Shown piece by piece: positions 1 to 64,000 of a stretch of 64,000 nt of DNA (position 1 is the first letter of the stretch; each line of letters opens with the position of its first letter). The stretch is from Paenibacillus swuensis (lineage in GTDB: Bacteria; Bacillota; Bacilli; Paenibacillales; DY6). The notes under the pieces are model-generated. The model saw only the letters and a program-made list of their open reading frames with translations. It was not told the origin of the DNA and ran no database searches. Location of the stretch: contig NZ_CP011388.1 of the NCBI RefSeq assembly GCF_001644605.1, positions 768,501 to 832,500 of the forward strand, in the 5' to 3' direction. A program made the translations under genes and the position numbers.

Positions 1-3000
1 CGCGACTTGCCCGGCGAACGGGATATTTTCCGGCGTACTGTAATTCGCGTTAAGCGCCGTTGGCGGCTGATCGAACACCGTCACTACTACGGTTGCAATG
101 GCCGTCGCGCCTGCAGGATCCGATACAACCACCGTGAACGCATCCGTGCCGATAAAGCCCGTGTTCGGTGTATAGATCAAGCTGCCGTCCGGATTGACTA
201 CAGCCGTACCGTTCACCGGACTTGCACCCAATGTGAATGTTAACGGGTCTCCGTTCGGATCTGTAGCGTTAACCTGGCTGCTTACGGCAATATTCTCCGG
301 CGTGCGTAATGCCAAATCGGATACGGTCGGAGGCAGATCATAGACCGTCACCGTCACTGTTGCTATGGCGGACAGACCGAACGGATCCGATACGATAATA
401 GTAAATGAATCAATGCCGATAAAATTCAAGTTCGGCGTGTACGTAAAGTTTCCGTCCGCAGCTACCACCGCTGTACCGTTCGTAGGCGGGGCATTCAGCG
501 TAATGGACAACGGATCGCCGTTCGGATCGCTTGCCGAAATTTGACCGTTGACGGCGAAGTTTTCCGGTGTAGATAAGGCAAGGTTCTGTGTGGATGGCGG
601 CAAGTCGAATACCGTGATGGTTACCATGGAGGCCACGACCCCGCCAAAGCCGTCATTGACCAACAAGGTAAACGTATCCGTGCCGACAAAACCAATATTC
701 GGTGTGTACGTGAAGGTACCGTCCGCGGCCACAACAGCCGCGCCGTTGGTTGCCGCGGAGTTTAACGTGAAGGTTAACGAATCGCCGTCCGGATCAAAGG
801 CTGTTACCTGACCTGATGTGACAATATTTTCGGGCGTGCTGATGTTTAAATTATTCGTAATCGGCGGCTGGTTAAATACAGTTACTGTGACAACCGACGT
901 CGCCGTTCCGCCTAAACCGTCGCTTATTGTTACCGTAAACGTGTCTGTTCCGATAAAGTTTAAGTTTGGTGTGTACGTAAACGTGCCGTCCGGATTAGCC
1001 ACGGCTGTTCCGTTCGCAGCAGGCACCGTTACCGCGTAAGTGAGCGGGTTTCCGTCCGGGTCTGTTGCCGGAACGGGGCCGCTGACCGCGACATTTCGCG
1101 GAGTGGATGCGGAAGTGTCCTGCGCGACAGGCGGGATGTTGGAAACGTTAACGGTAACGGTTCCTGTTGTTGAAGCCCCGTTATTGTCCGACACGACGAC
1201 AGTAAACGTATCCGTGCCAAGGAATCCCAGATTCGGCGTATACGTGAACGATCCGTCCGGATTCACAATCACCGTACCATTCGCCGGCGCGGCGCCGAGT
1301 GCGAACGTAATCGGATTCCCGTCCGGATCGGTCGCAATCACTTGACCGTTGACCGGAACATTCGTTGTCGTATTGACCGTCAGATCCTGCACAATCGGCG
1401 GCTGAGTTACAACATATACAGTCACCGTGGATACGGCGGTTCCGCCATTCGTATCTGTCACTAACACCGTAAATACGTCGCTGCCTACAAAACCGACATT
1501 GGACGTGTACGTAAACGTTCCGTCCGGATTCACAACCGCAACTCCATTCGCCGGCGCCGTATTCAATGTAAATACAATGGCATCGCCATTCGGATCGGTT
1601 GCCGGCACCTGTCCGTTGACTGGAGTATTTTCCTGCGCGTTGATAAATACGTTCTGGGTCACCGGCGGCAGGTTATACACCGTAACGGTTATATCCGATG
1701 AAGCGGAAGCCCCGAACGGATCCGACACGACCACCGTAAATGTGTCCACGCCTACAAAACCGGTATTGGGCGTGTACGTGAACGTACCATCCGGGTTTAC
1801 AACCGCAACCCCGTTCACCGGCACGGAATTCAATGCGAACGTCAACGGATCCCCGTTCGGATCGGTTGCCGTCACCTGACCGTTCACAGGGAAATTCTCT
1901 GGGGTAGAGAGGTTAATATTTTGCGTGATCGGCGGCATGTTGAATACATCTATTCTCACAGTCGCGATGGCCGAAGCCCCTGCGGGATCCGAGACCTTAT
2001 AGGTAAAGGCATCCGTTCCCACAAAGCCGGTATTCGGCGTGTAAGTGAACGTGCCGTTCGCGTTCATCACAGCAATTCCGTTCTCGGGAGCAGCATTCAA
2101 CGTGTACGTGAGCGGATCCCCGTTCGGATCCGAGGCCGTGACCTGCCCCGACACAGCGATACTCTGAGGGGTAGTCAAGGTTAAGTCCTGGGCTACCGGC
2201 GGGTTGTTGATGACCTCAATCCGGACGGTTCCGATGTCAGACAATCCGGCAGGATCCGAGACAAGAACGTTAAAGGCATCTGAACCGACGAACCCGAGGG
2301 CAGGCGTGTAGGTAAACGTCCCGTCCGGATTCACCACAGCGGTGCCGTTTAACGGCGCGGTATAGAGCACGAAGGTTAACGGGTCTCCGTCCGGATCTGT
2401 GGCGTTGACCGTACCGCTGACCGGAAAATTCTCAGGTGTTGACAGAGCTACATCCTGGGCTACAGGCGGCTGGTCAAACACAGTGATCCGGATGGTTGCA
2501 ATATCCGACAACCCAAACGGATCCGAAACGATCACGTTGATAATGTCCGTCCCGATAAAGCCCGCATTCGGCGTGTACGTAAACGTACCGTTCAGATTGA
2601 CCACGGCCACACCGTTCGACGGCCCGGAAAATAAGGTGAAGGTTAACGGATCCCCGTTCGGATCCGACGCTGTCACCGTACCGCTGACGGGTATATTTTC
2701 AGGTGTGGACAGATCCATGTCCTGGGCCGCCGGAGGTTGATCGAAGACATCAACCGTCACGGTACCGATATCTGTTTCACCCGTAGGATCGGCTACGATA
2801 TACGTGAAGGAAACAATGCCTACAAATCCGATAGCCGGGGTGTACGTGAACGTGCCATCCGGGTTTACAACAACCGTGCCGGATGTCGGAGCGGAGTTCA
2901 GCGCGTACGTCAACGGATCGCCGTTCGGATCCGTAGCCACAACCTTGCCGCTTACCGGCAAATTCTCCGGCGTACTGACACTATAGTCCTGCGCGATAGG

Positions 3001-4080
3001 CGGCAGGTCGAACACGGAAATGATTACGGTAGCGGAATCATTCTGTCCGAACGGATCGGCTACCAAAAATGTGAATGAATCACTGCCCACAAAACCGGTA
3101 GCCGGGGTGTACGTAAACGTGCCGTCCGCATTAAACAGAACGGTCCCGTTCGTCGGATTGGAACTTAACGAGAAAACAAGAGGATCCCCGTTCGGATCTG
3201 AAGCGGTCACAGTTCCGCTAATCGGAAAGTTCTCCGGAGTTGTAATCGTAAGATCTTGCGCAACCGGCGGCAGATCAAACACGTTGATTGTCACGGTGGA
3301 AATTACGGATGCGCCGTTGGAGTCTGTCACCAACGCCGTAAACGTGTCTGTTCCGACAAAACCAAGCGCAGGCGTATACGTGAAACCTCCCGTCGGTGTC
3401 ACAATCACCGTTCCGTTAATCGGCGATGAATTTAACGTAAAGGTTAGCGGGTCGCCATCCGGGTCAACCGCCGTAATTTGTCCGCTGATGGCGATATTCT
3501 CCGGCGTCGAAATCGTAACGCTCTCCGCTGTTGGGGATTGGTTATAGACGGTGATCCTTACGGTGGATATGACGGCTGCTCCGTTCTGATCCACTACCGC
3601 GACGGTAAACGAATCCGTGCCCAGGAAACCCGCGTTCGGCGTATAATTGAACGTTCCGTCGGGATTTACAATAACGGTTCCGCTGGTAGGCGAGGAATTG
3701 AGTCTGAACGTCAGAGCGTCACCGTTCGGGTCTGTCGCTGTTACCTGACCGCTCAGGGATTGATTCAACGGCGTCTGAAACTCGAGATCGGAAGTAACCG
3801 GGGGCTGATTCGTCACCACAATGGTAATTGTCGAAATAGCCGTTCCGCCTTGCCCATCATCCACCAAGACGGTAAAGGAATCCATGCCGACGAAGAACGG
3901 ATTAGGCGCATAGGTGAACGTTCCGTCCAGATTCACGGTGGCCGCACCGTTGGAAGGCGGTGTATTCAGCGAAAACTCAATCGGATCGAAATCCGGATCG
4001 GAACCGGTAACCTGACCGGATGCAGACAGGTTCTCCGGTGTTTCGAACGTGTAATTCTGCGTGACAGGCGGCCGGTTCCC
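1..4080 (-). repeat. Fifteen coding tandem repeats, period about 267 bp (89 codons)
   Basis: On the plus strand the hallmark cc(g/a)t(t/c)cgg(a/g)tc recurs near 250, 520, 788, 1052, 1320, 1588, 1855, 2122, 2390, 2654, 2921, 3190, 3457, 3722 and, in diverged form, 3990. It corresponds to the protein motif DPxGDP on the minus strand. Units are similar but not identical, and the array probably continues past the left edge. Confidence 0.85.
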
Positions 4081-5484
4081 GACTTGCGTATTCACGCCGT
4101 TGGATGCCCCGTTTCCCGGCGTGACAGGCGAGCCCGGAAAGCTCTGGTACGAATAGTTAATGAATGCGATGTTAGCCAGATTGGAGCCCGCAGGCCGGGA
4201 TACAACGCTCACGCTGTATCTGACGGTCGCTGAACCTCCTGGCGCGATGGTACCCAAACTAACACCCGATTCGGGCGTTACTCCGGGTTGATTAACACCG
4301 TTAATGGAAAGGCTGTTAGGCACAAAATTGCTATTGTCAGGCAAGGAGTCACTTAACAGCACAAAGTCAGCCGATGCCGTTCCCACATTTCTTGCTGTAA
4401 CGGTGTAGGTAATCGATTCTCCGACCAGCACCATGGCTGCGCTAGCTGTTTTTGTCGCCGTGAACAAAGGCGCGTTCACATCCACCTGAAGTCCCAGTCC
4501 GTTAATAACATAAACATCCCCCGTTGATGTCCCTTGCAGAGATGCGGAAGTCTGAGAATTTCTCAACAGGGCGCTGACGTCAACGTTTGTAATATCCCAT
4601 CCTTGCCGCTTACCGATTTCATTCGTTCCAGGCGGATGATTTAAGTGGCCGAACGTACCGCTTGTGTCCAATAAACCGTTATCCCCGTTAATTTGCGAAC
4701 AAAAGAAATTACTAATCGGATTATTGGGCCCAGCGATGGGCTGCAAACCGTTTGCATTAGGCCCGAAACGCATCTGGTCCCCCGTAATACCCGCATCTCC
4801 TTCTTGTGCGGAGACCATTAAGCGGCCTGTGACCGCGCCTGTGACCGGCGTCAAAAAGCCGCTGACGGTAGCGATATTCCCTGCCACCGCGTTCACTAGC
4901 TCCGCTCCCGCGAAGATGGTCATGTTGCGTGAGGGTAACGTAGGATTTGCATAGATGACTGCCAGCGTCCATCCGCAATTGTTCTCAGAATTGTTTAATG
5001 GCGCGACAATACCCGGAATGCTTCCGCAACGATAAGCACCCGGACCTCCTTGTTGCACAAGAGAAGTTACATTAGCTGAACGGGTATAATAGGTACGCAG
5101 CGGCGCTAGATTAAAGGCAGTCGCCGGGTCGGGAGCTACCGTAAAAATTCCTGATGGAGTTGTAAATCTGATAGAATCATTGATACGATCGAGCACTGTG
5201 ACGTTCCCAAAGGCGTAACTTGCACCCCAGATTAACTCCGCGTATAACACGGTGCTGAGGGTTGGCATACGCAAGAAGGCCAGAGATTCATTTAATCGAT
5301 AGTCCAGTGTGGTGCCTGCAGGAAAGTTGGTTGCCCGCAGCGAGGAGTTTAAAGTAATAAAAGCGCCTATGGAATCACGTAAACCCTGGTTGTTGGTGCT
5401 TAACTCCTTACTTAATCCCATCGTATTTCCGGTGAATGTCACCGCACCATTGCGTGTGGTGTTAAACCTCGTAATATAAGGCAT
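1..5484 (-). CDS. Giant repeat protein: DUF11-like region plus 15 bacterial Ig/cadherin-like repeats (3' end outside window)
   Basis: The open frame runs from an ATG at 5484 (preceded by GGGAGGAACAC) through the left edge, giving at least 1828 residues. The start, MPYITRFNTTRNGAVTFTGN, has no signal peptide or membrane segment. Roughly the first 330 residues form a unique N-terminal region, followed by a DUF11-like segment (TKTASAAMVLVGESITYTVTARN). Then come fifteen repeats of about 89 residues of the type PENxxxSGQVTATDPxGDPLTFxLNxxPxNG...GTFTYTPNxGFVGTDSFTVxVxDxxG, the PF17963 bacterial Ig/cadherin-like pattern. The repeat spacing at DNA level is about 267 bp, so the frame never breaks. 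Proteins of this build are usually cell-surface or spore-surface adhesins. How it is exported without a visible signal is unclear. The many small plus-strand frames here are its antisense shadows. Confidence 0.85.
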   Translation of the reverse strand, partial: MPYITRFNTTRNGAVTFTGNTMGLSKELSTNNQGLRDSIGAFITLNSSLRATNFPAGTTLDYRLNESLAFLRMPTLSTVLYAELIWGASYAFGNVTVLDRINDSIRFTTPSGIFTVAPDPATAFNLAPLRTYYTRSANVTSLVQQGGPGAYRCGSIPGIVAPLNNSENNCGWTLAVIYANPTLPSRNMTIFAGAELVNAVAGNIATVSGFLTPVTGAVTGRLMVSAQEGDAGITGDQMRFGPNANGLQPIAGPNNPISNFFCSQINGDNGLLDTSGTFGHLNHPPGTNEIGKRQGWDITNVDVSALLRNSQTSASLQGTSTGDVYVINGLGLQVDVNAPLFTATKTASAAMVLVGESITYTVTARNVGTASADFVLLSDSLPDNSNFVPNSLSINGVNQPGVTPESGVSLGTIAPGGSATVRYSVSVVSRPAGSNLANIAFINYSYQSFPGSPVTPGNGASNGVNTQVGNRPPVTQNYTFETPENLSASGQVTGSDPDFDPIEFSLNTPPSNGAATVNLDGTFTYAPNPFFVGMDSFTVLVDDGQGGTAISTITIVVTNQPPVTSDLEFQTPLNQSLSGQVTATDPNGDALTFRLNSSPTSGTVIVNPDGTFNYTPNAGFLGTDSFTVAVVDQNGAAVISTVRITVYNQSPTAESVTISTPENIAISGQITAVDPDGDPLTFTLNSSPINGTVIVTPTGGFTYTPALGFVGTDTFTALVTDSNGASVISTVTINVFDLPPVAQDLTITTPENFPISGTVTASDPNGDPLVFSLSSNPTNGTVLFNADGTFTYTPATGFVGSDSFTFLVADPFGQNDSATVIISVFDLPPIAQDYSVSTPENLPVSGKVVATDPNGDPLTYALNSAPTSGTVVVNPDGTFTYTPAIGFVGIVSFTYIVADPTGETDIGTVTVDVFDQPPAAQDMDLSTPENIPVSGTVTASDPNGDPLTFTLFSGPSNGVAVVNLNGTFTYTPNAGFIGTDIINVIVSDPFGLSDIATIRITVFDQPPVAQDVALSTPENFPVSGTVNATDPDGDPLTFVLYTAPLNGTAVVNPDGTFTYTPALGFVGSDAFNVLVSDPAGLSDIGTVRIEVINNPPVAQDLTLTTPQSIAVSGQVTASDPNGDPLTYTLNAAPENGIAVMNANGTFTYTPNTGFVGTDAFTYKVSDPAGASAIATVRIDVFNMPPITQNINLSTPENFPVNGQVTATDPNGDPLTFALNSVPVNGVAVVNPDGTFTYTPNTGFVGVDTFTVVVSDPFGASASSDITVTVYNLPPVTQNVFINAQENTPVNGQVPATDPNGDAIVFTLNTAPANGVAVVNPDGTFTYTSNVGFVGSDVFTVLVTDTNGGTAVSTVTVYVVTQPPIVQDLTVNTTTNVPVNGQVIATDPDGNPITFALGAAPANGTVIVNPDGSFTYTPNLGFLGTDTFTVVVSDNNGASTTGTVTVNVSNIPPVAQDTSASTPRNVAVSGPVPATDPDGNPLTYAVTVPAANGTAVANPDGTFTYTPNLNFIGTDTFTVTISDGLGGTATSVVTVTVFNQPPITNNLNISTPENIVTSGQVTAFDPDGDSLTFTLNSAATNGAAVVAADGTFTYTPNIGFVGTDTFTLLVNDGFGGVVASMVTITVFDLPPSTQNLALSTPENFAVNGQISASDPNGDPLSITLNAPPTNGTAVVAADGNFTYTPNLNFIGIDSFTIIVSDPFGLSAIATVTVTVYDLPPTVSDLALRTPENIAVSSQVNATDPNGDPLTFTLGASPVNGTAVVNPDGSLIYTPNTGFIGTDAFTVVVSDPAGATAIATVVVTVFDQPPTALNANYSTPENIPFAGQVA

Positions 5485-5562
5485 GTGTTCCTCCCAGAAT
5501 AAATTCTTGAAAATTATGGATAATGATACATACCTATTCGGAGGGCTTTTCCAATGTGTGCA

Positions 5563-5596
5563 TAAAAAAACTCCCCTATCCGAAGATAAAGGAGTT
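5563..5596 (-). terminator. Rho-independent terminator of the siderophore-binding protein gene
   Basis: On the minus strand a 12-bp stem (AACTCCTTTATC paired with GATAGGGGAGTT, two G-U pairs) closes on a TTCG tetraloop and is followed by seven T residues. It lies just after the stop codon at 5624. Confidence 0.9.
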
Positions 5597-5623
5597 CGTT
5601 TCATATGCTATTTTGCCAATAAA

Positions 5624-6628
5624 TTACATCGGCTGTCCTGTCAGACTTTCTACAATAAATTTCAATTGACCTTCCATGGAAATCGGGTCGTTGAAGTAAT
5701 AACCGATCGGGTGAATGTTGAACACGTTGCCGCTCTTGACTGCGGGAAGGTTTTTCCACACCGGGGTGTTGTACACTTCGCTTCCGTCCTTCTCCATCGA
5801 CCAAGAACTGGTGAACATATAATCTCCGGCAAAATCAGGCACTTTCTCCAAAGAAACTGTCGCGTATCCCGGCCCTTTGTCAATCGTCTCCGCTTTCGTC
5901 AACGCGGTTGAGTTCAATCCAAGCTCACCGTAGATGATCTCGCCGCCGCGGCCGAATTTATCGCCGAACACATATACGTTCTTCGCGTCGATTTGCATAA
6001 TGGAAATGGTCTTGTCGCCAACCGCTTCTTGAACTTTAGGCTTCACTTCGGCGATTTTCGTTTCCCATGAGGTCAGCCAAGCTTCAGCCTGATCCAGCGT
6101 TCCGGTCATACGCCCAAATTCCCGTAATTGCTCTTTATAGTTCAACTTACCGAATTCAATAAGTACAGTCGGAGCGATTTTCTTCATGGCCTCCACACTG
6201 TTGGGATCCCAAGTCAGGATGAGGTCCGGTTGCAATGCCAGGATTTTCTCCGCGGACTTGCCGTCTCCCAGGTTCTCCACGCCATCCAACAACCCTTCGT
6301 AGAAAGGATTCTGGAAAGAATAGTTGGATACCCCTACAGGTTTAATGCCAAGCTGTTGGAAATAACCGAAGTAGTCCGCCAATAACACAATTCTCTTCGG
6401 ATTCTTGGGAATTTCAACATCGCCGTTGGCCGCTTTATAAACTACTGTGCCGGTTTCATCCCCGCTTTGCGCATTTCCGTTCGCTGCATTGTTACCGTTC
6501 TTTGCGCTGTTGCCATTCGTATTGTTCTTCTCGGCTCCCCCGCCGCAAGCGGCCAACACCAGGATTAGGATCAGGGTCAGCATGGTGCCGACGTAAGTTT
6601 TGTAAGTTCTTGTATTCGACTTGTTCAA
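5624..6628 (-). CDS. Iron-siderophore ABC transporter substrate-binding lipoprotein
   Basis: FepB/FhuD-type periplasmic-binding fold lipoprotein of 334 residues that captures ferric siderophore outside the membrane. The N-terminus reads MNKSNTRTYKTYVGTML followed by a hydrophobic stretch ending LVLAACGGG, a lipobox with the acylated Cys. An Asn/Gly-rich linker follows, then PKNPKRIVLLADYFGYFQQLGIKPVGVS and QPDLILTWDPNSVEAMKKIAPTV, typical of the family. I chose the TTG at 6628 (preceded by AGGGGCG) because the longer ATG frame starting at 6694 would begin inside the promoter and Fur box. No permease or ATPase gene is adjacent, so it probably works with FecCD-type partners encoded elsewhere. 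Confidence 0.88.
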   Translation of the reverse strand: MNKSNTRTYKTYVGTMLTLILILVLAACGGGAEKNNTNGNSAKNGNNAANGNAQSGDETGTVVYKAANGDVEIPKNPKRIVLLADYFGYFQQLGIKPVGVSNYSFQNPFYEGLLDGVENLGDGKSAEKILALQPDLILTWDPNSVEAMKKIAPTVLIEFGKLNYKEQLREFGRMTGTLDQAEAWLTSWETKIAEVKPKVQEAVGDKTISIMQIDAKNVYVFGDKFGRGGEIIYGELGLNSTALTKAETIDKGPGYATVSLEKVPDFAGDYMFTSSWSMEKDGSEVYNTPVWKNLPAVKSGNVFNIHPIGYYFNDPISMEGQLKFIVESLTGQPM

Positions 6629-6651
6629 CGTATTCGCCCCTATTTCATCAA

Positions 6652-6681
6652 AGTATAATTGATAACAATTATCATTATCAA
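6652..6681 (-). promoter_or_regulatory. SigA-type promoter with overlapping Fur box
   Basis: Minus strand: -35 TTGATA (6676-6681), 18-bp spacer, -10 TATACT (6652-6657). The spacer and -35 hold the Fur-type palindrome TGATAATGATAATTGTTATCA (6660-6680), close to the 7-1-7 consensus. Fur with iron bound would block polymerase directly, so the downstream binding-protein gene should be induced by iron starvation. Confidence 0.85.
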
Positions 6682-6761
6682 CTGAATTGTACACGAACCG
6701 GGCGAATAGATCAAGCCCTAATCCGCCTGGGTAATTTTTACTTTAGCTTCCTTCATTATTC

Positions 6762-8000
6762 TTAGTCAAAATTTCGGATCGCCGGCACCCATAACGCGCA
6801 AGCCGCGATCAACAGACCGCCCAAAGCGAGTAACACCATGGTCGCCTGTCCGCCAATCCAATCCGCTAAACCGCCTACAGCCAAATACCCCAGCGGCAAC
6901 AGCGCAAAGGAACCGAGCAGATCAATACTCGCTACCCGTCCAAAGGCTTCTTCAGGCACGAGTTCTTGCAGGCTCGTTTCCCAAACCAGTCCGAACAGCA
7001 TCATCCCGAACCCTTCAACAGCCATGAGCGCTACCAAACCCGGTCCCCACGCCACGAACGGCAGGAACAGCAAAGCGACTCCGCTGATGATGACGCCTCC
7101 GTAAGCCAACCAACCGCGTTTGCGCCAAGACGTTCTGGATCCGAACAGCAATGCGGCGATCACCCCGCCCACACCTGCAAAAGTCACGCCTAATCCATAG
7201 AGGAAGGGAGTGAATCCATGATGGATTTTGAACAACCAGGGCACAAGAATCAGAACAATACCGCTGAAAAAAATGTTAAGCACAGAAAATACAGCAATCG
7301 TAATCCACAACCACGGATGACCCTTCAGGATGATAAATCCCGTCGCCAAATCACTCTTCCACCCTATCTTGGATTTGATTAGTCTTTTCGTCCCTAAATC
7401 GCGAATAAACCATAGGCAACAAAGAGAGATGAGGTATGTTATCGCGTCAATCCCGTAACCCACGCCTGCGGACACATAGGAAATTAACAATCCTCCGATG
7501 GCCGGCCCCAGAAGCCTGACCCCTTGATGACTGACCTGAGTGAGCGCATTGGCCGCGTTACGTATGTCAGGTGTAAACACCCTTGCGCGCATTGCGGAAT
7601 AGGCAGGTTGAAACAGTCCTTCCATGAAACCGTACACCGCCATGAAGCTATATAACAGGGGTAAAGTCATCCGGTCTTGAAGCAGCAGAAACATCATCCC
7701 CAACATCATCACACAACGAACGGCATCCGCGGCAACCATGACTCCGATCCGGTTCATTCGGTCCACCATCAGTCCGGCAACGGGAAGCATCAATACATAA
7801 GGAAGCATGTAAACGGCCATCACGGTGCCCATAACCACTTTGGAACCTGTTAAAGCGTATACGACCATAGGCAAAATAACCATGGAAATTGAGCTTCCGA
7901 GCACCGAAAATAATTGACCCAGCCAAAGATACCTGAACGGTCTGGATTGTCTGACGGGTTGGAACAGGTTGTTGAAATAATTCAATGTGTTGTGACTCAC
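6762..8000 (-). CDS. MFS transporter (MFS_3/EntS-like exporter type)
   Basis: 412 residues with about 12 hydrophobic segments. The N-terminus contains FRYLWLGQLFSVLGSSIS, followed by MVDRMNRIGVMVAADAVRC, the loop 2-3 signature of MFS exporters; HQGVRLLGPAIGG and EAFGRVASIDLLGSFALLPLGYLAVG are typical of the enterobactin-exporter/macrolide-efflux branch. Translation starts at GTG 8000, 11 nt after GAGGGG. It lies upstream of the iron-siderophore binding protein in the same orientation but has its own promoter, so a siderophore-export role is suggested by neighbourhood only. A drug exporter is the main alternative. Confidence 0.8.
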   Translation of the reverse strand: MSHNTLNYFNNLFQPVRQSRPFRYLWLGQLFSVLGSSISMVILPMVVYALTGSKVVMGTVMAVYMLPYVLMLPVAGLMVDRMNRIGVMVAADAVRCVMMLGMMFLLLQDRMTLPLLYSFMAVYGFMEGLFQPAYSAMRARVFTPDIRNAANALTQVSHQGVRLLGPAIGGLLISYVSAGVGYGIDAITYLISLCCLWFIRDLGTKRLIKSKIGWKSDLATGFIILKGHPWLWITIAVFSVLNIFFSGIVLILVPWLFKIHHGFTPFLYGLGVTFAGVGGVIAALLFGSRTSWRKRGWLAYGGVIISGVALLFLPFVAWGPGLVALMAVEGFGMMLFGLVWETSLQELVPEEAFGRVASIDLLGSFALLPLGYLAVGGLADWIGGQATMVLLALGGLLIAACALWVPAIRNFD

Positions 8001-8032
8001 AGGTATGTACGCCCCTCAATGTGTTTCCATTC

Positions 8033-8061
8033 ACTCTACCCGCGAATGTATTCACGGTCAA
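8033..8061 (-). promoter_or_regulatory. Probable SigA promoter of the MFS gene
   Basis: Minus strand TTGACC (8056-8061), 17-bp spacer, TAGAGT (8033-8038). The predicted start falls about 25 nt before the GTG start codon, leaving room for the GAGGGG ribosome site at 8012-8017. Confidence 0.5.
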
Positions 8062-8114
8062 TCCTAGAGTTTAATCCCGTCAAATTATGCTTCGCATGAT
8101 TCTTATAGGGTTAA

Positions 8115-8144
8115 TTGTTTATGGTATTAACTTTTTGGTAAAAT
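8115..8144 (+). promoter_or_regulatory. Candidate promoter of the glycosylation operon
   Basis: TTGTTT (8115-8120), 18-bp spacer, TAAAAT (8139-8144). It lies 116 bp before the first gene of the operon in an AT-rich divergent intergenic region. The match is moderate and other starts are possible. Confidence 0.35.
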
Positions 8145-8259
8145 GATACATTATGTAGCAGTCAAAAAATAAATTATACTGAAAGTGATCCAGATTTCTG
8201 TTTTATACGAACTTACACATAATCGAGAACGTACGGGTTTTATAAAATAAGGAGACCTT

Positions 8260-9576
8260 ATGAAAATTATTCTACTTTCAGGAGGAACAGGCAAAAGGCT
8301 TTGGCCCCTTTCGACTAAAGGTAGGTCCAAACAATATATGAAGCTGCTGACCGGTTCTGATGAAACCAGCCTCTCCATGGCTCAACAAACGATGCGACAG
8401 TTAGAGAAACTGGGGCTTGCCGAGGATGTCGTTGTCGCCACGACCAAGAACCAGCTAGGACTGTTGTATGAACAACTGGGTTCCGAAATCCGGACCGTCG
8501 TGGAGCCGGAGCGGCGGGATACCTACCCTGCCGTTCTGCTCGCCGCAGCTTATCTGCATTCTGTGCTTCACACCCCGGCGGAAGAAACGATCGTCGTTCT
8601 TCCCATTGATCATATGGCTGACGCAAACTTCTATAGAACCCTATATGAACTGGAAGCCGTCATACGTTCGGGAAAGGCTAATCTTTGTTTAATCGGCACG
8701 AAGCCAAGCGCCCCTTTGTCCAAATACGGTTACATGGTTCCCCTTTCCGCGGATGAGGACGAACGAACAGATAAGAATGACTCATGCTTTCCCATCCACA
8801 GCTTTGTGGAAAAGCCTGACGAAGACACAGCTGAACGTCTAATCGCCCAAGGCGCTCTGTGGAATTGCGGCATCTTCGCCTTCCGTCTGTCCTATATGAT
8901 CAATCGTATTCCGCAGCATGATCTCGAGCCGGACTATGAAACACTAAAACTTAAATACCATCTGCTTCCCTCCGCCAGCTTTGATGTTCAGGTAGTCGAG
9001 CATGAGACCCGGTTGGCCGCGATTCGTTTCATCGGACGATGGGGAGATATCGGAACCTGGGATGCCCTTGTTGAGACGTTGGATCGTCCGGTGCTGGGTA
9101 ACGGCCTGGTTACGCCGGACTGCGCGCAAACCCAGATCGTCAACGAGTTGTCGATTCCTGTACTCGTGAGCGGAATCTCCGATGCCGTTGTTGTAGCAGG
9201 CTCCCAGGGCATTCTGGTAACAGCCCGCAACGCCTCAGCCGCCCTTAAGCCCTGGATTGACGCGGTAACCCAAGCGTCCCCCGCCAAGGAGACGACAGAA
9301 ACCGTGTGGCCGGAACATGTTAGCCCTGCGCCTTATCAGACCAATACGATTCATCTGTTCAAGGGACAGCTCCACGGTTTCAGCTTCTCCGACTCATGGA
9401 TCACGATCGGAATCGTTGTATCCGGACAAGGCATCGCCCGTGAAGCGAAGGATATTCGTACCGTATGTACAGGGCAGACATTCTATCCAAGTCATTCATG
9501 TACATTTGAACCTGAAACAGACTGCATCATCCTTGAGGTTCTTATATTTAACGAAGATAGGGGGGAAGTTCGATGA
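8260..9576 (+). CDS. manC: Mannose-1-phosphate guanylyltransferase-like nucleotidyltransferase
   Basis: 438 residues. The N-terminal pyrophosphorylase signature LSGGTGKRLWPLSTKGRSKQ binds the nucleotide; VLPIDHMAD, FVEKPDEDTA and NCGIFAF are the further conserved blocks of GDP-mannose pyrophosphorylases. The C-terminal ~90 residues look like a cupin-type module rather than a full phosphomannose isomerase, so only the guanylyltransferase half is expected: Man-1-P + GTP to GDP-mannose + PPi. Start ATG follows AAGGAGACCTT. It is the first gene of a six-gene operon (4-bp overlap with the next) and would supply the activated sugar for the GtrB-like transferase. Specificity for mannose over another sugar is inferred from family resemblance. 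Confidence 0.85.
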   Translation: MKIILLSGGTGKRLWPLSTKGRSKQYMKLLTGSDETSLSMAQQTMRQLEKLGLAEDVVVATTKNQLGLLYEQLGSEIRTVVEPERRDTYPAVLLAAAYLHSVLHTPAEETIVVLPIDHMADANFYRTLYELEAVIRSGKANLCLIGTKPSAPLSKYGYMVPLSADEDERTDKNDSCFPIHSFVEKPDEDTAERLIAQGALWNCGIFAFRLSYMINRIPQHDLEPDYETLKLKYHLLPSASFDVQVVEHETRLAAIRFIGRWGDIGTWDALVETLDRPVLGNGLVTPDCAQTQIVNELSIPVLVSGISDAVVVAGSQGILVTARNASAALKPWIDAVTQASPAKETTETVWPEHVSPAPYQTNTIHLFKGQLHGFSFSDSWITIGIVVSGQGIAREAKDIRTVCTGQTFYPSHSCTFEPETDCIILEVLIFNEDRGEVR

Positions 9577-9800
9577 GATTTCCACGCGCATGGATCGGTT
9601 ACCGACGTGAGGAAGTTCACCAATACCTTCATTTCCTCCGCCTGGAACAAGAGATGATTCAGAATCACACCGCCAAGGAAAGCATTCTCTTTCAAGAAGA
9701 GATGAATACCAAAACAAACGAGGCCAAGCAGCTCCGCGCGGAACTCCGCGAAATTCTGGCTCTTGAAAGAACCTATATAGAAGGAACGAAATCGTCATGA
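9573..9800 (+). CDS. Small DivIVA-like coiled-coil protein
   Basis: 75 residues, start overlapping the preceding stop (ATGA) and stop overlapping the next start (ATGA), so translation is probably coupled on both sides. The N-terminus RFPRAWIGYRREEVHQYLHFL resembles the DivIVA/GpsB membrane-targeting motif (F..GY...EV..FL); the rest is a charged helical coiled coil ending at residue 75. The next protein in the operon begins with a similar FGGYRCSTVNRAI segment and coiled coil, so the two may interact. No enzymatic motif is present. The function (localising or scaffolding the synthase) is inference. Confidence 0.7.
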   Translation: MRFPRAWIGYRREEVHQYLHFLRLEQEMIQNHTAKESILFQEEMNTKTNEAKQLRAELREILALERTYIEGTKSS

Positions 9801-12169
9801 AGCGGGATCGGCTGAAATTCCAATTCGGGGGATACCGGTGTTCCACTGTCAACCGGGCCATCCATAGCTCCGAAGTGAAGCTCGAACAGTGCAAACAACA
9901 ACACACGGAACAACAAGAGTATCATCGCATTGAGTCGCAACGTCTTGATACGGAGATTGAAGAGCTCTATAAACGGATGTCGGACGCCCGGGATCGAATA
10001 GAACAGTTGAAGCTCGCGACTCTTGTTATGGAATCCTACGCGATGCATGAGGCTGACTCCGCCTCCAATGAAGTTGCAGCTACCGTCGCGGCTGACCTTT
10101 CCGCAACGCCCATAAGGATGGGAGACAGATTAGTCGCTTCCGGAATAGTTACCGCGGCCCAGTTGGACGATGCTATGACTTCCCAAAAATTAAACGGGGG
10201 ACGACTCGGGGACATTCTAATAGATATGGGCTTCATTACCCAAGAGCAGTTCCTTCGTGTCATTCCCGAGCAACCGCCGAAAGGCAAGATTGGCGATATG
10301 CTGCTGGATTCCCGGCTTGTCACCGAGGATGAATTGAATAAGGCGTTGGAATCTCAACGTAAGAGCGGCGGCTTGTTAGGCGATGTATTAACCTCGATGC
10401 AATTCGTTGAACCGGAGGAGCTTGTCCGGGCCATAGCCAATCAGAACAATATCGGACGGATCGGCTCGGATATGACTGTAAACACCCCCGTTAGATTACC
10501 CGAGCAATTGGCCCGAAGTTATGGAGTGATTGTCGTACATCAATACATCAACCGGTTTCTCGTAGCGGTTAGCAGTCCCCTGGACGAAGAACAGATCGCT
10601 GTTATCGTTGAAGAGTTGCAACTGCCCATAGAGCAAGTGCTCGCCACGCAAGACGAGCTGGAGCAATATTGGCGGGACATCTACGGGACGGAGATGCTGC
10701 ACGAAAGCACCTCTAAGCTGGCGGAGGAGCAACCCCATAATTCAGCGTTGGAGACGTTTACGAAATCACAACTGGCGGTCCTCGGGATCCTTGCTGTACT
10801 GATCATCATCGGGTTGTGCGTTGACTTCTGGAAAACAGCCTTATTCGTGAATCTGATCATTCAATTTTTCTACTTTGTCATGGCTGTGTTCAAATTCACG
10901 ATTATCCTCATCGGTTCACGCAGAGAGGCGCAGTATCGTTTTACAGCTGAAGAAATTGAGGCCATTGATGAACGGGAACTGCCCGTTTATACCATTTTGG
11001 TGCCCATGTACAGGGAAGCACAAGTTGTTCCGCATCTGCTTCGCAATCTGGAGAATCTGGATTACCCGAAAGCCAAGCTGGATGTTCGTCTGCTGATTGA
11101 AGAAGATGATGACGAAATGCGTTCCCTTCTGGAAGAAATGAAGCTGCCGCCCTATTACACCGTACTTGTGGTTCCGGACGGACTGCCCAAGACAAAGCCC
11201 AAGGCTTGTAATTACGGGTTAATTCGGGCACGCGGGGAGTATGTTGTTATCTATGACGCAGAGGATCAACCCGATCCGGATCAGTTGAAGAAGGTGTTCT
11301 TGACCTTCAAGAATTCTCCTGAAGAATTCGTCTGCATTCAAGCCAAGCTGAATTATTTCAACAGCGATCAAAATCTCCTTACACGCTGGTTCACACAGGA
11401 GTACAGCATGTGGTTTGAGCTGCTGCTTCCCGGCATTATGCAACTGGATGTTCCGATTCCGCTCGGAGGCACATCGAACCATTTCAAGATGAAAGTACTT
11501 CAGGATTTAGGCGCTTGGGATCCCTATAATGTCACGGAGGATGCGGATTTAGGCGTCCGGCTATATAAGCACGGATACAAGACGGCCATCGTGGATTCCC
11601 GAACCTGGGAAGAAGCGAACAGCCGTACAGGAAACTGGATTCGTCAACGGTCCCGCTGGATCAAAGGATACATGCAAACGTGGCTTGTGCATATGCGCAA
11701 TCCGTTCCAGCTCTATCGGGAAATCGGGCTGAAAGGGTTTGTCGGATTTCAGGTCATGATTTTGGCCACGCCGTTGTTACCCTTGCTGAATCCGATCTTT
11801 TGGCTGATGTTGGTGCTGTGGTTCGGTTGGGAGCTTGAGCTGATTAGTAAGTTTTTCCCAGGATTTATTTATTATTTAGCCAGTGTTGAGTTTTATATCG
11901 GAAATTTCCTGTTCGTATTCAGTAACATTGCCGGCGTTTATTGGGTCATTCGGGAACTTGAAACCCGCGGAGGACGGACGTTCTCGTATAAACTCGTACG
12001 TTATGCTCTGCTCACGCCAATCTATTGGGTGTTAATGAGTATCGCGGCGGTGAAGGCGGCTTGGCAGCTTGTAACAAATCCGTTCTACTGGGAAAAAACA
12101 ACCCACGGTCTAACCGAACAGCCTTTGCCGGAAGGCTCCGGAAGAGATGTAAATACGTTTCAAGCTTAA
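9797..12169 (+). CDS. Membrane GT2 glycosyltransferase with N-terminal coiled coil and tandem MshEN modules
   Basis: 790 residues. Residues 1-80: DivIVA-like FGGY motif and coiled coil. Residues 107-159 form one MshEN unit with exact 24+5+24 spacing (R107-MG...Q130, linker KLNGG, R136-LG...Q159); residues 164-216 form a second, less conserved unit (K164, L193 in place of the key Arg). MshEN domains bind c-di-GMP. Two membrane helices follow (about 325-373), then a GT2 catalytic domain: VPMYRE (402), DAED (488-490 region), TED (580-582), QRSRW (617-621), and four or so C-terminal helices. This is the E. coli NfrB-type architecture with the MshEN part at the other end. Likely a processive or single-sugar polysaccharide synthase activated by c-di-GMP; substrate unknown. 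Confidence 0.85.
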   Translation: MKRDRLKFQFGGYRCSTVNRAIHSSEVKLEQCKQQHTEQQEYHRIESQRLDTEIEELYKRMSDARDRIEQLKLATLVMESYAMHEADSASNEVAATVAADLSATPIRMGDRLVASGIVTAAQLDDAMTSQKLNGGRLGDILIDMGFITQEQFLRVIPEQPPKGKIGDMLLDSRLVTEDELNKALESQRKSGGLLGDVLTSMQFVEPEELVRAIANQNNIGRIGSDMTVNTPVRLPEQLARSYGVIVVHQYINRFLVAVSSPLDEEQIAVIVEELQLPIEQVLATQDELEQYWRDIYGTEMLHESTSKLAEEQPHNSALETFTKSQLAVLGILAVLIIIGLCVDFWKTALFVNLIIQFFYFVMAVFKFTIILIGSRREAQYRFTAEEIEAIDERELPVYTILVPMYREAQVVPHLLRNLENLDYPKAKLDVRLLIEEDDDEMRSLLEEMKLPPYYTVLVVPDGLPKTKPKACNYGLIRARGEYVVIYDAEDQPDPDQLKKVFLTFKNSPEEFVCIQAKLNYFNSDQNLLTRWFTQEYSMWFELLLPGIMQLDVPIPLGGTSNHFKMKVLQDLGAWDPYNVTEDADLGVRLYKHGYKTAIVDSRTWEEANSRTGNWIRQRSRWIKGYMQTWLVHMRNPFQLYREIGLKGFVGFQVMILATPLLPLLNPIFWLMLVLWFGWELELISKFFPGFIYYLASVEFYIGNFLFVFSNIAGVYWVIRELETRGGRTFSYKLVRYALLTPIYWVLMSIAAVKAAWQLVTNPFYWEKTTHGLTEQPLPEGSGRDVNTFQA

Positions 12170-12185
12170 CTGGAGGTGAGTGGAC

Positions 12186-13235
12186 ATGAAGGAGGAGTTT
12201 CTCCCGGAAATTTCTGTGGTTATCCCTGTATACAATGAGGGAGAACTTATTTCGGATTCATTGCTTGTCATTGCGGACATGCTGTCCACGGTAACTTCTC
12301 GCTACGAAATCATTGTAGTGGATGACGGCTCCCAAGACGACACATGGAATCGCTTAACGTTGTTATCCATGGCATTGCCTGCCCTCTCTCCTCTGCGTCT
12401 CAGCCGTAACTTTGGCAAGGAAGCCGCGCTTTGCGCAGGACTTGAATGTGCGCGGGGCGCAGCTGTCATCGTTATGGACGGTGACCTGCAGCATCCTCCC
12501 GAGCTCATCCCGCGAATGGTGGAGCTTTGGCGGAATGAAGGCTATGAGATAGTGGAATGTGTTAAAGAAAGCCGCGGACGTGAACGGTTGGATAAGAAGT
12601 TGGGCGCCTCCGCGTTCTATGGCGCGCTTAATCATCTCTCAGGTCACGATCTCAGGGACGCTTCAGATTATAAGCTGCTGGACAGGAAAGTGATGGATGC
12701 ATGGAGAAGATTGCCTGAACGTATTACCTTTTTCAGGGGAATGTCGGCATGGCTTGGCTTCAAGCGCATAACGTTATCGTTTCATGTCGCTCCGCGGAAA
12801 TCGGGCAGCAGTCAATGGAGTGTGTTTCACCTGGCGAAGCTCGCGGTGAACGCGATCGTTTCTTTCTCCACGATCCCGCTGCGCATGGTCAGCATCGTAG
12901 GCATCCTGTTTCTGATCGGTTCCGTTGTTCTGGGTGTGCAGACCCTGATTCAGAAGTTTCAAGGCGTTGCGTTGACGGGGTTCACAACCGTCATATTACT
13001 TCTGCTCATTATTGGTAGCTTTGTTATGATTTCCATTGGCATTATGGGAGAGTACATCGCGGCGATTTATCATGAGGTGAAGGGACGGCCGCGTTATCTG
13101 ATTTCGGAACGTATAGTGAGTTCTGAAGCTCAAGCGGCAGCTCTGGAACAGCATAATTTCATTTTGGACCAAAACATGAATCTCAGCACCCCCCGAAGAG
13201 AACCTCAGCATAGCAGGCATATGTCTCATGATTAA
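12186..13235 (+). CDS. GtrB/DPM1-like undecaprenyl-phosphate glycosyltransferase
   Basis: 349 residues from ATG 12186, which sits 6 nt after GGAGGTGA; a GTG at 12180 is too close to the ribosome site. GT2 fold with VVIPVYNEGE, VVDDGSQDDTW, LSRNFGKEAAL and the metal-binding DGD (98-100) followed by LQHPPELIP, all typical of bactoprenol-phosphate glucosyl/mannosyl transferases (GtrB, CsbB, DPM1). Two C-terminal transmembrane helices (about 215-255 and 265-295). It would transfer a sugar, probably mannose supplied by the ManC-like enzyme, onto undecaprenyl phosphate on the inner leaflet. The C-terminus overlaps the GtrA-like gene by 8 bp. Confidence 0.88.
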   Translation: MKEEFLPEISVVIPVYNEGELISDSLLVIADMLSTVTSRYEIIVVDDGSQDDTWNRLTLLSMALPALSPLRLSRNFGKEAALCAGLECARGAAVIVMDGDLQHPPELIPRMVELWRNEGYEIVECVKESRGRERLDKKLGASAFYGALNHLSGHDLRDASDYKLLDRKVMDAWRRLPERITFFRGMSAWLGFKRITLSFHVAPRKSGSSQWSVFHLAKLAVNAIVSFSTIPLRMVSIVGILFLIGSVVLGVQTLIQKFQGVALTGFTTVILLLLIIGSFVMISIGIMGEYIAAIYHEVKGRPRYLISERIVSSEAQAAALEQHNFILDQNMNLSTPRREPQHSRHMSHD

Positions 13236-13650
13236 GCGGCTTCTGCGGTCTTCCGTTGTCAAATATGCTGTTGTCGGCGTGCTGGGCACAACTCTGCACT
13301 TCGGTTTGTTGTTGGCGCTGGTGGAATGGGCCGGAATGCATCCCGTTGCAGGTTCGGTTACCGGCTTTATCGCCGTCCTCATTGTATCTTATCTGCTGAA
13401 CCGGCACTGGACTTTTGGTGAACTGAACAACGGTGAAGCCCGGCGAGGCGTATTTATTCGTTACGGAATCGTATCGGGTTTCGGATTGCTTCTAAATACG
13501 GTGATTATGACCGCCACGGTTTCATGGTTACACTTGCCTTACCTCATTGGACAAATTCTCGTCACTTTGATTATTCCGATACACAACTATTTGTTTAACC
13601 GCTATTGGACCTTTCAATATTCGGCCCCCTCTTCGGAGTCTCATTCTTAA
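13228..13650 (+). CDS. GtrA-family membrane protein (lipid-linked sugar flippase)
   Basis: 140 residues, four transmembrane helices, with the family hallmarks VKYAVVGVLGTTLHFG near the start, YLLNRHWTFG in the middle and HNYLFNRYWTF at the end. GtrA-like proteins are thought to flip undecaprenyl-phosphate-linked sugars across the membrane for transfer outside. It overlaps the GtrB-like gene by 8 bp and is followed by a large membrane glycosyltransferase-like protein, reproducing the three-part GtrA/GtrB/Gtr arrangement. Confidence 0.88.
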   Translation: MIKRLLRSSVVKYAVVGVLGTTLHFGLLLALVEWAGMHPVAGSVTGFIAVLIVSYLLNRHWTFGELNNGEARRGVFIRYGIVSGFGLLLNTVIMTATVSWLHLPYLIGQILVTLIIPIHNYLFNRYWTFQYSAPSSESHS

Positions 13651-13673
13651 ACCACCTGAAGGAGGTGCCTTCT

Positions 13674-15311
13674 GTGCTTCGGAGTTTCCGTCTGGTCCTG
13701 TTGTTTCTGGCTGTCATGGCCGCCGAATTTACGCTGGGCTATTATTTAAACGTTATCGTAGGTTATATTCATTCGGATGCGATCAGCCGGGTGGCTAACG
13801 CGTTTTATGTTCTGTACAGCAGAGATCCGCACTTGGGCGCGATCGGTTTCGTCTGGAACCCGCTGCCGAGTTTAATTGAAGTCTTCATCCTGATTCTGTA
13901 TCCGATTTTCCCTGCCCTGGCCCATGAAGGGTTGGCGGCGACCCTGCAATCCTCCGTGTTTGCGGCGCTGACGACGGTTCTTTTGTACAACGCCGGTCGT
14001 CGGTTTAACTTATCCCCTTGGCTCAGTCTGGGTCTGGCTCTCTCCTACAGCCTGAACCCCTTTGTGTTTCTGTTCGGGGCGAACGGGCTTAGCGACGCGC
14101 CTTATGTGTTCTTTTTGATGATGACGGTTGCTCATTTCAGCTGGTGGGTTTATTCCAAAGGGAGCAGCACGAGCGCATTGATTACCTCAAGCTTCGCGTT
14201 GGCTCTTGCGTTCTGGACCCGTTATGAAGCGGTGCCGTTCGGCGTTTCCTTGGCACTTGCGGTTATGATCGCGGTCTTGTTTATGCAACGGGAACGTGTG
14301 GCGGAATCCGCTATCTTGGATAACGAGGCGTCCCGCGCTCATCGCAAGCATATGCGTAAAGAACGCTGGTATAAGGTTGAAGCGACCTGGATTCTGTTGC
14401 TGCTGCCCGCGGTTTTCTCGGGGCTGCTGTGGATATTTTTCAATTACATCATTATGGATGACGCGCTTTATTTCCTGCGGGGCGAGTATTCAAACGTTGC
14501 CCAATCGGAAGCTTTGAAGAACGATCCTAAGTTTCAACAGTTGTTCGGGCATCCGTGGAGAATCTTTCTTTTTGCGCTGAAGAAGACGCTCTGGTTCTCC
14601 ATTCCCTTGCTGTGCATTCTGTTTATACGGTTGTTAAACGGGCGGTTGTTGCGGTGGGATGTTGTCATTCTGATTGCGCTGATTTCGGCGGTTCCGGGGC
14701 TGCAATACATTCTCCTTCTGAAAGAGTCCTCGTTTGGCTGGTTCCGCTATTTCATGTATGTCTTTCCGGTTACGGTGGCGTGGTTGCCTTATGAACTGGG
14801 CTTATTAGCTAAGGGATGGAAACAGCGGCTTGGATTTACAGTGGTTATTGCGGGCATGCTGGGAACGGCGGGGTTGTTGACTTACGCCATGACGCAGCCT
14901 TCGATTGCGCCTGATGAAAACTATTTCCTGCAGTCGCGGGAGGACAATGGGCATTACGTGGAACAGGTTCAGGAACGGAACATTGCGGCCGCGCTGGACC
15001 GGGATTATAAGGATGCCACCATCCTTGTTGACTCTTATTCGGCTTATAATATTATCATCAGCAGCACATATCCGCGTAAATTTCTGATTACGAGCGACTA
15101 CTTGTTCCAGACTGCGGCGGAAGATCCGCCGGGGAACGACATTGACTATATTCTTCTGCCAAAGCCCAAGGTCAATACGCCTACGAGCGAGCTGAACCGT
15201 CTGTATCCGGAGATGTATGACCGGGGCAACAGCTGGGCGACGCTGGTTCAGGAGTTTGAGGGGGATTGGCGGATGTATAAGGTGAAGAAGTGGGACGGTA
15301 AGAAGGAATGA
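13674..15311 (+). CDS. Polytopic membrane glycosyltransferase-like protein (GT-C type)
   Basis: 545 residues from GTG 13674, which is preceded by GAAGGAGGTG at 6 nt; a longer frame from 13605 lies inside the previous gene. About 10-12 hydrophobic helices. The early region has LGAIGFVWNPLPSLIEV and the central region NPFVFLFGANGLSDAPYVFF and FWTRYEAVPFGVSLAL, the pattern of PMT/ArnT-like (GT-C) enzymes that use polyprenyl-phosphate sugars on the outer face. The last ~120 residues are soluble and probably extracytoplasmic. It is the last gene of the operon and would transfer the flipped sugar to a wall polymer or protein. The acceptor cannot be read from the sequence. Confidence 0.75.
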   Translation: MLRSFRLVLLFLAVMAAEFTLGYYLNVIVGYIHSDAISRVANAFYVLYSRDPHLGAIGFVWNPLPSLIEVFILILYPIFPALAHEGLAATLQSSVFAALTTVLLYNAGRRFNLSPWLSLGLALSYSLNPFVFLFGANGLSDAPYVFFLMMTVAHFSWWVYSKGSSTSALITSSFALALAFWTRYEAVPFGVSLALAVMIAVLFMQRERVAESAILDNEASRAHRKHMRKERWYKVEATWILLLLPAVFSGLLWIFFNYIIMDDALYFLRGEYSNVAQSEALKNDPKFQQLFGHPWRIFLFALKKTLWFSIPLLCILFIRLLNGRLLRWDVVILIALISAVPGLQYILLLKESSFGWFRYFMYVFPVTVAWLPYELGLLAKGWKQRLGFTVVIAGMLGTAGLLTYAMTQPSIAPDENYFLQSREDNGHYVEQVQERNIAAALDRDYKDATILVDSYSAYNIIISSTYPRKFLITSDYLFQTAAEDPPGNDIDYILLPKPKVNTPTSELNRLYPEMYDRGNSWATLVQEFEGDWRMYKVKKWDGKKE

Positions 15312-15344
15312 GTGGTGGGAAAGAGCAGGAGTAATCTCGGTGAA

Positions 15345-16095
15345 CCGCCATTTGGCGCGATATCGCTACTAATCCGGGGTTGAGGCGCCTTGGCTGGCCG
15401 AATTGTAGCGTTATCGCTACAATTGCTGGCGAAAGTGCCTGGAGTTTCTGGGGCACCGCCATTTGGCGCGATATCGCTACTAATCCGGGGTTGAGGCGCC
15501 TTGGCTGGCCAAATTGTAGCGATTTCGCTACAAATGCTGGCGAAAGTGCCTGGAGTGTCTGGGGCAACCGCCATTTGGCGCGATATCGCTACTAATCCGG
15601 GGTTGAGGCGCCTTGGCTGGCCGAATTGTAGCGTTATCGCTACAATTGCTGGCGAAAGTGCCTGGAGTGTCTGGGGCACCGCCATTTGGCGCGATATCGC
15701 TACTAATCCGGATTTTAGGCGCCTTGGCTGGCCGAATTGTAGCGTTATCGCTACAGTTGCTGACGAAAGTGCCTGGAGTGTCTGGGGCAACCGCCATTTG
15801 GCGCGATATTGCTACTAATCCGGGGGTGAGCTACCTGTGGAGGCCGAATTGTAGCGTTATCGCTACAGTTGCTGGCGAAAGTGCCTGGAGTGTCTGGGGC
15901 AACCGCCATTTGGCGCGTTATCGCTACTAATCCGGGGGTGAGCTACCTGTGGAGGCCAAATTGTAGCGATTTCGCTACAAATGCTGGCGAAAGTGCCTGG
16001 AGTGTCTGGGGCAACCGCCATTTGGTGCGATAACGCTACTAATCCGGGTTGAGTAACCGTTGGCATGCGAATTGTAGCGTTATCGCTACTAGTGC
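15345..16095. repeat. Seven tandem copies of a 111-112 bp palindrome-bearing repeat
   Basis: Copies begin (at ccgccatttgg) at 15345, 15456, 15568, 15679, 15791, 15903 and 16015. Each unit carries a GCGATATCGC-type palindrome and a second one, GTAGCG-TTAT-CGCTAC or GTAGCG-ATTT-CGCTAC. Because 112 is not a multiple of 3 and no start or ribosome site fits, the open frames on both strands are not genes. The array fills the 796-bp gap between the glycosylation operon and the next gene; nothing else is visible there. Confidence 0.93.
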
Positions 16096-16107
16096 TAAGC
16101 CTGAGCT

Positions 16108-16386
16108 TTATCGCCTATTTTGACTAAAAATATATCCGATCAAGCTCAACCCACAGAACGCTAACCAAAACTCCCCTACATTATAGATATTCTGCGCGTC
16201 CATGGTCCAATATAACATGTATGTGACTCCCTTGAGGTCGGGACCAGCGATTAAAGCCACATAAGCTGCGTTGATCAATGAAAAAAAGATTAAACAAACA
16301 AATAGAAATTTCAGTCTAAATTCTTCTTTTTTGGCTAAACCGATTAGAATCGCTATCAATAACAGGAAATTGAGAATTAACCCCAT
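16108..16386 (-). CDS. Small membrane protein of unknown function
   Basis: 92 residues, start ATG behind AGGAGGGATATGA, a strong ribosome site. Three hydrophobic segments (about 3-17, 26-46, 70-86), with a basic KKEEFRLK loop after the first. I do not recognise the family. It abuts the 112-bp repeat array, only 13 nt from its last palindrome, which could serve as its transcription end. No obvious partner gene. Confidence 0.7.
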   Translation of the reverse strand: MGLILNFLLLIAILIGLAKKEEFRLKFLFVCLIFFSLINAAYVALIAGPDLKGVTYMLYWTMDAQNIYNVGEFWLAFCGLSLIGYIFSQNRR

Positions 16387-16423
16387 TCATATCCCTCCTC
16401 TGCATGATTTATTTATTGTTAAA

Positions 16424-16461
16424 CCAAAAATGGAGCTAAGCCAATAAATCGGCCTAGCTCC
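16424..16461 (-). terminator. Terminator after the GH4 gene
   Basis: Hairpin GGAGCTAGGCC / GGCTTAGCTCC with an 8-nt loop, followed on the minus strand by ATTTTTGG. It lies 30 nt past the GH4 stop codon. The plus strand also has a T-rich run. Confidence 0.8.
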
Positions 16462-16490
16462 TTCTTTATTTGGCTCAGCTTTCCATCCGC

Positions 16491-17996
16491 TTAATTCACA
16501 GCCGCCGGACGCTCCAACGCTTTATCGGACTCACCCGCGTTCTTGTTCGCTTCCTCGCGGTTTTGCTGCATCTCCTCCACCGATTTCACCTTCAGACGCG
16601 CCGCGCCTTCATAGTTACGGGTCGGCAAGAGCGGCCCTTCCGCCAGACGTGCCTTAGCGGCAGCGATGGCCTCGCTGTATTGCGGCAGCCACGCTTCCTG
16701 CGCCACCAGCATTTCATCGACCATCTGCCAGATCTCCTTCGGATTGCACACCGCGCCGACCAGCGGATCCATCATCATCGCCTGGCGCAGCAACTGGTCA
16801 TCCCCGTGAATGGCCGCCTCTACCGCCATCCGTTGGACAGAGATACTCACGTTGCACACCGCAGCGCATCCCAACGGCAGATCGCCAACGGTTGGCATTG
16901 AAATTCCGTTGCGATCCACATAACCCGGCGCTTCAATAATCGCGTCATCCGGTAAATTACTAATAATGCCGTTGTTTACCACATTGAAGTGGCCCAGATA
17001 TACTCGGCCGGTCTCCAGCCCCTCGATGATATAGGAACCATGCTCTTCACCGCGGTTTTCGGGCCTGTAACGGACCGCGTCCTCCTTCATCCAGTTCGGA
17101 AAGTCTGTCTCAAACCAGTTTCGGCCCTCGGTGCATACGCGCAAATACCCGCCGGTTTCGCCGTTAATCCAGCTGCCCATGTCGATCCAATCCATAATTT
17201 CTTCCGGCCGCTTCCGGTACCAAGGCACATATTCGCTCAAGTGGCCGTTCGATTCCGTACTGTAGTATCCGAAGCGGCGAAGCATGTCGATGCGCACCTT
17301 CTCCGTCTGCCTATACTCCGGATGGTTCTCGAACGCTTCCAGCAGCTTGCCCGTCATGTCTTCTCCGTTATGCTGAACCTGAACGTACCAAGTCTGATGG
17401 TTAATGCCCGCGCAGATAATATCTACCTCAGATTTCTCCAACCCCAGCGCGGTGGCAATTTGCCGGTGACCGCCCTGTACGCCGTGACACAGACCAATGG
17501 TTCGCACGCCTCCGTATTTATTGCAGGCCCAGGTCAGCATGGCCATCGGATTGGCATAATTGAGCATGAGCGCATTCGGTTCCGCCACTTCACGAATATC
17601 CTTACAGATATTCATCATCTCCGCGATCCCCCGTTGACCGTACATAATCCCCCCGGCGCACAACGTATCGCCTACACACTGATCAATGCCGTACTTCAGC
17701 GGAATGTCCACATCCGTGGAGAAAGCCTCAAGCCCGCCGATCCGCACCACCACGAACACATAACGCGCATCTTTCAGCACCGCCCGCCGATCCGTAGACG
17801 CTTCGATCTCGATACCCAGACCGTTCTCCCGAATATCCCTTTGGCACAGCTGCGTCACCATGTCGAGATTATGTTCATTAATATCATTAAAAGCCACTTG
17901 AATATCCTGAAACTCCGGCACCGACAACAAATCGCGCAACAAACCCCTAGTGAAACCGATACTTCCCGCACCGACAAAAGCTACCTTAAAAGACAT
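16491..17996 (-). CDS. GH4 family glycosidase, probable alpha-galactosidase (MelA-like)
   Basis: 501 residues from ATG 17996 (behind GGAGGC); an upstream ATG frame at 18095 lies in the promoter. GH4 enzymes use NAD+ and Mn2+ in a redox-elimination mechanism. The dinucleotide-binding VGAGSIGFTRG opens the protein, N149-P150 (YANPMAM), C170-H171 (GLCHGVQGG) and H200 (CAGINHQTWY) give the metal and substrate sites. The GLCHG form suits alpha-galactosidase or alpha-glucuronidase more than phospho-glucosidases. The ~60 C-terminal residues beyond the usual family length are charged and of unknown role. It sits directly downstream of an AraC regulator in the same orientation and has a cre-like box. 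Confidence 0.88.
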   Translation of the reverse strand: MSFKVAFVGAGSIGFTRGLLRDLLSVPEFQDIQVAFNDINEHNLDMVTQLCQRDIRENGLGIEIEASTDRRAVLKDARYVFVVVRIGGLEAFSTDVDIPLKYGIDQCVGDTLCAGGIMYGQRGIAEMMNICKDIREVAEPNALMLNYANPMAMLTWACNKYGGVRTIGLCHGVQGGHRQIATALGLEKSEVDIICAGINHQTWYVQVQHNGEDMTGKLLEAFENHPEYRQTEKVRIDMLRRFGYYSTESNGHLSEYVPWYRKRPEEIMDWIDMGSWINGETGGYLRVCTEGRNWFETDFPNWMKEDAVRYRPENRGEEHGSYIIEGLETGRVYLGHFNVVNNGIISNLPDDAIIEAPGYVDRNGISMPTVGDLPLGCAAVCNVSISVQRMAVEAAIHGDDQLLRQAMMMDPLVGAVCNPKEIWQMVDEMLVAQEAWLPQYSEAIAAAKARLAEGPLLPTRNYEGAARLKVKSVEEMQQNREEANKNAGESDKALERPAAVN

Positions 17997-18062
17997 AATA
18001 AAAACGCCTCCTTCATCCCTAAGTGGAAAATAACAACTAACCACAGTGTAGCAGGGACGCCA

Positions 18063-18076
18063 AGGAAGCGTTATCA
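18063..18076 (-). promoter_or_regulatory. cre-like CcpA site before the GH4 gene
   Basis: Minus strand TGATAACGCTTCCT matches the consensus TGWAARCGYTWNCW at 13 of 14 positions. A TTGACA lies upstream (18094-18099) with TTGATA/TGATAA at 17-18 bp, so the site overlaps the presumed -10 region. Catabolite repression by glucose is predicted. Confidence 0.55.
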
Positions 18077-18123
18077 ATATACCAACCTGATTCATGTCAA
18101 AATGTATAAAATCCTAACTTTGT

Positions 18124-19029
18124 CTAACGAGCCGGATGATGAAACAGCTCCCGGGATTTTCGGTAAGCGCCTGGCGCGAGACCGACACGCTTTTTGAACA
18201 CGGCACTGAAATACTCTCTTGTACTGATCCCGATATACTCCGGAATGTCATGAACCGGCAGATCGGTATGCGTCAGTAACATCATCGCCTTATCTATTCT
18301 TAATCCCGTTAAATAATCCATAACCGTACAATCCATACTCTCTTTAAAAATACGCTGCAAGTAACTCGGATGCAAATTCACTTCGGCCGCGACGTCTTTC
18401 ACCTGGATGGGTCTGTCGTAATTTTGATGAAGAAACTTCACGCAATTTCGGATGTAACTGTCGTATGGCCGCTCCTCGTCCTTCGCTTCCTTCACCAGCC
18501 TCGCGATCCGCACCAGTAGCTGGCTCATCAACAGATGAGTCATCCATTCGTCGCCCTCCTGTTTCTCGCCGAGCTCCAGTACCAGGCTTTTCAGAACTGT
18601 ATAGGCTTCGCTGGAATCGCGGAGAACCACATAAGGTCTGCCAGAATCCAACAATTCGCCTAACGCGCCGTCACCGGCACAGAGCTCCTTTAAGGTTGGG
18701 TATGCGCCTTGCTGTTCGGTGAACGTAAATTCCACATTCAGCATCCGGCAAGGATGACTTTCTTCCACCTCTAAAGAGTGCCGGACCTCCGCATCGAGTA
18801 GGATCAGGTCGCCCTTCTTCAGGCGCAACGTCTCCGTGTCCGTCTCAATCTTACATTTACCGCTCATGACATACATAATTTCAACCGGTTTGTGCGCGTG
18901 CAAAGCCATCTGAAATCCATTCCATTGCTTGTAATAGTACGCCGCGATGCGGGGATGGTAGTCGCCCGTGCGCAGCTTGGCATCATAGAGTCCGTGCGGT
19001 TCCAAAGGGACACCGTCCTTTCCAAGCAT
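18124..19029 (-). CDS. AraC-family transcriptional regulator with N-terminal cupin
   Basis: 301 residues. The N-terminal half contains HAHKPVEIMYVMSGKCKIE and the LKKGDLILLDAEVRHSLEVEE pattern of a sugar-sensing cupin; the C-terminal ~100 residues carry two helix-turn-helix motifs (IQVKDVAAEVNLHPSYLQRIFKE and LPVHDIPEYIGISTREYFSAVFKKRVGLAPGAYRK). It precedes the GH4 gene and probably controls it. The ATG at 19029 follows GGGGGAG with almost no spacing; a TTG at LEPHG, eight codons in, is a possible alternative start. Confidence 0.88.
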   Translation of the reverse strand: MLGKDGVPLEPHGLYDAKLRTGDYHPRIAAYYYKQWNGFQMALHAHKPVEIMYVMSGKCKIETDTETLRLKKGDLILLDAEVRHSLEVEESHPCRMLNVEFTFTEQQGAYPTLKELCAGDGALGELLDSGRPYVVLRDSSEAYTVLKSLVLELGEKQEGDEWMTHLLMSQLLVRIARLVKEAKDEERPYDSYIRNCVKFLHQNYDRPIQVKDVAAEVNLHPSYLQRIFKESMDCTVMDYLTGLRIDKAMMLLTHTDLPVHDIPEYIGISTREYFSAVFKKRVGLAPGAYRKSRELFHHPAR

Positions 19030-19143
19030 CTCCCCCTAGTTTAGCGCAAAAAAGAGCGGCAAAACAACATAAGAATCCCCCGCGCTCAGGGACTCTTCTA
19101 TCGAGGCTGGACGTACGCCAATCAGCAGCTGTTACCCTGCAAG

Positions 19144-19578
19144 TTAACCTAACGCGATCATGATCGCTCCGGCTACCATCAGTCCGGCGCCCATCACGCC
19201 CCACACCGAAATTTTCTCGCCGAGGAAAACAAACGCCAATCCAATTGCGAATACCACGCTAAGCCGGTCAATGGGCACCACCTGACTTACTTTACCTTGC
19301 TGCACGGCAAGGAAATAGAACAGCCAGGAGCAAGCGCCGGCCAAGCCGCTCAACGTAATAAACAACAGCGCCTTCCGATTGGCGATCATCTCCGGGATCA
19401 GGCTCAGCTTGCCTTGGACGGTTATGACAATGACGAGAAACACGGCCATAATGATGCCGCGGAGAGCGGTTGCGGCGTTGGAATCGAGGTGTTGCAGCCC
19501 TATTTTGCCAAAAATCGCGACTAAAGCTCCTGTTATCGCCGCTAACAGCGCGTAAACCAACCAGAGATATGTGGCCAA
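19144..19578 (-). CDS. Small EamA/DMT-family membrane transporter
   Basis: 144 residues, about five hydrophobic helices, a single EamA unit (half the usual ten-helix DMT size), as in the small YddG/EmrE-like members that act as dimers. The segment PIDRLSVVFAIGLAFVFLGEKIS is the EamA signature. Translation probably starts at TTG 19578 behind AAAGGGGC. Substrate unknown. Confidence 0.78.
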   Translation of the reverse strand: MATYLWLVYALLAAITGALVAIFGKIGLQHLDSNAATALRGIIMAVFLVIVITVQGKLSLIPEMIANRKALLFITLSGLAGACSWLFYFLAVQQGKVSQVVPIDRLSVVFAIGLAFVFLGEKISVWGVMGAGLMVAGAIMIALG

Positions 19579-19730
19579 GCCGATTGCCCCTTTCGCCTGC
19601 GGGAAATGATTACATTTAACGGATAGTATTCCCTCCGGATGTGGTAATAAGCACTCCTTTTTTGAATGATTTTCAGGAGAAGGGACATTTTAACAATGAA
19701 CTACAATAAGCTAGATGGAGGAAGGTTACC

Positions 19731-19898
19731 ATGGAAAACAAATCCCACGAAGGCAACTATACCGGCAGTACGAACATGAAAGCGGAAAATCAGGACATGG
19801 AATTTGTCAACGACACACTGGAGAACGCCAAAAATACGACCCCATTCAATATTCAAAAAGACGATTTGAACAAAGGCCGTAACAAACATCAAAAGTAA
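19731..19898 (+). CDS. Small hydrophilic protein, 55 residues
   Basis: ATG 19731 follows GGAGGAAGG at 5-6 nt; the frame closes at TAA 19896-19898 just before a strong terminator, so it is a complete transcription unit. MENKSHEGNYTGSTNMKAEN opens a highly charged, Asn/Lys-rich peptide without membrane segments or cysteines. I do not recognise the family; its size and composition resemble small spore-associated or stress peptides, which is only a guess. Confidence 0.65.
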   Translation: MENKSHEGNYTGSTNMKAENQDMEFVNDTLENAKNTTPFNIQKDDLNKGRNKHQK

Positions 19899-19910
19899 CG
19901 ATCCAAATAA

Positions 19911-19951
19911 AACCCAAGGCTACCGGAGTTCCGGTAGCCTTGGGTTTTATT
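19911..19951 (+). terminator. Strong terminator after the 55-residue gene
   Basis: Perfect 17-bp stem AACCCAAGGCTACCGGA / TCCGGTAGCCTTGGGTT with a GT loop, followed by TTTAT. The stem also has a T-rich exit on the minus strand. Confidence 0.92.
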
Positions 19952-19958
19952 GAAGTGA

Positions 19959-20007
19959 TTGCTCAAACCTTTAAATCATGGTAGGATAAAACAAGAACAT
20001 ATGTTTC
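19959..20007 (+). promoter_or_regulatory. SOS-type promoter with LexA-like box before the ydjM-like gene
   Basis: -35 TTGCTC (19959-19964), 17-bp spacer, -10 TAGGAT (19982-19987). At the presumed transcription start lies AGAACATATGTTTC (19994-20007), which fits the Bacillus LexA/DinR consensus CGAACRNRYGTTYC at 13 of 14 positions. Confidence 0.7.
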
Positions 20008-20086
20008 CTTTTTCATCCAGTTAAATATTCCATTGCATGCACTCTTACATCACAACACATCACATCAGTCATCGGAGGAAACAAGC

Positions 20087-20725
20087 ATGAAAGGCTCCAC
20101 CCACCTGGCCATTGGTGCCGCTATCGGTATCGGGGCGGCAGCGTATTACCCCTTTACTTTACAGAATGCAGCACTTTACATCACAGTTGCCTCTTTCTCC
20201 GCCTTAAGCCCGGATTTAGACGGACCCAGCATGTTAAGCAGTCACCTAGGGAAGCTTTCCCGCTGGATCAATCTGCTCCTGATCGGCTTAGGAGCGGCAC
20301 TCCTTGGAATCGTAGCGTACCAATACTTCTACCTGGATCATTTCCAGTTGAAATGGGCCTCCGTTGGGATTATGGTATTTCTGCTGGGCCTACTTGTCAG
20401 CCAGGGTACGCTTCGCAACGCGCTTGTCAGCCTTGTCGGTTGCGGTGTAATCTATGCCGCATGGACTATGGAAATGCATTGGCTCATTGGCTTCGGCGTA
20501 TTTGTCGCCTGGGCGCCTTGGCTCAAGCACCGCGGACTTACCCATACATTATGGGCGTTGCTGGCTTGGGGTGCCATAGGATACGGTTTGGAGCAGCAAC
20601 TGCATATAACCGGTCTGATGAACACCGCCTTTGTCGGCTACCTGTCTCATTTATTAACGGATACAATCACTCCTAAAGGCGTGAAGTGGCTGTATCCGTT
20701 ATACAACAAGTCGTTTAAGGTTTGA
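20087..20725 (+). CDS. YdjM/DUF457-type inner-membrane metal-dependent hydrolase-like protein
   Basis: 212 residues from ATG 20087 (behind TCGGAGGAAACAAGC); the longer frame at 20033 is upstream leader. Five to six hydrophobic helices. Conserved H5 (GSTHLAIG), SPDLDGPSM (about 41-49), HRGLTHTLW and GYLSHLLTDTITPKGVKWLYPL make the His/Asp-rich membrane site of the YdjM family. E. coli ydjM belongs to the LexA regulon, and this gene has a near-perfect LexA-like box at its promoter. Biochemical function of the family is unsettled. It converges on the large secreted protein gene with a 22-bp gap. Confidence 0.85.
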   Translation: MKGSTHLAIGAAIGIGAAAYYPFTLQNAALYITVASFSALSPDLDGPSMLSSHLGKLSRWINLLLIGLGAALLGIVAYQYFYLDHFQLKWASVGIMVFLLGLLVSQGTLRNALVSLVGCGVIYAAWTMEMHWLIGFGVFVAWAPWLKHRGLTHTLWALLAWGAIGYGLEQQLHITGLMNTAFVGYLSHLLTDTITPKGVKWLYPLYNKSFKV

Positions 20726-20747
20726 TTGTTCCGCCTATACAAGTCGT

Positions 20748-23700
20748 CTAAGGTGTTGTTGTACCCGCTAAATACGCTTCAATCTCGTATATCCGGGCAT
20801 AGGCGTCTTTCGGGCTGCCTTTCGTAATGTGAAGTCGCAGGTGTGTGGCTGTCACGGGGCTTACCGTATGCTCCGTGACGGAGTCTGTATTTCCGACAAT
20901 CGGCGCCGTCAAATTCGTCCAAGGCCCGCTCTCGCTGTTGGCATATTGCAACTGGAAGTCGGCGGTATTAAAGGATGGGTCGCCCGCCACCCCCATATGC
21001 CGAACAATTACCTTGTTTATAGTTCTGGGTTTGCCGAAGGCGACGGTGAGATCATGCTGCGTCATCGTATCCAGGCTGATCCACCGCTCCACTTGCGGTG
21101 AAGAGTAGCCGCCGTCAATGGCTTTCATTGCCGCGTTATTGCCGGTTAACTCGGTGCTCGCCGTTGCTATGCTGCCCAGTGCGGACAGTGCGACATTGCG
21201 TGTACCGTTAATCCGCCACAGCACTTTGGGCGAAACCGCGCCCCCGCCATCGGCATATACGAATGCACTCTCTTCCGACGCCTGAAGCTGCGCGCTCGGT
21301 TTAACCTGGACCGTACGGGTAACAGAGGTGCCTGGCGCTAAAGCCTCGAACGCCAGTTGCCCTTCCACTGTCCAGTCCGAAGGGACATCCACATGCAGTG
21401 TTCCGCTCATGGAGACAGCCCCATCGTTAAACAAGGTAACATCCAACGGTTTAGCCTCTCCCGCGAGCAGTGTTGAGCGATAGGAGGACAGTTCAAGCCT
21501 CAGTTTGGAAATCACATTCACTTTCAATGCGTTATTTCTTTCCATATGAGCAGTATTCGACATGAATTTCAAGGTGACAGGCAACATATAGGTTCCGGTT
21601 GGCGTTGCAGCCGTCGGGCGAACCATGAAGATCTGTTGCGCCGATTGACCCTGGAGCAGTTTAGGCAAGCTCCTGCTGCTCGTTCCGCTCTCCAGCGCCC
21701 ATCCCTCCGGCAGTTGGAGCAAGACTTTTCCCTCAGCCATGGGAATACCCGTCGTGTTCTTCACATTCACTTTCAGTTGCAACACTTCACCTTGAAACAG
21801 ACCGGTCCCTGAAGACAAGTTTGTCGTGATTTCCGGTTCAACAGGCATAAGTACAGCCAGCCGAAGGGACACGATTCGCTGTGTAAGCTTTATACACTCA
21901 TGCAACGCTAGAGCATTGGCATGGGCTCCGGAAAATACAGGCAGATTCGTATTGAGCCATTCTTGTACTTTCTGTACCTCTCTAAGATAGAGAAGCAATG
22001 CCTTCGTCGTCTCCGGTGTCCCGTTAGCCGTATTCAACATGACTTGTTGTCCTGTTGATCTTAATTGTTTGATCGAGTTAATTAACGCGGTCCTCTTCGC
22101 TGCACTCAACGGGCGTCCCAGTTCAGAGCCTGCCAACGTTTCAGCGCGGGCCAAGCGCAGTTTTACCCGCTCCTGCTGCCAGCTTAATTCATCAGTAACA
22201 ACCAAAGACTTCATTGCGGAGGAATGCACTTTCCCGGATAAGGTGCGTGTTTCCACAATATATTGGAAGGGCTGCTCTTGCGGAATCGGACCTACCGAGA
22301 ATTCAAACGGGTATTCCCGCTTTAATTGGCGTTTCCACCCTTGCCCGTCGTTGTAATGAAGCACCGCTTCGGATACGACACTGTCCTTGACGGTTGAATA
22401 TACATAAGCGTCATACTCTTGATTGTTATGAAGCAGCAGGGCGCCTTCTATGGTTCCCAGCTCCGGCGCTTCCTGAACATCCTTACTGTAACTAAGCTTC
22501 TGCTGATCCGGTTGCAAGCTGTTGCCTTTCCATTCCAGGGATTGCAACTTGACATTCAACCCGTCAAGGACCACCGTCATCATCCCCTTGGCCGGCAAAG
22601 TCAGCGTCAATTGTCCGTTACTCATAGACGCCAAGGTTTCTCCGCCGTCCGCATCGAACACTTTCACTGAACGAGTGGCTGCAGCCCCCATCCGTGCGGA
22701 ATCCATCTTCACCGTTAGAGTCGTCGGCTTCTCATCATAATTCATCAGGGGAACCGCAACCGTCGACCCGTTCGTCGCCGCGATCCAGCTCACCTGAGGC
22801 GTTCCCGTGGTTACCAATCCTTTGGGCAGCCAAAGTTGCATCCCTTGCATTCCGTACATCTCACCCTGCTTGTGCGCGTAATACTTGTTCCTGAACCAGA
22901 GGAAGCTGTTGTTACCCACGCTTAGTCCGGGATCCGTCTCTCCCTCGAACCGGATCTTACCGCCCGCGCGGTACATCATGTCATTAATCATAAAGTCCAG
23001 TGTAAGCCCAATCTGAATGGGAATATGATGGTAATACAATTCCGTAATATCCGGGCCGTCATATGGATAACGCGGATCCATCTGCTGAACCGAATACTGG
23101 CGGTAATAATAACCCGGATAGTTGCCAAACCGGCCAACGACGGCGCTTCGGGCCGCATCCTTGTACAGCTCCTTACCCGTTAGTTGGGACAACCGGAGCA
23201 GATAGCCCGCCCAGTTCGGATTCATGATATTCCCGTTCCCGCCGAGATCTTCGTACGTGATGCCTTGCTCCAAAGTTAATCCGGCTTGGGACGGAATCCA
23301 CCCTTCCACCTGACGCTGCATCGCCGCAATGTCATACGGCCATCCCAGTCGGTCGCCGGTCCAGTGCACATAAGGGGAACGATGGACGCTGGCCCCGGGC
23401 ACCGTAATAATCTCTTTCCCCGGAACAGGCTGCATCCACACGGATGTTAAGAACTGATCCGCCGCTTTAACCACGCCCTCAAGATAACGCTCATCCAGAG
23501 TAAGCTCATACAGGTCCATCAACGCTTCCCAGTCCGGCCAATTGCTGAATACGAACGCTGTTCCGCTGAGCGTATACGTCTGACCCGGCTTGGTTTCCGA
23601 AGCGACAATCTGATCCCCGATCAGCTTCGCCTGGTTTAGCAAGTTAGGGTCTTTACTGGATCGATACCCGGCCAACACATCCAGCAAGCTTGCTTTGTTC

Positions 23701-26700
23701 CCGCTGCTCAGTTCTTGCAAGCCCTTGTTGTACAGCACGGCAGAACTGCGTTTACCCATCTCGTACATGGGCATCAGTGCCGCGGCGCCATAGGCTGCCC
23801 CGCCTAAGTCCGATACCGCGCCAGGGCCCTTCTTCTCCTCTGTCGGCGAGAACACACGATCACTGCGGGAAATCAGGGATTCGGTCAGCGGCAGCACCCT
23901 TTTGCGATAAATATTCTCGTCCCCTGTCAACAGGTAAGCTTCCCATGCGGCCAGACTGTTCCCGTGCTTCACCGCGTTCAGTATTTCAATATCTTTAAAG
24001 CCCTTGGCCCGCTCCCACCAACCGCTATGTTCATCGTCCATCATGAGTTCAATCATGTTGTGAACGGCATCTGTGAGCGAAGTTTGCCAAGAGGTTCTGT
24101 AGTCTTTGAAACCGTATAGCCGCCGAGCTACCTTCTCGTACACGGACGACCAGTCCCCGCGCTCCACTATATAGTGGTAATCGAACGTATAAGGCTTATC
24201 TATGGTCATTAGAGATCCTTCCGCGCCCAACAAAGGCGCTGCCAATCCCGGCTGTACGCCGCCGTCCGGAGCATTAATCAGCATGCCGAACTTGGAAGTT
24301 TCAAGCTTCGCCATGCGTGCCGGAATCTCTGACGCATCGGGGGCAAGCCCGAATTGGACCGGACCTGCGCCTTCCACGTTAACCTCGGCCATTGCGAGCG
24401 GGTTCGGCAGCTGATATTCAGGCACCATGTAAGGCTGGGAAGGCAGGCGTTTGTTATTAATCAGAAACCCTAACTGAATGTTATTAATTTCATTCAGCGG
24501 TTTACGGAAGAACGACTCCGCCACCACAGACCAGTGCCCTGTCTTCCGCGGCGTGAACGTTTGCTTCACTTGGGGCCAGCCGTCTTCGGCCAAAGTCCAA
24601 GTCCATTGAAGGTCATATTGCTCCGCCACGGAAGTTTGCAACACCACGCCTTGTTCCGTAATCTCAATCTCCGAAGGTCTAACCCAAGTAGTCTCCCCGG
24701 CGCTAAACACATTAGGTGTTTGATTCGCGGTTGTTGTGGACCACACCGGATGCGTTTGCTGATTATCCTCCTGGAATTGCAATTTACGGAGTTGAACATT
24801 AGCGGCATAAACAACGGCATACTTCTCATCCAGCGGATTCACAGGTGTGGGCAGCCATCCCCCTGCCCCGTCCGACAGAAAGATCCGCTTCCCGATAAAC
24901 GTCTCCGTCCCCTCCGCGGAGGTCCGAACAAACTCCAGCTTGAGCTTATCATTCTGAAGCTCGGCGACCACTTCCTCCTGAAGCGGCGTGACTAAAGCGG
25001 GATTGGAAACGGAGAATACCCGCTGACGGACATCCGACACTTCAAGATAATAGGAATAGGTCGTTCCCGGCGTAACGTCTGTATCCATATACACCGTCTC
25101 GCTGAGCGGTCCTCCTAAGGCTGTATACTGAAACAATCCGGTAGCCGCATCCAAAGTACCGCGATAGAGTTGATACGACGCTGCTTCCGGCTCCAGCGAA
25201 GCGTTCCACTCCATGCTGATGCCTTCGGTGCCGGCTTTGGCGCGGATGTTGTAATTTTGCTCGGGCGGTGAGATTTTACCCGCTACTTCTACCCGGTCCG
25301 CTTCCATTTCTGTTAAATAAGAACGGAAACCGATCCCCCCGGTCAACAGCGGATCCGTTGTATCGTCCACGTTCGTGACCATTGTGCCGTTCAATTGAAC
25401 TTGGATTTTGGTGCCTATGGCTGAAATTTTCACTTCATACCACGTGCCCTCCACCCAATCGAAGGGCTTCTGGGTCAAAGTGGTCAGCTTGCCGTTCAGC
25501 ACTTTAAAGGTCTGGATCAGAAACGCGCCGCTTGTCGTTTTAACCAAACGAAACATGTAAAAATTTTTGTCTCCATTCGCCCGGAACAACACAGATGCGC
25601 TTCCGCCCGGAGATGTGTTTAACGCTCGCATGGTGAAGACGGCCGTATAATCGGTCCATGTGGCATTGCCGAGAAAAGTATATTCCGTTGTATTGCTGTT
25701 CTTACTTTGGGCCAGTGCAAACGTAGCCGGACTCGTTCCGCCTCCCGCCTCCCGGGTTACCCAGGACCCGCTGCCCAGACGCCAACCATCCGCGGTTCCG
25801 TCATTGAAGGAATCAATATACAGCCGTTCGATACCAGGCGTATATTCTCCTGTGATATGCTTGGAGGAGCTTATAGGCACCGAGGTTGCATCAAGCGCCT
25901 CGATGACGTACGAGTAAGGGCTGCCTTTAACCGCCTCCGCGTCCAAATACCCTTGACCATACACATCGGCTGCAACGGTGGCCAGGGGCACATAAACCAG
26001 TTCCTGCGAGTCCGGAATCGCGACTCCCTTCAGCACACGGTAAGCGGCCGTTTCCGGTTCCGGCCAGGCTCTCCAATACAGCTGGACTCCCTGGTCGAGC
26101 AATACCGACTCCCCGCCAAGATTCACCTCGGGGAGCTTGAAAGTTCCTCTGGCTTCAACACGGTCCACGTCCAACTCGGACAAATATGAACGAAAACCGA
26201 TACCGCCGGCTTTCACTTCATCTGTGGCACCGGTATCCGTGTAAGTGAATTCATTTACACCGTTGACCGATATCGTCATTTTGGCGCCGAGTAAAGCAAT
26301 CTTAATTTGATACCACCCACCGTCCTGCCAGGCATAAGTTTTTTGGCCCAGATTAGTCAGGGTGCCGTTCACGGAGCGGAACAGTTGAAGATATGTGGTT
26401 CCCTCCGCATTTTTGTAAAAGCGAAACCAGTAACCGTTCTTGTTGTCCGAAGCCCGAAAGAGCACAGCATTCCCGCCGTTCGCAGACGTGTTCTTCGGTT
26501 TCATGGTTACATCCAGTGTATAATCAGTCCACGTGTTATTGCCTATAAACGTATACTCGGGCGTGTTGCTGTTGAGCGTTTGCGACAACACTTGCGCCGT
26601 GCCGTAGACGGTGTCCTGAACGGTAACCGCCTTCCAGTTCGGACTGCCGAGCGTCCAACCTTCTGCCGTGCCGGAAATAAATGAGTCCACAAATCGTGCC

Positions 26701-26834
26701 TCGTCACCAGACGCGGCATAAGCGGGAGTATCCAGGTCCAGCCGATCAAGCGGCCAAGGCTGAAGCAGGGAGAGCAACAGGATCACGGCCATAAAGCCGG
26801 GAAGCTTGTGAAGCCATTTCGTCATGGAAGTCAT
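20748..26834 (-). CDS. 2028-residue secreted multidomain protein, probable polysaccharide-active enzyme
   Basis: Starts MTSMTKWLHKLPG with a Sec signal peptide ending near residue 40 (TPAYA-SGD); start behind AAGGAGATGGG. Order: LamG-like module (about 46-230, WTDYTLDVTMKPKN, GGIGFRSY), Fn3-like spacer, second LamG-like module (about 335-520), Fn3-like spacer, a beta-rich domain, an alpha/alpha-toroid-like region (about 890-1330: WWERAKGF, AWEAYLLTGDENIYRK, PYVHWTGDRLGWPYD), a beta region, a helical spacer, NEW3-like domains (VLLQLPEGWALESG) and a C-terminal F5/8-type discoidin domain. The toroid plus sugar-binding modules suggest a lyase or hydrolase on a complex polymer; I cannot assign a CAZy family. 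Its position after a YesMN/ABC cassette supports a polysaccharide role. Confidence 0.82.
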   Translation of the reverse strand: MTSMTKWLHKLPGFMAVILLLSLLQPWPLDRLDLDTPAYAASGDEARFVDSFISGTAEGWTLGSPNWKAVTVQDTVYGTAQVLSQTLNSNTPEYTFIGNNTWTDYTLDVTMKPKNTSANGGNAVLFRASDNKNGYWFRFYKNAEGTTYLQLFRSVNGTLTNLGQKTYAWQDGGWYQIKIALLGAKMTISVNGVNEFTYTDTGATDEVKAGGIGFRSYLSELDVDRVEARGTFKLPEVNLGGESVLLDQGVQLYWRAWPEPETAAYRVLKGVAIPDSQELVYVPLATVAADVYGQGYLDAEAVKGSPYSYVIEALDATSVPISSSKHITGEYTPGIERLYIDSFNDGTADGWRLGSGSWVTREAGGGTSPATFALAQSKNSNTTEYTFLGNATWTDYTAVFTMRALNTSPGGSASVLFRANGDKNFYMFRLVKTTSGAFLIQTFKVLNGKLTTLTQKPFDWVEGTWYEVKISAIGTKIQVQLNGTMVTNVDDTTDPLLTGGIGFRSYLTEMEADRVEVAGKISPPEQNYNIRAKAGTEGISMEWNASLEPEAASYQLYRGTLDAATGLFQYTALGGPLSETVYMDTDVTPGTTYSYYLEVSDVRQRVFSVSNPALVTPLQEEVVAELQNDKLKLEFVRTSAEGTETFIGKRIFLSDGAGGWLPTPVNPLDEKYAVVYAANVQLRKLQFQEDNQQTHPVWSTTTANQTPNVFSAGETTWVRPSEIEITEQGVVLQTSVAEQYDLQWTWTLAEDGWPQVKQTFTPRKTGHWSVVAESFFRKPLNEINNIQLGFLINNKRLPSQPYMVPEYQLPNPLAMAEVNVEGAGPVQFGLAPDASEIPARMAKLETSKFGMLINAPDGGVQPGLAAPLLGAEGSLMTIDKPYTFDYHYIVERGDWSSVYEKVARRLYGFKDYRTSWQTSLTDAVHNMIELMMDDEHSGWWERAKGFKDIEILNAVKHGNSLAAWEAYLLTGDENIYRKRVLPLTESLISRSDRVFSPTEEKKGPGAVSDLGGAAYGAAALMPMYEMGKRSSAVLYNKGLQELSSGNKASLLDVLAGYRSSKDPNLLNQAKLIGDQIVASETKPGQTYTLSGTAFVFSNWPDWEALMDLYELTLDERYLEGVVKAADQFLTSVWMQPVPGKEIITVPGASVHRSPYVHWTGDRLGWPYDIAAMQRQVEGWIPSQAGLTLEQGITYEDLGGNGNIMNPNWAGYLLRLSQLTGKELYKDAARSAVVGRFGNYPGYYYRQYSVQQMDPRYPYDGPDITELYYHHIPIQIGLTLDFMINDMMYRAGGKIRFEGETDPGLSVGNNSFLWFRNKYYAHKQGEMYGMQGMQLWLPKGLVTTGTPQVSWIAATNGSTVAVPLMNYDEKPTTLTVKMDSARMGAAATRSVKVFDADGGETLASMSNGQLTLTLPAKGMMTVVLDGLNVKLQSLEWKGNSLQPDQQKLSYSKDVQEAPELGTIEGALLLHNNQEYDAYVYSTVKDSVVSEAVLHYNDGQGWKRQLKREYPFEFSVGPIPQEQPFQYIVETRTLSGKVHSSAMKSLVVTDELSWQQERVKLRLARAETLAGSELGRPLSAAKRTALINSIKQLRSTGQQVMLNTANGTPETTKALLLYLREVQKVQEWLNTNLPVFSGAHANALALHECIKLTQRIVSLRLAVLMPVEPEITTNLSSGTGLFQGEVLQLKVNVKNTTGIPMAEGKVLLQLPEGWALESGTSSRSLPKLLQGQSAQQIFMVRPTAATPTGTYMLPVTLKFMSNTAHMERNNALKVNVISKLRLELSSYRSTLLAGEAKPLDVTLFNDGAVSMSGTLHVDVPSDWTVEGQLAFEALAPGTSVTRTVQVKPSAQLQASEESAFVYADGGGAVSPKVLWRINGTRNVALSALGSIATASTELTGNNAAMKAIDGGYSSPQVERWISLDTMTQHDLTVAFGKPRTINKVIVRHMGVAGDPSFNTADFQLQYANSESGPWTNLTAPIVGNTDSVTEHTVSPVTATHLRLHITKGSPKDAYARIYEIEAYLAGTTTP

Positions 26835-26986
26835 TTCATCCCATCTCCTTATTAGGGATTTTTAGTGGTGCACCCGTGATGTCTGAACCGACGAATCCTT
26901 GGATAAATCACGCTTAACTCCCATTCTTTCCAACCTTGTCCGCGGCTAAAATGGTTCAAAGGCGGCACACTCTGGATAACTGTAAA

Positions 26987-27000
26987 TGTAAGCGCTTTAA
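26987..27000 (-). promoter_or_regulatory. cre-like CcpA site upstream of the large secreted protein
   Basis: Plus-strand reading TGTAAGCGCTTTAA matches the cre consensus at 13 of 14 positions. It lies about 150 bp before the start codon, next to a minus-strand TATACT (-10-like), suggesting catabolite repression. Confidence 0.55.
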
Positions 27001-27086
27001 TAATAGTATAGAAAGAACTCCTGCTTTTACCCTCTGACATCTTCGGCATTTCGTTTGCGATCTTCGGAGGTTGCTCAGGCTGTCCG

Positions 27087-27254
27087 GTACGCTAATCGCC
27101 TCTCGCAACGCTACACCGCTTGCCCGTACGCTAACGGCCCTCGGAACGCTACACCGCTATCCGTGCACGCTAACGAATCATGGTGACGCTTAGCAGTCTA
27201 TTGATGTCGTTTGGAGCAACTTTTCCCCCGCTAAGCGTTCATACGATTCGTTAG
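27087..27254. repeat. Intergenic 39-bp direct repeat and adjacent inverted repeat
   Basis: A 39-bp period is seen at 27087, 27126 and 27165 (gtacgctaa...aacgctacaccgct). Adjoining it, CTAACGAATC...CGCTTAGC (27170-27194) is inverted at 27230-27254 (19 of 25 positions match). The 601-bp gap 26835-27435 otherwise holds the cre-like site and no recognisable gene. Confidence 0.75.
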
Positions 27255-27435
27255 AATTCACAAACAGCTTAAATGGGTCTCTAAGGATCATCAGGATTCG
27301 TTAGAGCATCCAGCCTCATCCACTTAAATTGCACGGTTCTTTACAATCTCCCACCACCTCATCAGCTTTCCACAATGTCGATCTCCCGCAAACGTAAAAA
27401 CACGCCCCACCACAACCGCGGCGAGCGTGCTTTCT

Positions 27436-29067
27436 TCATCTCTTCATCGTCATAAACTTCTGCGGCGTGGCGCCCGCGTACTTCTTGAACAATGTGCAAA
27501 AGTACCTCTCGTTCGCTATACCCACCGCAAGCGACAGCTCCTGGTTGTTGTAGCGCCGCGTGCGCATCATCTCCATCGCTTTCTCGATCCGCATCCGGTT
27601 GACATAGTCGGTGAAACTTTCTCCGCACTCTTTTTTGAACATTTCGCTGAAATAGGTCATGTTTAACCCGACATGGTGCGCCACATCGCCCAAGGCCACT
27701 TTCTCCGCGAGATGATCCGCGATATACTTCTTGGCCTTCTTCAGCTCATCCCGTTCCAGCAAACCGTCGCGGGTGGCCGCTTTCAGGCGCAAAGCCTCCG
27801 ACCAGATCTGTCCCAACTTCCGCACGAAGGAACTTAGGTTGTCGCCCCAGTTCACACCCGTATCCGCAACCACCAACAACCGATGCTTCCGTAACGTCAG
27901 CCCAAACTCCTCAGCCGCCTCGCAAAGCTTGGCCGGTTCCGTTTCCTTCCGCTCCAGCAGCGCCTGCAGCTCCCCCCAACCAAACGTCAGCGGTTTGTCG
28001 CTCACCGCATGCAACACAAGGTCGTCGAGCATCTCCCGAAACCGCGTCAACGCTTCCTCCCGGTAAACCAGCCTGCGCGCAGGTGTCACCACCGCCCGCG
28101 CTTCCTTGTAGAACGCGTCCTGCAGCGCGCCCGCCGCATCCCGGGAAGCCAAACCCAACCGCTCCCAACCCGTATAGCTCCGGCTAAACCCCGCGGATAC
28201 CTGCAGCTTCAGATACTGGTTCACGTTCCGAACCAATTCCGTTCCGAACGCGTAGCACTGTTCTTCCAGCCGCTGCGCGCTGTTTACCTGCTTCCAGGAC
28301 AGGAAGGCCGCGAACCGGCCGCCACCGCCGCCTGTCAGCTCAAACATAAACCCATGGCCAAACGCCTGCATCGTTTCCTCCGCGATATTGATGACGGCGT
28401 ATCGCATACGCTTCTGATCCGTGACGTCGTATCGCCCCTGAAAGGCATCGAACGCATCAATGCGCAGATGCATGCAGCAATACGTCTTGGGTTCAAACCG
28501 GATCATCAAAGCCTCCCGGTTACGCTCCATTACCGAAGCTATGACGGATCCGGGCAGCGTAATGGACGCTCCCCCCGCTTCCAGCAGCTCCGCCATCACT
28601 TGCTTACGCAAACGGTAACTGTGTTCCCGCATCGATTGTTCAATCCGGCTCAGCTTCGAGCCTTGCTCCGAATTCGCCTCAATCGTCAACCTGGCGTTGT
28701 TCAACGCTCGCAGCAAATCGCGTTCATTCAACGGGACTTTCACCAGATACTCTGTCACATTCAACGCCATGGCCTGTTTGGCATAGTCAAAATCCTTGTA
28801 CGCGCTCAAAATAACAAACACGGTTTCTTTCAGCCGGGGCTTCAGCGCTGTAATCAAATCAATGCCCGTCATATGAGGCATCACAATGTCGGTAATCACG
28901 ATATCCGGCTTCAATTCCAGCGCAAGCTCCAAGCCCTCTTGCCCGGAACAGGCTTTGCCAATCAGCTTGTAACCGCCTGCGGCAAACTCCGGTTTATCCC
29001 AGAGACTCGCTAACCGCTGAACAATCAGCGGCTCATCATCTACAATGAAGCACGTCAACGTTCGCAT
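27436..29067 (-). CDS. YesN-like response regulator (REC plus AraC-type DNA-binding domain)
   Basis: 543 residues from ATG 29067 (behind AGGGGGTCG); an upstream GTG frame adds 11 unlikely residues. The receiver domain has DDEP (10-13), the phospho-acceptor D60 (VITDIVMPHMTG) and the conserved Lys in SAYKDFDYAK. A ~300-residue linker follows and the C-terminal ~100 residues form the AraC HTH (VALGDVAHHVGLNMTYFSEMFKKECGESFTDYVNRMR). It pairs with the histidine kinase immediately upstream and should activate the ABC importer and the secreted protein genes. Confidence 0.92.
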   Translation of the reverse strand: MRTLTCFIVDDEPLIVQRLASLWDKPEFAAGGYKLIGKACSGQEGLELALELKPDIVITDIVMPHMTGIDLITALKPRLKETVFVILSAYKDFDYAKQAMALNVTEYLVKVPLNERDLLRALNNARLTIEANSEQGSKLSRIEQSMREHSYRLRKQVMAELLEAGGASITLPGSVIASVMERNREALMIRFEPKTYCCMHLRIDAFDAFQGRYDVTDQKRMRYAVINIAEETMQAFGHGFMFELTGGGGGRFAAFLSWKQVNSAQRLEEQCYAFGTELVRNVNQYLKLQVSAGFSRSYTGWERLGLASRDAAGALQDAFYKEARAVVTPARRLVYREEALTRFREMLDDLVLHAVSDKPLTFGWGELQALLERKETEPAKLCEAAEEFGLTLRKHRLLVVADTGVNWGDNLSSFVRKLGQIWSEALRLKAATRDGLLERDELKKAKKYIADHLAEKVALGDVAHHVGLNMTYFSEMFKKECGESFTDYVNRMRIEKAMEMMRTRRYNNQELSLAVGIANERYFCTLFKKYAGATPQKFMTMKR

Positions 29068-29177
29068 ACACGACCCCCTGGGAACCAACTTTATAACCAC
29101 GTTAATGCCTTGCCTTGCACTACCCTGCCACGCCCTGCCTTACCTTCCGGTCCTTGCCTTACCCTGCCTGCCTCGCC

Positions 29178-30905
29178 TTACTCCATCACCCATCGAATCG
29201 TTACCGTTGTTCCTTCGCCCACCGCACTTCGCACCTCAAGCCCGCTGAGCTCATTTCCACAGTGCAATTGGATCCGTTTGTGGATGTTGTATAACCCGAT
29301 ACGCTTCCGGCGATGCGGAACGGTGCTGTACCGGTCCGGCGCCAACAAAGCTTCCACTTGTTCTTCCGTCATCCCCACGCCATGATCTTCAACGGAAATC
29401 AGAACCGCCTCCGCTTCCCGCCAAGCGCTTATGCGGATCGGCCCCATCCTACTACTCCCCCTGTACCCGTGAAAAATACTGTTTTCCACAATCGGCTGCA
29501 GCATCAGGCGCAGCACAGGCCAGTCCCACAATTCCTGATCCACCTTTGTCACGAACTCAAAGTGGCCGTCGTAACGAATATTTTGGATCAAAAGATAATG
29601 TTCCACATTCCATAGTTCATCCCGCAGCGTGACCTGATCCGAAGCGTCAGCAACCCCGTACTCCAGGATTGAAATTAAAGCGCCGATAATCGGGTCGACT
29701 TGTTCGGTTCTTCCCAGTTCAACCACATTGCTGATGGAGCCCAGCGTATTATACAGAAAATGAGGATTGATCTGCGATTGCAGCACCTGAAACTCCAGGT
29801 CCCGCTTCAGCTTCTCGCTGGCGTTCAGATTGTCGATCAGATGGCGAATTTTGCGAATCATATCCGAGAACTCCGAAGCAAGCTCGCCGAATTCATCCTT
29901 GCGGTCATCCCGTATAACGACGTTGAGATGTTGATCGGCTTTCATCTGCCGCATTACCCGCATTAAACGATTCAACGGTTTGCGGATAAACCGCGCAATC
30001 AACCATGCAGCCGCGAGACTGACCATGAATCCGAAAGCGATGAAATAAACGAGGTAATGCTCCAGCAAGTTGAGCGCATTCTCCACACGGCTTCCTTGCA
30101 AGACGGAAAAAGCCACCCAATTCAGGCGGGGAAGATACCTTTTGTCAATATACATGCGTGTCATCTGTTCAGTTCTGACGGTCAGCTGCTGATAAGGCTC
30201 ATTGATGATATCCCGCGCTGTCAACGTACCTACCTTTAATTCCGGCGGCGCAACCCGTGATGAACCCGAACCCGCTTGCGCGGGCCAGGCAATCACATTT
30301 CCTTCGGCACTCAACAAACCCAATCGAATATCCTCGGTGCCGCTCAGTTCCAACATTCGGTTCACCAGCGATCCGATATTCAGATCCACGGCCACCACGA
30401 CATAATCCTTACCCTGCCGTATGCTGCGGGAAATGGTTACCGTCCACCCGGAATACGGGGAGACATAAGGCTCGCTGATGATGGTCTCCGGCCAGGCCTC
30501 CACCGTTTCCTGATACAGGACTTGCCGGTTCGGGACGGCTTCACTAAACACTTTGGAATAGATATTGCCTCCCGTCACCGTCAGGTCCCGCTCAATCAGA
30601 TAGATGTTGTTGATGTACTCCAGGCTGGAATCGTACAGATCGTCAACCTGGCTCTGCAGATGTTCATTCAATTCAACGCCGACCAGCGTCTCTACCGACG
30701 AGAGCAAATTACCGGCCATAGCCGAATACAAGTCGAGGTATTGCTCCACCTTGAGCAGAATCTGCTCCGTGTACACTCTCTCATGCTTCACCATCTCGCC
30801 CCGCATAAATTGATAGGACACCAGACTGATCAAGAGAATGGAACAGAGCAGAATCGCGAAGCATAACGTAAACAGTTTAAACGATATTCCGTGAATCCAG
30901 CGCAT
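29178..30905 (-). CDS. YesM-like sensor histidine kinase
   Basis: 575 residues. Transmembrane helix at about 11-34, a dCache-like extracellular sensor to about 280, a second helix (284-306), HAMP (RKPLNRLMRVM), then the His_kinase motif with H382 in QINPHFLYNTLGSISN and HATPase boxes (QPIVENSIFHGY, VEDHGVGM, GIGLYNIHKRI). Members of this family sense extracellular oligosaccharides, often through an ABC binding protein. It lies between the binding-protein gene and its response regulator. Confidence 0.92.
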   Translation of the reverse strand: MRWIHGISFKLFTLCFAILLCSILLISLVSYQFMRGEMVKHERVYTEQILLKVEQYLDLYSAMAGNLLSSVETLVGVELNEHLQSQVDDLYDSSLEYINNIYLIERDLTVTGGNIYSKVFSEAVPNRQVLYQETVEAWPETIISEPYVSPYSGWTVTISRSIRQGKDYVVVAVDLNIGSLVNRMLELSGTEDIRLGLLSAEGNVIAWPAQAGSGSSRVAPPELKVGTLTARDIINEPYQQLTVRTEQMTRMYIDKRYLPRLNWVAFSVLQGSRVENALNLLEHYLVYFIAFGFMVSLAAAWLIARFIRKPLNRLMRVMRQMKADQHLNVVIRDDRKDEFGELASEFSDMIRKIRHLIDNLNASEKLKRDLEFQVLQSQINPHFLYNTLGSISNVVELGRTEQVDPIIGALISILEYGVADASDQVTLRDELWNVEHYLLIQNIRYDGHFEFVTKVDQELWDWPVLRLMLQPIVENSIFHGYRGSSRMGPIRISAWREAEAVLISVEDHGVGMTEEQVEALLAPDRYSTVPHRRKRIGLYNIHKRIQLHCGNELSGLEVRSAVGEGTTVTIRWVME

Positions 30906-30958
30906 TAGACCTCACTCAAATCTACCAGCATTATACAATTAACATATGAGACTACTTT

Positions 30959-32563
30959 CTATTTCAGTATCCCCTGCTCCTGCAATTGCTTTGTGTTGAT
31001 TTCAATGAGTTTGTTTAACTGGAACTTTTCATTCACCGTCTGGACAAAAGCATCCCAGTTCGTCAAAGGCTCCTTCCCTGTAATAAACTTCAGCATCATC
31101 TCTCTCATATACTTGGTGCGGTCCGCCGCAATCGTATCTTCCGGATCAGGAACGAGGAAAGGAATTACATTGTTCGGCTTCAAATATTTTTGGTTAAGTT
31201 CCAGGTTTTTGCTTGTATTCTCGTTTTTGAAATTAAAGTACACCGTGTCGTTCGCTCTTCTGACAAAAGCGTAATGGCGGGTCCAGCTGTAAGCCTTATC
31301 CACGAATTTATCCGTTACCGCGACCTGGTCCCCGGTCTGTGTCCATGTTACATCCTTCACACCGTAAGCCAGCCAAGGGTAAATTTCTTTGTCCGTGTAC
31401 ATGTATTGCAACAATTCCAGCAGCCGCTTCACTTTGTCCGGATCTTCCGCAGCCTTCTTGGAGATGACCCATTGGCCGTTCTGGAACACGTCGAGCGAGA
31501 GTATCTGGTCTCCGTTCGGGCCTTTCGGAGGTGCGATCTGGATCCAATCCGGCACTTCGCCGCCCAGCTCCTGCATCAGCTTCTGACCGTCCGGCTCCAT
31601 CCGGCGCCAGTCCGCTACCACGACACCCACTTTACCTTTATTCATCTTCTCATCGAGCTGGGAGCGCATGTTAATGGTCACCCAGTCCGGATCAATAACC
31701 TTTTCTTTCACCATGCGATTAATATAAGCCAACGCGTCCTTCATGCGCGGATCTACATTGTTCACGGTCACTTTACCATCCACGACATCCATGCCCTCAG
31801 GGCTGACCCCGAACATCCAGAACAGATACTCGAGTCCGGAATCCAGCTTACCCTCTTTCGTCAAACCGCCGGCAAAACCGTACGTATCCGCCTTCCCGTT
31901 TCCATCGGGATCGTCAAACGTGAAAGCTTTCATGACAGTAAATAACTCTTCATGCGTTGTAGGCACAGCCAGCTTCAGCTTCGTTAACCAGTCATTGCGA
32001 ATCCAGTAACCATTTACACCGCCAATCCCTTCCGTACCGGGGATACCGATGGTCTGGTTGTTATATTTCATGGCCGTCCAACGGGATTCCTCAAAGGCGC
32101 CCACAAGCTCCGGCGTATCTTTCAAGTAGTCATCCAAAGGTACCACAGCATTCTGATTAAACAGCTTGACGGCGGTGTCGCGGTCATCCACTGCGATTAA
32201 ATCCGGCACGCTGCCCGAAGCAATTAATGTATTAATTTTCTGCAGCTTCTGATCCGGAGCGAAGACGAAATCCAGCTCGATGTTGAGTTTCTCCTCCAAC
32301 AGCTTGCGCGCGGGGTCATTCTCCCGTTCCGGATGCGGGTTCTCCAAGCCGAAGCCCGGGTTGAACATCGTCACTTTATAAGTTTTGGCAACTTGCTCTT
32401 GCGGTTCGGGGGCATTATTGTTCGCGGGCTTCGCTTTATCATTCGCGTTCCCCTTCTCATCGTCTGTGGAACAGGCGACCAGAGCCGCTGTCATGCACAA
32501 CACACCTAATGCGGTAATACACCATTTTTTCACCATACGCTTCATCGCTCCCCTAATTTTCAT
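30959..32563 (-). CDS. Sugar ABC transporter substrate-binding lipoprotein (LplA-like)
   Basis: 534 residues, extracellular solute-binding family 1. The N-terminus ends in LVACSTDDEKG, a lipobox at about residue 30. Motifs PHPERENDPARKLLEEKLNIEL, GSVPDLIAVDDRD and GYWIRNDWLTKLKLAVPTTHEEL are typical of LplA/YtcQ-type proteins that bind large oligosaccharides. Candidate starts at 32563 (weak AAAGG), 32545 and 32536 (behind AGGGGAG) cannot be separated. The stop of the upstream permease gene is one base away, so the three importer genes form one operon. Confidence 0.88.
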   Translation of the reverse strand: MKIRGAMKRMVKKWCITALGVLCMTAALVACSTDDEKGNANDKAKPANNNAPEPQEQVAKTYKVTMFNPGFGLENPHPERENDPARKLLEEKLNIELDFVFAPDQKLQKINTLIASGSVPDLIAVDDRDTAVKLFNQNAVVPLDDYLKDTPELVGAFEESRWTAMKYNNQTIGIPGTEGIGGVNGYWIRNDWLTKLKLAVPTTHEELFTVMKAFTFDDPDGNGKADTYGFAGGLTKEGKLDSGLEYLFWMFGVSPEGMDVVDGKVTVNNVDPRMKDALAYINRMVKEKVIDPDWVTINMRSQLDEKMNKGKVGVVVADWRRMEPDGQKLMQELGGEVPDWIQIAPPKGPNGDQILSLDVFQNGQWVISKKAAEDPDKVKRLLELLQYMYTDKEIYPWLAYGVKDVTWTQTGDQVAVTDKFVDKAYSWTRHYAFVRRANDTVYFNFKNENTSKNLELNQKYLKPNNVIPFLVPDPEDTIAADRTKYMREMMLKFITGKEPLTNWDAFVQTVNEKFQLNKLIEINTKQLQEQGILK

Positions 32564-32564
32564 A

Positions 32565-33437
32565 TTAACCTTTCACGGAACCCAGCAATACTCCTTTCGT
32601 AAAATGTTTCTGAATAAACGGATACACCAGCATAATCGGCAAAGTGGTTACTATGACAGCCGCCATCTGGATGGACAGCGGGTTAACCTTATCTTCGGCT
32701 TCCGGGATAAATTCACTGGTCACGTCCGTTGCGCCAAGCAAAATAAAGCGGAGAACCACCTGCAGCGGATACTTGTTCGGATCGTTGATGTACATGAGGC
32801 CGTCGAAGAAGCTGTTCCAGTGCCCCACGGCGTAAAATAATCCTAACGTTGCGATAATCGGCATGGATAAGGGTAACAGAATGGAGAACAGCAGCTTCAT
32901 CTCGCCGGCGCCGTCGATTCGGGCGGACTCGAATATTTCCTCGGGCAGCTGTTCAATAAAGCCTTTCATGACCAGCAGCAGAAAGCCGCTCACCAGACCC
33001 GGGACGATCAAGGCCCACACCGTATCCAGCAACCCCAGACTCTTCACGAGCAGGAACTGCGGGATCATGCCTCCGCTGAACAACATGGTAAACAGGATGT
33101 AGAGCAGGAAGATGTTGCGGCCGGGCAACTGCTTGCGGGCCAAGGGGTACGCTGTCGTCAGGGTAAAAATCAGATTCAGCAGCGTGCCCACCACGGTAAC
33201 GAATATCGTGATTTTGTAAGCATTAATGATCTGATTGCCCACCAGCAATTCCCGATAAGCGGCCAGCGTGACATGCCGAGGAATCAGAACAATACCCCGC
33301 TGCGCCACCTCGCCCATGGAAGTGAATGAAACACTGAGGACGTAGATGAACGGCAGCAAACAGCATAAGGCCAGTAAGGTCAGCAGCAAGTAATTGACGG
33401 CGGAGGCCGCTTTCTCACTCCAAGTGGGATATTCCAT
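32565..33437 (-). CDS. Carbohydrate ABC transporter permease (YtcP/LplC-like)
   Basis: 290 residues, six hydrophobic helices. The EAA loop is ESARIDGAGEMKLLFSILLPLSMPIIATL, the contact for the shared MsmX-type ATPase, and the C-terminus FIQKHFTKGVLLGSVKG is family-specific. Start ATG behind AAAGGAGAC. Pairs with the next upstream permease. Confidence 0.92.
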   Translation of the reverse strand: MEYPTWSEKAASAVNYLLLTLLALCCLLPFIYVLSVSFTSMGEVAQRGIVLIPRHVTLAAYRELLVGNQIINAYKITIFVTVVGTLLNLIFTLTTAYPLARKQLPGRNIFLLYILFTMLFSGGMIPQFLLVKSLGLLDTVWALIVPGLVSGFLLLVMKGFIEQLPEEIFESARIDGAGEMKLLFSILLPLSMPIIATLGLFYAVGHWNSFFDGLMYINDPNKYPLQVVLRFILLGATDVTSEFIPEAEDKVNPLSIQMAAVIVTTLPIMLVYPFIQKHFTKGVLLGSVKG

Positions 33438-33463
33438 AGCTTGAAGTCTCCTTTCATAAGAGG

Positions 33464-34465
33464 TTACCAGATCTGGCCGTCGTAGCGTTTAGCCAGACGA
33501 TTGGCGCCCAGTAACAGCGCGAAGCCTATGACGGATTTAAACAATCCGACCGCGGTAGCGAGCCCGTACTGCATCTCCTGCAGACCGACACGGTATACCC
33601 AGGTGTCAATAACATCGGAGCGGTCCTGGTTGAAGATATTCGACATCATGAACACTTGATCGAAGCCGACATCGAGAATATGACTCAAACGCAGGATAAA
33701 CATCAGAATGATGACGTTGCGGATGCCCGGTAAAGTAATGTGCCACAAGCGGCGCCAGCGGGAGGCTCCGTCGACTTGAGCCGCCTCATAAAGCGAAGGA
33801 TCAATGCCGGCGAGCGCCGCCAGGTAGATGATGGCTCCCCAGCCGATGCCGTGCCAGATATCCGAGGATACCAGCAGGAACCGGATCCACGAGGACTCCG
33901 TAAGGAACGAAATCGGATTGTATCCGTATTCCTTAAGCAGGAGGTTAAACAGTCCCTCTCCCGGCGCCATCAGCGCGAGCATGAGCCCGTAAATGATGAC
34001 CCAAGAGATGAAATGCGGCAGGTACGTAATCGTTTGAATGGAGCGCTTGAACCATTCCGCCTTCACACTGTGCAGCATGAGCGCCAAGATAATGGGGGCT
34101 GGGAAGCCGAATACGATTTTGTAAAAAGCGATAATCAGGGTGTTCGTCATAATGTCCTTAAAGTAAACGCCTTCAAAAAACCGCTGAAAGTGTTCCAGCC
34201 CAACCCATTCGCTTGCCCAGATGCCGTCGGTGAGGTTGTAATCCTTGAACGCGATAATGACGCCGCCCATGGGCACGTATTTAAAGATCGTAAAGTAAAG
34301 CAAGCCCGGGATCAGAAGCAGATAGAGCGCTTTGTAGGCCCGTAGATTTTTGAGAATTCGCCGGGCAGGGCGTTTCAATTTTATGGATGAATCCATCGAT
34401 GATCGTGAGCGTTGCTGTCGGCGTTGATGAGAATGGCCGGTCGTGGTGCTTTTCGGGACCTCCAT
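33464..34465 (-). CDS. Carbohydrate ABC transporter permease (YteP/LplB-like)
   Basis: 333 residues. A 35-residue Ser/Arg-rich tail precedes LKNLRAYKALYLLLIPGLLYF; FKYVPMGGVIIAFKDYNL and the EAA loop EAAQVDGASRWRRLWHITLPGIRNVII identify it, and the C-terminus ends NRLAKRYDGQIW. First gene of the importer operon. The ribosome site (GGAGGAGG) is 13 nt from the ATG, a longer gap than usual; no better internal start is seen. Confidence 0.9.
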   Translation of the reverse strand: MEVPKSTTTGHSHQRRQQRSRSSMDSSIKLKRPARRILKNLRAYKALYLLLIPGLLYFTIFKYVPMGGVIIAFKDYNLTDGIWASEWVGLEHFQRFFEGVYFKDIMTNTLIIAFYKIVFGFPAPIILALMLHSVKAEWFKRSIQTITYLPHFISWVIIYGLMLALMAPGEGLFNLLLKEYGYNPISFLTESSWIRFLLVSSDIWHGIGWGAIIYLAALAGIDPSLYEAAQVDGASRWRRLWHITLPGIRNVIILMFILRLSHILDVGFDQVFMMSNIFNQDRSDVIDTWVYRVGLQEMQYGLATAVGLFKSVIGFALLLGANRLAKRYDGQIW

Positions 34466-34643
34466 AGGGGATGGCCGCCTCCTCCCTGTTGATTTGTTTT
34501 CAGTATAAGGGCTGGAGACTCAACGATTTTCTGCTATATACGGGAGATGGTTCAAAATTTTCGGGTGGGTGGCCGGGCATAGATTTCGCCTCGGGCAAGT
34601 ATGTTTAACTGTAGAGTTAATTCGGGTTGAATAGGAGGACAAT

Positions 34644-35291
34644 ATGTACGAAGCCGTATTGCCAATGCAGAAGCATCATCACCGTCTGGCGGGGGACACA
34701 TTGACGGAAGCTTTCAAGGATTCGCCGATGTTTGTTCACTTATTTCCGGAGCCCGTTAAGCGCCGCAAAGTGTTAAGCATGGTCTTTCCGATCATGATCC
34801 AGATGCTCCATGCGGTCGGTACCGTTTACGTGTCTTCGGATGAAGTGGAAGGTATTATTTGTGTACGCAAAGCAGGGACCATCCGCGCCCGGAACTCGCT
34901 CCCCCTGCTTGCGCTCAAGTTGCTTGTTCGCTTACCGCGTGTATTTCTGCAGGTTTCCCCGATTCAGTTTCATATGAAAGCAAAAGAGCTGAAGGAATTA
35001 TCCTCAGCTCTCGATCCTTACTATAAACATCATCGCAATTTTCTGGTCCTCGACGCGGTAGCTGTTCATCCGCGCTATCAAGGACAAGGGAAAATCAGTC
35101 CATTAATTCATTCGGCTCTGCAAGAAGCCCGGGAAAGCGGAACGTTCTGTGTGCTGCAGACCGAAACGGAGTTTAACGCTTCACTCTATGAACATTTCGG
35201 CTTTAAGCGGGTCCGGACGTTTCCATGTATTAACGGTGCTTTCAACACCTATGTGCTGCTTTATGATCCCCATGGGATCGTGCAATCGTGA
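34644..35291 (+). CDS. GNAT-family N-acetyltransferase
   Basis: 215 residues from ATG behind ATAGGAGGACAAT. The core is FLVLDAVAVHPRYQGQGKISPLIHSAL, the acetyl-CoA pyrophosphate loop (QGQGK), with LQTETEFNASLYEHFGFKRV after it. Substrate unknown. It converges with the KamA-like gene (4-bp gap). In ablAB loci a lysine aminomutase is paired with an acetyltransferase, so the adjacency is worth noting, but here the genes point toward each other and no operon exists. Confidence 0.83.
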   Translation: MYEAVLPMQKHHHRLAGDTLTEAFKDSPMFVHLFPEPVKRRKVLSMVFPIMIQMLHAVGTVYVSSDEVEGIICVRKAGTIRARNSLPLLALKLLVRLPRVFLQVSPIQFHMKAKELKELSSALDPYYKHHRNFLVLDAVAVHPRYQGQGKISPLIHSALQEARESGTFCVLQTETEFNASLYEHFGFKRVRTFPCINGAFNTYVLLYDPHGIVQS

Positions 35292-35295
35292 AATT

Positions 35296-36405
35296 CTAGA
35301 GAACCCCAATCTCAGAGGATGTCTCTGAATCGGAATTTTCAGATGCGAGCGGTTCTGTTGCCGCATTGCGCTGAAGCTTCCGCCGAGCCAACTCGTCATT
35401 TTGAAGCTCATCCAGCTCCGTGGCGCCCGGAGGGCAATCGAGAATGAGGATGCCCTCTTGGTCATTCCGGGACCGATAATACTTCAAGTATGCTTTCCCT
35501 TGATTAATCGCCATAATCTCCATTTTGCCGGATCGATGATTAATGGAAAGACGTACCCCTTTGCCGGAACCTACAGTCCGATACTTGGCCTCTTCCACGA
35601 TCTGATACACTTCCTCCAGCGGAAGTACAAACTCGTGATTTCCCTTGACCTGCCGGTTGACGAAGAAGTCGTAAGGGGTTACTCCCGCGCCGGACAGCTT
35701 ATCTAATAATTCTGCCAGTACAACGGGATCATCATTGACACCCTTAAGAATCGGAGTTTGGTTGTTGAGAATAACCCCCGCGTCATGTAGCGCCCGGAAA
35801 GCCCGGATCGCGTCCGTTGTAAGCTCCCGCGGGTGATTTACATGATTGGAGATGTAAATTCGTTGCTCCGGCGTGGAGAAATCATGAAGCGTGTACAGAA
35901 GCTCCATATCCTCCGAAATTCGCTTCGGATTGAACGACGTCATCTTCGTGCGCAGACGAATCACATGCACATGCTTCATGTCGCGCAGACGGCTAAGCAG
36001 CTGGTGCAACCGTTCCGTGGCAGGTCTGAAGCTGTCCGCGCCCGTAATAATGACGCTGTTGATTTCCGTATTCGCTGCGATATATTTCAATCCAGGTAAC
36101 GTCTCTGCTCCGCAATCCTCTGTGATACTCAATAATGCCGTGGTTCGATAAATCACCATGCAGCCCGGCGCCTGTTCCAGGCTGTATCCCTTCGCATCCA
36201 TCATCCCGTATTCGGACAGGATCTCGCTAGGCGTAACTAACAGCTTGCGGATCGGGTCCTTCGGGTCTTCCCACTGAATCAGATTTACATAGTAGTCGTT
36301 TAACCTGTAACTAAACTTATCTTGAATCTTTCGGAGCTGTTCCTTGTCCGGTTCGGGAATCATCGTGTAATTGTCGAAATTTGTTATCCTTTTCACCTCA
36401 GCCAT
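35296..36405 (-). CDS. Lysine-2,3-aminomutase (KamA/AblA)-like protein with incomplete radical-SAM motif
   Basis: 369 residues, start ATG behind AAGGAGGC. The order of blocks matches KamA: KLLVTPSE, ALLSITEDC at residues 90-98, SVIITGADSF (SAM-binding GGD region altered), HVIRLRTKM, SNHVNHPRELTTDAIRA, GVILNNQTPILKGVNDDP, and RSGKMEI where KamA has its PLP lysine loop. The CxxxCxxC motif that holds the 4Fe-4S cluster is reduced to C98; the next two cysteines are missing in all frames of this region, so it is not a sequencing frameshift. The protein is either a pseudoenzyme or uses another chemistry. It lies behind a c-di-AMP riboswitch, 66 nt past its terminator. Confidence 0.72.
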   Translation of the reverse strand: MAEVKRITNFDNYTMIPEPDKEQLRKIQDKFSYRLNDYYVNLIQWEDPKDPIRKLLVTPSEILSEYGMMDAKGYSLEQAPGCMVIYRTTALLSITEDCGAETLPGLKYIAANTEINSVIITGADSFRPATERLHQLLSRLRDMKHVHVIRLRTKMTSFNPKRISEDMELLYTLHDFSTPEQRIYISNHVNHPRELTTDAIRAFRALHDAGVILNNQTPILKGVNDDPVVLAELLDKLSGAGVTPYDFFVNRQVKGNHEFVLPLEEVYQIVEEAKYRTVGSGKGVRLSINHRSGKMEIMAINQGKAYLKYYRSRNDQEGILILDCPPGATELDELQNDELARRKLQRNAATEPLASENSDSETSSEIGVL

Positions 36406-36468
36406 AAGGCAAGCCTCCTTCTGTTCTGGATTCGATCTATGTTCACGCGTACGGGTCGTTTCAAACGC

Positions 36469-36493
36469 AAAAAGACCCTTAAAACAAGGGTCT
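36469..36493 (-). terminator. Intrinsic terminator of the c-di-AMP riboswitch expression platform
   Basis: Minus strand AGACCCTT-GTTTT-AAGGGTCT followed by TTTTT. It lies 31 nt after the aptamer and 64 nt before the KamA-like start, where binding of c-di-AMP would be expected to favour termination. Confidence 0.85.
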
Positions 36494-36523
36494 CGGAGTT
36501 CAACTAAACATTAATCAGACCCA

Positions 36524-36652
36524 TCTACTGCTGACGAGGTTAGCTGACGGACTCGGGTAAGATGGTACCCTACATTCAGGTCATGAATGATTCGCCCCAC
36601 GTAATGGTTCCCCCGCTCTTCATGATCCATCGGACCAGAGATTAAGCGTATG
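36524..36652 (-). ncRNA. c-di-AMP riboswitch (ydaO/yuaA class)
   Basis: On the minus strand the conserved blocks occur in the right order: GCTTAATC, GAGCGGGGGAACCA, GTGGGGCGAATC, GTAGGGTACCATCTTACCCGA, then GTCAGCTAACCTCGTCAGC. This is the ydaO/yuaA pattern that binds cyclic di-AMP. An own promoter lies upstream and an intrinsic terminator downstream. It controls the KamA-like gene. Open frames crossing it on both strands are spurious. Confidence 0.88.
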
Positions 36653-36655
36653 TTT

Positions 36656-36684
36656 ATATTAGAACGAATGGAATAGTATGTCAA
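36656..36684 (-). promoter_or_regulatory. SigA promoter of the riboswitch transcript
   Basis: Minus strand TTGACA (36679-36684), 17-bp spacer, TAATAT (36656-36661): a near-consensus promoter located just after the stop of the upstream AraC gene. Confidence 0.85.
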
Positions 36685-36689
36685 TCCTG

Positions 36690-37547
36690 CTATAGCCCTG
36701 TTTCCGATTGTAATTTGCGGTATTCGCCCGGTGTGAAACCGGTCCACTTCTTGAACGCGCTTTGAAAATAGGTGTCACTTTGGTAGCCGACCAGATCCGC
36801 GATTCGGTCCATTCGATAGTCCGTGTGGGTGAGGTATTGCTTCGCCACATCCATTCGATAACGGATCAAATATTGAATAGGGCTGATTCCGGTCTCTTCC
36901 TTAAATCGGTGGCACAGATGATGCGGGCTTAGAAAAGTCCTTCTCGCAAGGTCTTTCAGCGTCAGCGGTTCGTGATATTGCTCTTGTATGTAACGTTTCG
37001 CTGAAGCTACCGGATCTGTCGTCTGCTTATGATCTTGTGTTTGTGCTTGATGCTTGGCGTTATCGTGATGCATCCGCCGGCAGAGTGTCCCGATAAGCGT
37101 ACCCATCCACTGATTCGAAATCCACTGTGCTTCAGGCATCATTCTGTTCTGTTCTTCCCATATTTGGTCAAAATAATGCCTTACCCGCCCCTCCAAACCA
37201 GCCAGAGGAATGACCGGGGACGTCTGGGTGTCAGCCAGATGATTCGGCGGCAATCCTTGCAGCTGCAAGCCGGAAAAGCCCAGATACATCATATGGAAGC
37301 CTTCTTCCCCGCGTGAAGCTTCTTCATGCCAAGCCCCTTCCGGATAACAAATGACCGTCCGGGGACCAACCGTATACTCCAGATTGTTCAATTTAAACGT
37401 AAGCCGGCCCTCCAGGATCAGAAGCAGCTCTGAATGATCCTCATGGCGATGCAACGGAAATATGAAAGGATCGCCCGGCTGCCGCTGGATGACACCTGCA
37501 TAGATGACCTTGGGTTTGGAGCGCTCTTCAATCACGGATAAGTCCAT
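36690..37547 (-). CDS. AraC-family regulator with N-terminal cupin
   Basis: About 285 residues from ATG 37547, which has AGGTGG at 8 nt; GTG 37559 is an in-frame alternative. Cupin half: FPLHRHEDHSELLLILEGRLTF and YPEGAWHEEASRGEEGFHMMYLGFSG. C-terminal HTHs: PLTLKDLARRTFLSPHHLCHRFKEETGISPIQYLIRYRM and YRMDRIADLVGYQSDTYFQSAFKKWTGFTPGEYRKLQ. Divergent from the PhyH-like dioxygenase gene; a pair of 22-bp-spaced direct repeats lies between them. Confidence 0.9.
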   Translation of the reverse strand: MDLSVIEERSKPKVIYAGVIQRQPGDPFIFPLHRHEDHSELLLILEGRLTFKLNNLEYTVGPRTVICYPEGAWHEEASRGEEGFHMMYLGFSGLQLQGLPPNHLADTQTSPVIPLAGLEGRVRHYFDQIWEEQNRMMPEAQWISNQWMGTLIGTLCRRMHHDNAKHQAQTQDHKQTTDPVASAKRYIQEQYHEPLTLKDLARRTFLSPHHLCHRFKEETGISPIQYLIRYRMDVAKQYLTHTDYRMDRIADLVGYQSDTYFQSAFKKWTGFTPGEYRKLQSETGL

Positions 37548-37575
37548 CGGAGGGTCCACCTTACTTTATATAAAT

Positions 37576-37614
37576 CGCAATAATCCATAGGAAGATGCGC
37601 AACAATCGAAATGG
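37576..37614. promoter_or_regulatory. Direct-repeat operator candidate between AraC and PhyH genes
   Basis: CGCAATAATCCATAGG (37576-37591) and CGCAACAATCGAAATGG (37598-37614) are direct repeats with start-to-start spacing of 22 bp, about two helical turns, as expected for an AraC-type dimer. Confidence 0.5.
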
Positions 37615-37685
37615 TCTGCGCCTCCTTCCCATTATATGATGAGATTAGATCAGGAATCCACTCAAATAGAAGGAGCGTGTCAAGC

Positions 37686-38465
37686 ATGACTATGATTAAC
37701 GGCATTCGCAATATTGAAGAGGCGCTGACATCATTAGACGTTACGGACCACACGTTAACGGAGCAGGAAAAGAAGCAACTGGACGAGCAAGGATTCCTGT
37801 TGCTCACGGGTATTATGGAGTCTGATTGGATTCATCAGGTGCGCGAATCTTATGAAACGTTAATGCGCAGAGAAGGCCAGTCGGCGGGGATGGAGGTTCA
37901 TCAGGAAACCGGTACACGGAGATTAGCCGACTTGGTAAACAAGGGAGAGGTATTCGACCGGATGTATACCCACCCGAAGGTGTTGGCGGGGGTTTATCAT
38001 ATTCTGAAAAGAGAATTTAATCTATCTTCCCTGAATGCGCGGGATGCTGTTCCAGGTCAGGGTCATCAAGCGTTGCATGCGGACTGGGGTGCGAGGACGC
38101 AGGGCGAGCCTTTCCATGTGGTCAATTCCATCTGGCTCATCGATGAATTCACAGCCGATAACGGCGCCACCCGGGTCGTTCCCGGCACACAACACCAAGC
38201 AGGCTCGCCCGGTGACTACATGAGCGATCCGCAAGGTGAACATCCGGATCAGCAGCTGATTCTGGCGCCTGCCGGCAGCGTGGCGATTTTCAACGCGCAT
38301 GTGTGGCACGGGGGCACCACCAATCGCACCGCGACTACGCGCCGGGCATGCCACGCCTACTACACCGCCAGCGAACATGAGCAGCAGTTAGACCAGAAGG
38401 AGTATATTCGCAAAAGCACGTACGACCGTATTACGGAGGCGGCCCGGTACCTTTTGAACGTGTAG
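37686..38465 (+). CDS. Phytanoyl-CoA dioxygenase (PhyH)-family Fe(II)/2-oxoglutarate oxygenase
   Basis: 259 residues from ATG 37686 behind AAGGAGCG; the frame upstream is not used. The iron triad is H131-x-D133 (LHADWGART) and H208 (HVWHGGTTN); R219/R220 in TTRRACHAYY is the 2-oxoglutarate anchor, and GATRVVPGTQHQAGSP the conserved strand. These enzymes hydroxylate small molecules, often natural products or compatible solutes. The divergent AraC gene is probably its regulator. The substrate is unknown. Confidence 0.88.
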   Translation: MTMINGIRNIEEALTSLDVTDHTLTEQEKKQLDEQGFLLLTGIMESDWIHQVRESYETLMRREGQSAGMEVHQETGTRRLADLVNKGEVFDRMYTHPKVLAGVYHILKREFNLSSLNARDAVPGQGHQALHADWGARTQGEPFHVVNSIWLIDEFTADNGATRVVPGTQHQAGSPGDYMSDPQGEHPDQQLILAPAGSVAIFNAHVWHGGTTNRTATTRRACHAYYTASEHEQQLDQKEYIRKSTYDRITEAARYLLNV

Positions 38466-38481
38466 ATGTAATCAAATAAGG

Positions 38482-38973
38482 TTATAAATTTAGACTCGCC
38501 AAATCAGTGTCCGGAGGAATATAGCCCAATTGCCGAGCCATGGATGCAATCTGTCCCTTATGGTGAAATTCATGAGTCTCGGTGTGGGTTAACAGCCATA
38601 GCGGGGTTGTGCGGAAGGGTTCTTTTTGCCATCTGACTTGGTTCTCGATCGTTTCTTGCCAGCGGTCCTCGAATTCTTCGATGAACTTTAGAACAAGCTC
38701 GTCCACAGCTTTAAAACAAGCCCGTACCTGGTTTACATCATATTGTTGAATTTCCTCATCCGTTGCATATACAACTGTACGCTTAAGCCCGAACCGCTCC
38801 AGCCAGTTCCGGTAACAATCGGCCACGTGAACGTGGAGTGTAATGATGCTGTCTCTGCCGGAACCCGGCTCCGAATATTGCAGTTTCTCTAGGGGAATCT
38901 CCTCCAGAAACGCGAACAGCACTTCTCGGGTTAACCTGAGATATTCGTATTGTTGTCTGAGTACATTAGACAT
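38482..38973 (-). CDS. DinB-like metal-binding four-helix protein
   Basis: 163 residues, ATG behind GAAAGGAGC. DinB/YfiT-type helix bundle with LHVHVAD (helix 2 His) and the C-terminal HTETHEFHHKGQIASMARQLGYIPPD, whose histidines bind a divalent metal. Possible thiol transferase. It faces the PhyH gene with a 16-bp gap. Confidence 0.88.
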   Translation of the reverse strand: MSNVLRQQYEYLRLTREVLFAFLEEIPLEKLQYSEPGSGRDSIITLHVHVADCYRNWLERFGLKRTVVYATDEEIQQYDVNQVRACFKAVDELVLKFIEEFEDRWQETIENQVRWQKEPFRTTPLWLLTHTETHEFHHKGQIASMARQLGYIPPDTDLASLNL

Positions 38974-39015
38974 GGATTTGCTCCTTTCAGTTTTGGGAAG
39001 ATCTTATAAACTTTT

Positions 39016-39507
39016 TTAATCGAAAAACCTATTAAATCCCAATTTATTTACACTTCGCCTAAGCACTTCATCCTTGCGGATTGAAAAAACCGTAAAAGAC
39101 CCTTCATACCCATCATAGCATTCATCAAGCGTGTACTTATAAAATTCCTTGTCTGTATGCAAGCTTATACCGAGGCAGTTGAATGTTTGTTTCCCCCTGT
39201 CACGCTCCGAGCTCATGCCATCTCTGCTGTTGTCGATTGTCCAAGTAATGACCCTGCCGTTTGAATGCACATCATGAATTGAATATCCTCCATCAATAAT
39301 AGGCGGAATTAGCATGAGATAGTCCCCTTTTCGGTTCGCATGTCTATGGACCATTTCGTTTAAACGATCTACGTCTGCTTCGTCAAAATCATACAGGATC
39401 GATCTTCTAGAAGTATCCTTCCTGTCCGACATCCATGTCACGAACAACACCCCAACCAATACAACGATAATGCCTACCAACGTTCCAATCACTATTTTTG
39501 TACGCAA
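39016..39507 (-). CDS. Small single-pass membrane protein, unknown function
   Basis: 163 residues from TTG 39507 with GGGGGA at 6 nt; the longer frame to 39678 has no ribosome site. Hydrophobic helix at about 4-27 (IVIGTLVGIIVVLVGVLFVTW), then a soluble extracytoplasmic domain with ILYDFDEADVDRLNEMVHRH and NCLGISLHTDKEFYKYTLDECYDGY. I do not recognise the family. Two TGTG-N8-CACA palindromes lie upstream. Confidence 0.7.
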   Translation of the reverse strand: MRTKIVIGTLVGIIVVLVGVLFVTWMSDRKDTSRRSILYDFDEADVDRLNEMVHRHANRKGDYLMLIPPIIDGGYSIHDVHSNGRVITWTIDNSRDGMSSERDRGKQTFNCLGISLHTDKEFYKYTLDECYDGYEGSFTVFSIRKDEVLRRSVNKLGFNRFFD

Positions 39508-39579
39508 AAAACATCCCCCGTTCCTAAACGGTAAGACGCAAAACCCTCTTGATTCGTTACAAGTTGCACGCACGAGGAT

Positions 39580-39644
39580 TGTGTACATATACACACTAAC
39601 ACTCGCGAGACAGTTGCTTGGGGCGATTTGTGTACTTTTGCACA
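39580..39644. promoter_or_regulatory. Two TGTG-N8-CACA palindromes, 49 bp apart
   Basis: TGTGTACATATACACA (39580-39595) and TGTGTACTTTTGCACA (39629-39644) lie upstream of the small membrane-protein gene. Shared half-sites TGTGTAC...CACA suggest a dimeric repressor or activator. The 404-bp gap 39508-39911 also holds the promoter of the transposase-like gene and no gene of its own. Confidence 0.45.
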
Positions 39645-39834
39645 TTAACCAGCCCGGAGCGCGCATCCCCAACCTCACTAGGAAAACCTTTATCGTGGCC
39701 TCTCAGAATAGGCAATTGCTTATCATGTTGCATGCTCCTGCTCAACTGCCAAGTATTTAATGCATTTAAGCCCCAATGCTGGGTTATCCCGAAGAATCAG
39801 GTAAAAATGATATCCGTTCTTTTCAAAAAAACAC

Positions 39835-39888
39835 TTGTAATAAGAACATTTGTTTGGTATTGTATGACATATACAGAACGTGTGTTCC
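39835..39888 (+). promoter_or_regulatory. Promoter with two LexA-like boxes
   Basis: -35 TTGTAA (39835-39840), 17-bp spacer, -10 TATTGT (39858-39863). The spacer contains AGAACATTTGTTTG (39843-39856; 11 of 14 LexA consensus positions) and just past the start lies AGAACGTGTGTTCC (39875-39888; 13 of 14). Damage induction of the next gene is predicted. Confidence 0.65.
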
Positions 39889-39911
39889 GGTAATACACAA
39901 GGGGAGTGAGG

Positions 39912-40823
39912 ATGGTGTCTATTCATGAAGTAACTTTCGATCAATTCAGACGTAAGTATCATGATGAGGCTTCATGTCTGTCAATCCTGATCTCAACCAA
40001 GTGGCCCAACGGATACCGATGCCCACGGTGTGAGTGCGTTAAGGCCAATGTTATCACTACACGTCGACTACCTCTGTATGAATGCCGCAACTGCAAGTAT
40101 CAAGCTTCCCTTCTCGTGGGAACGATTATGCAAGGAAGCCGCACTTTGCTGCATAAATGGTTTCAAGCTTTATTTCTCATTGCTAACCCTTCAGCTTCAA
40201 TCAACGCGGTGCAACTATCAACCATTATTGAAGTCACGTATAAGACGGCTTGGTTGATCCTTCATAAACTTCGCCATGCCATTCAGCAAGGAGATGCAGA
40301 GCAGCTGCTCACCAGACTTGTCGAAGTGATTTCAGCTGCGTACAATCCGTGCAATTTCCATATTAAAGGCTTTAAGACGATGCGCAATGAGCAGCCATTT
40401 GTTGGAGGGGCCACTCTTAACTTTGGCGAAGTTGCCTATATTAAGCTGAAGCATGTTTTTATACCGAAACATCATCCTAACAAAGAACTTAGTTATTGGG
40501 ATTATTCCAACTTCATTCAGAATCATGTCAGTCATTCGGTCCGAGTTCCTTTTGTTCATTACGGTTACAGAAAGTATAACGCTTGCGACACAATAAATAT
40601 CATTTGCGATTCGGTTCCTGTTCGAATAAACGAGCGTTATTACGGAGTAAGTGACAAGCATTTACAATCGTATCTGGATGAAGTCTCCTATCGTATCAAT
40701 CATTCGTTTAAAGCGAACCGCGCGGTATCGAAATTATTTCGGCTGTTCATAGGTACACCTGCTGTTACTTATAAACAACTCATTTCACGCAAACCGATGT
40801 GCTTACATGAACAGATTGCTTAA
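39912..40823 (+). CDS. IS1595-type transposase-derived protein lacking catalytic acidic residues
   Basis: 303 residues from ATG 39912 behind AAGGGGAG; an in-frame GTG lies at 39906. The N-terminal zinc ribbon (C37-x2-C40, C58-x2-C61; YRCPRC, YECRNC) is followed by GTIMQGSRTLLHKWFQALFLI, exactly the IS1595 layout, and the C-terminus YGVSDKHLQSYLDEVSYRIN matches the end of the ISXO2-like domain. Between them the expected VEVDET is VEVISAAY, and DG(W/F)xxY is HYGYRKYNAC, so the DDE-type acidic triad is absent. The frame is intact, suggesting retention for DNA binding or another role. Confidence 0.75.
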   Translation: MVSIHEVTFDQFRRKYHDEASCLSILISTKWPNGYRCPRCECVKANVITTRRLPLYECRNCKYQASLLVGTIMQGSRTLLHKWFQALFLIANPSASINAVQLSTIIEVTYKTAWLILHKLRHAIQQGDAEQLLTRLVEVISAAYNPCNFHIKGFKTMRNEQPFVGGATLNFGEVAYIKLKHVFIPKHHPNKELSYWDYSNFIQNHVSHSVRVPFVHYGYRKYNACDTINIICDSVPVRINERYYGVSDKHLQSYLDEVSYRINHSFKANRAVSKLFRLFIGTPAVTYKQLISRKPMCLHEQIA

Positions 40824-40914
40824 CTCACGAACAACCTTTTTTTACAATTTTATATTTCCTTCTCTAGAAACATTAACCCTCATGTTACCTAAAAACAAAA
40901 ATCACTTCATTGCC

Positions 40915-41098
40915 TTCTTCGATCACACCACTGAGCTTTCGGGATAACCCGGCATTCCAGTTCTTCGATCACACCACTGAGCCTTCGAGATGACCCAGCA
41001 TTCCAGCTCTTCTGTCACACCACTGAGCCTTCGGGATAACCCAGCATTCCAGCTCTTCTGTCACACCACTGAGCCTTCGGGATAACCCAGCATACCAG
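40915..41098. repeat. Four tandem copies of a 46-bp repeat
   Basis: Units start at 40915, 40961, 41007 and 41053; each contains CACACCACTGAG and CTTCGGGATAACCCAGCATT or a close variant (the second has CTTCGAGATGACC). It fills most of the 392-bp gap 40824-41215; no gene is visible there. Confidence 0.9.
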
Positions 41099-41177
41099 TT
41101 CAAATAAGCATCAACCTCCCCACTAAAGAAGTGTAAACTCTATTTTTCGCCATATTTTAAATACTTTCTGTCATATC

Positions 41178-41208
41178 AAAAAAACAGACCGCTATCTCTA
41201 GCAGTCCG
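41178..41208 (-). terminator. Terminator of the nucleoside hydrolase operon
   Basis: Minus strand CGGACTGC-TAGAGATA-GCGGTCTG (two G-U pairs) followed by seven T, 8 nt past the stop codon. Confidence 0.8.
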
Positions 41209-41215
41209 CCGTACG

Positions 41216-42133
41216 TCAACCCTTTAACTTCGTAAACAAATCCCTGAATATAGCGTTCCGGTCCACCGCATGCACATACCGGATCAAGTGGCGCGAGGTG
41301 TCCACACTCCACCGGAAATCTTCGGACAACCGCGGGCTGTGAACCAACGCGCTCGGCGTCCAATCCCCGTTATTGAGATAAGCGATGTTCGCGATATCCC
41401 AGATGACCCGCGAGTACGCGAAATGATCCGTGGAACAATCCCGAAACGTTTCGTACAAATAGTTGCCCGCCGGACCGCTGTCCTTCACATACTCTCTGAT
41501 CTCCGACAAAGTCGTTTGCAAATGCGAAGCCACCCCGAAGCAAGGCACCAACACAAGCGGCACGCCGCTGTCCAAAACTACACGGGAGGCGTGAATATCC
41601 TGAAAGAGGTTGAACTCCTTCGTGTCCGCCCATTGCAAAGCATGCCCGCCAAGCCACACCACGACGATCTTCTCCACAATGCGCGGCTCCATCAAGATGG
41701 CGGAGGCTACATTCGTAATCGCTCCGATGGCTACCACATATAAGGGATCATCGTCAGGCGACGCCATGGCGCGTTCAACCAAGTTACGGGCAGCATCGCT
41801 TTCCACAGCCGTATCCGCCCCCGGCAAATACTCTGCCGATCCGCGATAAATCGGCATTTCCCCCATTTCCGGCAATAAACCTGAAATTTTCTCCAGCTCG
41901 TTGTAGCTTTTCTCCATCCCGTCCCGCGGCCCCGTGGACAGTTCATTAAAGAACGGCGCGGCGTAGAAGGCTTCCACCTGCATCCGCTCTGGAGATTTCA
42001 ATGCGTAAATCACCGCAAACTGGTCATCAATTTCATTATAAGTATCCGTATCCAACACCATGCGAATTTTGCGGTCGGGATAGGCCAATCGCTCCATTCT
42101 CTTTGCATCCGTCAAAACAGGGAAATCCGTCAC
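41216..42133 (-). CDS. Inosine/uridine-preferring nucleoside hydrolase family protein
   Basis: 305 residues from GTG 42133 (behind AGGAGG). The Ca2+/ribose-binding signature appears as D28-T-D30...E34-x-D36-D37 (MVLDTDTYNEIDDQFA), with AIGAITNVASAI and GGHALQW further on. It hydrolyses the N-glycosidic bond of ribonucleosides to base plus ribose in the cytoplasm. Ribokinase is immediately upstream (12-bp gap), so ribose released here is phosphorylated in the same operon. The His of the DXDH fingerprint is changed to Tyr32, which may shift specificity. Confidence 0.9.
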   Translation of the reverse strand: MTDFPVLTDAKRMERLAYPDRKIRMVLDTDTYNEIDDQFAVIYALKSPERMQVEAFYAAPFFNELSTGPRDGMEKSYNELEKISGLLPEMGEMPIYRGSAEYLPGADTAVESDAARNLVERAMASPDDDPLYVVAIGAITNVASAILMEPRIVEKIVVVWLGGHALQWADTKEFNLFQDIHASRVVLDSGVPLVLVPCFGVASHLQTTLSEIREYVKDSGPAGNYLYETFRDCSTDHFAYSRVIWDIANIAYLNNGDWTPSALVHSPRLSEDFRWSVDTSRHLIRYVHAVDRNAIFRDLFTKLKG

Positions 42134-42145
42134 CTTACATTCCTC

Positions 42146-43075
42146 CTATGATATAGATACTTCTTCCAGGGTAGGCATTCCGTCCTGCGCACCGAACCGG
42201 GTCACAGACAAAGAGGCTGCTTTCACCGCAAAGGAAACGGCGCTTTCCAATGTATGCCCGCTTGCCACACAGTAGCTGAATGCGGCGTTGAACGCATCGC
42301 CGGCCCCGGTTGTATCCACGGCATCCACCACGGGCGCCGGAACGGTGCGCAGCTGAGCCAAGGGAAGACCCCCTTCAGCTTGCTCCAAGAACGACACACC
42401 CAACTTGCCGCGCGTGACCAGCAGCTTAGGCCCGTTCGCCTCTTGCCAACACCGCATCCCCGCCTCCAACGCTTCCTCGGAGGCATAGGCCTCCCCGGTC
42501 AGCGCCTCAAACTCCGTCTCGTTCGGCGTAATGTAATCGGCCAAGCCCAGCAGCTCGACGGGAAGCTCACGCGCAGGCGCGGGATTCAGCACGGTGGCCA
42601 CACCGGCCTCACGCGCTAACTTCAACGCCTCCCGTACGGTTTCCAAAGGGATCTCCAGCTGGACCAAGACCAGATCCGCCCCCTGAATCAGCGATATGTA
42701 TCCTTCTATAGATGCCGGCGTGCAATGCCCGTTCGCTCCGGGCACAATGACGATACAATTGTCCTCCGGCGTGTGAAAGATCGTAGCCGTACCGGTCGAC
42801 GTATCCGTTAACCGCGCAATCGTATCCGTAGCGATGCCGTGCTTCTCCATCTGCCGGACAATCGCGTCTCCGAAGCCGTCTTCTCCCACGGCTCCGATCA
42901 TGGTGACTTGCGCCCCCAGCTTCGCGCAACCGATTGCTTGGTTCGCACCCTTTCCTCCCGGAATGGTGTGAATTCCTTCACCCATGACGGTTTCGCCGGT
43001 CTTCGGCATCCGTTGCATGGAAACCACCAAATCCATATTCAGACTTCCGATGACTACAATGTGTGGCTTTTTCAT
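42146..43075 (-). CDS. rbsK: Ribokinase
   Basis: 309 residues from ATG 43075, which follows AAGGAGAAG; an ATG six codons upstream overlaps that ribosome site. PfkB family: GSLNMDLVV at the start, GGKGANQAIGCAKLG for substrate binding and DTTGAGDAFNAAF with the catalytic Asp and anion hole. It converts ribose to ribose-5-phosphate using ATP. First gene of a two-gene operon with the nucleoside hydrolase; divergent from an AraC regulator that may control it. Confidence 0.93.
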   Translation of the reverse strand: MKKPHIVVIGSLNMDLVVSMQRMPKTGETVMGEGIHTIPGGKGANQAIGCAKLGAQVTMIGAVGEDGFGDAIVRQMEKHGIATDTIARLTDTSTGTATIFHTPEDNCIVIVPGANGHCTPASIEGYISLIQGADLVLVQLEIPLETVREALKLAREAGVATVLNPAPARELPVELLGLADYITPNETEFEALTGEAYASEEALEAGMRCWQEANGPKLLVTRGKLGVSFLEQAEGGLPLAQLRTVPAPVVDAVDTTGAGDAFNAAFSYCVASGHTLESAVSFAVKAASLSVTRFGAQDGMPTLEEVSIS

Positions 43076-43195
43076 CTGAAACTTCTCCTTCATCAGTTGA
43101 TTCCTTGCTGGAATCGTTTTATGATATGGCTATACCTTGTAAGCGCGATCTTCGTAACTATCTAGAATTTTAAAGGATTATCCAACATTTCATTT

Positions 43196-43230
43196 ATACG
43201 ATTTGGCTTATTAACTTATAGGATTTGGCT
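43196..43230. promoter_or_regulatory. Direct-repeat operator candidate between rbsK and the AraC gene
   Basis: ATACGATTTGGCT (43196-43208) and ATAGGATTTGGCT (43218-43230) are 13-mers differing at one base and spaced 22 bp, two helical turns, in the divergent intergenic region. Confidence 0.55.
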
Positions 43231-43264
43231 AAGATAACGCATCATTAAGATTGGGGATGAAGAT

Positions 43265-44044
43265 ATGATTGCTCGTGTGGATTTTGTGTTTACCGCAACC
43301 CGGCCAGCCGCGACTTATGTCGGATTGCACCAGCACAGTTGTCATGAATTGGTTTACTATGCCTCGGGTACAGGCAAGACACAAATCGAGAACACAAAGC
43401 GCGAGTACCACCCGAATCACTATGCACTCGTTACCGCAGGAACGCCTCATGACGAGCAACGTTTTGAACATACGAACGTAATTTGTGTAGGTTTCCATCT
43501 GGAAGGCCAGGAGCTGCCCTTACTTCGCAATTCGCTGTACGCCGACATGACTCACCTCCCTGTTCTGCGCTCACTGCAAGACATGTTAACGGAAATGCAG
43601 TCGCAGCAAGCCTACCAAACCCATAAATTAAATGCCCTGATGAGCATGATCGTCATCGATCATTTGCGGATGGCCGCGCCAGCGGATTTCGGTCATAACC
43701 AGGATAACTTCGGGTACACCCGCAACTTTATGGACGAAAATTTCAACCAGAAGATGACATTGGAAAGTCTTGCGGCCATGGCTGGCTACAGTTCCGACCA
43801 CTTTCGGCATCAGTTCAAGACCAAGTTCGGCCTCTCCCCCATGCAATACCTGCTCAACAAACGGCTGGAGAATGCCCGGCGGCTACTGCTCTATTCCAAC
43901 TTGTCCGTGACTTCCATCGCAATGGAGTGCGGTTTTTCCACAGATGCGCAATTTTGTACTCTATTCAAAAGAGAGCAAGGCACCTCCCCGCGCGCATTCC
44001 GCCAACGGTCCGAGGAGAAAGAAGTGTGGGGCGGCCAGAATTAG
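43265..44044 (+). CDS. AraC-family regulator of the nucleoside operon
   Basis: 259 residues, ATG behind GGGGATGAAGAT. N-terminal cupin (GLHQHSCHELVYYASG, ALVTAGTPHDEQ) and C-terminal double HTH (KMTLESLAAMAGYSSDHFRHQFKTKFGLSPMQYLLNKRLENARRLL; VTSIAMECGFSTDAQFCTLFKREQGTSPRAFRQR). The gene is divergent from rbsK with the paired 13-mers between them, which suggests local control, with sensing of a sugar or nucleoside inferred. Confidence 0.9.
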   Translation: MIARVDFVFTATRPAATYVGLHQHSCHELVYYASGTGKTQIENTKREYHPNHYALVTAGTPHDEQRFEHTNVICVGFHLEGQELPLLRNSLYADMTHLPVLRSLQDMLTEMQSQQAYQTHKLNALMSMIVIDHLRMAAPADFGHNQDNFGYTRNFMDENFNQKMTLESLAAMAGYSSDHFRHQFKTKFGLSPMQYLLNKRLENARRLLLYSNLSVTSIAMECGFSTDAQFCTLFKREQGTSPRAFRQRSEEKEVWGGQN

Positions 44045-44048
44045 CCTG

Positions 44049-44078
44049 TTGTGATCTTGAGTTTATTTGTGATATTAT
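44049..44078 (+). promoter_or_regulatory. Promoter of the FMN riboswitch transcript
   Basis: TTGTGA (44049-44054), 18-bp spacer, TATTAT (44073-44078), about 20 nt before the aptamer. Confidence 0.6.
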
Positions 44079-44097
44079 TCACTTAACTGAATATGAA

Positions 44098-44237
44098 CCT
44101 TCGGGGCAGGGTGTAATTCCCTACCGGCGGTGAGGATGCGTTCGTGCGTCTAAGCCCGCGACTCCCGGTGTAACAGCCGGGACTGATTTGGTGAAATTCC
44201 AAGGCCGACGGTGAAAGTCCGGATGGGAGAAGGTTAT
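44098..44237 (+). ncRNA. FMN riboswitch (RFN element)
   Basis: Characteristic blocks in order: CTTCGGGGCAGGGTG, AATTCCCTACCGGCGGT, AGCCCGCGACTC, a variable stem, GATTTGGTGAAATTCCAAGGCCGACGGT and GAAAGTCCGGATGGGAGAAGG. It senses flavin mononucleotide. A terminator and then an EamA-family transporter gene follow. Confidence 0.97.
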
Positions 44238-44290
44238 AACAGCTTGTTGTTTATTGAATTTATTCAATGAACTGCAAGTTTGTTTGTCAA

Positions 44291-44327
44291 TGCCCCTGCG
44301 GAATGCTTCATCCCGCGGGGGCTTTGT
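44291..44327 (+). terminator. Terminator of the FMN riboswitch expression platform
   Basis: GCCCCTGCGG / CCGCGGGGGC stem with an 11-nt loop, followed by TTTGT. Located 50-90 nt after the aptamer and 49 nt before the transporter start. Confidence 0.8.
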
Positions 44328-44375
44328 ACTTCAACAGAAGGTTCAATTCGAATACATCCTTTAGGAGGTTACGAA

Positions 44376-45359
44376 TTGGCAAACGCATCGAATGTCATTG
44401 GCAGCAAGAAAGGCACAGGCAACGCGTTCAACATCCGCGGGATCAACGGCATCTGGTATGTCGCGCTGGGTGCCGTCTTGTGGGGAGTGGATCCGCTTTT
44501 CCGGATTCTGTTGTTAAAGAGCTTCACCTCCGCTCAAATTGTGTTCATTGAACACGTATTATTGGCTTGTTACGCGGTGCCTGTGTTTATGAAATACCGT
44601 CATGCTTTAGCCGGCAAGATTACGCTCGCCGTGATCGGCGCCCTGCTCTTTATATCCTGGGGCGGCTCGGCCGTCGCCACCATCCTGTTCACCTCAGCGT
44701 TCGCGCACGGCAATGCGAATGCGGTGCTACTGCTGCAGAAGCTTCAGCCGCTGTTTGCGATTGTGTTAGCCCGTTTTCTGTTGAAAGAGGCGTTACCGCC
44801 TAAGTTCTCCGCCTATATTGCTGTAGCCATTATCGGTACTTATTTATTAACGTTCGGTTTCGCCTTGCCTGACTTAGGGTGGAGCGATCTCGGCACGCTA
44901 AGCTGTCTGTTCTCCATCATGGCGGCCATGCTGTGGGGCGGTTCGACGGTGATGGGGAAATTTTTGCTCCAAAAAGATTTCAGCTTTCACCTTGTGACCG
45001 CGATGCGTTTCCTGTTAGCTCTTCCCCTGTTGCTGGGGATTATGGTGGCGAGCGGTGACGCTTTTCACCTGAACAGCGAAGCGAATATCGCATTTCTGAT
45101 CGTCAACTTGCTGTTTCAAGCCTTCTTTCCCGGTTTGCTCAGCATGCTGCTCTATTATAAAGGGCTGTCCTCCACGAAAGCGTCCATGGCCACGCTCGCC
45201 GAGCTTGCCTTCCCTGCTGTCGGCGTGTTTATTAACTGGTGGGCTTTCGGCTATACGTTAACGCTTGGCCAATTCGTCGGATTCCTGCTCATTTGGTCCA
45301 CGTTATGGTTGATGAGTACTCGCCAAACGCTGGCATCCGCGGAGAATACAATCGCTTAA
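44376..45359 (+). CDS. EamA/DMT-family transporter under FMN riboswitch control, probable riboflavin importer
   Basis: 327 residues from TTG 44376, 7 nt after AGGAGG; the longer frame from 44280 runs through the terminator. Ten hydrophobic helices in two EamA halves (WYVALGAVLWGVDPLF, LQKLQPLFAIVLARFLLKEALPPKF; LWGGSTVMGKFLL, TKASMATLAELAFPAVGVFINWW). RFN-controlled genes are nearly always riboflavin synthesis or uptake genes, and EamA-family riboflavin transporters (ImpX, RibN) are known, so riboflavin uptake is the most likely role. Expression should stop when FMN is plentiful. Confidence 0.85.
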   Translation: MANASNVIGSKKGTGNAFNIRGINGIWYVALGAVLWGVDPLFRILLLKSFTSAQIVFIEHVLLACYAVPVFMKYRHALAGKITLAVIGALLFISWGGSAVATILFTSAFAHGNANAVLLLQKLQPLFAIVLARFLLKEALPPKFSAYIAVAIIGTYLLTFGFALPDLGWSDLGTLSCLFSIMAAMLWGGSTVMGKFLLQKDFSFHLVTAMRFLLALPLLLGIMVASGDAFHLNSEANIAFLIVNLLFQAFFPGLLSMLLYYKGLSSTKASMATLAELAFPAVGVFINWWAFGYTLTLGQFVGFLLIWSTLWLMSTRQTLASAENTIA

Positions 45360-45369
45360 TCCTATAGAA

Positions 45370-45412
45370 AGAGCCCTGGAAACATTCCGATGGAATGCTC
45401 CCAGGGCTCTTC
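45370..45412. terminator. Bidirectional terminator
   Basis: AGAGCCCTGG / CCAGGGCTCT with an inner ATTCCGATGGAAT hairpin, T-rich on both exits; lies between convergent transporter and GlsB-type genes. Confidence 0.8.
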
Positions 45413-45438
45413 TGCAGGTTATGAAAGTTGTGATTGTC

Positions 45439-45690
45439 TTAAGCGCGTCTCATACCTTTCAAGATGGCGCTGATAATCAATACGACGATAATCGCACCGA
45501 TGACAGCGGGGATGAAAGCGAAGCCAGCGATGTGCGGACCCCAGTCACCCAGAAGCGCGCCGCCCAACCATGCGCCGATGAAACCGGCGATAATGTTGCC
45601 GATAATGCCTCCAGGAATGTCACGACCTACCAGAAGACCGCCTAACCAACCAATAATACCACCAATAATTAATGCCCATAAGAAACTCAT
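45439..45690 (-). CDS. GlsB/YeaQ/YmgE-family membrane protein
   Basis: 83 residues, three hydrophobic Gly-rich helices (WALIIGGIIGWLGGLLVG, GIIGNIIAGFIGAWLGGALLG, VIGAIIVVLIISAILKG). The family is called transglycosylase-associated and is linked to general stress responses. Start ATG behind AGGAGGAATTAC. Confidence 0.92.
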   Translation of the reverse strand: MSFLWALIIGGIIGWLGGLLVGRDIPGGIIGNIIAGFIGAWLGGALLGDWGPHIAGFAFIPAVIGAIIVVLIISAILKGMRRA

Positions 45691-45835
45691 GTGTAATTCC
45701 TCCTTTAGGATGTTAACAAGTTTGTTTGTTATTTATGTATAACCCAAGATGTCAACTTTTAAGCATCCCTAGAAAAATATTTATGATTTATTTTGGACAT
45801 CCATAACAGGCTAAGGCTAATTTGTCCGCTTTTAT

Positions 45836-46786
45836 TTAATTTTTACAAATCAAATTCATGACCTGTTCAGGGCTCGGCATGGAAGGAATACCTCCCCTGG
45901 ACGTTGCCGCAAGTGAACCCGTCGCGTTTCCGTAAGCGATGATTTCCTTGTATTGTTCGGCAGTCAACTGTTGCAAATTCGTCGTCTCATCCAGCAGGCG
46001 GCCGAGCACTCCTCCAAGAAACGCGTCGCCGGCCCCTGTCGTGTCGACGACATCCACGGCATAAGCGGGAACTTCCCCGGTCAACGCTCCTGCCCGATAA
46101 AAGCAGCCCGCCGGCCCCCGCGTTACACAGATCAGGGAAATGCCGAACTCGTTATGGATCCGGGCGGTGCCCGCGTTTAAATCGCGTTCATCCGTCAGAA
46201 ACTCCATTTCCTCCTCGGATAGCTTTAACACATCCGCATAAGGCAAACCTTCCCGAATCCGGGCTTTAGCCGTTTCCGGGTCCGGCCACAGGCGCAGCCT
46301 GAGGTTCGGATCATAGGAAATCAGGAGACCATGCTCTTTGGCCAGTCTCACCGCGGCTAACGTTGCTGAAGCGGCAGGCTCATGGGTCATGGAGATTGAA
46401 CCGTAATGAAAGATTCTGGCGCTCCGAATCAAATCTTGATTGACTTCCTCCCAGCTTAACATGTAATCCGCTCCAGGCTTGCGATAAAACGTAAAGCTGC
46501 GATCCCCGGACTCATCCAATTCTACAAAGGCAAGCGTTGTGTTTTCCGTCTCGGAAAAGACCAGCCCTTCTGTAGAAATACCGTTTTGCCTCAGAATATC
46601 CTCCAGATAATGACCGAAGTGATCCTCGCCTACTTTACCGATGAAAGCCGTCTTCTTTCCTTGTTTGGCCAAGGCGGCCAGCACGTTAGCCGGAGCGCCT
46701 CCCGGGTTCTTCTCAAACAGCGATCCATGCGGACCTGTATAAGGTGTAAAATCAATTAAAAGTTCACCTAAAGCAACTACATCCAT
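45836..46786 (-). CDS. PfkB-family carbohydrate kinase, probable fructokinase
   Basis: 316 residues, ATG behind GGGGGCGAGATGAG. ELLIDFTP, NPGGAPANVLAALAKQGKKTAFIGKVGEDHFG and VVDTTGAGDAFLGG are the two PfkB signatures in the fructokinase (ScrK) form; YDPNLRLRLWP is also typical. It would phosphorylate fructose released from sucrose or fructans. No sucrose genes adjoin it. Confidence 0.88.
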   Translation of the reverse strand: MDVVALGELLIDFTPYTGPHGSLFEKNPGGAPANVLAALAKQGKKTAFIGKVGEDHFGHYLEDILRQNGISTEGLVFSETENTTLAFVELDESGDRSFTFYRKPGADYMLSWEEVNQDLIRSARIFHYGSISMTHEPAASATLAAVRLAKEHGLLISYDPNLRLRLWPDPETAKARIREGLPYADVLKLSEEEMEFLTDERDLNAGTARIHNEFGISLICVTRGPAGCFYRAGALTGEVPAYAVDVVDTTGAGDAFLGGVLGRLLDETTNLQQLTAEQYKEIIAYGNATGSLAATSRGGIPSMPSPEQVMNLICKN

Positions 46787-46814
46787 CTCATCTCGCCCCC
46801 GCTAATTTGTTTAG

Positions 46815-47381
46815 TCATTGGATTTTGGCATACACGCACGTATCTCTGACTGTTGTTCCGTCCGCGGACATTCCTTCATTTCTCATGATGACTTCCAAAG
46901 GAAATCCTAATCGCTCCGCCACCGCGCGGCTCTTCACATTTAAGGCGTCGCACCGGATTTCAACCCGCTTCGCTTTCAGGTCGTTAAACGCGTATTGTGC
47001 GATCCCCTCGACCGCCTCGGTCATATACCCTTGTCCGCTGTAGCGTGTGTCGATCCAGTAACCGATTTCAAATTTGGGAATGTACCAGTTGATACGATGC
47101 AGCCCCGAAGAACCAATCAGTTGATTCGTGTCCTTGTCGAACAGCAACAGCCATAAATCCTCACGTTTCAGGAACCTCAGATGACCTTCGCGCAAAGCAA
47201 TTTCCGCCTCTTCTTCCGACATTTCTTTTTGGGCAAAAGGTAACCAGTCCTTCAGCTCTTCCAACGATGCCCGGACGGCCTCATACAAGGCTTTCCCGTC
47301 GCCGGGCATGGGCATGCGGATACGCAATCGATCGGTGGTGAACTCACTGGGAATGTCCATTAGAATAGGATTAATCGTCAT
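46815..47381 (-). CDS. GNAT acetyltransferase of the RimJ/RimL type
   Basis: 188 residues, ATG behind GGAGGG. TDRLRIRMPMPGDGKALYEAV, FEIGYWIDTRYSGQGYMTEAVEGIAQYAFNDLKAKRVEIRCDALNVKSRAVAERLGF is the classic RimJ/L core with acetyl-CoA loop Q-x-x-Y. Acts on a protein N-terminus or small molecule; substrate unknown. Confidence 0.9.
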   Translation of the reverse strand: MTINPILMDIPSEFTTDRLRIRMPMPGDGKALYEAVRASLEELKDWLPFAQKEMSEEEAEIALREGHLRFLKREDLWLLLFDKDTNQLIGSSGLHRINWYIPKFEIGYWIDTRYSGQGYMTEAVEGIAQYAFNDLKAKRVEIRCDALNVKSRAVAERLGFPLEVIMRNEGMSADGTTVRDTCVYAKIQ

Positions 47382-47465
47382 TCTTGGCCCTCCTTCAGGG
47401 TGCGATGTAGGTGATTTCCATTCATTGTAATACGTTTATGGTACCGTGGGAAGATGGACATCCGG

Positions 47466-47650
47466 CTAACGAATCCAGAACACGCTATTCCCTCTTTTTC
47501 CAACCATTAGAATTTCTAACGAACTCCAGACACGCTATTGTGTTGTAACCCGCCTCTAAATGACCTATTTCCTATGATTAGCGTTACCTGGATTCGTTAC
47601 ATTTCTGAAGCAGCATATTTAGCCCATTTAGCGTTACCTGGGTTCGTTAG
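47466..47650. repeat. Two direct and two inverted copies of a 24-bp repeat
   Basis: CTAACGAATCC...CACGCTATT at 47466-47489 and 47516-47539 (50 bp apart), and the inverted form ATTAGCGTTACCTGG... at 47577-47600 and 47627-47650 (50 bp apart). Same core as the repeat near 27170. The 474-bp gap 47382-47855 shows no other feature. Confidence 0.8.
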
Positions 47651-47855
47651 CCTCCAGCCCAGCCAAAAAAGAGCACAGGCCAAAAGCCCATGCTCGCATA
47701 CTCTCACAAATCAATACTATCTAGCTCGTGCTAATTAACTCAAGCTAATTCACTTAAACTATCTAGCTCATACTCTTTCACGCATCTCACGCCACGTTCT
47801 CATGCTTCGCACGCTCATACCCACCTTACCCGCTCCCAACGCTTCATTGGTGCCA

Positions 47856-49688
47856 TTAGTGCACCACTTCCACGCGATCGGCCGTGATGACGTTCCAGGT
47901 GGAACTCGCGTTCTTCGTGCCGGTCACCCGCACCTTGACGGTGTGATTGCCCGATGACAGCACCGGGCTGGTCCATACCAGTGTATTATCAACGCGCGAT
48001 GCGCCGTAGAAATCCGCCTGCACCTCGGCTCCGCCGTCGATGGACACCCCCGCGATGCCGTGATGAGCGTCCTTCGTACCATAGATTTTCACTTGCTTCC
48101 CGTTGAAATCGACTTGGTAGAAGCTCCCTGTTGTAGCGGAATAGTGATCGTTGCCCTGATACTTGCCGCCGCCGGTGCTTGTGCTCCATGTGCCCGAGTA
48201 CTCGAACTGATTCAATCCGGTCCCAACGGTCGCGTCATTCAGCACAGTCGATGCCGGCGTTACGACGATCCGATCCGCCGTGACAACGTTCCAAGCGGAG
48301 CTCGCATTCTTGGTCCCGGTGACCCGCACTTTAACCGTGTGGTTCCCCGCCGACAAGACCGGACTGGTCCAAAGTATCGTATTTGGGTTACGAGACGCAC
48401 TGTACAGATCTACCATCGTCTCTGCTCCGCCGTCAATCGATACGGCCGCTATCCCGTGGTGCGCATCTTTCGTTCCGTACACCTTAACTTGCGTACCTTG
48501 AAAGTCGACATCATAATAACTGTTCGTCGTTGCCGAATAATGGTCACCCCCGTTATGATGCGAAGCATCGGAGGAGGTCTGCCACGTTCCAACATAATTG
48601 AACTGATTGTTGCCCGTACCCGTCACCGCGTCGTCCACTACAATATCGCCGCCACCGCCGGTGCCTCCGGAACCCGGTACAATATTCACTTCATCCCTGG
48701 TGAACACGTAAGGATCGTTGTAGGAGCTTTGAATTTCCCCGTTCGTGTTCTCCGACGTCAGATGACTTCCCCATACCATATGGAACGCATACAACGGCTG
48801 GCTGCTGAACGTCGCCGAACCCGGCACCTTGCCGTTCTCCGTAATCGCCATCGGCTTCCCATTCCCTACAGCCAACAGTTCATCATAATACGCTTGCTGG
48901 AAGCCGTCATAAATATCCTGACCGACCACGTCCACATAGTCATGACCCGGATAGAAACCGGCCAACGGCTCAGCCCAGTCATTGTTGGCGTTCGCCGACC
49001 ATACCCAGATGAGATTATCCAGGCCGTGATGGTTCGTGTAGCGGTCATACATATTCATCCACAGCTGCTTGAACTGCGCCTGTCGGCCGCCCCACCAGAA
49101 CCATCCGGCATTGTTCTCATGGTAAGGCCGCCACAGAACAGGCACACCGGCATCCTCCAATTGCTGCAAATAGCCGGCAATTTCATCCGCCTTGGCAAGC
49201 CATTGATTGTACAGCGTCGTGCCCGGCGTAACCAGCTCGGTCATCTCTTGCTCCGTGTACCATCCCTGAACGCTGCCCCAGCCCGCGTTATCCGGATCAT
49301 TCGGCTTTTGCTGATGCCAGCTGAGCGTCACGATGGAACCCGCTTGATGTTCCGCGATCGCCGCGTTCACCATTCCTTGGCGCTGGTGCTTAATTTCCTC
49401 CCATGCGAAATCGCTTCCCCATAGGGCGGGGCGTTTTCCGGTTATATTTTGCACCTGATTAGACCATCCGCTCGGATCTTCAATGTAGTTGAACTGACCG
49501 GACAGAATATGGTTACCCGAAGTGTTATACAAGTATTGCAAAAGATCCCTCGAAGCCTGGGTAGCATCCGAATTGACCGGAGGCTGAGCCGCATTCGCGC
49601 GTCCGGACAAGCCTGTAAACGCATACATAATGAAGCATAGGGATAAACCAATTGCCAGAACCCGTCGAAATGAATCTTTCACCAACAT
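47856..49688 (-). CDS. Secreted GH26 endo-beta-1,4-mannanase with two C-terminal sugar-binding modules
   Basis: 610 residues. Signal peptide to about residue 33 (GRANA-AQP). GH26 domain about 37-340: SGQFNYIED, acid/base E191 (WRPYHENNAGWFWWG), DVVGQDIYDG and nucleophile E284 (MAITENGK). A Gly-rich linker (GSGGTGGGGD) leads to two copies of a ~125-residue beta-sandwich module (DxxTGxxNQFxYxGTW...VTGTKNASSxWNVxTADRxxV). Start ATG behind GAGGAGGAAGG. It degrades plant mannan/glucomannan outside the cell; the GH4 and importer genes nearby could use the products. A cre-like site lies upstream. Confidence 0.93.
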   Translation of the reverse strand: MLVKDSFRRVLAIGLSLCFIMYAFTGLSGRANAAQPPVNSDATQASRDLLQYLYNTSGNHILSGQFNYIEDPSGWSNQVQNITGKRPALWGSDFAWEEIKHQRQGMVNAAIAEHQAGSIVTLSWHQQKPNDPDNAGWGSVQGWYTEQEMTELVTPGTTLYNQWLAKADEIAGYLQQLEDAGVPVLWRPYHENNAGWFWWGGRQAQFKQLWMNMYDRYTNHHGLDNLIWVWSANANNDWAEPLAGFYPGHDYVDVVGQDIYDGFQQAYYDELLAVGNGKPMAITENGKVPGSATFSSQPLYAFHMVWGSHLTSENTNGEIQSSYNDPYVFTRDEVNIVPGSGGTGGGGDIVVDDAVTGTGNNQFNYVGTWQTSSDASHHNGGDHYSATTNSYYDVDFQGTQVKVYGTKDAHHGIAAVSIDGGAETMVDLYSASRNPNTILWTSPVLSAGNHTVKVRVTGTKNASSAWNVVTADRIVVTPASTVLNDATVGTGLNQFEYSGTWSTSTGGGKYQGNDHYSATTGSFYQVDFNGKQVKIYGTKDAHHGIAGVSIDGGAEVQADFYGASRVDNTLVWTSPVLSSGNHTVKVRVTGTKNASSTWNVITADRVEVVH

Positions 49689-49766
49689 AAACCTTCCTCC
49701 TCTAAATACATAGAATGATGGAGCATTGTGAAATGCTTTGGATAGGGTAACCCTCCCTTCATACCA

Positions 49767-49780
49767 TGAAAGTGTTTACA
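49767..49780. promoter_or_regulatory. cre-like CcpA site between mannanase and alpha-amylase genes
   Basis: TGTAAACACTTTCA on the minus strand (TGAAAGTGTTTACA on plus) matches the cre consensus at all positions but the central G. It is about 80 bp from the mannanase start and 170 bp from the amylase start. Confidence 0.55.
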
Positions 49781-49952
49781 TTTAAAATTATATAGACTCC
49801 TAAGCCGGGACGGTAGGCATCGTTTTTCGCTTTAGGTATCCCTTTTTCGGGTGACCTAGTTTCAAAACCCTGTATTTATGGTAATTCTCAGGAGAGTGTT
49901 TAATGACGACAGCTATGTCCCTCGAAAAACCTGAACTTGAAGGAGATTGAAG

Positions 49953-51419
49953 ATGGAACGAAATCATACGATGATGCAATTTTTTGAGTGGCATTTAGAT
50001 AACGACGGGGCACAGTGGAAACGATTGAAAGAAATGGCGCCAGAACTGAAGCAGCGCGGGATTGATTCGGTGTGGATTCCGCCGGTCACGAAGAGCACAT
50101 CATCGGAAGATACGGGATACAGCGTGTATGACCTGTACGACCTCGGCGAATTTGATCAAAAAGGATCGGTACGCACGAAATACGGCACCAAACAGGAGCT
50201 GCATGAAGCCATTGACGCCTGCCACGAGCAAGGGATCATGGTTTATGTGGATTTGGTCATGAACCATAAAGCCGGCGCGGATGAAACGGAACTGATTAAA
50301 GTGATTGAAGTGGATGAGAACAACCGGACCGAAGAGAAATCGGAGCCCTTCGACATTGAAGCTTGGACCAAGTTCACTTTTCCGGGCCGGGGAGATCAGT
50401 ATTCCGCCTTTAAGTGGAATTTCGAACATTTCAACGGTACGGACTTTGATGCGAAGGAAAATCGCACGGGGGTATTTCGAATCTTCGGAGAGAACAAAAA
50501 GTGGAATGAGAACGTGGATGACGCCTTCGGCAACTATGACTATTTAATGTACGCCAACATTGACTACAATCACCCCGCAGTCACAGAGGAAATGGTTACA
50601 TGGGGCAAATGGCTCGCCGAGACCCTGAAATGCAACGGCTTCCGTCTGGATGCGATTAAGCATATTGATTATGATTTCGTGAAATATTTTGCCGAACAGA
50701 TCATTCAGGAACGCGGTGATGAGTTCTTCATTGTCGGGGAGTTCTGGAATTCCGATCCTGGGGCGTGTCAGGAGTTTCTGGAAACGATCGAGCACAAGAT
50801 CAGCTTGTTCGATGTCGTGCTTCATTACAATCTGCAGAATGCATCGTTAGCCGGAAGAGATTATGATTTGACCAAAATATTCGACGGCAGCCTGGCGCAA
50901 AGCCATCCGATGCAAGCGGTCACGTTCGTGGATAATCACGATTCGCAACCGGGCGAAGCGTTGGAATCTTGGGTAGGCGACGCGTTTAAACAGAGCGCCT
51001 ATGCTCTGATTCTGCTGCGTCAGGAAGGATATCCTTGCGTATTCTATGGCGATTACTTCGGCATCGGGGGCGAAACGCCGATTGAAAGCAAGAAGATCGC
51101 GATTGATCCGCTGCTATACGCGCGTCAGAACAAGGCGTACGGCGATCAGGAAGACTACTTCGACCATGCCAACACGATTGGATGGGTCCGCAGAGGCGTG
51201 GCAGAAATCGAGCGATCCGGCTGCGCGGTCGTGATTTCCAACGGGGATGACGGGGAAAAGCGCATGTTCATCAGCGCGGATCGGGCCGGCGAAGTGTGGG
51301 TGGATTTGACCAATACCCGTGAAGAACATATCACCATCGAAGAAGACGGTTTTGCGACATTTCCGGTTAACGGCGGAAGCGTGTCGGTGTGGGCTTTGCC
51401 GGAATTGGATGTGGAATAA
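49953..51419 (+). CDS. Intracellular alpha-amylase (GH13, liquefying type)
   Basis: 488 residues from ATG 49953 behind AAGGAGATTGAAG; no signal peptide, so it acts in the cytoplasm on imported maltodextrins or glycogen-like polymer. Active site: D233 (GFRLDAIKH) nucleophile, E263 (FIVGEFWN) acid/base, D330 (FVDNHDSQPG). VYVDLVMNHKAGAD is the conserved Ca2+ region. Divergent from the secreted mannanase. The sequence resembles B. licheniformis-type amylases without the signal. Confidence 0.94.
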   Translation: MERNHTMMQFFEWHLDNDGAQWKRLKEMAPELKQRGIDSVWIPPVTKSTSSEDTGYSVYDLYDLGEFDQKGSVRTKYGTKQELHEAIDACHEQGIMVYVDLVMNHKAGADETELIKVIEVDENNRTEEKSEPFDIEAWTKFTFPGRGDQYSAFKWNFEHFNGTDFDAKENRTGVFRIFGENKKWNENVDDAFGNYDYLMYANIDYNHPAVTEEMVTWGKWLAETLKCNGFRLDAIKHIDYDFVKYFAEQIIQERGDEFFIVGEFWNSDPGACQEFLETIEHKISLFDVVLHYNLQNASLAGRDYDLTKIFDGSLAQSHPMQAVTFVDNHDSQPGEALESWVGDAFKQSAYALILLRQEGYPCVFYGDYFGIGGETPIESKKIAIDPLLYARQNKAYGDQEDYFDHANTIGWVRRGVAEIERSGCAVVISNGDDGEKRMFISADRAGEVWVDLTNTREEHITIEEDGFATFPVNGGSVSVWALPELDVE

Positions 51420-51426
51420 GATAAAC

Positions 51427-51458
51427 AAAGGCTCTGACGCGATTGCGCCAGAGCCTTT
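51427..51458. terminator. Bidirectional terminator between amylase and hybrid kinase genes
   Basis: AAAGGCTCTG / CAGAGCCTTT stem with inner GCG/GCG complementarity; T-rich on both strands. Confidence 0.88.
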
Positions 51459-51474
51459 ATTCATTTTGACGCAT

Positions 51475-54243
51475 TTAACTCGTCAACCACACCCGCATGA
51501 GCGAGAACAGTTGATCCATGTTCAACGGTTTGCTGATATAATCGGAAGCGCCGGCGGCCAGGCATTTCTCCCTGTCGTACTTCATGGCTTTCGCGGTGAG
51601 CGCGATGACCGGAACCCCTTCAAATTCGGGTAATTTCCGGATGTTTCTCATCGTCTCATATCCATCCATGACCGGCATCATAATATCCATTAAGATGATG
51701 TCGAACGATGGTTCCCGCTGTAAAATCTCCATACATTCCTGCCCGTTATCCGCGACCGTAATATCTAGACCTGCCTGCTCCAAAGCTACAGTCAACGCAA
51801 AGGTATTTCGAATATCATCATCCACAATCAGAACTCGCTTATTTTTGAATAACAGATCCTCATCCGGGAATTGCGTTTTATCTTTGGATTGTTCGCCTTC
51901 CGTGAGGCGCGGCTCGTTCTTCGCGATTACGGAAGAGGAGAATGTCACCAGTTCAGCCGCTGCCGCTGACTCCGAATGTAACTTCAAGGGCTCCAGTTGA
52001 TGCGAATCTTCATCTTTCAACTGCAGTAAGAACGTGAACGTGCTTCCCACCCTTTCTTCACTCTCCACAACGATAACGCCGCCTAACAAATGGGCAAATT
52101 CACGAGATATAGATAATCCCAATCCGGTTCCCCCGTACTTACGGCTGGTTGCTCCGTCTACCTGCTGGAATGCTTCAAAGATGAGGTCTAGTTTATCATG
52201 CGGGATTCCTATCCCGGTATCCTTTACAGAGATAGCCACCACGCTTCCCTTAATCTTTACTAGGCCATATCGGTTGTAGTCTTCGTCATCCAGCATGCTG
52301 ATGGACAGCGTAACCTGTCCTTCACTGGTAAATTTGAACGCGTTAGAGAGTAAATTTCGAATAATCTGGTATAGTCTTTGCTCATCCGTCCAAATGACAT
52401 CCGGGACATCCGGGCTCATCTCGACATGAAATTCGATCCCCTTCTGCTCCGCCAACGGAAGAAATTGATGTCTCATCATGATCGGAATTTCGGTTACATT
52501 CGTGATTTCGGTAACGATATCAATTTTCCCGGCTTCCACCTTGGACAAATCCAATACATCATTAATTAACACCAGCAAGTCGTTCCCGGCCGAATTGACC
52601 ACTCTGGCATATTCCTGTTCATTCACGGTTAATGTGCCGTTTCTGTTCTCTGCCAGAAGTTGCGATAACACGAGCATACTGTTGAGAGGCGTCCGAAGTT
52701 CATGGGACATGTTCGCCAAAAAATTAGATTTATAAGTTGAGATCTCTTGAAGTTTTTTCGTATATTCTTCCATTTCAACACGAGTAATCTCCAATTCTCT
52801 TGATTTATTCTCGTTCACTTCATTCTGTTTCTCTAATTCATTGTTCGTATGCTGCAGCACCTCTTGCTGTCTTTCCATTTCTTCAGCTTGCACTTGTAGT
52901 TCCTCAGTTTGCACTTGCAACTCTTCGGTCATCACTTGGGACTCTTCAAGTAACCGTTCAATTTCCATACGGGTTTCCACGCTGTCCAGTGCAGTACCTA
53001 AGGAATGCGATACGTCCAAGAGCAGTTGGCGGTCCGTCGCGATGAACGTGCCGAACGTCGCTAATTCGACGGCCGCAATAACGCTGCCCTCAAATTCCAC
53101 GGGAACGATGATCAGATGCTTGGGTTCCGCCTGGCCAAGAGCGGATGCAATCCGTACATACCCCTCGGGAATGTCATTCAACTCCATGACTTGTTTATTC
53201 ATAATGCTCTGACCTACCAAGCCTTCACCGATGCGAACCGTCTTTAACCCGATATCATCCAGATTCGTGGCGTAAGAGGCTACTTTCAAATACTGTTCCC
53301 CGTTCCCCTTCCGGCAGCGTAAATACAAGACCCCGTAAGAAGCGCTCATCATAGGTGCGACCGTATTCAGAAAAGACTGCCCCAGAAGCTTCACGTCCGT
53401 CATGCCCTGAAACATTCCGATGATTTCAGCAATATTGGTTTTTAGTTGACTTTGTTGTTCCGTTGTTTCCAGGAGAACATTCATGGCGTCGCCCAATTCA
53501 CCCACTTCATCGCGGGTTCGGATCTGGATGCGATGGCTTAGATTGCCTCCCGCCGAAGTGATGTCACGAATGGATTGGATGACATCTCTAATCGTTTTTG
53601 TGATCGTATTGGAGATGAATAACGCGGAGCCTATGGAAATTCCGCAGACCAATGCTAATAAAATGTAAATGCCCGCTTCAAGCGCCCGGTTCTGTGTGTT
53701 TAGCCGATCGGCTCTTTGTTCCGTCAGTTCCAACTCCGTATCCCGAAATATTTTGAACTGAGTACGAACCTCATCTACTTTCATCTTTCCTTTACCGGTA
53801 TCAAAATAAGCCAGAATCTCATCCATTTTATTTTGTTGCTTGAGCAGAATGACCGGCTCCCCGGAGACGTTAATCCAGCTTTCTATATTGCTTTTAATTT
53901 CACTAAGCTTCTGCTTTTGATTCGGATTATCCGAAATGAGGGTATATAAATCATTGTAATACTCTTTCCATGTCGCTCTTCCGCTATTGTAAGGTTCAAG
54001 GTAGTTGGTTGCGCCTGTGATTACATACCCCCGTTGTCCTGTCTCCATATCCAACAGCTGTTTTTCAATTTGATAGGTCAGGTTATGGACTTCAATATCA
54101 TGAGAGATAATGTAATTCTGCTCATTTTTAAGATGAGAGATTTGATTATTAATAATGATCATAGCTATGATTATAAAAATAAGGCTGATCAGATTACTGA
54201 GCAGTATCTTGGTACGTATTCCGTTTCTTATATTGGTGAACAT
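51475..54243 (-). CDS. Hybrid sensor histidine kinase/response regulator (CHASE3-HAMP-GAF-HK-REC)
   Basis: 922 residues. TM helix (about 14-32), CHASE3-like sensor (LLDMETGQRGYVITG), TM helix (about 190-212), HAMP, GAF (about 290-440), a Gln/Glu-rich coiled coil (EELQVQTEELQVQAEEMERQ), HisKA (SHELRTPLNSM), HATPase (NLLSNAFKFT, DTGIGI, GGTGLGLSI) and a C-terminal receiver domain (VDDDIRNT, LMDIMMPVMDGYE, ALTAKAM). Start ATG behind AAGGAAGGGTAATG. No separate output regulator is adjacent, so phosphate must pass to an outside partner. Confidence 0.93.
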   Translation of the reverse strand: MFTNIRNGIRTKILLSNLISLIFIIIAMIIINNQISHLKNEQNYIISHDIEVHNLTYQIEKQLLDMETGQRGYVITGATNYLEPYNSGRATWKEYYNDLYTLISDNPNQKQKLSEIKSNIESWINVSGEPVILLKQQNKMDEILAYFDTGKGKMKVDEVRTQFKIFRDTELELTEQRADRLNTQNRALEAGIYILLALVCGISIGSALFISNTITKTIRDVIQSIRDITSAGGNLSHRIQIRTRDEVGELGDAMNVLLETTEQQSQLKTNIAEIIGMFQGMTDVKLLGQSFLNTVAPMMSASYGVLYLRCRKGNGEQYLKVASYATNLDDIGLKTVRIGEGLVGQSIMNKQVMELNDIPEGYVRIASALGQAEPKHLIIVPVEFEGSVIAAVELATFGTFIATDRQLLLDVSHSLGTALDSVETRMEIERLLEESQVMTEELQVQTEELQVQAEEMERQQEVLQHTNNELEKQNEVNENKSRELEITRVEMEEYTKKLQEISTYKSNFLANMSHELRTPLNSMLVLSQLLAENRNGTLTVNEQEYARVVNSAGNDLLVLINDVLDLSKVEAGKIDIVTEITNVTEIPIMMRHQFLPLAEQKGIEFHVEMSPDVPDVIWTDEQRLYQIIRNLLSNAFKFTSEGQVTLSISMLDDEDYNRYGLVKIKGSVVAISVKDTGIGIPHDKLDLIFEAFQQVDGATSRKYGGTGLGLSISREFAHLLGGVIVVESEERVGSTFTFLLQLKDEDSHQLEPLKLHSESAAAAELVTFSSSVIAKNEPRLTEGEQSKDKTQFPDEDLLFKNKRVLIVDDDIRNTFALTVALEQAGLDITVADNGQECMEILQREPSFDIILMDIMMPVMDGYETMRNIRKLPEFEGVPVIALTAKAMKYDREKCLAAGASDYISKPLNMDQLFSLMRVWLTS

Positions 54244-54336
54244 TGCTCATTACCCTTCCTATATTAAAAACTGTTTATATTAGTCATATCTATCAATTTT
54301 AGCATATATACACCTGTTCATGTTCATATTAATAGT

Positions 54337-54370
54337 AAAGAACCGGCCATCGAAGGATGACCGGTTCTTT
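54337..54370. terminator. Terminator after the sugar operon
   Basis: AAAGAACCGG-N14-CCGGTTCTTT with T-rich ends on both strands, just past the GH4 stop codon. Confidence 0.9.
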
Positions 54371-54392
54371 ATGGTGTTCTTTACATACTAGT

Positions 54393-55706
54393 TTATGCGA
54401 ATTGCGGGAGATAAGCTTTATTGGCTTCAAACATGCGATCAACCATCGACTTGATCTCTTCCAGGCTAAGAACCGCAGAGGTCAACGGGTCAAAGCAGAT
54501 GGCTTGGAAGACCTTTCTGCGATCTCCGGTTAATGCGCCCTCGATAGCCAGTTCCTCTATTCTTGCGCTGGTATTCACAAGCAATGCCAACTGATCGGGG
54601 AGCGGCCCCACGTGCATCGGGCTTAATCCGCGCTTAGAGGCCAGGACGGGCACCTCCACACAACATCCTTCCGGCAAGTTGTTAATTAATCCGAAGTTTC
54701 GGACGTTCCCGTTAAATTCGAACAAGGTCTGATCTCCGAACACGGCGTTGAAAATGTAGGAAGCGTACTCATTTCCTCGCTTCAATTCAATCGGGCTATC
54801 GCGCCATTCCTCAAGTTGTTTATTCCAATCAAGCGCGGGATTGTCACGATGCTGAAGACCGGGCGCGTATAAACCCGGATTCCAGCCTGTGCCGTGCGTA
54901 CAGTATTTCTCGATAAGGTCCGGACGTTTCCGGAACCAGGCATTATACTCGGAGTTATGCCCGCTCGATTCCGTCACATAATAATCCAGGTGCAGGTACA
55001 TCTCATTCCTTACTTGTTCCTCATTGTAAATCTCCGGTCGATTGACAACCGCTTCGCGGATTAACGGATACGCGTCCTTACCGTTCCACTTGAAATCCAG
55101 GTAGAAGGCCTGATGGTTGATACCAGCACATCGATACGTGATTTCCCCCATCGGAGCTCCGATCCATCCCGCCAACATTTCAGCGGTACCCTGTACACTG
55201 TGGCACAAACCCGTTACCTTTACATTCGTTTCGCTTTGCATGACACGGCATAACATAGCCATCGGATTGGTGTAGTTGAGGAACACGGCGTCCGGACAAT
55301 ACCGTTCAATATCACGGCAAATCTCCAGCATCACAGGTACGGTTCGCAGGAAACGGAAGATGCCCGCCGGTCCTCTGGTGTCACCAATGTTAATATTTAC
55401 GCCGTACTCCATCGGAATCTCCAAATCTGTCCGCCAAACATCCACATCATGTGCAAGAAGCGTGCATATAACCCCATTGGCGCCTTTCAGCGCTTCAACT
55501 CGATCCGTTGTGGCTTCGACCTTGGCCGGATATTGACCCGCGGCAATGATATTGTCCACGGTCTGCTTCGCATAGGCTAGACGATCTTTGTCGATGTCTA
55601 ATAACGTAATCGTGCAGTCCACAAAGGCCGGAAACGTAAGCAGGTCGCGAACTAAATTCTTGGTGAACACCAGACTTCCTGCACCGATAAAGACGAATTT
55701 AGCCAT
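54393..55706 (-). CDS. GH4 family glycosidase, probable alpha-galactosidase (MelA-like)
   Basis: 437 residues, ATG behind [26 protein letters not shown] (NAD+ site), N147-P148 (YTNPMAM), C168-H169 (GLCHSVQG) and H198 ([10 protein letters not shown]) provide the NAD/Mn2+ machinery. Typical MelA-type form. Last gene of the operon, downstream of the binding protein, so it hydrolyses the imported sugar. Differs clearly from the GH4 at 16.5 kb and is shorter by ~60 residues at its C-terminus. Confidence 0.9.
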
Positions 55707-55740
55707 ACCGAGACATCTCTCCTCTTCTAACTATGAATAT

Positions 55741-57357
55741 TTATTTCGCTGCCTGACGCTCGTCATATTGCTTCGTCCACGCTTCCTCTACACCTTTAAG
55801 GCCCATACCTTCATATTTCTTAAGCGTTTCAGCTAAGCGAGTGTCGACTTCTTCCGGACTCTTAGCCATAATAATCTTAGTGATGTCCGGTAATAGGCCC
55901 GATTTAATGTTAGCCCATGCAATGCCTTCTGGCGTTGTCGGATCGATGCTCAAGATGCCGAGAGCCGTCCCGTCAAAGCCTGCCGCTTCAGCAATCTGAC
56001 GATCCGCTTTACGATCCGGGGATTCACTCACGCCTTCCCAGTTATACTTCTGGTTCTGGTTCATGTCGAGATGGCGAATACCCGTTTTCAAACCGTAAGC
56101 TTCCCAATCTTTCATCTTCTCATCGTACACACCATCTTTAAGCATAGGTACGCCGTCTTTCATATCATATGTTTCGCCTTCGATGCCGTAGAAGCTCGCA
56201 ATCTGGCCTTCCGGACTCATGTAATGATTGAAGAAACGGATAATGGCTTCTGGATTTTTAGCGTTCTTCGTAATGACAGACACGTTCCAACCTACTGTGC
56301 CGTATCCTTGGAAATACGGAGTAACGCCTTCTTTACCTGCCGGAGCCGGAATAGCCTTGTAGAATACTTTCGGATCCGCTTTCTTCAATACAACATTCGG
56401 GCCCCAATAATCCCAAACGTAGCTGAAGGATGTAGCCCATTTACCCTTGTTGTAGGCTTCGTTCCGCTTCTCGTCATTGTTAGAGAAATTCTCTGGATCG
56501 ATCATTTTCTCAAGGAACATCTTGTTTAACCAACGAAGATATTCCTTTGTGCTATCGTTATACATCCAGAATTTAACCTGTTTGTTTGCTTCGTCGTAAT
56601 ATCGGAACTCCTTGTTCTTGCTGCCCCACAAGTTAGGCGTTTCAATCATGAAGTCAAGATTATAATCCAGGCCGAGCGGATACACTTTCACTCCATTGAA
56701 GGTAGGCTTGGAATCACGAACCTTGTACAGATAACTTTCCAAATCCTGTATCGTTTTGATCTCAGGAGAACCCATCTGCTCATAGATATCATTTCTTACC
56801 ATAACACTCTTACCTAAAGCAAATTCCCCTTTGTCATTGAACCAGTTCGGAATTCCATACAAATGGCCGTCAGGGTGCTTCAGACTGTCTACGACATGCT
56901 GAGGGATGTATTTACCCACAAGATCGTTAAATCCATATTCTTTGGCCAACTCATCAATCGCATATAACGCCCCGGAACTGACATACTTATCCCAAATTGG
57001 TCCGCGATCCATCCACATCACTTCAGGGTAGTCGCCGGATACGAGCATTACGTTGGCTTTCTCTTCCCCATTTCCGCCTGGACCTGAAAACTTTAATTGA
57101 ACCCCGGTTTCTTCTGTAAGCTTCTTGGTAACCGGATCTACTCCCCATTTCTTTTCTTTAAACCAGTCATACATCCACATCGCGTTAACAGTTACAACCT
57201 CACCGCTTTTTTCGCCATTGCCTTTATTACTTTTATTACCGGAATTACCTGTGTTGCCCCCTGTACTTTCCGTGTTATTGCCACCTGAACATGCTGTAAT
57301 TAAAGCTGCAATCATGATGACGTTTAATGAAGCCAGCATTCCTTTTTTTAAATTCAT
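55741..57357 (-). CDS. Sugar ABC transporter substrate-binding lipoprotein
   Basis: 538 residues from ATG 57357 (behind AGAGGTG); TTG 57363 is less likely. Lipobox ITACSGG near residue 24, then an Asn/Gly/Ser-rich linker. MVRNDIYEQMGSPEIKTIQDLESYL and PEGQIASFYGIEGETYDM are characteristic of LplA/YtcQ-type proteins for large oligosaccharides. Operon partner of the two permeases upstream. Confidence 0.9.
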   Translation of the reverse strand: MNLKKGMLASLNVIMIAALITACSGGNNTESTGGNTGNSGNKSNKGNGEKSGEVVTVNAMWMYDWFKEKKWGVDPVTKKLTEETGVQLKFSGPGGNGEEKANVMLVSGDYPEVMWMDRGPIWDKYVSSGALYAIDELAKEYGFNDLVGKYIPQHVVDSLKHPDGHLYGIPNWFNDKGEFALGKSVMVRNDIYEQMGSPEIKTIQDLESYLYKVRDSKPTFNGVKVYPLGLDYNLDFMIETPNLWGSKNKEFRYYDEANKQVKFWMYNDSTKEYLRWLNKMFLEKMIDPENFSNNDEKRNEAYNKGKWATSFSYVWDYWGPNVVLKKADPKVFYKAIPAPAGKEGVTPYFQGYGTVGWNVSVITKNAKNPEAIIRFFNHYMSPEGQIASFYGIEGETYDMKDGVPMLKDGVYDEKMKDWEAYGLKTGIRHLDMNQNQKYNWEGVSESPDRKADRQIAEAAGFDGTALGILSIDPTTPEGIAWANIKSGLLPDITKIIMAKSPEEVDTRLAETLKKYEGMGLKGVEEAWTKQYDERQAAK

Positions 57358-57433
57358 CCCCAACGCACCTCTCTTATTGTGTTATATATTTAATCTACCA
57401 ACCTAATTGGAAGGTAAACTTGTTACTGTTCTC

Positions 57434-58306
57434 TTATCCTTTGAGCGCCCCAACCATAACCCCTTTGGTGAAGTGCTTCTGGAACAGGAAATAGATAAAC
57501 ATGATCGGTAGTGTCGTGACAATAACCGCCGCCGCACTCAAGGTTCGGCCGGTAGTTCTTGCCCGTTCTAACATCTGGGATGCCATAGCATCCTGTGCAG
57601 GCGTCTGATTCAAGGCGATGATTTTAAATAGATAGGTCTGAATCGGTTGAAGGTTTTCATTATAAGTAAATACATAAGCATCAAACCATGAATTCCATTG
57701 ATCCACACCGACAAAAATACAGATGGAGGCGATGATAGGCATCGACAGTGGAAAGATGATGGTAAACAACAATCTCCATGTACCGCAGCCGTCGATTTTC
57801 GCCGCTTCTTCAAGCTCCGCAGGAATTTGCTCAAAGAACGTTTTCATTAAAAGCATGTACCAGATGTTAATCAAACCAGGAATGATATACACAGCAAATG
57901 TATCCAGCAAATGCAGATCTTTATATAGAAGGTAAGTGGGAATCAAACCGCCGTTGAAAATAAGTCCGATGACACAGATGAGCAAGTAGTACTTACGCCC
58001 AATCAGCATTTTCTTGGATAGACCATAGGCAAAGATCGCAGTACAGAATACGGTGGTCAGAATACCTAGCGCAGTACGGCTTACTGTAACGATGAGGGCT
58101 TGGATGATTTTGTCATCTTTAAAAATAACTTCATAACTCTGTGTCGAGAACAATCTTGGCCAGAGGTAAATTCCGCCTCGGTTCGCATCAGCTCCGTCAT
58201 TTAATGAAATGGCTAACGTATTGAGGAACGGGTAGATGGTAACAACGCAGATCATAACCATGAGCGTAATGTTAAGGCTGTTAAACAAACTGAATTTAGT
58301 TCTCAT
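57434..58306 (-). CDS. Carbohydrate ABC transporter permease (YtcP-like)
   Basis: 290 residues, six helices, EAA loop EEAAKIDGCGTWRLLFTIIFPLSMPIIAS and C-terminus FQKHFTKGVMVGALKG. ATG behind AAGGAGGC. No ATPase gene in the operon; MsmX-type sharing is expected. Confidence 0.93.
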   Translation of the reverse strand: MRTKFSLFNSLNITLMVMICVVTIYPFLNTLAISLNDGADANRGGIYLWPRLFSTQSYEVIFKDDKIIQALIVTVSRTALGILTTVFCTAIFAYGLSKKMLIGRKYYLLICVIGLIFNGGLIPTYLLYKDLHLLDTFAVYIIPGLINIWYMLLMKTFFEQIPAELEEAAKIDGCGTWRLLFTIIFPLSMPIIASICIFVGVDQWNSWFDAYVFTYNENLQPIQTYLFKIIALNQTPAQDAMASQMLERARTTGRTLSAAAVIVTTLPIMFIYFLFQKHFTKGVMVGALKG

Positions 58307-58321
58307 AGGAGCCTCCTTCCT

Positions 58322-59290
58322 CTACCATATCCCCATGCTGTGACGTTTAGCGAAACGGTTAGCCAGAATGATTAGAACGAAACCGATAACGCTCTTAAAC
58401 AATCCTGCCGCCGTTGCAAAAGAGAACCTTCCGAACTTCAACCCTACATCCAGCACGTAGGTGTCGATAATGTTGGCCACATCACTCACCAACGGGTTGC
58501 GCAGGACCAGAATCTGATCAAACCCGGCGTCAAGGATGGAGCCGATCCGCAGGATAAACATAATAACAATCGTCGCGATAATGCAGGGAAGTGTAACGTA
58601 CCACATCTGCTGAAGCCGGTTAGCGCCGTCCATCTTGGATGCTTCATAGAGCTCCGGATCTACTCCTGTAATGGCGGCTACGTAGATGATGGCAGACCAA
58701 CCCATTTCCTTCCAGTTCTCCGATATGATTAGCAACGGCCAGAACAGATTGGGCGATCCCAGGAACAAGATCGGCTCGCTGATTAACCCGCTGGCAAGTA
58801 ACAAGCTGTTCAAAGCCCCCTCATCCTTGGCGAGCAATGTCGCCATGACACCACCGACAATGACCCACGAAACGAAATGGGGCAGATAGGAAATGCCCTG
58901 AACGAAAGAACGAAATCTCTGTGTCCGCAATTCATTCAGCAGAAGGGCAAATAAGATCGGAAGCGGAAACGTAAAGACAATTTTTAATAAACTAATCATT
59001 ACCGTATTGTAAAGAATGGTATGAAATTGTGAAGAGGTGAATAATTCCTCGAAATGCTTCAACCCGACCCATGGACTTGCCCAAACTCCCTGAACGGGGA
59101 TAAACTCCTTAAAGGCTAGCAGCAAACCATAGGACGGCAGAAACTTAAATACAATGAGAAACAGGATTCCGGGTATAACCATCAACTGCAATTCTTTCTG
59201 CTTCACAAGACGCTTCCATAGACTTGGCTGCCTTAAATCCGCCCCGGATTTGATTTCGCTTTTCTGCACAACTGCATGATTTGTCTTCAT
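58322..59290 (-). CDS. Carbohydrate ABC transporter permease (YteP/LplB-like)
   Basis: 322 residues with VIPGILFLIVFKFLPSYGLLLAFKEF and the EAA loop EASKMDGANRLQQMWYVTLPCIIATIVI; ends NRFAKRHSMGIW. ATG behind GGAAGGAGTGCG. Precedes the second permease by 15 bp. Confidence 0.93.
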   Translation of the reverse strand: MKTNHAVVQKSEIKSGADLRQPSLWKRLVKQKELQLMVIPGILFLIVFKFLPSYGLLLAFKEFIPVQGVWASPWVGLKHFEELFTSSQFHTILYNTVMISLLKIVFTFPLPILFALLLNELRTQRFRSFVQGISYLPHFVSWVIVGGVMATLLAKDEGALNSLLLASGLISEPILFLGSPNLFWPLLIISENWKEMGWSAIIYVAAITGVDPELYEASKMDGANRLQQMWYVTLPCIIATIVIMFILRIGSILDAGFDQILVLRNPLVSDVANIIDTYVLDVGLKFGRFSFATAAGLFKSVIGFVLIILANRFAKRHSMGIW

Positions 59291-59315
59291 GATCGCACTC
59301 CTTCCTGCTGTATTC

Positions 59316-61160
59316 TTATAAGCATGTATTCATCGGTGAAATGTGAATGTTCTCAAATGAGGCATCACCGAATTGAGTAAAGAACCGCAGAGCCTCGTAT
59401 TTCTTATCGATTCGTGAGATTAGAGTCCGGTTACCATCGATGCACAAATCGATCCATCCTTCCAGCACGATGGCTTCGACGAAAACCCGATTTTCAAGCG
59501 GATTCCACTGATATATTGAAGCGCTTTCATTCTCTTGAAATGCCGGAGCGCCGATTCGGTGTATTCCAATCTTTCTGTTAGAAGGTTCGAAGCGAATGTC
59601 ATATCCGTTGTTGAACGAGTCGTTATCCGCAATAGAAAATCCGAAGAACATATTGGGATATCCAATTTTCACTTCAAAATTTATTGCATATTCTTGCTCC
59701 ATCATGCCGACATGTCGTTCTTCAAAACCGTTAAAATCGCATAATTGAAACGTTTCCAACTCTGTACTGTCCAAGGCCGTGTCCAACAACTCCGGTACGA
59801 ACTTCAGTCCCAGCGAACCATCCGCTTGCTGCACAAGTTCCCTTAATACTAATTCACCCGCATACTTGTCAGGTGAGGATAAGAACCCCGCCGCAATACG
59901 TCTGTCTTCACCGAAAGGCGCCGTCTTGGGAACTCGCATCTGTACACAATCCAACACATCCATGGCTGGTCTTAGCCAAGGCCCCATCGGATTACGAGAG
60001 TACCGGTATCGGGCTAACCCATTATTGCTGAAGATGAGATACGTCCACCCATTCCACTGAAAGTAATCGGGACATTCAGGTTCGTCACTATAACCGGGAA
60101 CGATCATCGGTGCGACTTCTTGCCATTCCTGAAGGTCGGTAGAAACGAGATGCGCTAAACAACCCTTTTTCTGACTTCCCTCAATGATGCTTGTAGTAAT
60201 TAACATATGGTAGTTTCCGCTATCGTCTTTCACAACATGGGGATCGCGAATCGACGCCAGCGTATATCGATCGGATATTTCGATGTAAGATTCTGTCTTC
60301 GTGAAATGGATTCCATCCTCACTAATGGCCCACGTCAATCGCGCAGGAGTACCGTCGACTGCTCTTACCGCGTAGAATGCGTAATATCGATCCTCTTCCC
60401 GAAATACGGATCCCGTACAGATCGAGCCTTCCCCTTCTTGCGTTATCCCAACGGCCATAGGATGGTGTTGCCAATGTTTGAAGTCTTTTGTCGAGCTATG
60501 CGCCCATTGATGCGCCCCGACGCCCCACTTGCTGCGATGACCTCTGCGATCGAACAAATAATAGAGATGATATACACCTTCGTCATAGAAGGGCATGCAA
60601 TCGCCGACGCCCGTGTTGAAGCCCTTAGGCTTCCAATACTGAATGGATGTAGGTTCCGTGCCCAGATATATCCGCTCTGTATCCGCATCGACCGAGTCCT
60701 GCTCCATGTCAATTACCGCTTTATGTATCTCCGCTTTCTCCACGCCTTCGTATGTCAATACAGAAGCCTGGTTCAAGCTCACAGAGCCTAACGGCCATTC
60801 TTCGTCCAAGAGCACTCCATCGATATAGAGCTCCAGGAAATACCCTCCGTAACGAATGGTGACATCATGACATGATGGTCCAATGGCATTCCACGGAGCT
60901 GACAAGTTGAGAGGAACCTTGTTTGAATCCATGTGGATTTCAACAACCAAAGATAACGTTTCAGTTCCCGCAGTCAATCCTGAATAAATACGCAGACTTG
61001 GTTGGTTGCCGCTCTCAATGGTTAATAACTCACCACTCGGCACACCGGAACGGATGTGCGCGGTAAGCGTCAGCTCTTTAACGGAACCCCAGTTGAATGA
61101 AATTGCGGGGTCTCCTTGAACAAGAACGATGACTGGTTCCGTTGTACTGTAGTTGCTCAT
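59316..61160 (-). CDS. GH32/GH43-like five-bladed beta-propeller glycosidase
   Basis: 614 residues; the ATG at 61160 overlaps the kinase stop (ATGA). A ~150-residue lectin-like N-terminus is followed by a propeller: GVGDCMPFYDEGVYHLYYLFD (nucleophile strand; the Asp of NDPNG is in the GDC region), RDPHVVKDDSGNYHM (RDP motif) and DEPECPDYFQWNG (EC acid/base). The C-terminus is a beta-sandwich (HVGMMEQEYAINFEVKIG) as in GH32. No signal peptide: it acts inside the cell on imported oligosaccharide, probably a fructoside or arabinoside. Confidence 0.82.
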   Translation of the reverse strand: MSNYSTTEPVIVLVQGDPAISFNWGSVKELTLTAHIRSGVPSGELLTIESGNQPSLRIYSGLTAGTETLSLVVEIHMDSNKVPLNLSAPWNAIGPSCHDVTIRYGGYFLELYIDGVLLDEEWPLGSVSLNQASVLTYEGVEKAEIHKAVIDMEQDSVDADTERIYLGTEPTSIQYWKPKGFNTGVGDCMPFYDEGVYHLYYLFDRRGHRSKWGVGAHQWAHSSTKDFKHWQHHPMAVGITQEGEGSICTGSVFREEDRYYAFYAVRAVDGTPARLTWAISEDGIHFTKTESYIEISDRYTLASIRDPHVVKDDSGNYHMLITTSIIEGSQKKGCLAHLVSTDLQEWQEVAPMIVPGYSDEPECPDYFQWNGWTYLIFSNNGLARYRYSRNPMGPWLRPAMDVLDCVQMRVPKTAPFGEDRRIAAGFLSSPDKYAGELVLRELVQQADGSLGLKFVPELLDTALDSTELETFQLCDFNGFEERHVGMMEQEYAINFEVKIGYPNMFFGFSIADNDSFNNGYDIRFEPSNRKIGIHRIGAPAFQENESASIYQWNPLENRVFVEAIVLEGWIDLCIDGNRTLISRIDKKYEALRFFTQFGDASFENIHISPMNTCL

Positions 61161-62680
61161 ACCTTCACCACTCCATCCTGCAGTTTCTCCGTATCCAATT
61201 CGATGAATAAATCCCGGTTGTTTTCATATAGCTTGCGATAAATGGCATATTGATGTTCATATAGTTGCCTGTTCTCATCCCTCGGGCTCACCGGAATATC
61301 GTTAATCTTCACGACAGTTGCGCAAGCATGTTCCAAGTTGTCATAAATCTTGACTCCAATCCCCGCCATCATAGCGGCACCTACGCACGCTTGCTCCCGC
61401 ATCTCGCTTGTATACACATCCCTATCCAGGATATCGGCCAGTATCTGTTTCCATAGCTGGCTCTTCGCTCCGCCACCCGATACAATAATTTTCTTCATAT
61501 CAGCGCCCAGATCTTTAAATATCTCTAACCCGTCACGAAGGGAATAAGCTACGCCCTCCATTACCGCCCTTATCAGATGAGCATCATGATGTTTCAGTGT
61601 AAGTCCAAAAAATAATCCTTTGGAAAAAGGGTCCATATGGGGTGTGCGATCTCCTGTCAGGTAAGGCAAGAACAACAACCGTTCGCTTCCAGGAGGTACC
61701 AGCTTCGCTTTATCGGTTAGCGTATTAAAATCCTGATTGTTCAGGACCTGGGTAGCCAGCCATTTCAACGACAAGCCCGCGCTCATCGTTGCCCCCAGCA
61801 AATACCACTTATCAGGCACGGCATGTATGTACGTATGCGTTCTTAGCTTGGAATCATAGATGGGCTGATCGATAGGCGTGAACAGTTGACCACCCGTACC
61901 TATCGTGCAAGAAACCGTGCCGGGATGAATGATACCGTTACCAATCGCTTGCATCGGTTGATCGGCTCCGCCGTATACGACCGGCGTACCCTGCTTTAGT
62001 CCGGTCTCTGAAGCAGCTTGATCCGAAACTGTACCAAACCATTCCCATGGCTCTCCAACTTCAGGAAACAGGGCGGGGTCAATTCCAACCTGAGTCAGCA
62101 ACTCCCCGGACCAATGACGATTGGCCACATTATATGCCGATGTGCTGGAGACATCCGTTGTCTCCACGCCGATCCTTCCGGTAAGCCGGTACCTCACATA
62201 ATCCTTAGGAAGAATGACCTTATCTATGCGGTTATAAATGTCGGGTTCATTTTCCTTAATCCACATGAGCGATACTAGCTGAAAACCGGTTGAGACCGAG
62301 TTTTGTACTAATGTACCTAATTGCTTCTGAGTGAATGTCGTTTCTATGAATTCCTTCTGTTTAATCGTTCTTTGATCGCACCAAATAATGGCGGGACGTA
62401 ATACGTTTCCATCTTGATCCAGGGCAACTAACCCGTGCATCTGACCTGAAAAGCCAATCCCTGCGATATCTTCTCCAACTGCATGGGCTTGCAGCATCGC
62501 TATTGAGATTGTCCGGCACACTAAATCCCACCATAATTCGGGATTCTGTTCCGCGTATCCAGCCGAAGGAATATTGATATCGTAATCCAGTTGAGAAAAA
62601 CCGCTTATTTTCCCTTCCGGCTGCATAACCATGGCCTTAACGCTTGAGGTACCGATATCAATCCCCAATAGTAATGTCAT
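61157..62680 (-). CDS. FGGY-family carbohydrate kinase (xylulokinase-like)
   Basis: 507 residues, ATG behind GAGGGGGACC. LLLGIDIGTSSVKAMV (phosphate-1 loop), FSGQMHGLVALDQDG, WCDQRT and the C-terminal IVSGGGAKSQLWKQILADIL are the XylB-type FGGY signatures. It phosphorylates a ketose such as xylulose; with a fructoside or galactoside operon, another sugar is possible. First gene of the six-gene operon. Confidence 0.88.
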   Translation of the reverse strand: MTLLLGIDIGTSSVKAMVMQPEGKISGFSQLDYDINIPSAGYAEQNPELWWDLVCRTISIAMLQAHAVGEDIAGIGFSGQMHGLVALDQDGNVLRPAIIWCDQRTIKQKEFIETTFTQKQLGTLVQNSVSTGFQLVSLMWIKENEPDIYNRIDKVILPKDYVRYRLTGRIGVETTDVSSTSAYNVANRHWSGELLTQVGIDPALFPEVGEPWEWFGTVSDQAASETGLKQGTPVVYGGADQPMQAIGNGIIHPGTVSCTIGTGGQLFTPIDQPIYDSKLRTHTYIHAVPDKWYLLGATMSAGLSLKWLATQVLNNQDFNTLTDKAKLVPPGSERLLFLPYLTGDRTPHMDPFSKGLFFGLTLKHHDAHLIRAVMEGVAYSLRDGLEIFKDLGADMKKIIVSGGGAKSQLWKQILADILDRDVYTSEMREQACVGAAMMAGIGVKIYDNLEHACATVVKINDIPVSPRDENRQLYEHQYAIYRKLYENNRDLFIELDTEKLQDGVVKV

Positions 62681-62729
62681 TCTGTGGTCCCCCTCGATCC
62701 ATGCAATGTATGCGTTTTCTTATATTGTT

Positions 62730-62759
62730 ACTATAAATGAATTAATTGATTTAATCAAT
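62730..62759 (-). promoter_or_regulatory. Promoter and palindromic operator of the FGGY/GH32/ABC/GH4 operon
   Basis: Minus strand TTGATT (62753-62758), 17-bp spacer, TATAGT (62730-62735). A perfect 7-1-7 palindrome ATTGATT-T-AATCAAT (62745-62759) covers the -35, the layout expected for a repressor. Confidence 0.6.
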
Positions 62760-62783
62760 ACATAAAAACAATAAAACTTAATT

Positions 62784-62842
62784 AAATATTAAAACCGCCA
62801 TGCAGAGGAGCAACGTAGTTGTTATCTCCCTTGAATGGCGGT
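62784..62842 (-). terminator. Terminator of the tandem-CBM protein gene
   Basis: Minus strand ACCGCCAT...ATGGCGGT with inner complementarity (CAAC/GTTG, GGAG/CTCC), followed by TTTAATATTT. Lies 18 nt past the stop codon at 62860. Confidence 0.75.
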
Positions 62843-62859
62843 AAGAATCAGCCTTTTAA

Positions 62860-64000
62860 TTACCAGGTAATTTTGTCGAAATCAGGTGTGTACCCTGCAT
62901 TATTCGTAAATTGAATCGTGTTGTTCCCCTCGATCAGGTTAACCGTTACGGACTTATTTCCTAACACACCCCAACCACCGGTCGAGCCAAAGCTCACTAG
63001 TTGTGGATTCGCCCCATTCACGCTAATATATGCGGATCTTGTTTCCGCTGCCGCGTAATGGATCGTTAACGTATAATTACCGCTATAATCCGCATTCACC
63101 CCGTTGAAGCGAAGGACACCGCCGTTGGTGCCGATATTCCCGACCTTCTTGCCACCTGAACAGCTTGAACATGAATCAATAGTCGCACCTTGAATTACAG
63201 TATTACTCACGTCTTCTGCTTCGAGAGGATTTATAGCTCTCGTTACTGTCAATTTATCGAAATCAGGCGTGTACCCTACTCCGTTGGTAAACTTGATCGT
63301 ATTATTGCCTTCGTTCAGGTATACCTTGACCGTTCGCGATCCAAGATCATTCCAACCTCCGGTCCCTGCGAAGCCTATAAGAGCCGCAGAACCTCCATTC
63401 ACGCTCATATAAGCCATTCTTGGCTCACCTGCCGCATAATTCAACGTGATTAAATATTGACCTGACGAATTCACCTTCACACCGTTGAATTGCAGACTTC
63501 CTCCGGCTGAGCCGACATTCGCAACCTTCTTGCCCCCGGAACAACCAGAACAGTTGTCTATCGTCGCACTGGAGAGAATGGAATTAGCGGAATCCTCGGC
63601 CTCATACATATCCACTGCTTTCGTTACGGTAATCTTGTCAAAGTCCGGCGTATATCCACTGGTGTTATTGAACTTAATCGTGTTGTTGCCCGCGTTCAAA
63701 TTCACCTTGACGGTCTTTGTCTTCACTGTATTCCAGCTTCCTGAGGAATCGAAAACTACCGGTGTGGCCGTACTTCCATTGATGCTCATGTAGCCTGTTC
63801 TTGTTTCCGCTGAAGCGTAAGAAACCGTTAATAAGTAGGTGCCTGCAGCATTCACGTCAACACCGTTAAATTGCAGACTCCCGCCGTTCGTGCCGATATT
63901 GCCTACCTTGCTTCCGCCGGAACAACTTGAACAACTATCAACGGTGGCACCGGAGAGAATCGTGTTGCCTGAAGCTTCAGCCTCTTTAGTTAAGCTGCCA
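62860..64000 (-). CDS. C-terminal part of a secreted protein with tandem CBM6/CBM35-like modules (5' end outside window)
   Basis: At least 380 residues, frame open to the right edge and stop TAA at 62860. Three complete ~127-residue modules and part of a fourth, each with YEAEDxAN, ATIDxCSxCSGGKKVGNIG, LQFNGV...YLLTxxYA, a VNLxxGNNTIKFxNxxGYTPDFDKITV end. This is the CBM6/CBM35 fold that binds polysaccharide ends. The paired CSxCSGG cysteines in every module are probably disulphide-bonded. The enzymatic part lies outside the window. Confidence 0.85.
   Translation of the reverse strand, partial: GSLTKEAEASGNTILSGATVDSCSSCSGGSKVGNIGTNGGSLQFNGVDVNAAGTYLLTVSYASAETRTGYMSINGSTATPVVFDSSGSWNTVKTKTVKVNLNAGNNTIKFNNTSGYTPDFDKITVTKAVDMYEAEDSANSILSSATIDNCSGCSGGKKVANVGSAGGSLQFNGVKVNSSGQYLITLNYAAGEPRMAYMSVNGGSAALIGFAGTGGWNDLGSRTVKVYLNEGNNTIKFTNGVGYTPDFDKLTVTRAINPLEAEDVSNTVIQGATIDSCSSCSGGKKVGNIGTNGGVLRFNGVNADYSGNYTLTIHYAAAETRSAYISVNGANPQLVSFGSTGGWGVLGNKSVTVNLIEGNNTIQFTNNAGYTPDFDKITW

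What the first reader, a model, noticed from the sequence alone, without database searches (positions are those of the whole stretch)
9797..10450. Glycosyltransferase with two MshEN modules: likely c-di-GMP-gated
Residues 107-159 and 164-216 each follow the exact 24+5+24 layout of MshEN c-di-GMP receptors. Unit 1 keeps both Arg-x-Gly starts, Gly and Gln positions; unit 2 has K and L in place of Arg. The arrangement mirrors E. coli NfrB, where an MshEN module controls a GT2 synthase, but here the modules are N-terminal, duplicated, fused to a coiled coil and sit in a Gram-positive operon.
Basis: partly seen in the sequence, partly recalled or inferred. Interest (0 to 1): 0.8.

Follow-up and report, generated by a model that had tools for sequence, protein, structure and literature searches.

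The report
Sugar polymer maker gated by c-di-GMP

Summary
The 790-aa protein at 9797-12169 carries two 53-residue MshEN c-di-GMP motif pairs at residues 107-159 and 164-216. NCBI's curated model NF053729 hits both at full length (71 and 64 bits, cut-off 38), and they are the only two hits in the genome. Behind unit 2 lies a normal MshEN C-subdomain (Pfam PF05157), then a BcsA-like processive GT2 with all catalytic motifs.

The c-di-GMP-gating reading is well supported. The genome has 11 GGDEF and 7 EAL domains. Relatives occur in Paenibacillaceae, Clostridia and Actinomycetota with one to three units.

Two corrections. (1) The K and L replacing Arg in unit 2 do not mark it as the weaker unit. 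The same K/L pair occurs in Thermus PilF GSPII-B, which binds c-di-GMP at 6 nM, 83-fold tighter than MshEN. Contacts of unit 2 are kept in 22/25 Paenibacillaceae relatives, those of unit 1 in 4/25. (2) The GT is not an NfrB orthologue: 23% identity, 58 bits against a cut-off of 1170, opposite domain order.

The operon adds a nucleotidyltransferase, a polyprenyl-P-sugar synthase-like GT2, a GtrA flippase and a GT-C enzyme, which suggests a gated synthase plus polymer decoration. Binding, gating and polymer are untested.

The parts
9797..12169 (+). GT2 polysaccharide synthase with N-terminal tandem MshEN (790 aa, P0001)
   Evidence: ORF; Pfam GT2 at 398-677 and MshEN C part at 233-300; AF2 model pLDDT 85, pTM 0.79; Foldseek: cellulose synthase BcsA, hyaluronan synthases, PcManGT
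9839..10048 (+). residues 15-84, single long helix, predicted coiled coil; present in most Paenibacillaceae relatives, missing in Clostridia
   Evidence: AF2; alignments
10115..10273 (+). MshEN unit 1, residues 107-159 (motifs 107-130 and 136-159); all 12 contact positions conform here, but the second Gln is lost in most relatives
   Evidence: NF053729 71 bits; 5HTL alignment; conservation
10286..10444 (+). MshEN unit 2, residues 164-216 (motifs 164-187 and 193-216); K164/L193 as in PilF GSPII-B; predicted principal c-di-GMP site
   Evidence: NF053729 64 bits; K167/L196 precedent in PMC11731258; conservation 22/25
10454..10696 (+). MshEN C-subdomain, residues about 220-300, following unit 2
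   Evidence: Pfam PF05157 at 233-300, 32 bits against cut-off 23.1; AF2
10985..11716 (+). GT2 catalytic domain with DAED (487), TED (580) and QRSRW (617), in the invariant stretches of the family
   Evidence: invariant columns; motifs
12089..12106 (+). WEKTTH (765-770), directly after the last membrane helix; WEKTxHG-type motif in 77/77 aligned proteins; E. coli NfrB has WDKTTH at the corresponding place
8260..9576 (+). nucleotidyltransferase, probably mannose-1-phosphate guanylyltransferase (ManC-like)
   Evidence: Pfam PF00483; TIGR01479 146 bits, below its cut-off 373
9573..9800 (+). 75-aa ORF overlapping both neighbours by 4 bases; weakly DivIVA-like (GYRxxEVxxYL), profile-similar to the GT's own N-terminus
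   Evidence: Pfam DivIVA E 5e-4, below cut-off; hhalign E 3.5e-6; present upstream in 7 other loci
12180..13235 (+). GT2 of the polyprenyl-phosphate-sugar synthase type (PgfS/ArnC-like)
   Evidence: NCBIfam PgfS 238 bits (cut-off 500), ArnC 161 bits (cut-off 529); syntenic
13228..13650 (+). GtrA-type small membrane protein (putative polyprenyl-P-sugar flippase)
   Evidence: PF04138 94 bits
13605..15311 (+). GT-C-type membrane glycosyltransferase (start codon uncertain)
   Evidence: AF2 pLDDT 88; Foldseek: DPY19, STT3/OST, ArnT, AftA, Pmt; a relative lies next to the GT in most loci

Best explanation
The protein is a c-di-GMP-gated, membrane-embedded GT2 polysaccharide synthase. The membrane-proximal MshEN unit 2 (residues 164-216), which directly precedes the MshEN C-subdomain, is the principal and probably high-affinity c-di-GMP site. 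It binds with K164 and L193 stacking on the two guanines, Gly166/Gly195 backbone amides on their Hoogsteen edges, and Gln187/Gln216 on the ribose-phosphate. Unit 1 (107-159) is a second, probably weaker or accessory site that is intact in this protein but eroding in its relatives. Binding is inferred to reorient the C-subdomain and the long helix 285-311 leading into the first membrane helix, and so to switch on the GT2 active site. The polymer is inferred to be decorated outside the membrane by the operon's GT-C enzyme, using a polyprenyl-phosphate sugar made by the PgfS/ArnC-like GT2 and moved by GtrA, with a GDP-sugar from the ManC-like enzyme. Shown by computation: the domains, motif residues, conservation, neighbourhood, and presence of c-di-GMP enzymes. 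Inferred: binding, direction of the switch, polymer and sugar identities.
For: Both units exceed the curated c-di-GMP motif cut-off. Unit 1 aligns with the crystal MshEN-c-di-GMP complex 5HTL. Unit 2 bears the same K/L replacement as PilF GSPII-B, whose KD is 6 nM; changing K or L back to R weakens binding there (PMC11731258). All 12 contact positions of unit 2 conform in 22/25 Paenibacillaceae, 15/20 Clostridia and 5/7 Solirubrobacterales, against 4/25, 2/20 and 0/7 for unit 1. The synthase has conserved DAED, TED and QxxRW and a BcsA/HAS-like fold. c-di-GMP metabolism is present: 11 GGDEF, 7 EAL, 4 PilZ hits. In four Solirubrobacterales MAGs a GGDEF gene lies divergently within about 1 kb of the GT gene, in genomes with only 3-5 GGDEF domains. 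In the Nocardioides-like branch the contacts are lost (0/24) and 10 of 20 genomes have no GGDEF, against 0 of 31 for the other genomes searched (Fisher 1.4e-5). E. coli NfrB, with even less canonical motifs (P489, R512), binds c-di-GMP and is proposed to be activated by it.
Against: No binding or activity data exist for this protein. Unit 2 lacks the turn glycine of both motifs (R173, Q202; Q/R/K at the second position in all Paenibacillaceae relatives), though NfrB also lacks it in motif 1. The C-subdomain Asp that contacts guanine in MshEN and PilF-B appears to be Ser here (S260) and varies in relatives. PilF GSPII-A shows that an MshEN fold can fail to bind, through motif changes together with helix capping and subdomain packing (PMC12002112). 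The Nocardioides correlation is one clade, so effectively one evolutionary event. The GGDEF adjacency in Solirubrobacterales may also be a single event. Decoration and sugar identity rest on family resemblance below curated cut-offs.
Confidence: 0.66

Rival explanations
1. One reading: unit 1, with both Arg, is the functional sensor and unit 2 is a degenerate spacer.
For: In this protein unit 1 matches the original RLG consensus best and scores slightly higher (71 against 64 bits).
Against: K/L at these positions is found in the tightest-binding MshEN domain described in the papers read. In relatives unit 1 loses the second Gln (Q in 5/25) while unit 2 keeps both Gln in 25/25. Clostridia likewise keep the last unit intact.
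Confidence: 0.12
2. Both units bind, giving two sites of different affinity and a graded or cooperative response.
For: All 24 contact positions conform in this protein. PilF binds two c-di-GMP through GSPII-B and GSPII-C with different affinities. Relatives carry one to three units.
Against: The second half of unit 1 is not maintained in most Paenibacillaceae, so a general two-site design is unlikely even if this protein has it. PilF showed no marked cooperativity.
Confidence: 0.35
3. The MshEN array no longer binds c-di-GMP and only serves as a structural or oligomerisation platform.
For: XpsE and PilF GSPII-A are MshEN folds that do not bind (PMC5013675, PMC12002112). The Nocardioides branch of this family has evidently lost the contacts.
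Against: Strict conservation of the ligand-contact Gly and Gln residues in unit 2 of Paenibacillaceae and Clostridia, in genomes rich in GGDEF domains.
Confidence: 0.13
4. The array responds to a different dinucleotide such as cGAMP.
For: MshEN of V. cholerae can also bind cGAMP (PMC5013675, section heading). The window has a c-di-AMP riboswitch elsewhere, so another cyclic dinucleotide is probably used by this cell.
Against: The contacts are those for two guanines, and the genome encodes c-di-GMP synthesis and breakdown.
Confidence: 0.05

Closest known systems
E. coli NfrB (c-di-GMP-activated GT2, NGR polysaccharide, phage N4 receptor pathway)
   Same: GT2 synthase with DAED/TED/QxxRW and W(E/D)KTTH after the last membrane helix, plus an MshEN domain with C-subdomain; GT activity proposed to be switched on by c-di-GMP
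   Different: MshEN is C-terminal and has one full unit in NfrB, but is N-terminal and tandem here; GT identity 23%; no NfrA-like pore expected in a Gram-positive; different operon; scores 58 against an equivalog cut-off of 1170
Thermus thermophilus PilF (three tandem MshEN/GSPII domains)
   Same: Tandem MshEN units of unequal quality; GSPII-B has the same K and L in place of the two Arg as unit 2
   Different: Attached to a pilus ATPase, not a glycosyltransferase; each domain has its own C-subdomain, whereas here one C-subdomain follows two units (PilF GSPII-C has three motifs before its C-subdomain)
V. cholerae MshE N-terminal domain (5HTL)
   Same: 53-residue 24+5+24 motif pair, aligned residue for residue with unit 1
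   Different: Single unit, on a pilus ATPase
Bacterial cellulose synthase BcsA
   Same: Same GT2/membrane fold (best Foldseek hit) and c-di-GMP control
   Different: BcsA senses c-di-GMP through a C-terminal PilZ domain; none is found here
Gtr-type decoration cassettes (GtrA flippase, GtrB/ArnC-like synthase, GT-C transferase)
   Same: GtrA, polyprenyl-P-sugar synthase-like GT2 and GT-C enzyme side by side
   Different: Here they share an operon with a putatively c-di-GMP-gated synthase instead of acting on O-antigen; substrates unknown

Membership tests
MshEN c-di-GMP receptor domain | Two 24-residue motifs spaced by 5 residues, above the curated model score | tested here: met
   NF053729, both units 1-53/53, 71 and 64 bits, cut-off 38
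MshEN c-di-GMP receptor domain | MshEN C-subdomain after the motif pair | tested here: met
   PF05157 at 233-300 above cut-off, behind unit 2 only; AF2
MshEN c-di-GMP receptor domain | Contact residues (extended consensus R/K/L at 1, hydrophobic 2, Gly 3, hydrophobic 17 and 21, Gln 24) | tested here: met
   All 24 positions in the window protein
MshEN c-di-GMP receptor domain | Binds c-di-GMP | not testable with these tools
   Needs ITC or DRaCALA
PilF GSPII-B high-affinity subtype | Lys and Leu replacing the two motif-initial Arg | tested here: met
   K164, L193. Relatives mostly have R plus L/M, so the full K/L pair is rare among Paenibacillaceae relatives
PilF GSPII-B high-affinity subtype | C-subdomain Asp contacting a guanine | tested here: inconclusive
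   The equivalent position appears to be S260; Asp in only 9/25 relatives, alignment-based
NfrB orthologue | NCBIfam equivalog NF008411 above cut-off | tested here: not met
   58 bits against 1170, and only partial coverage; E. coli NfrB scores 1333
NfrB orthologue | GT N-terminal, MshEN C-terminal | tested here: not met
   Reversed order
Processive GT2 synthase (BcsA/HAS-like) | DxD-type, TED and QxxRW motifs with a membrane channel fold | tested here: met
   Invariant columns, motifs, Foldseek to BcsA, HAS
BcsA cellulose synthase | C-terminal PilZ domain and CelA equivalog score | tested here: not met
   No PilZ; TIGR03030 62 bits against 699
DivIVA family (75-aa ORF) | PF05103 above cut-off | tested here: not met
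   20.4 bits against 28

The most novel reading that the evidence does not exclude
A widespread Gram-positive class of c-di-GMP-gated synthases in which an N-terminal array of one to three MshEN units works as a multi-level sensor: a conserved membrane-proximal high-affinity site plus variable outer units that set the threshold, with a coiled coil and a small DivIVA-like partner placing the enzyme in the cell, and with polymer decoration encoded in the same operon.
Probability: 0.2. Interest if true: 0.75.

Novelty: new variant of a known kind. Interest (0 to 1): 0.52.

Why it matters
c-di-GMP control of exopolysaccharide is well worked out in Gram-negatives and much less so in Gram-positives. 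This family gives a concrete candidate effector in Paenibacillus, Cohnella and Clostridium relatives. The natural series of one to three units, including a branch that lost the contact residues, is a ready experiment on how tandem sensors tune a response. It also offers an independent test of the rule, built mainly on PilF, that more hydrophobic residues in place of Arg mark high-affinity MshEN sites.

Tried and rejected
DGC co-occurrence within Bacillota: the background is 279/299, so GGDEF presence in 26/27 GT-positive genomes is uninformative. c-di-GMP riboswitch near the operon: none in the window. Promoter/terminator scan of 7900-9900: no more hits than shuffles. GT-C protein by sequence profile against the PDB: no hit, solved instead by AF2 and Foldseek. 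The idea that the GT is a true NfrB orthologue: rejected by equivalog score and domain order. The idea that it is cellulose synthase: no PilZ, CelA score far below cut-off. Genus-level survey: only the window's own genome is held in its genus. Literature searches found no description of this Gram-positive N-terminal tandem architecture, but the library is open-access only and supplements could not be read; Wang et al. 2016 mention glycosyltransferase fusions and list domain combinations in supplements, which may include it.

Full report
WHAT IS THERE. The ORF 9797-12169 (+) encodes 790 aa. Its genome is one 5.01-Mb contig in which the window is 768501-832500; nearest relatives are Paenibacillus and Cohnella proteins at roughly 60-74% identity. 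From the N-terminus: a predicted single helix 15-84 (coiled coil), a low-confidence stretch at 82-104, four MshEN-type 24-residue motifs at 107, 136, 164 and 193 with linkers 5, 4, 5, a C-subdomain at about 220-300, a long helix 285-311, two membrane helices, a GT2 domain, and further membrane helices followed by WEKTTH.

IS IT REAL. Yes. NCBI's curated c-di-GMP motif model NF053729 matches each unit end to end, 71 and 64 bits with cut-off 38, and nothing else in the genome. The crystal MshEN-c-di-GMP complex 5HTL aligns with residues 107-159, and PilF and MshE domains with 164 onward. Shuffling gives no sequence with two core motifs in 20,000 trials. Pfam alone finds only the C-subdomain part (233-300), so the standard Pfam view would miss the two motif pairs.

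WHICH UNIT MATTERS. The structure paper on Thermus PilF GSPII-B (PMC11731258) describes the same replacement, K167 and L196. It reports a KD of 6 nM (83-fold tighter than MshEN), a loss of affinity when either is turned to Arg, and an extended consensus (R/K/L)LG. Comparative evidence points the same way. Counting twelve contact positions per unit, unit 2 conforms in 22/25 Paenibacillaceae, 15/20 Clostridia and 5/7 Solirubrobacterales proteins; unit 1 in 4/25, 2/20 and 0/7. Unit 1 loses mainly the last Gln of its second motif, while its first motif and the RLG of the second stay fixed. In PilF-B a single Gln-to-Glu change costs 77- to 158-fold and the double abolishes binding, so unit 1 in most relatives is probably weak rather than dead. 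In the window protein all 24 positions conform. Caveats on unit 2: it lacks both turn glycines (R173, Q202) and the guanine-contacting Asp of the C-subdomain appears to be Ser260. NfrB also lacks a turn glycine in motif 1, and its motif 1 begins with Pro and ends with Arg, yet it binds c-di-GMP (PMC8669469).

UNIT NUMBER VARIES. Clostridial relatives carry up to three units (six motifs; three NF053729 stretches in L028), Paenibacillaceae mostly two, Actinomycetota one. The unit next to the C-subdomain is the constant one. Tandem and three-motif arrays are known in PilF, so duplication as such is not new.

NATURAL CONTROL. Nocardioides-like relatives keep the fold but have lost the contacts (0/24 conform), and 10 of 20 searched genomes have no GGDEF domain at all, against 0 of 31 for the other GT-positive genomes searched (Fisher 1.4e-5). 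This is one clade and cannot be counted as independent events. In four Solirubrobacterales MAGs a GGDEF gene is divergently adjacent to the GT. Within Bacillota the co-occurrence test says nothing, because 279/299 genomes have GGDEF. The window's genome has 11 GGDEF and 7 EAL matches and 4 PilZ.

THE ENZYME. DAED, TED and QRSRW lie in columns invariant or nearly so in 47 aligned proteins. The model's best structural matches are cellulose synthase with c-di-GMP, hyaluronan synthases, and the archaeal mannosyltransferase PcManGT. Similarity to NfrB is real but remote (23% over the GT), and the equivalog cut-off is missed by far. NfrB has WDKTTH at the point where the window protein has WEKTTH, just after the last membrane helix, where NfrB then continues into MshEN. 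A WEKTxHG-type motif is present in 77/77 aligned family members. The MshEN module has thus been attached at opposite ends of related synthases.

THE OPERON. Order: ManC-like nucleotidyltransferase (8260), 75-aa ORF (9573), synthase (9797), PgfS/ArnC-like GT2 (12180), GtrA (13228), GT-C (13605). Most neighbours overlap or nearly touch; much the same set recurs in Paenibacillaceae, and a relative of the GT-C protein accompanies the synthase in most loci. The GT-C protein had no PDB hit by sequence, but its model (pLDDT 88) matches DPY19, STT3, ArnT, AftA and Pmt, which use polyprenyl- or dolichyl-phosphate sugars or, for STT3, a lipid-linked oligosaccharide (from general knowledge). Inference: a gated backbone synthase with extracellular decoration.

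MECHANISM AND ITS LIMITS. Proposed: c-di-GMP binds unit 2, the C-subdomain reorients (as seen in PilF-B, PMC11731258), and the move is passed through helix 285-311 to the synthase. The direction (activation) is by analogy with NfrB and BcsA. Nothing here shows binding, gating, polymer or sugar.

NOVELTY. MshEN-glycosyltransferase fusions, NfrB, tandem MshEN, and rare Gram-positive NfrB homologues (Eggerthella) are all in the literature. The N-terminal tandem version with a GT-C decoration operon was not found in the papers searched. It is best filed as a new variant of a known kind.

Noticed in passing
window 9573-9800: A 75-aa ORF, probably translationally coupled to the synthase, has a DivIVA-like start (GYRxxEVxxYL; sub-threshold Pfam match) and is profile-similar to the synthase's own N-terminal coiled coil (hhalign E 3.5e-6), suggesting a paralogous partner. 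Coiled-coil composition can inflate such scores.
   Followed up: partly
window 15343-16096: A 112-bp tandem array of 6.8 copies, 91% matches, directly downstream of the operon; mechanical ORFs there look like repeat artefacts.
   Followed up: partly
window 36514-36658 (-): c-di-AMP (ydaO) riboswitch, 83 bits.
   Followed up: no
window 44093-44238 (+): FMN riboswitch, 115 bits.
   Followed up: no
L011:4410-14268: Paenibacillus macquariensis has two copies in a row of the nucleotidyltransferase, synthase and PgfS-like genes.
   Followed up: no
L070, L074, L075, L077 (about 3.1-4.9 kb, - strand): GGDEF gene divergently adjacent to the single-unit MshEN synthase in Solirubrobacterales MAGs, some with a DUF4118 region.
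   Followed up: partly
CP128455.1:35202-37064: A relative matching residues 163-784 at 39% lies on a 65-kb Geobacillus stearothermophilus plasmid.
   Followed up: no

Follow-up and report, generated by a model that had tools for sequence, protein, structure and literature searches.

The closest described systems are lysine 2,3-aminomutase (LAM; AblA/KamA) and glutamate 2,3-aminomutase (Eam). The Dehalobacter ablA gene is preceded by a c-di-AMP riboswitch paired in tandem with one for Na+, and Na+ riboswitches precede eam; the explanation given is that beta-lysine and beta-glutamate are osmoprotectants (PMC9337991). The window analysed here, the whole 64,000-nucleotide stretch of the Paenibacillus swuensis chromosome, holds a KamA-like gene behind a c-di-AMP riboswitch, and its protein has lost the radical-SAM cluster loop. 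With a probability of roughly 0.6, this gene is a retained but, for radical chemistry, dead member of an uncharacterised Paenibacillales KamA clade, is controlled by c-di-AMP, and now acts non-radically, probably via its C-terminal half; there are no expression, binding or activity data.

35296..36405, minus strand: KamA-like open reading frame without the radical-SAM cluster loop, 369 aa (TIGR00238, 140.9 bits against a cut-off of 199.2; Pfam Radical_SAM, 21.3 bits against a cut-off of 29.5).

The nearest NCBIfam model is TIGR00238 (KamA family radical SAM protein), whose cut-off is not reached, and the gathering threshold of Pfam Radical_SAM (PF04055) is likewise not met. The protein also falls short of the equivalogs for lysine 2,3-aminomutase (AblA; 117 bits, cut-off 525.4), the EF-P beta-lysylation protein EpmB (109.5 bits, cut-off 369.3) and Eam (TIGR04368; 137.5 bits, cut-off 650), the last of which is missed by the intact clade as well (226 bits for the intact homologue L006). 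In particular, the substrate aspartate pair expected of AblA is absent, the positions of LAM Asp293 and Asp330 being Arg and Ile, and neither motif criterion of a radical SAM enzyme is satisfied, as CxxxCxxC is reduced to one Cys by a 20-residue deletion and the GGD-type motif reads TGAD. Membership of the KamA family by descent is met despite the low score, through 51-59% identity to intact members and a structural match to LAM 2a5h, the single sequence relative of the protein in the PDB. The AlphaFold2 model, for which the window protein was combined with 53 orthologues, reaches a mean pLDDT of 77.8 and a pTM of 0.79; its top PDB match is 2a5h, with a VIA Z of 27.9 and 300 residues superposed at 3.2 A (runner-up Z 12.9). 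The KamA fold is predicted by this model to persist, which supports the inference of an earlier note, made from the letters alone, that the cluster site was lost and the fold retained.

36105..36114, minus strand: Cys98-Gly-Ala, followed by the deletion junction; between codons 100 and 101 the window protein lacks 20 residues that every intact relative has.
36034..36045, minus strand: TGAD (T121-G-A-D124), replacing the invariant SAM-binding TGGD, by alignment.
35524..35535, minus strand: RSGK, residues 291-294, by alignment; Lys294 is the counterpart of Lys337, the PLP lysine of LAM.

Aligned with 29 KamA-like proteins of the same order (Paenibacillales), the window protein is collinear with its relatives apart from one 20-residue gap right after Cys98-Gly-Ala. 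In every intact Paenibacillales relative the second and third cluster cysteines lie in the missing block, YCRYCFRKRLFRNDVKEAxS, which has been removed cleanly and in frame; the junction reads CGA-YCRYCFRKRLFRNDVKEAMS-DVEPGL in relatives versus CGA-ETLPGL in the window. The earlier note had described a cluster block with its first Cys only, a TGAD in place of the GGD block and a retained RSGK, and all three are borne out: Cys98 is kept (codon 36114-36112) and followed by GAETLPG, the "98" in the motif as first written being a position number, and RSGK is read from 35535 to 35524. That account is refined in one respect, as the lesion is a deletion and not a set of substitutions. Its exclusion of a frameshift also stands: the other two minus frames, rechecked, have no Cys at the block, and the decisive argument is that both flanks are in frame around the gap when compared with every intact homologue.

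Also lost with the gap is the residue equivalent to LAM Arg134, the substrate-carboxylate Arg. The only cysteines of the protein are C82, C98 and C324; of these, C82 and C324 occur without exception in intact relatives and lie far from the cluster loop in sequence. Because these two are family-wide, they are not substitutes and there is no replacement triplet; an alternative triplet at the cluster site, which would have refuted the earlier note, does not appear in the alignment. Across 53 intact relatives, 215 sites show conservation of 95% or more; the window protein retains 139 of them, has changed 62 and lacks 14 through deletion. The QHK before the cluster strand, invariant in intact relatives (the LAM His111/Arg112 region), has become MVI, and the residues at two positions close to PLP, Lys85 and His84, have been lost. 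Lys294 of RSGK survives, as do the HxNHP block and the Asn-Gln (NQ) block. Lost residues show only a suggestive, non-significant tendency to lie on the active-site face of the barrel (Fisher P = 0.09 within the barrel and 0.34 overall).

36514..36658, minus strand: c-di-AMP riboswitch aptamer (ydaO/yuaA leader, RF00379), 82.9 bits against a gathering threshold of 38.
36656..36684, minus strand: sigma-A-type promoter, TTGACA-17-TAATAT, just before the aptamer, with 10/12 consensus positions.
36472..36494, minus strand: intrinsic terminator after the aptamer (GAGACCCTTGTTTTAAGGGTCTT-TTT), assigned by placement.
36414..36420, minus strand: Shine-Dalgarno sequence AAGGAGG, 8 nt before the ATG, assigned by sequence.

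The aptamer score and the terminator together meet the criterion for a c-di-AMP riboswitch regulon member, namely RF00379 above the gathering threshold in the 5′ leader plus an expression platform. Counts alone would not identify the promoter (2 such sites in the region versus 1.9 expected by chance) or the terminator (1 versus 1.6 expected), and the argument for both is placement; the GGGTCTTTT element of the terminator is found again in other leaders. Overall, the gene has kept a complete promoter-riboswitch-terminator-RBS unit, for which ligand-binding and switching data are lacking. The P. swuensis genome has eight c-di-AMP riboswitches. Besides that of the window gene, they include a tandem pair before kdpA and further ones before genes for cell-wall hydrolases, namely an RpfB-like protein, an SCP/CAP-LysM protein and NlpC/P60 proteins, with gene families judged by eye; this is a classical c-di-AMP regulon. 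The tandem pair before kdpA (L192 and L193; G000:C1:2793661-2794216) is near-identical, and a third, divergent riboswitch lies within 1.2 kb.

Across the family, RF00379 is found upstream and on the same strand in 18 of 18 cluster-defective genes (the window gene and 17 others) and before 25 of the 35 intact genes tested (14/20 and 11/15); the intact genes without it belong mainly to a phosphonate-cluster clade and to Bacillaceae. The former is an intact sub-clade (L046, L048, L049 and L050), for the most part without the riboswitch, in putative phosphonate clusters, whose neighbours, by eye, are PEP-mutase-like, phosphonopyruvate-decarboxylase-like, aminotransferase and ATP-grasp-like proteins. 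In five Bacillaceae loci (L100, L132, L143, L147 and L151), the intact KamA-like gene adjoins a glutamate-1-semialdehyde aminomutase-like aminotransferase, an RpiR-type regulator and a transporter, also by eye, which is a hint at the substrate class. One further intact KamA-like ORF (L060; G095:C29) contains two exact repeats of internal segments, each some tens of residues long, and the second copy in that genome (L059) is frameshifted; both oddities are possibly assembly artefacts.

In a sample of 392 Paenibacillales genomes, the KamA homologues of at least 17 genomes besides that of the window have a cluster loop damaged by deletion, rewriting or disruption. One group, six species of a single genus, has lost about 30 residues and all three Cys with them (ALLSVSHA-AEGLAYI); in L167, just the segment around the cysteines is missing, about 8 residues; in L074, the loss of two residues leaves CxCxxC; in L067, L068, L069, L071, L163 and L164, both the loop and the PLP lysine are gone and the same riboswitch is kept; and in L055-L057, the entire N-terminal half has disappeared. 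The lesions are not nested, as the window keeps the CGA that is absent in L167, and L167 keeps RSRALRGDPDEALS, the rest of the loop, which is absent in the window; it is argued from this that the deletions themselves were independent. Phylogenetic trees group the cluster-less proteins (84 SH-aLRT; 90/92 in a second tree), all on long branches, and for that reason the tree does not decide between one and several origins of the functional change. Only one change, I223V, is strongly shared among the cluster-less proteins.

Several of these loci have features of their own. The CYCRYC motif of L074 (G187:C46:44500-49000), which has a c-di-AMP riboswitch, is possibly an early step of cluster loss. 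The remnants in L055, L056 and L057, from three species, are 214-218 aa long and consist of the first six residues joined to the C-terminal half; they adjoin an MFS transporter and a cupin gene in a conserved gene order, again with a c-di-AMP riboswitch. At L163, L164 and L167, the cluster-less KamA gene lies near SHMT, PspA and DUF4178 genes, and a ZTP riboswitch (RF01750) is found within a few kb of it.

Where species can be compared, the cluster-less sister genes are retained by purifying selection, as judged from their sequences: dN/dS is 0.07-0.18 in the six-species group, which occupies a conserved locus beside thiamine genes, and 0.13-0.21 in three other cluster-less comparisons. The genus and family of the window lineage hold one genome only, and a search of genome contigs by 8-mer patterns found no close relatives with the same deletion; selection on the window gene is inferred, not measured by dN/dS. 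When three intact genes were left to decay neutrally in a simulation until they reached the identity observed, 4-6 stops accumulated on average and only 0.1-0.7% of runs had no stop (P 0.001-0.007); further, the window gene differs from its relatives by 0.33/0.22/0.62 at the three codon positions, far from equal. The gene is probably retained, an inference for which selection is shown only in sister groups. As for the status of a pseudoenzyme, loss of the catalytic motif is shown, and selection is shown for sister groups but only inferred for the window gene. No conserved protein neighbours common to the window locus and its relatives were found, and the genomic contexts of the intact genes are scattered.

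The earlier note had suggested either a pseudoenzyme or a regulatory derivative. A search for a complete second kamA in the P. swuensis genome, a single contig of 5.01 Mb with 99.97% estimated completeness and 17 other radical-SAM matches, found none. Because there is no intact KamA partner, a regulatory derivative of a KamA enzyme is unlikely in this genome; the pseudoenzyme reading gains support from the same absence, from the evidence against neutral decay, and from selection on the sister cluster-less proteins.

A gene in decay, which lost catalysis recently in the window lineage and of which the ORF and riboswitch are leftovers, would be consistent with the very long branch of the protein, the loss or deletion of 76 of the 215 strongly conserved sites, and the lack of a close relative in which to test it; however, the ORF has neither the stops expected under neutrality nor a frameshift, its codon positions have diverged unequally, its promoter, aptamer, terminator and Shine-Dalgarno sequence are all present, and its cluster-less sisters are under purifying selection, which together make decay unlikely. 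That the deletion is merely a sequencing or assembly error can be set aside almost completely, although the exact lesion is seen in a single genome only, since that genome is a highly complete single contig, many further diverged residues occur along with the deletion, and lesions of the same kind are present in other genomes.

Two other explanations would leave the protein an enzyme. The RSGK lysine and the NQ block, kept in both the window protein and the six-species group, could serve a PLP enzyme with non-radical chemistry via Lys294, such as racemisation or transamination; yet the QHK that is invariant in intact relatives is MVI in the window, and the six loci that lost the lysine are still under the same riboswitch, so that this explanation too is improbable. 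Since the PLP lysine has disappeared from several relatives under riboswitch control, PLP is unlikely to have a role common to the group, and with Lys85 and His84 also lost in the window protein, shared PLP binding is doubtful. Continued radical-SAM catalysis with other cluster ligands could draw on one canonical Cys and on three Cys in all, but C82 and C324 are family-wide and distant, the loop is gone, GGD is altered and the substrate-Arg position is deleted; such an enzyme is very hard to credit.

The best reading remains that a former beta-amino-acid aminomutase is now a non-radical protein of the c-di-AMP osmotic and K+ regulon. The inferred ancestor is a 2,3-aminomutase under c-di-AMP control whose product was a beta-amino-acid osmolyte, one resembling beta-glutamate and not beta-lysine, with the substrate guessed from the alignment. 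Radical activity would then have been lost in the window lineage and in several others, and the riboswitch and fold would have stayed. The window protein may still be made at low c-di-AMP, under K+ limitation or osmotic stress, which is likewise inferred, and its non-radical action would most likely be small-ligand or partner binding by the C-terminal half (residues ~155-338), the part kept by every cluster-defective relative. Within it, every cluster-defective form compared retains 56-84% of the conserved clade-specific sites of segment 283-312, and the figure for LAM is 20%; in the cluster segment, residues 81-100, the cluster-defective forms keep 0-63% of conserved sites. This conservation, together with 214-aa forms that have only the C-terminal half, indicates that the retained function is probably located there.

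More tentatively, and with less than even confidence, Paenibacillales may have repeatedly converted a radical-SAM aminomutase under c-di-AMP control into an effector or sensor without radical chemistry, adding a new protein to the osmotic and K+ response; its C-terminal function would require no cluster, no SAM and, in some lineages, no PLP. The cluster is what normally defines a radical-SAM protein, and a KamA group that has lost it in several ways separates a catalytic from a non-catalytic role; varied cluster loss combined with a kept fold, purifying selection and one riboswitch points to an unrecognised effector of c-di-AMP and osmotic physiology. The literature searched contained no account of a comparable KamA or radical-SAM pseudoenzyme, which does not prove that none has been described. 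In addition, some Paenibacillales proteins annotated as "KamA family radical SAM protein" are incapable of radical enzymology.

Among known systems, LAM (2a5h) resembles the window protein in its fold (Z 27.9), in its HxNHP, NQ and PLP-Lys blocks, and in the control of ablA by c-di-AMP and Na+ riboswitches (PMC9337991), with a c-di-AMP riboswitch at the window gene too. Unlike LAM, the window protein has neither cluster Cys2 nor Cys3, and its Arg134 position is deleted; Asp293 and Asp330 had already been replaced (Arg/Met) in the intact clade. Eam is the best-scoring equivalog for the clade, and an Arg at the Asp293 position would fit an acidic substrate, as for Eam, though the window protein has no cluster site and scores far under the Eam cut-off. 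From the Arg/Met replacements, the best score for Eam and the riboswitches before ablA and eam, the ancestor was plausibly a c-di-AMP-controlled synthase of a beta-amino-acid osmolyte. The intact, uncharacterised orthologues of Paenibacillus, Cohnella and Thermobacillus (for example, L075 and L078) are of equal length outside the loop, share the C-terminal GKAYLKY...DCP region and mostly the c-di-AMP riboswitch, and differ in having CxxxCxxC, TGGD and the QHK block. The cluster-defective homologues of the 17 other Paenibacillales genomes share with the window the loss or disruption of the loop, the c-di-AMP riboswitch and the C-terminal region; they differ from it in their lesions and, in many cases, in having also lost the PLP lysine that the window protein keeps.
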